A stretch of 22,995 bases of DNA from a virus. Positions 1-22,995 of the stretch are shown here, piece by piece. The stretch lies in IMG/VR virus record IMGVR_UViG_3300048586_000304, positions 1 to 22,995 of that record, one strand, 5' to 3'. A program made the position numbers and the translations under genes. The notes beneath the pieces are model-generated. The model worked only from the letters and a program-made list of their open reading frames with translations. It did no database searches and was not told where the DNA came from. Every line of letters starts with the position of its first letter. Position 1 is the first letter of the stretch.

Positions 1-614
1 TCAGCCGCCTCGCCACGATCCAGGAGCACAAGATGATCCTGCGCGCGGTCGAGCGCGGCGTATCGGAGGCTCGCATCGCGGCAGCCTTGAATGTGAACAT
101 CGCGCTGATCCGACAGAAGCGGACCCTGCTGAACGGCATCTGTCCGGAGGCAGCCGAACTGCTGAAGGCCAGGCACTGCCCGATCAACAGCTTCCGGTCC
201 CTGCGGAAGATGAAGCCCCTGCGGCAGATTCAGGCGGCGGAACTGATGATCGCGGCCAACAACTACACTGTGCCCTATGTCGAGGCGATCCTCGCAGCAT
301 CTGACGCCGCTGACCTGGTAGACCCGGCTGCAAAGAAGCCACCTGCAGGCGTAACGCGCGAACAAGCCGAGCGAATGAAGGCCGAGATGGCCAACCTGCA
401 AAAGAACATAAAGCTGATCGAAGGCACCCTTGGACCCGATCACCTCCGGCTGGTGGTGGCCGGTCGCTATGTCGAGCGGCTTTTGCAGAATGACCGTCTC
501 GCCCGCTACCTCGACAAGAACCACGGTGAAATCCTCGGCGAGTTTCGCCAGATCGTGGCGGGCCTCTTGCAGCCTGCGTCTACGACGGAAGCGAGGAGGA
601 GCGAGACCGAGTAG
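1..614 (+). CDS. RepB/ParB-like plasmid partition family protein, 5'-partial
   Basis: The frame is open from the window edge (first full codon at base 3), so the 5' end is missing; about 203 residues are visible and it ends in TAG at 612-614. The visible part matches my recollection of the RepB C-terminal partition family (Pfam RepB type): a helix-turn-helix-like stretch (GVSEARIAAALNVN), then the blocks KRTLLNGICPE, PINSFRSLRKMKPLRQI and AELMIAANNYTVPYVEAIL, then a charged helical tail. In repABC replicons RepB binds centromere-like parS sites and works with the RepA ATPase. Stand-alone and paired RepB-like genes also occur on islands and phages, where their job is unclear. It is convergent with the prophage late operon. 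The family call is good; the role here is open. The first ATG visible in frame (base 33) is internal, because the homologous sequence continues upstream of it. Confidence 0.82.
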   Translation, partial: SRLATIQEHKMILRAVERGVSEARIAAALNVNIALIRQKRTLLNGICPEAAELLKARHCPINSFRSLRKMKPLRQIQAAELMIAANNYTVPYVEAILAASDAADLVDPAAKKPPAGVTREQAERMKAEMANLQKNIKLIEGTLGPDHLRLVVAGRYVERLLQNDRLARYLDKNHGEILGEFRQIVAGLLQPASTTEARRSETE

Positions 615-928
615 TTCGGCAACTGTACTTCTTTCGACGATGGGGACCCGGACCCGAAAGCGCGGGGACCGCAGGAGACGCCGGACAGAGGGCCGGATCA
701 AGTGCGGCGGCGGGAATGGCGGCGAACCCGCTCGGAGCCCGCCAGGCTGGTTTGAGTTTTCACCGGCCCAATGGTCGGTGTCCGGCCATTGAAACAAGCG
801 GGCGCATTCGCCGCCGAAGGTGAATGCGCCCGTTTATCATAGCGAAGCCACTAAATTTCTCGTTCCACCGGAACCCGAATCCTCTGAGGCAGACGGAGTA
901 GCATTCACTCAGCTGCCTGAAACAGATT
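615..928. other. Gene-free convergent intergenic region
   Basis: These 314 bases lie between the stop of the RepB-like gene and the stop of the spanin lipoprotein gene. Apart from the terminator hairpin at 796-835 I see no supported gene, RNA or repeat. Short frames here lack ribosome binding sites and recognisable composition. A 6-base inverted repeat (CAATGG at 769-774, CCATTG at 786-791) lies just left of the main hairpin. A prophage attachment site could be here, but nothing in the window allows it to be identified. Confidence 0.6.
796..835. terminator. Bidirectional intrinsic terminator between convergent genes
   Basis: A perfect 11-bp stem (CGGGCGCATTC at 799-809, GAATGCGCCCG at 822-832) has a 12-base loop. 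It is followed on the plus strand by TTT and preceded by AA, so the minus-strand transcript reads CTTGTTTC after the stem. It lies 181 bases after the RepB-like stop and 93 bases beyond the last lysis gene stop, where a shared terminator for two converging transcripts is expected. The T tracts are short, so efficiency in each direction is uncertain. Confidence 0.75.
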
Positions 929-1174
929 TCACCGGCACGCGCGCGCTTGATCCCGCAACACGGCGTAGTCGCTGAGCATCCGGACGACGACGGCCCCTTC
1001 GGGCAGCGCCTCGACCTCATCGGCGGCCCGCGCCTGATCGGCAGCGGTGTAGTCGACGACGGGCGGGCAGGGCGCGCGGGCGTCAGAACCTGCCATCGCG
1101 CAGCCGGTTAGCCAGAGCATCGCGATCAGGAGGGCGGCGGGCGGCGGCGTCGAGCATCTGGCGGTGCATGGCAT
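929..1174 (-). CDS. Rz1-like outer-membrane spanin lipoprotein
   Basis: This 81-residue protein starts with a short positive and hydrophobic leader (AALLIAMLWLTGC) ending in a type II signal-peptidase lipobox, L-T-G-C, with the lipidated Cys at residue 25. The mature part is about 57 residues, and two further cysteines lie in it. I chose the ATG at 1174 because a purine-rich GAGAGAGAA lies just upstream and this start puts the leader at the N-terminus; a longer frame reaches 1231. The gene begins inside the preceding i-spanin gene in another frame (92-base overlap), the Rz/Rz1 arrangement in which an outer-membrane lipoprotein pairs with an inner-membrane spanin to disrupt the outer membrane at lysis. 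It is less proline-rich than lambda Rz1. The role is inferred from architecture and position, not from sequence identity. Confidence 0.68.
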   Translation of the reverse strand: MPCTARCSTPPPAALLIAMLWLTGCAMAGSDARAPCPPVVDYTAADQARAADEVEALPEGAVVVRMLSDYAVLRDQARACR

Positions 1175-1328
1175 CGTTTCTCTCTCGGGCATCAAGCCGT
1201 TCGGCCGCGCGCCCGGCGCGTTCACCGGCACGGCGCAGGTTCAGCAGGAACAGCAGGATTGCTGCTGCTGTGAGGGCCAGGCCCAGCGCCTTTCGCGCCG
1301 GGCCATGTGTGAGGAGCCAGCCGATCAC
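1083..1328 (-). CDS. Rz-like inner-membrane spanin (i-spanin) candidate
   Basis: This 81-residue protein has one N-terminal transmembrane segment (about residues 14-31, ALGLALTAAAILLFLLNL). After it comes a charged, helix-prone tail rich in Arg, Glu and Ala, the N-in, periplasmic coiled-coil layout of Rz-type spanins. The start is GTG at 1328 and overlaps the endolysin stop as GTGA, which implies translational coupling. Its 3' part is overlapped out of frame by the lipoprotein gene, as in lambda Rz/Rz1. It is shorter than lambda Rz. No enzymatic motif is seen. An uncharacterised small membrane protein is the alternative, but the overlap with a lipoprotein directly after an endolysin makes a spanin more likely. 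Confidence 0.65.
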   Translation of the reverse strand: MIGWLLTHGPARKALGLALTAAAILLFLLNLRRAGERAGRAAERLDARERNDAMHRQMLDAAARRPPDRDALANRLRDGRF

Positions 1329-1999
1329 CGCTGGCCCCGCTTCCAGTCGTCCAGCCGCGCGTGGATCGTGACGGCGATGCCGATCAGCGCGATGGCGACC
1401 AGCACCCAGCGCAGGGTGTCGAGGTAGGGCACCAGCGGCTGGATGGTGGACCGGGTCTCGGCGAGGACGTCTTGCAGCACCTCCACCCCGGCCGCGCCGA
1501 CGGTGGCGGCACCGGCCGCCCCGCCACCGCGCAGGGTCCGGCTTTCCGACAGGACTTCGCGCGCGGGCGGCAGTTCCGGGGCAAAGGGCACCGCGCGCAC
1601 CGGGAAGGGATCGCCCCAGGAGCGGGCAGGCCCGAGGTCGATGTGCATGAAACCGGAGCGGGGATAGTACCCGAACCCCAGGAACCCGACCGCCCGTGCC
1701 GCCGCCTCGAAGGCAACCGGATCATGGTTTGCCATGGCAATGTCGAAGGCGGTGCCCTGCATGTGCTTGGACGCCGGGGCGCCACCAACAGCGCGGTTGT
1801 GTTCCGGGCTGCGGTAGGCCGAGCGCACGATCAGCGGCTTGCCCAGCCGGTCGCGCAGGGCCTGCAGTTTGTCCATAGCCTCCGGGTTGATCTTGATCGC
1901 GCCGGTGCCGCGGCAGGCGATCTCGGCGGCCGAGAAGTCTGGCCAGCGCCAAGTATTCGCGGGCACGTCGCGCCAGTGGGGGTAGGTCAGGGTGGGCAT
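1325..1999 (-). CDS. Endolysin, M15 family peptidase with C-terminal membrane segment
   Basis: This 224-residue protein is a zinc D-Ala-D-Ala carboxypeptidase-type endolysin that would cut peptide cross-links in peptidoglycan. The M15 domain spans about residues 15-135, with the motif HxxGxAxD (H79, G82, A84, D86) and a later MHID (H119, D121); H79, D86 and H119 are the expected zinc ligands. A Gly/Ala-rich linker (157-171) and an amphipathic stretch lead to a single membrane segment at about 197-213 and a basic tail. There is no N-terminal signal. The ATG at 1999 was chosen because GGAGG lies 6 bases upstream; the frame is open to 2164, but that extension crosses the terminator at 2012-2039 and does not look like protein. 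It lies downstream of the holin candidate and upstream of the spanin pair. Confidence 0.9.
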   Translation of the reverse strand: MPTLTYPHWRDVPANTWRWPDFSAAEIACRGTGAIKINPEAMDKLQALRDRLGKPLIVRSAYRSPEHNRAVGGAPASKHMQGTAFDIAMANHDPVAFEAAARAVGFLGFGYYPRSGFMHIDLGPARSWGDPFPVRAVPFAPELPPAREVLSESRTLRGGGAAGAATVGAAGVEVLQDVLAETRSTIQPLVPYLDTLRWVLVAIALIGIAVTIHARLDDWKRGQR

Positions 2000-2003
2000 G
2001 GTG

Positions 2004-2008
2004 GATCC
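2004..2008 (-). promoter_or_regulatory. Endolysin ribosome binding site, abutting a terminator
   Basis: On the minus strand GGAGG is followed by ATCCAC and ATG, a strong and well spaced Shine-Dalgarno. It decides the start at 1999. It begins right after the T tract of the upstream terminator, so a transcript ending there would lack it. Confidence 0.7.
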
Positions 2009-2011
2009 TCC

Positions 2012-2039
2012 AAATGAAAAACCCGCCTCTGGGGCGGGT
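2012..2039 (-). terminator. Intrinsic terminator upstream of the endolysin gene
   Basis: On the minus strand a 7-bp perfect stem ACCCGCC (loop CCAGA) GGCGGGT is followed by TTTTCATTT. This is a textbook Rho-independent shape inside the late operon, after the holin-candidate stop (2076) and before the endolysin ribosome binding site. I see no promoter between this hairpin and the endolysin, so lysis gene transcription should depend on read-through or antitermination. It could instead act as an mRNA 3'-end stabiliser. Confidence 0.72.
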
Positions 2040-2052
2040 CGGGGGTCGGGGG
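2031..2052 (+). other. G-quadruplex-capable G-run
   Basis: The plus strand, which is the template for the late operon, carries four runs, GGGG-C-GGG-TC-GGGGG-TC-GGGGG, fitting the G3+N1-7 pattern with very short loops. It overlaps the right arm of the terminator stem, so hairpin and quadruplex would compete for the same bases. Folding is a prediction from pattern only. Confidence 0.5.
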
Positions 2053-2075
2053 TCGGTTGGCGAGGTTCGGATGAG

Positions 2076-2384
2076 TCAGTCGGATCGGCCGCGCTGGAAG
2101 GCATCGAAGAGCATGTCGCGCATCGAGCGGATGTCGGTCTCGATCCGGTCGAGGCGGTCGCCATCGGCCTTGCGATCCTCGCTGCGCTGGCGGTCGATCC
2201 GGTCGCGGTCGGCGATGAGCTCCCGGTCGAGACGATCCAGCAGGGCCTCGTTGGTGAAGGCCTTGCGGGTGATCGCCGCGATCAGGGCCATGGTGCCGCC
2301 GATGAGGGCGGTCAGCGCGGCGGTGATCCCGTGGTCCCGAAAGGCCCGTGCGACCTCCCCGGCGAGATTGGTCTGGTCGTTCAT
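2076..2384 (-). CDS. Small membrane protein with coiled coil, holin candidate
   Basis: This 102-residue protein has a short N-terminal region, one hydrophobic segment at about 20-39 (ITAALTALIGGTMALIAAIT), and then a long, highly charged heptad-like helix (about 46-95, rich in Asp, Arg, Leu and Ile). The start ATG at 2384 has AAAGGA 6 bases upstream. I do not recognise a named family. Its position between the tail fibre and the endolysin, its size and its single membrane span make it the only holin candidate in the visible lysis cassette. A one-span class III-like holin or a membrane-anchored lysis regulator are both possible; nothing in the sequence separates them. Confidence 0.6.
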   Translation of the reverse strand: MNDQTNLAGEVARAFRDHGITAALTALIGGTMALIAAITRKAFTNEALLDRLDRELIADRDRIDRQRSEDRKADGDRLDRIETDIRSMRDMLFDAFQRGRSD

Positions 2385-2417
2385 GATGGTCCTTTCATTG
2401 CCGCGGGCTGCGGCCGG

Positions 2418-4343
2418 TCAGTAATCGGTCTCGACGTAGACACCCGAGCAGTCGTAGGCGACGGCCGCAGCCGTGGTGCCGTTGTTGAGGTAGTTGCGGG
2501 GGCTCAGAAGCTGGGTCGCCGCGGGCATGTCTGTTGTGATCGTGGCCTCGGCGACGGCGCCCGAGACTTCCTCGACTACGCGGATCCCGACCGCGCTGTC
2601 GTTCGGAGCCGCCGCGATGTAGAGCGTCAGGACATTGGTCGTGCTGGCTACCGGGAAGCCCGCGCCAAGGTCGATCACGGTCGGCGCGCCCGTGCCGTCG
2701 TTGTGGACGATCTGCCAGTTGTCATGGGTGCCACGCTCGAACCCGATGCCCAGCGCGTTGACGACGGCCGAGAGCGTCAGAGTGGTCGACAGCGCCGCGA
2801 CCGATCCGATCAGGCCGAAGAACCCCATGCCGGTCGCCTGCAGCGTGACCAGCGACAGCCGGTTCACATAGGTGAAGCCGCCCAGACCCTCGGCATTGCC
2901 GCGCCAGCAGACCCAGCCCGCGGATCGCTCCTCGGCCGCTGCTCCGGTCGTGGCCGCCGAGGTCATCCGCCAGCGCCGCATGGAGGTGGAGAGGTTGGTT
3001 GTGGCGAGCGTCGGCGTCGCCGCTGTGCCTACGGCCGTGCGCGGCATGCCGTTGGTGTTGATCGTCGTGCTGGTCGAGGGCGCCCAGGTCGCGATCCGGT
3101 TCACCCCGAAATGCGGCTGGAGCGGGAAATGGCGGCCCGAGGGGCGTTCGACATCGAGCCATCCCATCCCCGCCCGGTCACGGGCATAGAGCGCGAGCTT
3201 GCCCGCGGGAGGCGGCGAAGGGACGGCGTCATGGGCGGGCAGGACCACCGGCTCTGCCAGCTCGACGCGGCCGCTGGTGCGGTCGATCCGGATCGCCTCA
3301 AAGAAGGCCGACCCATCCGGGCTGACCTTGAAGCTGAAGTCGTCGTTGCCCAAGAGGCCGATCAGGGCGCGGGCGGAGAAGCCGGTCTTGAAGGCAAAGG
3401 CGGCGTCGTTCCCGGCCGCGGCCTTGTTCACGGTGGCTTCGATCCCCGCACCTGCATTGTTCAGCAGCACGGCCGGTGTGTTCACCGAAAGCCGATTGTA
3501 GCTGTCGGCCGTCGCCCCGCCGAGACCCAAGAGCTGGGCAGTCAGGTTCGCTTGCGGCATGCCGACCTGCGTCACGGTATTGGCGAAGGTGACGGTCGGC
3601 GTGTTCACCACCGTCGTGCCGCCCGCGCCAGCGGTGGCCGAGCCGATGTTCACGACTGTCGTCGATCCGGACGCGCCGCCGGTGCCGATGTTCACGGTCT
3701 TGGTGACGCCCGTCGTCGTTGCCCCTGTGCCCATTCCGTAGTTCGCGGTCGTCGTGGCCGTGCCGATGCTCGCCGAGGCTGCGGAGACGGTGACGGTGCC
3801 CGAGGCCGTCAGCGTGCCGGAAAAGGTCTTGTTGCCGGAGAAGGTCTGCGTGCCCGCCAGGATCGCCAGTTCTGACGAAGTGTTCGGCAGCGTGTAACTG
3901 CGCGTGGTGCCCGTGCTGATCCCTGCTAGCGAGAAGGTGGCCTTCCTCGTGGGGTCCGCATCGTTGACGAGGCTGAAGACGGTGTCCGAGACGTCCCGGG
4001 GCTCGCCCACCACCTCCCAGGCGCTGCCGGTCCAGACGAGGAACAGCCCCTCGGCCGCGACCCAGACCAGCCAGCCGGTACGCGGCACGAGGCGGATCCA
4101 TGCGCCATCAACCCAGAAGGCGATGTTCAGGTCCCACCCGGCCCACAGGCCGGTCGCGCCCGAAGCGACCAGATGCCTGTTCCCATCCGCCGGGCTCGCT
4201 GGCGGTGCAGTGCGCGTCCGGTCGAGGACGGACAGTTGCACCATGGCGTCGAGCAGGCGTAGGGCCTCGTTGTGGGTGACATGCTTCTGCGCCTGCGCCG
4301 CCAAGAGGTAGGGCAGGCCCAGATGGGTCGTGGTGTCGGACAT
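2418..4343 (-). CDS. DUF2793-type tail fibre / receptor-binding protein
   Basis: This 641-residue protein is the predicted host-contact fibre at the tail tip. Residues about 1-115 match the DUF2793 domain typical of alphaproteobacterial phages (HLGLPYLLAAQAQKHVTHNE, then GWLVWVAAEGLFLVWTGSAW). A low-complexity Thr/Val/Gly/Ala stretch follows, with imperfect 14-15 residue repeats around VNIG(T/S), mapping to roughly 3595-3700, as in fibrous beta-structured shafts. The C-terminal 200 residues form a separate, poorly recognisable domain, the likely receptor-binding part. I chose the ATG at 4343 because CAGGA lies just upstream and the domain begins there; the frame is open further to 4793 but runs inside the upstream gene. 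It starts 11 bases after the megatron stop. Confidence 0.88.
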   Translation of the reverse strand: MSDTTTHLGLPYLLAAQAQKHVTHNEALRLLDAMVQLSVLDRTRTAPPASPADGNRHLVASGATGLWAGWDLNIAFWVDGAWIRLVPRTGWLVWVAAEGLFLVWTGSAWEVVGEPRDVSDTVFSLVNDADPTRKATFSLAGISTGTTRSYTLPNTSSELAILAGTQTFSGNKTFSGTLTASGTVTVSAASASIGTATTTANYGMGTGATTTGVTKTVNIGTGGASGSTTVVNIGSATAGAGGTTVVNTPTVTFANTVTQVGMPQANLTAQLLGLGGATADSYNRLSVNTPAVLLNNAGAGIEATVNKAAAGNDAAFAFKTGFSARALIGLLGNDDFSFKVSPDGSAFFEAIRIDRTSGRVELAEPVVLPAHDAVPSPPPAGKLALYARDRAGMGWLDVERPSGRHFPLQPHFGVNRIATWAPSTSTTINTNGMPRTAVGTAATPTLATTNLSTSMRRWRMTSAATTGAAAEERSAGWVCWRGNAEGLGGFTYVNRLSLVTLQATGMGFFGLIGSVAALSTTLTLSAVVNALGIGFERGTHDNWQIVHNDGTGAPTVIDLGAGFPVASTTNVLTLYIAAAPNDSAVGIRVVEEVSGAVAEATITTDMPAATQLLSPRNYLNNGTTAAAVAYDCSGVYVETDY

Positions 4344-4354
4344 GGGAAATCCTG

Positions 4355-7300
4355 TCAGAACTGGAGGGTCACGGACGCGGGCGTGCCGCGGCCGAGGCGG
4401 TTCGAAAGCTGATAGATGCGGAGCGCCAGCGTCTGGCCGGGGCCGAGCGGCGCGCCCCAATCGGCGGTCTGCTGCGCCGCGGGGTAGAGGACGGAGGACG
4501 TGGTGCTCGCCAGCGTGCGCTTGACGGCCGCGCCGTCGAGGATCTGGACATCGTAGCCTTCGACGTCCTCTGCCAAGGGCACCTCGACCTGTTCCCATGC
4601 ATCGGCGACCAGCGCGCGAGACCGGCGCGTCCAGCGAATGGTGAGATCGCCCGGGCTGCGCGCAGTTCGCCACGGCTGTTCGACGTGGACCGGCGCGAAG
4701 GGGACAAGGCCCCGCCCGGTTGGGTTGAAGCCCAGCGCGGCATAGCTTGCGTCGCTGACAGAACGCGCGGCCGGGCCGACCCGCCAGTTCCATGGCAGGC
4801 CGAGATCGGCCTCGGCGATGGGCAGCGACGCCAGCGTTGCATCCAGCACAGCCACCCGCGCGCCAGCAGGGGCCGGGTTGCCCACGGCATGTTCCGTTCC
4901 GCGCTGGCCGCGCAGGAGGCGGGTCAGTCGGTAGCGGCCAGCGGCGATCAGTTCAGCTTGGCCAGCTTGGACGTTCTCCCAGACCCCGGCGGCTGTCTCC
5001 ACGGCCAGTGCATTCGCCCCGCCGAAGAGTGTAACGTCCGTGACGCTCTCCAGCGTCCCCGACAGGAGATCGACGACCAGCTGGTTGCCCAGATCGAAGC
5101 GCGAGGTCGGCCCTGGAAAGAAGTCGAAGGCCAGGGTCCCGATCCGAGCCCGACTGCCGAACGTGGTCAGCAGATTGAACCCGTCGGTGGACGCGCTGCG
5201 AAAGACCGCGATCTCGCCGGGCCAGGGGCTGGCGTGGGCGGCGATCAAGGGGCGATGGGCGGGCTGGTCCTCGCTGATTTGCGGGAGGTCCAGCATCACC
5301 ACCTCGGGCGTGCCGAAGACGACGGGGCTGGCCAGCGAGGCCGGGCGCGGATCGCCGGGCGGCAGGTCATAGGCGGCGCGGTCCTGACGCACCGCCTCGA
5401 TGCCCCGTGCCTCGGCATCGGCGACAGAGACGAGGCGGAACTCGACCTCGCGGCCATCATGGGCGAGCCGGATCACGTCGGCCGGATCGAGGGCGAGGCG
5501 CGAGGGCGGCAGACGGAAGGTCGCACTTTCCCGGCCGATCCAGGCTTCCATCAGCGAGCGGCGGCAGCGGCGTTCGGCCTCCTCTGGCGGGATCGCCATG
5601 GGGAAGGACTCGGAGGCGATGCGCGTCGTGTCGACGGTGATGCGCCGCGCTTCCACGAGGGTAGCATCGTAATCCTCGTCCGCGCGGGCGACCTGCCACT
5701 TCAGGGCCTGGGGCAGTTCCGTCTCCTGGCCGCGCGTCAGCTCAAAAGCCTCGCCCTCGCGGGCGGCGACCAGATCGTCGATGGCCAGCGTGGCGACCGA
5801 GGCGCGACCGCGCATCACGAAGCGGATCAGGCCTTCGGTCTCGATGGCGTCGAAGCCGAAATGCCGCGCCAGAGTGGAAATCGACGCGCGGGGGCTTTCC
5901 AGCGCGCCGATCACATAGCCCTCGACGGCGCCCCAGAGACCGGAGACGTCGATCAGGCTTTCCGCAAGCCCAGCGCGCAGGCAGAGGTGCCGCACCAGCG
6001 CGGCGAGCGATACCGCACCCAGCCGTCCGGTGAGCCAGTGGCCGAGCCGCCAGTTCGGGCCGTCCGTCCAGACGCCGGTCAGTTCGGGGAAGAACGGATA
6101 AGGCCGCGCGTCCCAGGTCCAGGCTGCGCATTCGGGGACGTGGACCATCCGGCCGCCGTAGATCGCCGAGGTCGGGTTGTTTGCGGCATGACCCCACCAG
6201 AGATAGCTGGCTTCAAGATAGGCGCGCTGGATCGCGTCGTCGCGCCAGCCGCGCGAGAAATACGGGGTGAAGCTCTCCGACGACTTCGGATCGAAGAACA
6301 CGTTTGGCTGGTTCGTGCCCCGATCTATGGCGGGGCAACCCAGTTCGGTGAACCAGACAGGCTTGGACTGCGGCACCCATGCGGTGGGCGTGCCGCTTTC
6401 GATCCCGCCCGGCCGGTTGAAATGCGGGTTCGACCACCAGGCCCGCAGATCCTTGTAGCGGAAGACCCAGGGCTTGCCCGCGCTGCCATCGGTGATGGGC
6501 GTGCGGATCTGCGCCGAGCGATCGGCGGCGCTGGCATAGAACCAGCCGAAGCCTTCGCCGCCTGCGATGTTGGCTTGCAGATAGCCCCGGTCATGGATTG
6601 CGGGCCATCCTTCCTGAGCATCGGCATGGTCGAACCCGTCGCGCCAGTCCGAGAGCGGCATGTAGTTGTCGATGCCGATGAAGTCGATGTTGGCATCCGA
6701 CCAGAGAGGATCGAGATGGAAGAACACATCGCCGCTGCCGTCTCCCGGCTGGTGGCCGAAATACTCTGACCAGTCCGAGGCGTAGCCGACCTTGGTGCCC
6801 GGCCCGAGGATTGCCTTCACGTCGGCGGCCAGCGCCTTGAAGGCCGTCACAGCCGGATAGACACTGGCGCTGGACCGAATGGTGGTCAGGCCGCGCATCT
6901 CGGTCCCGATCAGGAAGGCATCGACCCCGCCCGCCACCGCGCAGAGATGGGCATAGTGCAGGATCATGCGGCGCAGGCCCCAATCGCCCGAGGGACCGGT
7001 CCAGCTGACATTGTCGCCCGACACCGAGAACTGCGCCGGGGCAGCAGCGCCGAAGAAGGCCGAGACCTGCGTGGCTGCAGCAGCCGTCTTGTCGGCCGTC
7101 CCCGTATAGCCTGCCGCCGGGGAGCAAGTGATCCGCCCGCGCCAGGGGAAGCTGGGCTGACCCGGCGTGGCGGCATTCGCGCTGTAAGGGTTCGGCAGGG
7201 TGTTGCCGGGCGGCACATCCATCAGCAGGAAGGGATAGAACGTCACCCGCAGCCCGCGTGCCTTCATCTCGCGGATCGCCTGAACCACCGCGAAATCCGC

Positions 7301-8353
7301 AGGTGTGCCGCCATAGACCGGGCGATCTTCGGCATCGCGGCTGACAAGATGCGCGTTCGCCCGCGAAACCCCGTTGACGGACCAGACCTTCGGGCTGGTG
7401 ACCTTCGTCGCCACCTCCACACCCGGCTTGATCGTGCAGTTGCCCGCCCGCAGGTCATTGCCGAACCAGGCGACGACAAGGCTGACGCTCTCAACGGCCG
7501 GGGCCATGGCCTGCATCCGGTCGAGGGCCACGACGATGTCGGCCTCATCCGGCAGAGCGTTCAGGTTTTCGGCCGAGGTGGTGCCGCCGGTCGTCTGGCC
7601 GAAAACCGTCGTCGTCGCCCCGACCGTCTTGCGCACGGCTTCGGTGGCATAGGTGAACTCGCCCGAGGCCGGGATCATCGTGACCGCCTTCACCAGCCCC
7701 TCGGCCGTGTCGGGGTCTGCGAGCGGCCGGAACACTTCGAACGACAACTGCGGCAGGCGGTTGCCATAGGTGGAAAGCGGCAGTTCCTCGAAGACGACGT
7801 AGGCGGTGCCGCGATAGGCGGGCGTATTGGCGGAGCCCATCTTGGCGGCGATGAACGGGTCGGCGGTCTGGGTCTCGTTCCCCGGATACCAGCGCCAGGT
7901 GATCCCCGTCATGTCGAGCGGTTTGCCGTCGGCCCAGATGCGGCCGATGCCGGTGATCGAGCCCTCGCAAAGGGCGACCGCGAAGCTGGCGTAGTACAGA
8001 TACTCGGTGGTCTGGACCCGGCCACCGCCACCGCCCTTGCCGCCGCCTTGAGTGGTGGTCTTCGTCTCCTCGCGAAAATCCGTGGCCCAGATGATGTTGC
8101 CGCCGATGCGCATGCGCCCGTAAAGGCGCGGGATGATCGCGCCTTCCGTCGCGGAGGTGATCCGCAGGGAATCCAGCCGCTGGCCCTCGATCTTCTGCGC
8201 AGGTGCCAGCGACGACACGATCCAGCTGTCGACCACCGAGCCAATGGTGGAGCCGATGAAACCGCCGATGGCAGCGCCGGAAAAGCCGAGGATCGCACCG
8301 CCGAAAGCCCCGCCAATGGCGGAACCGACAGCGCCGAGGACAAGCGTGGCCAT
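4355..8353 (-). CDS. GTA-type baseplate 'megatron' (TIM-barrel multidomain tail-tip protein)
   Basis: This 1332-residue protein corresponds to the large baseplate protein of the Rhodobacter gene transfer agent (GTA gp15 type), functionally the counterpart of lambda gpJ. The N-terminus is a Gly/Ala-rich hydrophobic segment (about 1-50), then a tail-tip domain. A GTA TIM-barrel, glycoside-hydrolase-like domain covers about 430-740, with FLIGTEMRG (E485) and WFTELGCPAIDRG (E670) placed like the two carboxylates of GH clan barrels. Phage tail domains of the lambda J/GTA type fill the rest, and there is a fibronectin-like C-terminus. In the GTA the protein surrounds the hub and contacts the cell envelope. 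The start at 8353 agrees with the family N-terminus although its ribosome binding site is weak. Only 31 bases separate it from the peptidase gene. Confidence 0.93.
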   Translation of the reverse strand: MATLVLGAVGSAIGGAFGGAILGFSGAAIGGFIGSTIGSVVDSWIVSSLAPAQKIEGQRLDSLRITSATEGAIIPRLYGRMRIGGNIIWATDFREETKTTTQGGGKGGGGGRVQTTEYLYYASFAVALCEGSITGIGRIWADGKPLDMTGITWRWYPGNETQTADPFIAAKMGSANTPAYRGTAYVVFEELPLSTYGNRLPQLSFEVFRPLADPDTAEGLVKAVTMIPASGEFTYATEAVRKTVGATTTVFGQTTGGTTSAENLNALPDEADIVVALDRMQAMAPAVESVSLVVAWFGNDLRAGNCTIKPGVEVATKVTSPKVWSVNGVSRANAHLVSRDAEDRPVYGGTPADFAVVQAIREMKARGLRVTFYPFLLMDVPPGNTLPNPYSANAATPGQPSFPWRGRITCSPAAGYTGTADKTAAAATQVSAFFGAAAPAQFSVSGDNVSWTGPSGDWGLRRMILHYAHLCAVAGGVDAFLIGTEMRGLTTIRSSASVYPAVTAFKALAADVKAILGPGTKVGYASDWSEYFGHQPGDGSGDVFFHLDPLWSDANIDFIGIDNYMPLSDWRDGFDHADAQEGWPAIHDRGYLQANIAGGEGFGWFYASAADRSAQIRTPITDGSAGKPWVFRYKDLRAWWSNPHFNRPGGIESGTPTAWVPQSKPVWFTELGCPAIDRGTNQPNVFFDPKSSESFTPYFSRGWRDDAIQRAYLEASYLWWGHAANNPTSAIYGGRMVHVPECAAWTWDARPYPFFPELTGVWTDGPNWRLGHWLTGRLGAVSLAALVRHLCLRAGLAESLIDVSGLWGAVEGYVIGALESPRASISTLARHFGFDAIETEGLIRFVMRGRASVATLAIDDLVAAREGEAFELTRGQETELPQALKWQVARADEDYDATLVEARRITVDTTRIASESFPMAIPPEEAERRCRRSLMEAWIGRESATFRLPPSRLALDPADVIRLAHDGREVEFRLVSVADAEARGIEAVRQDRAAYDLPPGDPRPASLASPVVFGTPEVVMLDLPQISEDQPAHRPLIAAHASPWPGEIAVFRSASTDGFNLLTTFGSRARIGTLAFDFFPGPTSRFDLGNQLVVDLLSGTLESVTDVTLFGGANALAVETAAGVWENVQAGQAELIAAGRYRLTRLLRGQRGTEHAVGNPAPAGARVAVLDATLASLPIAEADLGLPWNWRVGPAARSVSDASYAALGFNPTGRGLVPFAPVHVEQPWRTARSPGDLTIRWTRRSRALVADAWEQVEVPLAEDVEGYDVQILDGAAVKRTLASTTSSVLYPAAQQTADWGAPLGPGQTLALRIYQLSNRLGRGTPASVTLQF

Positions 8354-8384
8354 GCGGAAACTCAGGGTTGGAAGGGTTGGTCAG

Positions 8385-8819
8385 TCAGCGTGCCGGGAAC
8401 AGGAAGGCGAAGGCGATGCGCCGTCGCCAGGCCGTCGTCAGCGGTTCCTCGATCACGCCCAGACGTTCATAGGCGTGGAGGAAGGTGTCGGGGCTGGTGA
8501 GGATCCCGACATGCTTGGCGATGGCGCGCGGCATCATCCGGAACAGGATCAGCGCGCCGGGTGGCGCATCGGCGGGTACGATCTCCGGCATCATGCGGCG
8601 TGAGCCCTCCGCCAGCGCCTCGCGCGGCCCGGTCTCGCCCCAATCCCGGCTGTAGGGTGGGATCGGAAACGGTTCCGGCCCGACAACCGCGCGCCAGACG
8701 CCGCGCGCAAGGCCGAGGCAGTCGCAGCCGACCCCGCGCAAACTGGCCTGGTCGTGATAGGGCGTGCCGAGCCAGGATCGCGCGACGGCGATGACGCGGG
8801 CAGGATCGGCGGCCTTCAA
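8385..8819 (-). CDS. NlpC/P60 family tail peptidase (GTA gp14 type)
   Basis: This 144-residue cysteine peptidase is predicted to cut cell-wall peptides during DNA entry, the counterpart of the lambda gpK peptidase. The motif GCDCLGLARG (about residues 31-40) holds the catalytic Cys, KHVGIL provides the catalytic His, and FLHAYE follows as in GTA homologues. The start appears to be TTG at 8819, overlapping the hub gene stop as TTGA. A GAGGGGG stretch lies at proper distance upstream, there is no ATG or GTG nearby in frame, and the family N-terminus begins here. It sits between hub and megatron, as in GTAs. Confidence 0.9.
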   Translation of the reverse strand: MKAADPARVIAVARSWLGTPYHDQASLRGVGCDCLGLARGVWRAVVGPEPFPIPPYSRDWGETGPREALAEGSRRMMPEIVPADAPPGALILFRMMPRAIAKHVGILTSPDTFLHAYERLGVIEEPLTTAWRRRIAFAFLFPAR

Positions 8820-9700
8820 AGCACCGCCCCCTCGTGGCCGCCGTCCTTCGTCGCGTAGCGCAGAACGGCATCCTGGCCGGGGATATGGGGAAAGCCTCGG
8901 AAGTTCGCGACATTGGCGAACTTCGTCCCGCAGGTGGCGAGGCGCTTGTCGCAGCCAGCTCGGATGATGAAGGCGTCCGTCGCCATGATCGGGCGCACCG
9001 GCGCCTCCAGCAGCGTCAGGATCGCCACGCCGTCGAACAAGTCATGCGACAGCACCTCGACCAGCCGCCCGGCATTGGCGCCGGTCGACCATTCGACCAG
9101 CCCGAAGGCAAACCAGCCCGCCGCGAAACTGCCGAGGCCGGAGGCGGTGAAGGCCCGGTCGCGCAGCACATCGATGACCGCGCCGGGCCCCCTGAAGGCA
9201 GACGCTTCCAGGTTCACGCCGCAGCGCTTATCGCCCGGCGCGGCATCGCAACTGGCCTGAAACGTCCGTCCGACCGTCTGGCCGAGGACATGGGCGAGGC
9301 TCCGAACCTCCGCCACGAAGGCCAGACGTCCGCGCCGGATCTGGCCGATGGCCCCGCGCCGAAGGAGAACGCGCTGCGCCGGGGCCGACCAGTTCACCCG
9401 CCAGACCTCGACTGCCGCATTGTCCCATCGGCCATCGAGGATGTCGGTCTCGGTGATCCTGTCCGACGATAGCACCCCTTGGGCATCCTGCGCGTCCACC
9501 GACAGGTCCGACCCCGACCGCACCTCGGACGCCGTCAGACCGCTTTCCGGCTCGAACTCGGTCCCGTCGAAGGTAAGGGTGCGGTCATGGTCGGTGAAAC
9601 CGAAGGTGACGCCATCGGCGCGGGTGATGCGCCAGCACCAGGACAGGTTGGTGGTGCCATCATCAAGATGGGCCTGCAGCGCGGGGTTCAGGGACTTCAT
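8816..9700 (-). CDS. DUF2163 tail hub protein (GTA gp13 / lambda gpL type) with likely Fe-S cluster
   Basis: This 294-residue protein forms the tail-tip hub. The N-terminal part (about 1-140, beginning LNPALQAHLDDGTTNLSWCW) is the DUF2163 domain, and the C-terminal part carries two cysteine pairs, C151/C160 (CX8C) and C250/C257 (CX6C). Pairs with these spacings bind a [4Fe-4S] cluster in lambda gpL, and a cluster is also reported for the GTA hub as I recall; cluster binding here is inferred. The sequence ends GFPHIPGQDAVLRYATKDGG, typical of the family. The ATG at 9700 overlaps the DUF2460 stop as ATGA. An upstream open extension to 10066 is out-of-frame reading of the DUF2460 gene. Confidence 0.92.
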   Translation of the reverse strand: MKSLNPALQAHLDDGTTNLSWCWRITRADGVTFGFTDHDRTLTFDGTEFEPESGLTASEVRSGSDLSVDAQDAQGVLSSDRITETDILDGRWDNAAVEVWRVNWSAPAQRVLLRRGAIGQIRRGRLAFVAEVRSLAHVLGQTVGRTFQASCDAAPGDKRCGVNLEASAFRGPGAVIDVLRDRAFTASGLGSFAAGWFAFGLVEWSTGANAGRLVEVLSHDLFDGVAILTLLEAPVRPIMATDAFIIRAGCDKRLATCGTKFANVANFRGFPHIPGQDAVLRYATKDGGHEGAVL

Positions 9701-10323
9701 GTGCGGATTTCCACGAGGGGGATCGAGGTGATCGACCCGAGGCGTTCGAGATCGAGGGTGACGTCGAGGGCATCGGTGTCGAAGCGGACGGGAACGTCGA
9801 ATTCGAAACCTGCGGTGATGGCGATGCCAGCGGCGGGGGCCGTCGTGAAGGTGATGAAGCCGGTGGTCGTGGAAACCGACCATCCGGAAGCTTGGGGCGT
9901 CCCGTTCAGGGCGATGGTCACGGTTCCGGCGACGGGCTTGGTGATGGTCCGAGTCCAGGACTGCGCGCCGGAGGTGTAGCGTTTGGTCAGCTGGAACAGG
10001 GTGGCCGCCCCATTCCCGGTGCCGATCGACTGGTTGGTCGCGGCGGGCGTCTGCGACGGCAGGCAAGACTTGAAATCAGCCCAGTCCTTGAAGCGGAAGC
10101 CATGCAGTCGGCCATTACGGGCCTCGAAGAAGGCGACGACCGCCGCCAGATCGTCGGCGCGGCGGATGCCGTAGGCGACGTCGTAGCGGCGACGGCTGTT
10201 GGCCCAGCTGGCGTTGCGCTCCTCCGCCCCGCTTGCCAGTTCGACGATCTGGGTGCGGCGTTCGGGGCCGCCGCGTGCCCCGCGGCTTATGTTGTCCGGA
10301 AAGCGGACCTCGTGAAATGCCAT
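9697..10323 (-). CDS. DUF2460 distal tail protein (GTA gp12 type)
   Basis: This 208-residue protein forms the distal tail ring that joins the tube to the hub. The N-terminal region contains the family signature: MAFHEVRFP, then RRRYDVAYGIRRADDLA, FFEARNGRLHGFRFKDW. A beta-rich middle follows, and the end FDVPVRFDTDALDV leads to a short C-terminus. The start ATG at 10323 has GAGG upstream, 9 bases after the tape-measure stop. This gene marks the switch from lambda-like tail-shaft genes to GTA-like tip genes. Confidence 0.92.
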   Translation of the reverse strand: MAFHEVRFPDNISRGARGGPERRTQIVELASGAEERNASWANSRRRYDVAYGIRRADDLAAVVAFFEARNGRLHGFRFKDWADFKSCLPSQTPAATNQSIGTGNGAATLFQLTKRYTSGAQSWTRTITKPVAGTVTIALNGTPQASGWSVSTTTGFITFTTAPAAGIAITAGFEFDVPVRFDTDALDVTLDLERLGSITSIPLVEIRT

Positions 10324-10332
10324 GGCTGATCC

Positions 10333-12795
10333 TCACATGCCCCGCCGCCCGAGCGACACGGCACGGGCGATGTCGCTGGCGACCTGCGTGCGCGACTGGC
10401 GGAAACTCTCGGCGTCGCGGGCGTTGATCGTGACATTGACGGTGGACGCGCCCGACTGGCCGAACCCTGCCGCCTCGCGCCGGGAAAGGACCCGCTCGCC
10501 CCGCTGCAGGATCGCGGGCACCTCGTCGGGGCGCAGCCCTGCCCAGCCGCCGTTGTGCATGCGCGGCGCACCCGCGAAGGCCAAGGCGGGAACCATCCGG
10601 CCAGGGCCAGGGGCGCCGACCACGCCGCCGGTATGCAGGATGTTCGCGAATAGCCCGCCCGCACCGCCCAGCGCGCCGGAAAGAGCGTTCGCTATCGGCC
10701 CAAAGATGAAGCGCCGCGCCGCCAGCTTTGCGAGATCGGCAATCATCGAGGTGACCAGGTCGCGGAAGTCGATCTTGCCGGTCTTCACGAAGTCACCGAT
10801 TGCGTTCTCGGCGCTCTGGAACGCGCCCACCAGCGCGCTGCCGATATCCCCACCGATGTCGCGCGCCTTGGCGGCATAGTCGACGAGGGCCGCGGTGACA
10901 GCCTGCCAGCCGGTCAGGGCCGTGTCCGCGCCCTCGGCCGCTGCCGCCCCAGCGTCGCGCGCTGCGCGGCCTGCACCCTCTGCTGCGGTGGCGGTGTCGT
11001 TCAGCCCGGTGGTCAGGGCATCGGCCGAATCGACCGCATCAGCCAGCGCGGTTTCGGCCTCGGTCCCCGTGCCGGTCACCGCATCCTTCAGCGCCTGCCA
11101 GCTGGCCAGCGGCCGACCCGCGGCATCGGCGAGCATCCCGGCCGCCTCGCGATAGCCGTCGGCCCGGACGCGAGCATCGTTAGCCATGCCACCGAGGCCA
11201 AGATCAGGCGGTTCCAGGTAGGTGCGAGCCAGCGCGGCCGAGAAGGCATCCGCCGCCGCAGCCCCTGCGGCCGTTGCGGCGCCCTCGAAAGGGTTGCCGA
11301 TGCGCCCCAGTTCCACGGGGTTAAGAATCCCGATCCGTACGCCACCCTCGCCCGTGGCCCATTCCGGCAGCAGCGCGAGGGCTGCGTTCAGCGTCTCGAT
11401 GAAGCTGTTGATGCGGGTGACGACGCCGTTCAGCATTGCTTCCACGCCGGAGATCAGCCCGTTCGCCGCCTGGAAGGCGAAGTCTCCGATGGCCCCCGGC
11501 AGACTGCCCCAGATCGCCACTGCAGCGTCGTAGGCCCCCTGGAAGATCGCGGCCGTCCGGTCGCCGAAGCTGACGACGCCCGCGATGGTGCCCTCAAGGG
11601 CCGATAGTCCCGCCGCCTTCAGCCCCTCCCATCCGGCCGCCATCCGCGCAAGCGCCGCGTCAAGCGACATGCCGATGCGCGACCAGACTTCGCGGGCCAG
11701 ATCGCCGAGGAGGCGAAACGCCTGGCCCACACCGCCGACCCGGGCCACCAGCTGCGAGAACTGATAGACCAGCTCGCCCGCCCCGACGATCAGCGCGCCG
11801 ATCCCGGTGCGGATCAGGGCGCCGCGCAGCAACACCAGCGCGGTGGCAAGCCCGCGCACGGACAAGGCTGCGGCCGCCAATCCCGCGACCCAGCGCCCGG
11901 CCATGACGGCCGCGAAGGTCGCAGCATAGGAGGCCAGACGCCCGAGGTTGCCGATCAGCGTGTCGATAGCGGAGCGCAGGATCCCGCCATCGGACGCAAG
12001 GGCCACGAAGGCATTGGCCAGCGCCTCGATGGTCGGCGCCACGGCGACCGCGATCCGGTTGCGCAACCCGTCGAAGACCAGCGAGACCGTGCCCAGCGCC
12101 AGTTGCGTGCGGCGCAGGGCTTCGAGGGCATCGCTGTCCAGCACCGCACCAAGTCCCGCAGCCTGGTCGCCAAGCCTTGCCATCTCCGCCCCGCCGTTCC
12201 TCAGAAGCGGCAGGAGGCGGGTGGCATCCGAGGCCATGGCCTCGAGATAGAAGGTCATCTCCTGCTGGCTGAGCCCGGCGCGTTCCAGCGTGTCGACGTA
12301 AAGCTGCAATGCCTCGGGGCCGGAAAGGCGCGCAAACTGGTCGGCCGTGACACCCACGCGCGGGGCGACGTTCTCGAAGAAATCCGCCATCGGCCCGCCG
12401 CCGGTCTGCAGGAAATCCCCGACACGGTCGTTCACGTCCTTCAGGATATCGGCGAGCTTCTCCTGCTCGATCCCGACCGTCCTCGCCCCGGCGGACCAGC
12501 GCTGCAGCGCCTCCGGCGTCGCGTTGGCGACCTGCGCGAACTGCCGGATCTGGGCGGCACTCTCGGCCGTGGAACGGACGATCAGCCCGAGGGATGCCGT
12601 CGCCGCTGCTGCCGCTGTCCCAAGGGCAAGCCCGGCCCGGCGCGCGAAGGTCGCAAGACGGGTGTTGGCCATTTCCATCTCGCGCGACAGACGGCCGAAC
12701 CCCTTCGCCCCGGCATCTCCGATCCCCTCCAGCTCCGCGCGCACGCGCCGTCCGCCCTCCGCCACGAGGCGGACGGAGACCTTCTTCTCAGCCAT
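10333..12795 (-). CDS. Tail tape measure protein
   Basis: This 820-residue protein sets tail length and fills the tail tube before DNA ejection. It has an N-terminal helical region with a short hydrophobic patch near residues 50-75 and a long Ala-rich helical body with central hydrophobic segments (about 285-330) that may insert into membrane. Near residues 655-715 (GAFQSAENAIGDFVKTGKIDF, then LAKLAARRFIFGPIANAL) it matches the C-terminal domain of lambda-type tape measures. Length is close to lambda gpH (853). The ATG at 12795 overlaps the end of the chaperone fusion frame by 8 bases and has AAGGA upstream. Confidence 0.93.
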   Translation of the reverse strand: MAEKKVSVRLVAEGGRRVRAELEGIGDAGAKGFGRLSREMEMANTRLATFARRAGLALGTAAAAATASLGLIVRSTAESAAQIRQFAQVANATPEALQRWSAGARTVGIEQEKLADILKDVNDRVGDFLQTGGGPMADFFENVAPRVGVTADQFARLSGPEALQLYVDTLERAGLSQQEMTFYLEAMASDATRLLPLLRNGGAEMARLGDQAAGLGAVLDSDALEALRRTQLALGTVSLVFDGLRNRIAVAVAPTIEALANAFVALASDGGILRSAIDTLIGNLGRLASYAATFAAVMAGRWVAGLAAAALSVRGLATALVLLRGALIRTGIGALIVGAGELVYQFSQLVARVGGVGQAFRLLGDLAREVWSRIGMSLDAALARMAAGWEGLKAAGLSALEGTIAGVVSFGDRTAAIFQGAYDAAVAIWGSLPGAIGDFAFQAANGLISGVEAMLNGVVTRINSFIETLNAALALLPEWATGEGGVRIGILNPVELGRIGNPFEGAATAAGAAAADAFSAALARTYLEPPDLGLGGMANDARVRADGYREAAGMLADAAGRPLASWQALKDAVTGTGTEAETALADAVDSADALTTGLNDTATAAEGAGRAARDAGAAAAEGADTALTGWQAVTAALVDYAAKARDIGGDIGSALVGAFQSAENAIGDFVKTGKIDFRDLVTSMIADLAKLAARRFIFGPIANALSGALGGAGGLFANILHTGGVVGAPGPGRMVPALAFAGAPRMHNGGWAGLRPDEVPAILQRGERVLSRREAAGFGQSGASTVNVTINARDAESFRQSRTQVASDIARAVSLGRRGM

Positions 12796-13455
12796 TCCGG
12801 CGTCCTTCCATCTGCTCGTTCAGTTTGCGCACCATCGCCGCCTCGATCTCGGGCAGCAGTTCGGCGGCGATCAGGGCGTTGACGCCCAGCGCTTGCGCCA
12901 GCGCGAGGGCGGCGCCCATGTCCCATCCGATGACGGCGCCGGGCGCGATGCGCAGCTGGCCGCCGAGGCGCTGGGTCAGGTCCCAGACCTGCCAGCCCTC
13001 GACCGTCTGCGGGCGGTTCAGTCTTGCGGGGCAGTCCGGGCAGGGCCCTGCGCAGGCCGCGCAATAGCCGTCGCCCCCGCCGAAGGACCAGTCGGCGAGG
13101 GCGCGGAGGCGTTTTTTTCCTGATCCAGCATCAGGCCGCGGGCGACGTACTGCGCCTGGAAGGCCTCGAAGACCGGCCAGATTTCGAGGAGGGCGTCGAT
13201 CCCGGCCGGGCTGACGGGGACGAGGTTGCCCGCCTCGTCGCCGACACCTTCCCATTCCAGCACCGCCCGGCGGGCGACCGCCTTGGCCATGGCCAGCGCC
13301 ATGTCCTCCTGGCTGGAGGTTTCCGTCAGGCCGTCGATCATGGGATCGGCCCGGGCGGAGACCATCAGCGCGGTGGTCAGAGGGGCCACCAGCACGCGAA
13401 GGCCGGGGAGCAGGTCCAGCCATTCGGGCCGGTTCGAGAGGTTCAGGCGGATCAT
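12788..13455 (-). CDS. Tail assembly chaperone fusion made by -1 frameshift (lambda gpGT analogue)
   Basis: Slippage at 13111-13117 joins the first 115 residues of the zero frame to 107 residues of a second frame ending at 12788, giving about 222 residues. The second frame has no plausible start codon or ribosome binding site of its own near the junction but is clearly protein-like, containing TVEGWQVWDLTQRLGGQLR, GWDMGAALALAQALGV and EIEAAMVRKLNEQ. Just after the junction it carries CAACAGPCPDC (C-x2-C-x3-C-x2-C), a possible small zinc site. In lambda the T part of gpGT binds the tape measure and tube protein during assembly. The stop overlaps the tape-measure start by 8 bases. The fusion is inferred from the frames and slip site. 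Confidence 0.82.
13018..13455 (-). CDS. Tail assembly chaperone, zero-frame product (lambda gpG analogue)
   Basis: This 145-residue protein begins MIRLNLSNRPEWLDLLPG and is otherwise mostly helical. It lies between tube and tape measure, the slot of lambda gpG, and its length is near lambda gpG (140). The start ATG at 13455 is 2 bases after the tube stop (TGACCATG) and has little ribosome binding site of its own, so it is probably coupled. The last 30 residues after the slippery site (Ala/Pro/Thr-rich) look like unselected read-on sequence. That fits a gene whose function lies in the first 115 residues and in the frameshift product. Confidence 0.85.
   Translation of the reverse strand: MIRLNLSNRPEWLDLLPGLRVLVAPLTTALMVSARADPMIDGLTETSSQEDMALAMAKAVARRAVLEWEGVGDEAGNLVPVSPAGIDALLEIWPVFEAFQAQYVARGLMLDQEKNASAPSPTGPSAGATAIARPAQGPARTAPQD
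13111..13117 (-). promoter_or_regulatory. Programmed -1 ribosomal frameshift site A_AAA_AAC
   Basis: The zero frame reads GAA AAA AAC GCC, so the canonical slippery heptamer A_AAA_AAC is in the correct phase. Slipping back one base continues as CGC CTC CGC, exactly the frame of the downstream chaperone domain. A 6-bp stem (13078-13083 with 13092-13097) starts 13 bases downstream and could stimulate slippage, although this spacing is longer than usual. No purine-rich upstream enhancer is obvious. Confidence 0.85.
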
Positions 13456-13457
13456 GG

Positions 13458-14396
13458 TCAGTATCCCGTGACGGTGTTGACAAGGACAGCGGTGCACATG
13501 CGGGCGGGGCTGGTGGCCTTGGCCGCCTGCCAATCGAAGCTGGCCTGGATGCCCTGCGGCCCGGGAATCTCGATCCGCGGGACGGGGAGGTAGACGGCGT
13601 GGGCGGTGAAGGTGAAGCTGGCGTTCGCGCCGAGGTTGTAGGCAAATTCCAACTCGCAGGGCGTGCCATCGATGGCTTGCGTTACCAGCGCAGAGTCCGC
13701 GAACCTCACCTCGATCCGCCCCGTCAGCGCCGCCATGCCGGGATCGGCGCCCTCGATCTTGCCGTCGTTGCGGATGGTCTCGATCCGGTCGAGACCGTTG
13801 GCATAGGTGATCTCGGCCGAGACGACATTGCCCAAGGCCGTGCCGTTGCGCTTCACCACCCCGTTGAAATGGCCGAAGCGCTGCAGGCCCAGCGCGGTGG
13901 GCGTCCCCGCGGCGGTGGTGGCCGCAATCGCCTCGCCCTGTGCGATCAGGCGGGCGGTGGCTGTCAGCAGGCCCGACCGGTTCATCTGCCAGGACAGCTG
14001 GTCCATCACGCAGCCCGCATACATCGCGAAGCGCGGCACCTCGGGCATGGCCACTTCGATGGCCATGCTTGGCAAGGTCCAGTTCCCCGATTGAAAGGTG
14101 TGGGTCTTGGGCGTGGTCCCCGTCGTGGTCGGAGCGCCGAAGGCCGCCTTCAGCCAAAAACCAAAGGCCTCCACATCGATCGGCACCACCACCTCGCCAT
14201 CGGCGGTGACCGCGTCCTTGATCGGGGCCAGTGGATCGCGGCCGTAGCCGAGCAGTTCAGAATTCAGCAGGGGCTGTTCCGCGCCAAGCGTGGTCCGGGC
14301 GAAGGGCATCAGCCGATAGCCGCTGGCGGGCGGGGTGCCGTAGACGGTTTCGAACGCAAGCGCCATCTGCGCCCGCGCGCCGTGTGCGCGTGCCAT
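13458..14396 (-). CDS. Major tail tube protein
   Basis: This 312-residue protein is the predicted tail tube subunit (Phage_tube_2-like, slot of lambda gpV). The N-terminal signature is MALAFETVYGTPPASGYRLMPF, followed by ELLGYGRDPLAPIKDAV and beta-rich sequence with GFWLKAAFGAP, characteristic of tube proteins in alphaproteobacterial siphophages. The C-terminal third holds extra beta sequence and could be a surface domain. The ATG at 14396 has AGGAG 7 bases upstream. It lies 23 bases after the tail terminator gene. Confidence 0.88.
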   Translation of the reverse strand: MARAHGARAQMALAFETVYGTPPASGYRLMPFARTTLGAEQPLLNSELLGYGRDPLAPIKDAVTADGEVVVPIDVEAFGFWLKAAFGAPTTTGTTPKTHTFQSGNWTLPSMAIEVAMPEVPRFAMYAGCVMDQLSWQMNRSGLLTATARLIAQGEAIAATTAAGTPTALGLQRFGHFNGVVKRNGTALGNVVSAEITYANGLDRIETIRNDGKIEGADPGMAALTGRIEVRFADSALVTQAIDGTPCELEFAYNLGANASFTFTAHAVYLPVPRIEIPGPQGIQASFDWQAAKATSPARMCTAVLVNTVTGY

Positions 14397-14419
14397 GGGG
14401 GTCTCCTATGTGGGGGATG

Positions 14420-14842
14420 TCAGGCCAGAGGGCCGGTGGTGGTGTAGTGCAGGACGACGGTGATCACCGCCGCCTTCAGCGCCGCCGCGCCCTCGACAGG
14501 CAGATCGACCGAGGCAGGGGCCTCGGGTTCCACCCAGTCACAGAGGCCGCCAAGGGTGGGGTCGGCTTCAATCGCCGCGCCGATGGCGGCGACCAAGTCG
14601 TCGAAGGCGATGGCCCGGCCGGTGCCCGCCTGGAGAAAGACCTCCAGCTCGGCCCGGTGCTGGTAGTGGTAGCGCAGGGGCGACAGGGTCACTTCCGGCT
14701 CGCCCGGCTGGCCATCGCGCAGGATGATCAGCCCGACCGCGGGGATCCGCTCGGGCAGCACCTCGTCACGCAGGGTGAGGGCGGCAAGTGGCTGCAGCCG
14801 CGCGAGCAGTGCGGCGAGGACGGTTTCGCGGGCGGTGGGCAT
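14420..14842 (-). CDS. Tail terminator protein (lambda gpU-like)
   Basis: This 140-residue alpha/beta protein has the pattern of phage tail terminators: an N-terminal helix (TARETVLAALLARLQP), strands including VGLIILRDG and the repeated basic strand YHYQHRAELEVFLQA, a long helix (AIAFDDLVAAIGAAIEADP), and a C-terminal strand AAVITVVLHYTT. Its length is near lambda gpU (131), and it sits before the tube gene as U does. The start ATG at 14842 has only a weak AAAGAA ribosome binding site. The sequence just upstream belongs to the boundary of the inserted plus-strand gene, so its native leader may have been replaced. Confidence 0.8.
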   Translation of the reverse strand: MPTARETVLAALLARLQPLAALTLRDEVLPERIPAVGLIILRDGQPGEPEVTLSPLRYHYQHRAELEVFLQAGTGRAIAFDDLVAAIGAAIEADPTLGGLCDWVEPEAPASVDLPVEGAAALKAAVITVVLHYTTTGPLA

Positions 14843-14880
14843 TTTTCTTTAGCTGGCAGACAGTGACGTGTTTGGAGGCC

Positions 14881-14896
14881 AGACCTGTGCAGGTCT
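14881..14896. promoter_or_regulatory. Palindrome upstream of the plus-strand inserted gene
   Basis: AGACCTG-TG-CAGGTCT is an inverted repeat with 7-base arms, 61 bases before the inserted gene's ATG and followed by TTCTTTATG. It could be an operator for a dimeric regulator. As RNA it gives a 6-bp hairpin with a T-rich tail, but nothing on the plus strand upstream needs terminating. A TATGCT hexamer at 14920-14925 could be a -10 element, though I find no good -35. Confidence 0.4.
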
Positions 14897-14956
14897 TTCT
14901 TTATGAAGGCATCAGCGGCTATGCTTTGCCCTTAGGTTGATCAGCGGAGCACAGGC

Positions 14957-15763
14957 ATGGGCGCAGCCAGGACAATTCGCCAAGGCAATCTCGGCAAGCG
15001 GGCGCTGAGGCTGGCGGAGAAAGACGGCAAATTCTATGGGCTTGCCGATGGCAAAGTCTGCGTGGAAGGCACCGATGCGGATCGCGTCTGGCAGCAACTG
15101 CACGACGAAGCTGGCAAATCTGATCCGAAGTATTTCGGCTACTCGGGCGCTCGAAGCCGCTTCCTGAAGTTTTTTCCGAACGGTTTTCATTCAGAGGGCT
15201 ATGCCGCGCAGGAGCGGGACTACAAGCTGGCCGCAAAGAACAAGCTGGATGCGACTGCGCCCCTGGAAATGGCGATAACCGGATCAGGATACGGCGAAGC
15301 GATCTTGTCGGTTTTTCGTGCGACAAATATGCTTTCACCTTTTGAAAAGACGCGGTTGCAGGACGTATTTCGAGGCCCAAGTTCCGATGCCGTCATTCGG
15401 GCGGCCGCTGAATTTACCGAGAATGCGGACAAGAATAGCCTTGGCCGACTCGAAGCGGCCCTCAAGCCCCATGATTGCGCCAAGTGGACGGTTGTGACCT
15501 ATCTGCCGTACCTCTGGCGCCCCGATAGACATATGTTTCTCAAGCCCGAGGTCACAAAGGACTTTGCTGCACGAGTGGGCCATCCCTTCGCGTCCAACTA
15601 CGAGGCGCGCCTGAACATTGATGTCTATGCCAGCCTGCTGGACCTTGTGGAGCGAACCAGTCGCGAACTATCTGATCTGCAGCCGCGAGACCGTATCGAT
15701 ATCCAGAGTTTCATTTGGGTGGTTGGAGACTATCAGGAAGATCGCGACGGCACCTACACCTGA
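14957..15763 (+). CDS. Unknown 268-residue protein, moron candidate inserted antisense in the tail operon
   Basis: The only plus-strand gene inside the late operon. ATG at 14957 follows a GGAG at 14945-14948. No signal peptide or membrane span is seen. Visible blocks: GKFYGLADGK (24-33), YFGYSGARSRFLKFFPNGF (59-77), QERDYK (85-90), YLPYLWRPDRHMFLKP (about 180-196) and PRDRIDIQSFIWVVGDY (243-259). The last block resembles, from memory, C-terminal segments of bacterial restriction- or defence-associated proteins, but I cannot name a family and no catalytic motif is clear. Counted 60-base lines are 43-58% GC against about 73% in a counted neighbouring line. Its end overlaps the gpZ-like gene's 3' end by 10 bases. 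These features suggest a recently acquired lysogenic-conversion gene expressed from the prophage, perhaps for superinfection defence. That role is inference. Confidence 0.82.
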   Translation: MGAARTIRQGNLGKRALRLAEKDGKFYGLADGKVCVEGTDADRVWQQLHDEAGKSDPKYFGYSGARSRFLKFFPNGFHSEGYAAQERDYKLAAKNKLDATAPLEMAITGSGYGEAILSVFRATNMLSPFEKTRLQDVFRGPSSDAVIRAAAEFTENADKNSLGRLEAALKPHDCAKWTVVTYLPYLWRPDRHMFLKPEVTKDFAARVGHPFASNYEARLNIDVYASLLDLVERTSRELSDLQPRDRIDIQSFIWVVGDYQEDRDGTYT

Positions 15764-16377
15764 TGCCACCCTGTCACGATCCGCCCCGGCACGGCGTCGA
15801 TAGCCCGCTCGGCATCGCGCGCCAGATCCAGTCGTTTGCGTAGCTTGACCTGCGGCACCAGGAGGAAGATCGGCACAGTGGTCAGACCGCGGCCGGTTTT
15901 CGCGCGGGACGCCACAGCACGGCCCTTGCTGTTCAGGCGCCCCTCGGCCACCAGCAGGCTCGGCCCCCGGCGCCGGTAGATGAAGCGCAGGCGCAGGCCG
16001 GTGCGGAGCTCCCATTCGCCGGGGGTGATACGGCCGCCACGGGTGGATTTTCCCGCCGCCGGGGTGGGGATGGCCAGCCAGAACCCACCCTTGGACCGGA
16101 TGAGCGGCCCAGCGTCATGCGCGCCGACGATCACCGGGGCATTCGACCAGACCAGCGCTGCGGCGTTCAGGCTTTTGCCACCCTTCGGATAGGTGGCCAG
16201 CCGGATCGAGTTGCCAAGCCGGGTGCCAAGGCCCGCGCCGGTGATCTGGCCGCGCCAGGCGGATTTCAGGCCCGCGCCCGCCTCGCGCATGGCGGTGGTG
16301 ACGGCCTTCTCGCCCGCAGCGATTTCCGCCTGCATCATCGCGAAGATGTCAGGATCGATGGTGAGCTTCAGTTTCAT
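15754..16377 (-). CDS. DUF6441-like / gpZ-type minor tail protein
   Basis: This 207-residue protein is in the slot of lambda gpZ, a minor protein at the head-proximal end of the tail. The N-terminal helix (MMQAEIAAGEKAVTTAMREAG), then GLKSAWRGQI, then basic beta-rich sequence (FIYRRRGPSLLVAEGRL, TVPIFLLVPQVKLRKRLDL) match the DUF6441 group once annotated as prophage minor tail protein Z. ATG at 16377 is 4 bases after the joining-protein stop, with a weak ribosome binding site that suggests coupling. The stop (TAG at 15754-15756) lies inside the last codons of the convergent plus-strand gene. Confidence 0.8.
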   Translation of the reverse strand: MKLKLTIDPDIFAMMQAEIAAGEKAVTTAMREAGAGLKSAWRGQITGAGLGTRLGNSIRLATYPKGGKSLNAAALVWSNAPVIVGAHDAGPLIRSKGGFWLAIPTPAAGKSTRGGRITPGEWELRTGLRLRFIYRRRGPSLLVAEGRLNSKGRAVASRAKTGRGLTTVPIFLLVPQVKLRKRLDLARDAERAIDAVPGRIVTGWHQV

Positions 16378-16381
16378 CGTG

Positions 16382-16696
16382 TCACGCCGGGCGCAGGTCG
16401 AGAGTCCAGATCAGCCGTTCGCGGTCGCGCAGCGGTTCCCCCTGGATCACATGGCTCTCGGCACCGATGACGATCACATCGCCCGGGCGCGGGTCGGGCA
16501 GGTCGGCGACGCGCACATCCACCACCGTCGTGTCGCTGACGAACCGCCCCGCGCCGAAGTCGGTGACGCGGTCGGGCGCGCGGCGGATGATGCGGATCGG
16601 GCGTTCCTCGGATGTGGTGGCCGAGATCCAGAGGGCCGGGGCCGCCATGGAGGCATGGGTGAAGATACGGTCCATGGCGGCGACGAAGACGGACAT
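16382..16696 (-). CDS. Head-tail joining protein (lambda gpFII-like)
   Basis: This 104-residue protein begins MSVFVAAMDRIFTHASMAAPA and continues as beta-rich sequence with a conserved turn DLPDPRPGDVIVIGAESHVIQG and the end RLIWTLDLRPA. This layout is shared by FII-type stopper proteins, which cap the filled head and accept the tail. Its length is near lambda gpFII (117), and it lies between capsid and gpZ-like genes as expected. No FI-like gene separates it from the capsid gene; the gap is 11 bases. The start is ATG at 16696. Confidence 0.78.
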   Translation of the reverse strand: MSVFVAAMDRIFTHASMAAPALWISATTSEERPIRIIRRAPDRVTDFGAGRFVSDTTVVDVRVADLPDPRPGDVIVIGAESHVIQGEPLRDRERLIWTLDLRPA

Positions 16697-16707
16697 CGGT
16701 GGGTCCG

Positions 16708-17733
16708 TCAGTTCGACGTGTGCAGCCGGATCGCCAGCCGGGGCCGCTTGTTCACCGGCAGGATCGAGGCCTCGGTCATCACGTCGATCCAGCGGCCCTT
16801 CTCGTCGAGATGCTGCCGGGCATAGAGCGGCAGGCCGATGGTGTTGGCGGTTTCCAGCAGGTTGGCCGGGCCGCCATAGGTGGTGAAAGTGTCCATGGTG
16901 CCGAGCGGGAAGGCGATCCCCTCGTTCGCCGGGACCAGCCGTTCGGTGGCCTTGGTCGAGAGGGTGACGGTGCCGGAATACTCCTCGAACAGGATCCCGC
17001 CGAAGGGGAAGTTGCGACGGACATCCTCGCGCAGCGGCTGGGCGCCGGTCGAGGCGTAGAACTTGTAGGCCTCTTCCGTCTTCGGGTGCGCGATCAGCTT
17101 GTCGAAGAACTCGCGGCTGACGAGGGCATGGACCGAAGTCATCGCCTCGCCCAAGAGGTTGTCCTCGATGGCGCGCAGCACCTCGCGGACCTTGCCCTGC
17201 ACGTTGGTGCCAGCCGTGCCCAGCACGAAGTCCACCGAGATCTGCGCCAGGCCGAATTCGGTGAAGTAGTTGTAGAGGGTGGTCCCGGCCCCGTCCTTCA
17301 CGATGCCGCGCAGTGCGTTCATCTCCATGTATTCGCGGGTCTGGGCATGCTTGCGCCGCATGAGGAGCAGCTTGCGGTTCATCACCTCGACGAGAGGATC
17401 GGCCGCATCGAAAGCGCCGCCCAGCGCTGGCTGCCCCTGGATGTCGGCAGGCAGGACCACATCGTCATGCGGGATCCACGGCAGGGCGAAGGACCGCATG
17501 GAGCGTCCCTCGCGGGTGCCGACCGTGGCCGGGCCGCCGAGAGGGACGGAGGGCAGAAGGCTCAAGACGCCCTCGTACTGCTCGATGATCACCGAGCGCT
17601 GGCTGACACCTTCGAAGCGGAAGAGGCCGATCTGGGCGAGGCGGGTGTAGAGGTTGGGCAGGATGTTGATGGCCTGCGTCATCTCGGCCAGCGAATAGCC
17701 GCCAGCGTCGAAGGGATTGCGGACGAGGGTCAT
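16708..17733 (-). CDS. Major capsid protein (lambda gpE family)
   Basis: This 341-residue protein has the same length as lambda gpE and recognisable family blocks: MTLVRNPFDAGGYSLAEMTQ, RSVIIEQYEGVLSLLP, HDDVVLPADIQG, and a C-terminal AYKFYASTGAQ through FEEYSGTV. It builds the icosahedral head with the HK97 fold. The ATG at 17733 follows GGAG. It is preceded by the decoration protein gene (48 bases away), as D precedes E in lambda. Confidence 0.95.
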   Translation of the reverse strand: MTLVRNPFDAGGYSLAEMTQAINILPNLYTRLAQIGLFRFEGVSQRSVIIEQYEGVLSLLPSVPLGGPATVGTREGRSMRSFALPWIPHDDVVLPADIQGQPALGGAFDAADPLVEVMNRKLLLMRRKHAQTREYMEMNALRGIVKDGAGTTLYNYFTEFGLAQISVDFVLGTAGTNVQGKVREVLRAIEDNLLGEAMTSVHALVSREFFDKLIAHPKTEEAYKFYASTGAQPLREDVRRNFPFGGILFEEYSGTVTLSTKATERLVPANEGIAFPLGTMDTFTTYGGPANLLETANTIGLPLYARQHLDEKGRWIDVMTEASILPVNKRPRLAIRLHTSN

Positions 17734-17781
17734 GGTGGGGCTCCGGGGGATGAAGGGTTTGGCGCGGCCGGGTGAGCGGCG

Positions 17782-18162
17782 TCAGACGCCGTCGCGGGCG
17801 ACGATGCCGACCGCTGCCAGCTGGCCGATCTTGGTGGTGATCTTTGCGGCATCATCGACGGTGGCGTCGTAGGCCAGCGCTGCGCGCGAGACGATGGCCG
17901 GGCCGCGGGCGACGACGATGCCCACGGCATCGGCCAATGTCGCATCGACGGCATAGAGGAGGACGGCCGTGCCAGTCTGCGCGCCATCGGTGCCGCCGCT
18001 GGTCGCGAGCTTGTATTTGCCGCTGGCGGTGATGCGGCCGAGGACGGCGCCCACGGGATAGGGCATGCCCGCGAGCAGCGTCACCACCTCGCGGGTGTAG
18101 TTCGGGTTGACCTCATATTTGAGGACATCGCCCTTGCTGGGCGGTTCCGTCAGGACGGGCAT
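17782..18162 (-). CDS. Head decoration protein (lambda gpD family)
   Basis: This 126-residue protein trimerises on the expanded capsid and stabilises it. Family features visible are LLAGMPYPVGAVLGRITASGKY, GAQTGTAVLLYAVDAT and the ending VGIVARDGV. It is slightly longer than lambda gpD (110). The ATG at 18162 has GGAG upstream. It lies 73 bases downstream of the protease/scaffold gene, the largest gap in the head module, which contains a small GC hairpin. Confidence 0.93.
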   Translation of the reverse strand: MPVLTEPPSKGDVLKYEVNPNYTREVVTLLAGMPYPVGAVLGRITASGKYKLATSGGTDGAQTGTAVLLYAVDATLADAVGIVVARGPAIVSRAALAYDATVDDAAKITTKIGQLAAVGIVARDGV

Positions 18163-18197
18163 GGTTCAGTCTCCACGATGTTGGGGGAAGGGGTGCG

Positions 18198-18218
18198 CCG
18201 CGCAACAACGCAGCGCGG
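18198..18218 (-). other. GC hairpin between protease/scaffold and decoration genes
   Basis: CCGCGC (18198-18203) and GCGCGG (18213-18218) form a 6-bp stem with a 9-base loop in the 73-base gap. There is no T tract, so it is not an intrinsic terminator. It could be an RNA processing or stability element separating low-need protease mRNA from high-need D and E mRNA. This is only a structural suggestion. Confidence 0.3.
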
Positions 18219-18235
18219 AGTGGTCCGTGCCGGTA

Positions 18236-18610
18236 TCAGCGCGAGGCGGCAGCCGATTTCTTGGCGGCAGCCACGATGGGGCTTTCCTTCGCCCCTGCCG
18301 CCGGGGCGGTTGCAATGATGCCCGCCGCGTCGCTACGCGCTGCGAGATCGGCCAGGACCTTGGCGCGCAACGCCTCGGGCTTCACGCCCTTGGCGACGGC
18401 ATCGGCGGCGTCGATCTGGATGCCCAGACGCGCGGCCTGCGCGCAGACCTGCGCGACCTCGGCCGCCTCGGCCCGGATTGCTTCGGGCGACATCTCGGCC
18501 GCCGCCGTCTGCGGCGGTGCGATTGCCGCGGGCGGGGGCGGCTCCGACGGGGTGCTGGCGGCAGGCGCGGCCGGAAGCTGCGCATGGTCTTCGGGGGCAG
18601 TGGTCATCAT
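18236..18610 (-). CDS. Nested in-frame capsid scaffold protein (lambda Nu3 analogue)
   Basis: An in-frame ATGATG at 18610-18605 (residues 314-315 of the protease) is preceded by AGAGGAAAGGG, a clear internal ribosome binding site. It starts a product of 124 residues that is Ala/Glu/Pro-rich and helical, as scaffolds are. The same nesting gives Nu3 within gpC in lambda. Inferred from the start signal, composition and the lambda precedent. Confidence 0.75.
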   Translation of the reverse strand: MMTTAPEDHAQLPAAPAASTPSEPPPPAAIAPPQTAAAEMSPEAIRAEAAEVAQVCAQAARLGIQIDAADAVAKGVKPEALRAKVLADLAARSDAAGIIATAPAAGAKESPIVAAAKKSAAASR

Positions 18611-19549
18611 CGAGCCCTTTCCTCTGGGGGTGGTTGTGCCGCGGGGTGCGGCGGCGAAAGCGCGGAAGGCGGTGACGGGATCGGCCACCTCATCGGCGAG
18701 ACCGGCAAAGACCGCCGCCTCGCCGCGGAAGACGGCCGCCTCGGTGCCCAGCGCCTGGCTTGTGTCGAGGCGGCGCCCGCGACCTTCGGCGACGGTTTCG
18801 GCGAAGAGTTGGCGCAGATCTTCCAACTCGCCCGCGATCCGGGTGCGGATGGCCTCGGGCAGGGGCTGATAGGGGTTCGCATCGACCTTGCGGGCGCCTG
18901 CGTGGATCAGCGTCACTGCGATGCCCTTCTGGTCCAGCGCCCCGCTCATGTCGCTGTGCATGGCTACCACACCGATGCTGCCGACGGAGCCGGTGCGGGG
19001 CAGGATGATCCGGTCGGCTTGGGAAGCCAGCGCATAGGCGGCGGACAGGGCGTGGTCAGCGACGAAGGCATGGACCGGCTTTTGCGTCCGGACGGCCCGG
19101 ATGCGGTCGGCGAGATCAAAGGCCCCCGCGACCTCGCCACCGAAGCTGTCGATGTCGAGGGCGATACCGCGGATGGCGGGATCGGCCAGCGCCGCCTGCA
19201 GTTGTGCGGCAATCCCCTCATAGGAGGTGAGCCCGGAGGATTGCCCAATCCACGCCCCGCGGTGCACCAGCGTGCCCGCGATCTCGATGACGGCGATCCC
19301 GTCCACGACGGCGAAGGGCTGGCTACCGTTGCGCGCCTGGCGGTTGGTCAGGTCATCACCGAACAACGACGCCCGGGCGGGCAGGCTGGCGGTATCCAGC
19401 GCTTCCGCCGCGATTTCCGCCCCCTCGACGCTGATTTCCCGCCCCGCGATCCGGGGGCCAAGCCCCGTCAGGAAGGCCAGCGCCTTGGCGGGATCGACCA
19501 TCAGGGGCGTGTTGAAGACGCGCTGGGCGATCTGGGTGTGGTGCATCAT
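18236..19549 (-). CDS. Head maturation protease, S49 family (lambda gpC type)
   Basis: This 437-residue protein (lambda gpC is 439) has an S49/SppA-like serine peptidase domain at about residues 75-290 and a C-terminal scaffold region. The likely catalytic dyad is S169 (in ADHALSAAYAL) and K221 (in HAGARKVDANPY), with the same 52-residue spacing as the S166/K218 pair of lambda gpC as I recall it. The region 315-437 is Ala/Pro/Glu-rich and is also encoded by a nested gene. The start is ATG at 19549 (a second ATG follows at 19546) with GGAGG upstream, and overlaps the portal stop by 4 bases. Confidence 0.93.
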   Translation of the reverse strand: MMHHTQIAQRVFNTPLMVDPAKALAFLTGLGPRIAGREISVEGAEIAAEALDTASLPARASLFGDDLTNRQARNGSQPFAVVDGIAVIEIAGTLVHRGAWIGQSSGLTSYEGIAAQLQAALADPAIRGIALDIDSFGGEVAGAFDLADRIRAVRTQKPVHAFVADHALSAAYALASQADRIILPRTGSVGSIGVVAMHSDMSGALDQKGIAVTLIHAGARKVDANPYQPLPEAIRTRIAGELEDLRQLFAETVAEGRGRRLDTSQALGTEAAVFRGEAAVFAGLADEVADPVTAFRAFAAAPRGTTTPRGKGSMMTTAPEDHAQLPAAPAASTPSEPPPPAAIAPPQTAAAEMSPEAIRAEAAEVAQVCAQAARLGIQIDAADAVAKGVKPEALRAKVLADLAARSDAAGIIATAPAAGAKESPIVAAAKKSAAASR

Positions 19550-21057
19550 GCGTCCTCCGCGGGCCGAGGGTCCCGGTCCTCGTCATCCTCTTCCTGATTG
19601 CCGTCCTCCTGCTGATCCTGCCGTTGGCCCCGAGCATCACCCGGCCCGGCACCGCCATCGGCAGCCTGCGCCGGGGACCCCGGCCGCCGGAAGTCCAGAC
19701 CCAGCTCGGCCTCGCGTTTCCGTTCCGCCGCGATTTCCCGGTCGACCTGTTCAGCGTCGTAGCCGCGCTCGGCGATGGCCTGCGTGCGGGATTTCAGGCC
19801 CGCCTCGATCTGGAGGATCTCCGCCGAGGCATCCTTGGCCGGGTCGATCCAGTCCCACTTTGTCGGAAGCCAGTCGCAGGCGAGGTAAGCGCGCCGGTCG
19901 GTGGCAAACCCCGGCAGGTCGATGGCGCCTGCCAGCACCGCCATGTCCATCCAGCGCATCCAGACCGCCCGGCACAACTGATAGACCATCACCGAATGCT
20001 GGAAGGCCGAGATACGGCGGCGGAAATCCACGAGCGCGATGCGCGTGTTGGAGAAGTTCCCCTTCGCGGTATCGCCCGTCAGATAGCCATAGGGCACGCC
20101 CAGCGCCGCGCCGATCTGCAGGAGGGTGCGGTACTGGAACGGCTCATAGGTGCTGCCCGAGTCCGGGGTGGATGGCGTGGTCACGTCCTCGCCGGGGTCC
20201 AGCCGCACCACCTGGCCCGGTTCGACCTCAAGATCGTCCTCGGCCGGATCGAGAGCTGTTTCCGGGGCGGGGGAGGTTATGAACATCGCGAACATTGCCG
20301 CGGTCTTCTTCCGCTCCAGTTCGGCATCGTCGTAGAGGTCGAGGGTGAAGAGCTTCACGATGGCCGCCGCAAAGCGCGAGACGCCGCGCAGCTGGCCCGC
20401 CTCGACCGGGTCGAGGATGTGGATGACCTCGGATGCGGGCACGCGCACCGTTTCCCCGGCCAGCCCCGGATCGGTACTGTCGCCGGGATGGCGGCGCAGG
20501 AAGTGATAGGCAACGCGGCGGCCGATGCCGTCGAACTCGATGCCCTGTCGGATCGATCCCGCGCCGGGCAGGATCCGGGTCATGTCCTGGGGCAGCATTT
20601 CCGAGGGCAGCATCTGCAGCTGCATCGGCACGGTCAGGCCATCCTCCGGTCGCCGGGCGCGGATGCGCAGGAAGACTTCGCCTGCCAGGAACACCTCCCG
20701 CGCCGCCCGGCGCTGGAGCCCGAAGAAGTCGGTCAGTCCCTCTGCATCGGCCTCATCGGTCCAGGCGAGCCACAGCTTCTGCAGCTCCTCCTTCTTTGCG
20801 GCATCGGCGATCTTCGAGGACGGCTTGATGCCGTCACCGACCACATGGTTCGCAAAGGCATCGACGGCGTTCGCGGCATAGCCGTTGTTGCGCACGAGCC
20901 AGCGCGCCCGCGCGGTGATGGTCTCGCCCGAGGCTGCGATCAGCGTGTTCACATGGGCGCGGGTGGCCCGGAATCCGCGCATGCGGCGATGGGACTGCGC
21001 CGCGTCAAACCCGCCGATGATCGAGCCGAGCCGTGCGCGGAAGGCGTCGAACACCAT
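19546..21057 (-). CDS. Portal protein (lambda gpB family)
   Basis: This 503-residue protein forms the dodecameric DNA channel at the head vertex and docks terminase and connector. Family blocks visible: LVRNNGYAANAVDAFANHVVGDGI, FLAGEVFLRIRAR, LPSEMLPQDM, ASEVIHILDPVEAGQLRGVS, AALGVPYGYLTGD and FSNTRIALVDFRR. The last 40 residues are strongly acidic and Gln-rich (EEDDEDRDPRP), unlike the folded part. I chose ATG at 21057 (GAAGGG upstream); a TTG at 21063 overlapping the gpW stop would add two residues. Length is close to lambda gpB (533). Confidence 0.95.
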   Translation of the reverse strand: MVFDAFRARLGSIIGGFDAAQSHRRMRGFRATRAHVNTLIAASGETITARARWLVRNNGYAANAVDAFANHVVGDGIKPSSKIADAAKKEELQKLWLAWTDEADAEGLTDFFGLQRRAAREVFLAGEVFLRIRARRPEDGLTVPMQLQMLPSEMLPQDMTRILPGAGSIRQGIEFDGIGRRVAYHFLRRHPGDSTDPGLAGETVRVPASEVIHILDPVEAGQLRGVSRFAAAIVKLFTLDLYDDAELERKKTAAMFAMFITSPAPETALDPAEDDLEVEPGQVVRLDPGEDVTTPSTPDSGSTYEPFQYRTLLQIGAALGVPYGYLTGDTAKGNFSNTRIALVDFRRRISAFQHSVMVYQLCRAVWMRWMDMAVLAGAIDLPGFATDRRAYLACDWLPTKWDWIDPAKDASAEILQIEAGLKSRTQAIAERGYDAEQVDREIAAERKREAELGLDFRRPGSPAQAADGGAGPGDARGQRQDQQEDGNQEEDDEDRDPRPAEDA

Positions 21058-21059
21058 GG

Positions 21060-21275
21060 TCAAAGGCCCTTCGTCGCGACGGTGCCCCAGCGACGGCGGC
21101 GTGTAGTGGTGCCGCTGGCCGAGGCAATGCGCCCTTCCAGATCCCTGATCGCCGCGGCCAGTTCGGCGTCCGAGCCATAGGTCACGGTCTTGCCGTCATA
21201 GCTGACGCTGCGCAGCCCGGCGAAGCGGGCTTCCTGCAGCGCCGTGAGCAGGGCCTGCATGCGTTCCAGGTCCAT
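21060..21275 (-). CDS. Head-tail connector (lambda gpW-like)
   Basis: This 71-residue protein is in the position and size of lambda gpW (68), which plugs the portal after packaging. It has an N-terminal helix (ERMQALLTALQEARFAG), a beta hairpin (RSVSYDGKTVTYGS), a second helix (DAELAAAIRDLEGRIAS), and a basic C-terminal tail, the gpW fold pattern. The start ATG shares a base with the terminase stop (TGATG), implying coupled translation. Confidence 0.9.
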   Translation of the reverse strand: MDLERMQALLTALQEARFAGLRSVSYDGKTVTYGSDAELAAAIRDLEGRIASASGTTTRRRRWGTVATKGL

Positions 21276-22995
21276 CAGTCCCTCATGAAGTTCGGGGTGT
21301 ACGCCCGCCGTTTCCGGCGCGGCGTGGTGAGCGTTCCGGCCTTGGGCTGGGCCGGATCTGGTGGTGCGGCGTCAGTCGGGATAGCTGCTGGCAGGCGGGT
21401 TTCCACGCCCGCCTGTGCCTCGAGCCGCCGCCATCTGGCATCGTCCCAGCGGTCGGCACCGAGGATCCATGCGGCGGCACGGGCATAGACCCGGCAGTCC
21501 AGCGCCTCGTTCCGCTCGCGCATCTTCTGCCATTCCTGATGGGCATAGCCGCGCTTGTTGCGGATCGTGACCAGCTGTTCGGCCACCAGCTGCTTCAGCC
21601 ATTCGGTGTCCGCCCAGCCGGGAAGATGGATCGTGCCGGGGGCGTCCAGCACGCCCAGCGCCCGGTCCTCATCACTTGGCCGCTCGATCCGCAGGAACCG
21701 ATAGGTCTCCGCTTTGAACGTCGCCGTCGCCACCGACCAAAGCCGCGCCCCGCGGCGCAGACGCTTCCCGCCGATGGTCGCATCGACATAGGTCGGGCCA
21801 GAAACTGGCGCCGACCGGTTGAAGCCCTTAAGCCCCTTCAGCGGCGCCACCTGTTCGAAGCCGACCTTGCGCGACCAGGCGTAGACGGCCGCCGCCTCAT
21901 AACCGGTGTCGATGCCAAGTCTCGCCACGGTCATGAAGGCACCGTTCGCATGCTGCCAGCTCTTCCCCAACAGCGCCGTCAGCTTGTCCCATGCAGCGGG
22001 ATCGTCGGGCCCGCCCGGAATGACGATGTGATCGACGAGCCAGCTTTCCAAGCCCCGGCCCCAGGCCCAGACATCGACCTCGATCCGGTCCCTCTGGACG
22101 TCAGCGCCCGCGGTCAGGAACAGCCCGGCCATCGGCACGGTGCCCGGCTTCCACGCCTCGCGCCGATCCGCCAGCCGCTGCCATTCTGGCGCGTCGCCGC
22201 TCTCGACCCATGTCTCGCCGAGCAGCGTGTTGCGCGCCGCACGGAGTGTTGCGTCCGACCCTTGCGCCGCCAGCCATTCCCGCGCGACGTCGGACCAGCT
22301 TTTCCAGCCCAAGGGCGAATAGAGCGCGGAGAGGTGGAAACCGATGGCCTTCGGATCCTTGGAAACCGCCGTCGCCCGCCATTCGCCGCGGGCCAGCATC
22401 TCGGTCTTGTGGTGCTCGGCGATGGGGCGTTCGCATGCTTCGCAATGGTAGGCGGCCGTTTCCGGCTTTCCCTTCGCCCAGCGCAGGCGGTCGAATTGCA
22501 GCCACTGCATCGCGCCGCAATGCGGGCAGGGCACGAAGTAACGCCGCTGGTCGCTAGCCTCGAACTCGCGCTCAATGCGTGACAGCCCCCGGATCGTGGG
22601 CGTCGAGACCATGAACACCTTGCGCCGGTGCGAGAAGGTCGTCGTCCGCGCCTCGGCCAGCGTGACCGGATCGCCCTCCTCGTCGGCCGAGGCCGGGTAG
22701 GCGTCCACCTCGTCGAGGAAGACATAGCGCGCGGGCATCGACCGCAGGCCGGTGGCGCTGTTCGCGCCGGTCAGCACCAGGATGCCGCCGGGGAATTCCT
22801 TCGACAGCATCGAATTGCCCGCATCGCGGGATCGGGCCGGGTTCACCCGTTCGCGCAGGGCGGGGCTATCCGCGATCAGGGGGTCAAGACGACCGCGAGA
22901 CGTCCGCTTCGCCAGTTCCAAGGATGGCAGCACCGCCAGCATCGGGCCTGGCGCGTGATGGATGACGAAGCCGATCCAGTTGTTGCCCGCTTCCG
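21275..22995 (-). CDS. Terminase large subunit (lambda gpA family), 5'-partial
   Basis: About 572 residues are visible; the N-terminus with the Walker A motif lies beyond the right edge. The frame is open to the edge and reads NNWIGFVIHHAPGPMLAV, typical of the middle of the ATPase domain, so the ATG at 22942 is internal. Visible features: Walker B YVFLDEVDAYP, a coupling-motif-like MVSTPT, a zinc-binding pair CPHC (near 22520) and CEAC (near 22440), and then the nuclease domain containing GIDTGYEAAAVY. The enzyme cuts concatemeric DNA and drives it into the head. The family implies cos-type packaging. The gene is followed directly by gpW as in lambda. Confidence 0.95.
   Translation of the reverse strand, partial: EAGNNWIGFVIHHAPGPMLAVLPSLELAKRTSRGRLDPLIADSPALRERVNPARSRDAGNSMLSKEFPGGILVLTGANSATGLRSMPARYVFLDEVDAYPASADEEGDPVTLAEARTTTFSHRRKVFMVSTPTIRGLSRIEREFEASDQRRYFVPCPHCGAMQWLQFDRLRWAKGKPETAAYHCEACERPIAEHHKTEMLARGEWRATAVSKDPKAIGFHLSALYSPLGWKSWSDVAREWLAAQGSDATLRAARNTLLGETWVESGDAPEWQRLADRREAWKPGTVPMAGLFLTAGADVQRDRIEVDVWAWGRGLESWLVDHIVIPGGPDDPAAWDKLTALLGKSWQHANGAFMTVARLGIDTGYEAAAVYAWSRKVGFEQVAPLKGLKGFNRSAPVSGPTYVDATIGGKRLRRGARLWSVATATFKAETYRFLRIERPSDEDRALGVLDAPGTIHLPGWADTEWLKQLVAEQLVTIRNKRGYAHQEWQKMRERNEALDCRVYARAAAWILGADRWDDARWRRLEAQAGVETRLPAAIPTDAAPPDPAQPKAGTLTTPRRKRRAYTPNFMRD

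Follow-up and report, generated by a model that had tools for sequence, protein, structure and literature searches.

A low-GC cargo gene at a tail-gene junction of alphaproteobacterial phages, probably a defence gene related to DISARM-associated and McrB-like proteins

A viral sequence of 22,995 nucleotides (IMG/VR record IMGVR_UViG_3300048586_000304, analysed over its whole length and called 'the window' below) carries a gene that is probably a prophage defence gene. It would provide, in solo form, a recognition or adaptor domain that is shared with DISARM and McrB-like systems, and it would do so from a phage hotspot: a short interval between two conserved late genes whose content varies from one phage to another.

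The ORF (14957-15763, plus strand) specifies a protein of 268 amino acids (P0001) and begins with an ATG preceded, about 9 nucleotides upstream, by GGAG. Both flanking genes are on the minus strand. On one side is the tail terminator in the gpU position (14420-14842; phrog_4204, 1.6e-41) and on the other a gene in the position of lambda Z (15754-16377; DUF6441, 3.6e-47; phrog_6367, 8e-81), which is annotated as a minor tail protein in RcC-group phages. The 3' end of the cargo gene and the stop of the DUF6441 gene overlap by 10 bp. The surrounding gene order is lambda-like: terminase, portal, S49 protease, D, E, FII-like, the Z position, the cargo gene, U-like, tube and tape measure. These ORF and flank matches confirm the preliminary description of the sequence, in which a lone plus-strand gene interrupts a lambda-order late operon at the Z/U junction. 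Its statement that the gene is poor in GC also holds (56.4%, compared with 68.0% for the window), as does the absence of integrase or transposase features, since no such match was obtained for the cargo gene. The leader (14843-14956, plus strand; 51.8% GC) includes the GGAG ribosome-binding site and a palindrome, AGACCTGTGCAGGTCT, at 14881-14896. The leader and palindrome attributed to the gene are thus present, but the palindrome, mostly retained in the closest copies, is lost in L007 and L008 and is at most a candidate operator or terminator. A search of the leader for a sigma-70-like promoter scored none. As a separate observation, a 193-amino-acid ORF (33-614, plus strand) lies in a stretch of lower GC content (about 62%) at the start of the window and is possibly another non-late gene.

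To place the gene in context, we compared two sets of loci, each assembled around 80 proteins: the best relatives of the DUF6441 protein in the first set, and proteins related to a distant tail terminator in the second. Counts for the DUF6441/tail-terminator junction are based on the 144 related IMG/VR contigs that include both flanking genes and belong to a phage group related to Rhodobacter phages; some of these are near copies of each other, and the 144 do not represent independent events. The junction is occupied by cargo in 143 of them, over 0.4-3.6 kb (median 1.1 kb). At control junctions, intervals of more than 200 bp occur in 5/87 contigs (capsid/attachment), 3/136 (attachment/DUF6441) and 8/148 (terminator/tube), or 2-6%. 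The cargo comprises 219 ORFs in 146 clusters, with 95 families of major cargo genes over the 143 loci, and is carried about equally on the plus and minus strands. Variable cargo is therefore found between two conserved phage genes, with a high turnover, a pattern of the whole phage group that was out of reach for the preliminary description. Its GC content is about 56%, compared with 68-69%: it is below that of the DUF6441 gene in 75 of 76 first-set loci (means 55.5% and 68.0%), and cargo is also the poorer in GC in every second-set locus that carries any. The window gene itself occurs in one first-set locus (L048) and in no second-set locus. The junction is empty in a single contig, L228, where only 11 bp separate the border genes; these genes overlap by 4 bp in two cultured Rhodobacter phages, RcKemmy and RcHotPocket. 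Given these empty junctions, the tight arrangement is presumably ancestral and the cargo inserted. The window gene is thus an inserted, non-essential gene that differs in composition from its surroundings (56% compared with 68% GC) and whose site is empty in some relatives, as in a moron.

The position of the gene inside the morphogenesis block might suggest a fixed structural or assembly component of the phage, an explanation that we find barely credible. The gene is on the opposite strand, its product has no PHROG match, and it is absent from 143 of the 144 contigs of the same group that contain both flanks. The corresponding interval (14843-15753 in the window) holds other cargo in 142 of these and is empty in one. 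The cargo census and the empty junctions of the two cultured relatives together refute a fixed structural role, which the preliminary description had named as an outcome that would overturn its reading.

Known defence families are included in the hotspot cargo. PADLOC matches among cargo representatives comprise viperin (pVip), PD-Lambda-2_B, AbiV, LmuB, RmrA, capP, QueC and many phage-defence-candidate (PDC) modules, the last being candidates and not proven systems. Pfam matches include Abi_C, ParDE, HNH, PIN and EndoU, together with non-defence cargo (polysaccharide lyase, globin, GNAT and DDE transposase). Such family matches, known to us as tallies, concern a minority of the cargo representatives, and most of the 95 major cargo families do not belong to a known family.

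The window gene is found at the identical site in eight other IMG/VR contigs, one of which (L002) is identical to the window, and in the genome of Oceaniovalibus sp. ACAM 378. Values of dN/dS between pairs of phage copies range from 0.05 to 0.13 (dS is saturated in distant pairs), so that the phage protein is under strong purifying selection. Together with the recurrence of the gene at the same site in the eight contigs and the Oceaniovalibus genome, this indicates that the ORF is more than a chance reading frame. In a phylogenetic tree, all phage copies form one clade (support 100/99), which is near, and not clearly sister to, a clade containing the DISARM-associated and other solo copies (99/98). 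The simplest reading of the tree would be a single capture by this phage group. A second scan of viral sequences with the family alignment revealed no distant phage copies, a tblastn search across cultured phage records found no copy of the gene, and profiles of both the solo family and the McrB-like proteins, when run over the 160 related phage loci, identified the domain in L048 only.

P0001 has no match in Pfam, PHROGs, PADLOC, NCBIfam or PDB sequence searches. No housekeeping family was matched, an outcome that the preliminary description had listed as refuting its reading. Profile hits to Dock7 and GrpE in the PDB were weak and were judged to be due to chance. The AlphaFold2 model (pLDDT 87) predicts a unit of four strands and a helix (residues 5-53) followed by an all-helical domain (residues 61-257); a Foldseek comparison of this model with PDB and BFVD returned nothing at E <= 0.001. 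Homologues are patchily distributed. With McrB-like fusions counted, they were found in 5 of 198 genomes from the family to which the prophage carrier (G001) belongs, 7 of 385 in its class, 11 of 398 in its phylum and 11 of 248 in a second family sample. One homologue from that carrier's family (L036 and L040; G025:C52:40242-41037) is broken by in-frame stops.

The first link to defence systems is provided by McrB-like proteins. The solo-family profile matches the stretch ahead of the GTPase in long McrB-like proteins, one of which matches solved McrB structures at 1e-59. When a separate alignment of eight of these pre-GTPase regions was compared with the solo family, hhalign gave a probability of 99.4% over 196 columns, the pairwise E-value not being database-calibrated. 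An HMM built from McrB-like proteins only, and containing no phage sequence, recovers the phage protein at 1.6e-15. This search is not independent of the first, because the solo profile had served to find the McrB-like regions. The homology extends over nearly the whole of the helical domain, so that P0001 resembles a subset of McrB-like proteins in which this domain precedes the GTPase. The phage protein differs from these type IV GTPases in lacking a GTPase, McrC and any known reader domain for modified bases: the AAA+ GTPase, with its GPPGTGKT and NTADRS motifs, is present in the fused relatives and absent from P0001. In McrB-like proteins the domain ends in a conserved motif, P-x-D-x-x-D-x-Q-S-F-x-W-V, and the likeness of the PRDRIDIQSFIWVV block to restriction proteins, suspected in the preliminary description, is therefore real. 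In three McrB-like loci (L155, L156 and L158), tandem pairs of GTPase genes are followed by an ORF of 446-460 amino acids at the McrC position.

The second link concerns DISARM, whose class-1 form consists of drmD, drmMI, drmA, drmB and drmC. Five homologues, 69-74% identical to the phage protein, are located between drmMI and drmA in class-1 operons (L011, L012, L013, L015 and L021). DrmMI, DrmA and DrmB surround the homologue in all five. DrmD is also present in three of them; L011 and L013 are truncated by the end of the contig, beyond which DrmD would lie. The order in L012, for example, is DrmD, DrmMI, a 379-amino-acid ORF, the homologue, DrmA and DrmB. This additional ORF (L012:8856-9992) also occurs between drmMI and the homologue in L013 and L015 and is nearly lost in L021; it has a weak match to the C-terminus of TmtA/HmaA and none in the PDB. 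Three other class-1 operons (L163, L164 and L165) include DrmD, DrmMI, DrmA and DrmB without the accessory gene, and in two of them DrmMI directly adjoins DrmA. The accessory protein is therefore an optional rather than an obligate part of DISARM. Other homologues are found just downstream of ZorD1 (L019; 2e-265), with a DrmMI-like methylase near by, adjoining PDC-S44 (L017) and upstream of a type IIG restriction enzyme (L020).

DISARM genes were found only around chromosomal and plasmid homologues. The phage locus differs in carrying no DISARM core gene, the neighbours of the window ORF being phage structural genes. Nor does the solo protein appear to depend on a DISARM system elsewhere in the genome: DrmA was found only in the five DISARM genomes and is absent from all 13 genomes with solo homologues, including the prophage carrier, although some of these may be incomplete. 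The protein is thus maintained without DISARM.

These relationships could also be explained if the phage had captured a subunit or domain of a host DISARM or McrBC-type system and used it as an anti-restriction decoy, a dominant-negative competitor that protects the phage. The phage carries the accessory subunit without drmA, drmB or drmMI, the tree places the phage and DISARM clades close together, and, since the domain occurs as a separate protein in DISARM (in trans) and as part of a fusion in McrB-like proteins (in cis), a free copy could compete. We nevertheless regard a decoy as quite unlikely. DrmA is absent from the only bacterial genome found with the prophage, as from the other solo carriers, and the order of clades in the tree does not establish capture from DISARM. 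Moreover, a gene directed against the late operon at a hotspot for defence genes fits expression from the lysogen better than early counter-defence.

It is also unlikely that the gene is an ordinary moron that affects host fitness or regulation and has nothing to do with defence. Housekeeping genes adjoin several of the chromosomal homologues, non-defence genes occur among the hotspot cargo, and a distant form from Ilyobacter bears a DUF3553 domain, all of which would suit such a role; a general fitness gene, however, would not readily account for the recurrent links with DISARM, Zorya, type IIG and McrB-like proteins. In distant solo relatives, an N-terminal unit of DUF3553/tudor type replaces the beta-rich N-terminus; it is identified with Pfam in L024:1615-2496 and by sequence likeness only in L121, L122 and L123.

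Our preferred explanation, a prophage defence gene, can be outlined as follows. The gene is one of many interchangeable cargo genes at the DUF6441/tail-terminator junction of lambda-order alphaproteobacterial (pro)phages. In the lysogen it would be expressed in the direction opposite to the late operon. Its product is the stand-alone form of a domain otherwise used as an extra DISARM gene and in front of an McrB-like GTPase. Certain residues (YK, W, P and P-D-D-Q-W) are conserved in the solo as well as the McrB-fused forms; they resemble no known catalytic set, which suggests binding rather than catalysis. In Escherichia coli McrB, methylcytosine is bound by the domain that precedes the GTPase (PMC11090510), and it is on this basis that we propose a recognition or adaptor function. 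The module may recognise foreign DNA or a phage protein, or serve as an adaptor, and is probably not an enzyme; it might be active by itself or together with a nuclease or helicase of the host. The suggestion that the gene is a moron linked to defence is well supported by the hotspot character of the site, by the defence families among its cargo and by relatives in DISARM, beside Zorya and type IIG genes and in McrB-like proteins. The housekeeping neighbours of some homologues, the non-defence cargo, the lack of family and fold matches and the failure to score a promoter count against it, as does the fact that a solo recognition domain without an effector would need a partner. A more general idea, which we put forward tentatively and consider possible though doubtful, is that prophages deploy a portable defence sensor, which McrB-like GTPases would use in cis and DISARM and other systems in trans, on its own as a one-gene immunity from a hotspot.

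Defence-gene hotspots have been described in P2, P4, Vibrionaceae and Bacillus phages (PMC9122126). As only these are named there, the hotspot in the window is apparently undescribed. Our literature search, of partial coverage, found no description of the site or of the protein family, and their novelty is to be read as 'not found' rather than as proven. The site resembles hotspots of the P2/P4 kind in its small size (about 1-5 kb), its high turnover, its position between two conserved mobile-element genes and the several defence families that it holds. It differs in phage group and site (the DUF6441/tail-terminator junction in the head-tail operon) and in carrying cargo on either strand. Similarly, the gene is like the moron genes of lambdoid phages in its own leader, opposite strand, atypical GC content and insertion between conserved late genes; here, however, different cargo is found at a single site throughout the group, and no promoter or terminator was identified for the window gene. 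The junction offers a defined site for reading out defence-gene candidates across hundreds of phage contigs, and a single unclassified domain, amenable to single-gene tests, joins DISARM, McrB-like proteins, a Zorya neighbourhood and a phage cargo gene. The eight contigs with long terminator/tube intervals (L074, L078, L079, L080, L088, L116, L204 and L225, among 148) reveal a second, rarer cargo site, between the tail-terminator and tail-tube genes, with inserts of 0.45-1.0 kb.
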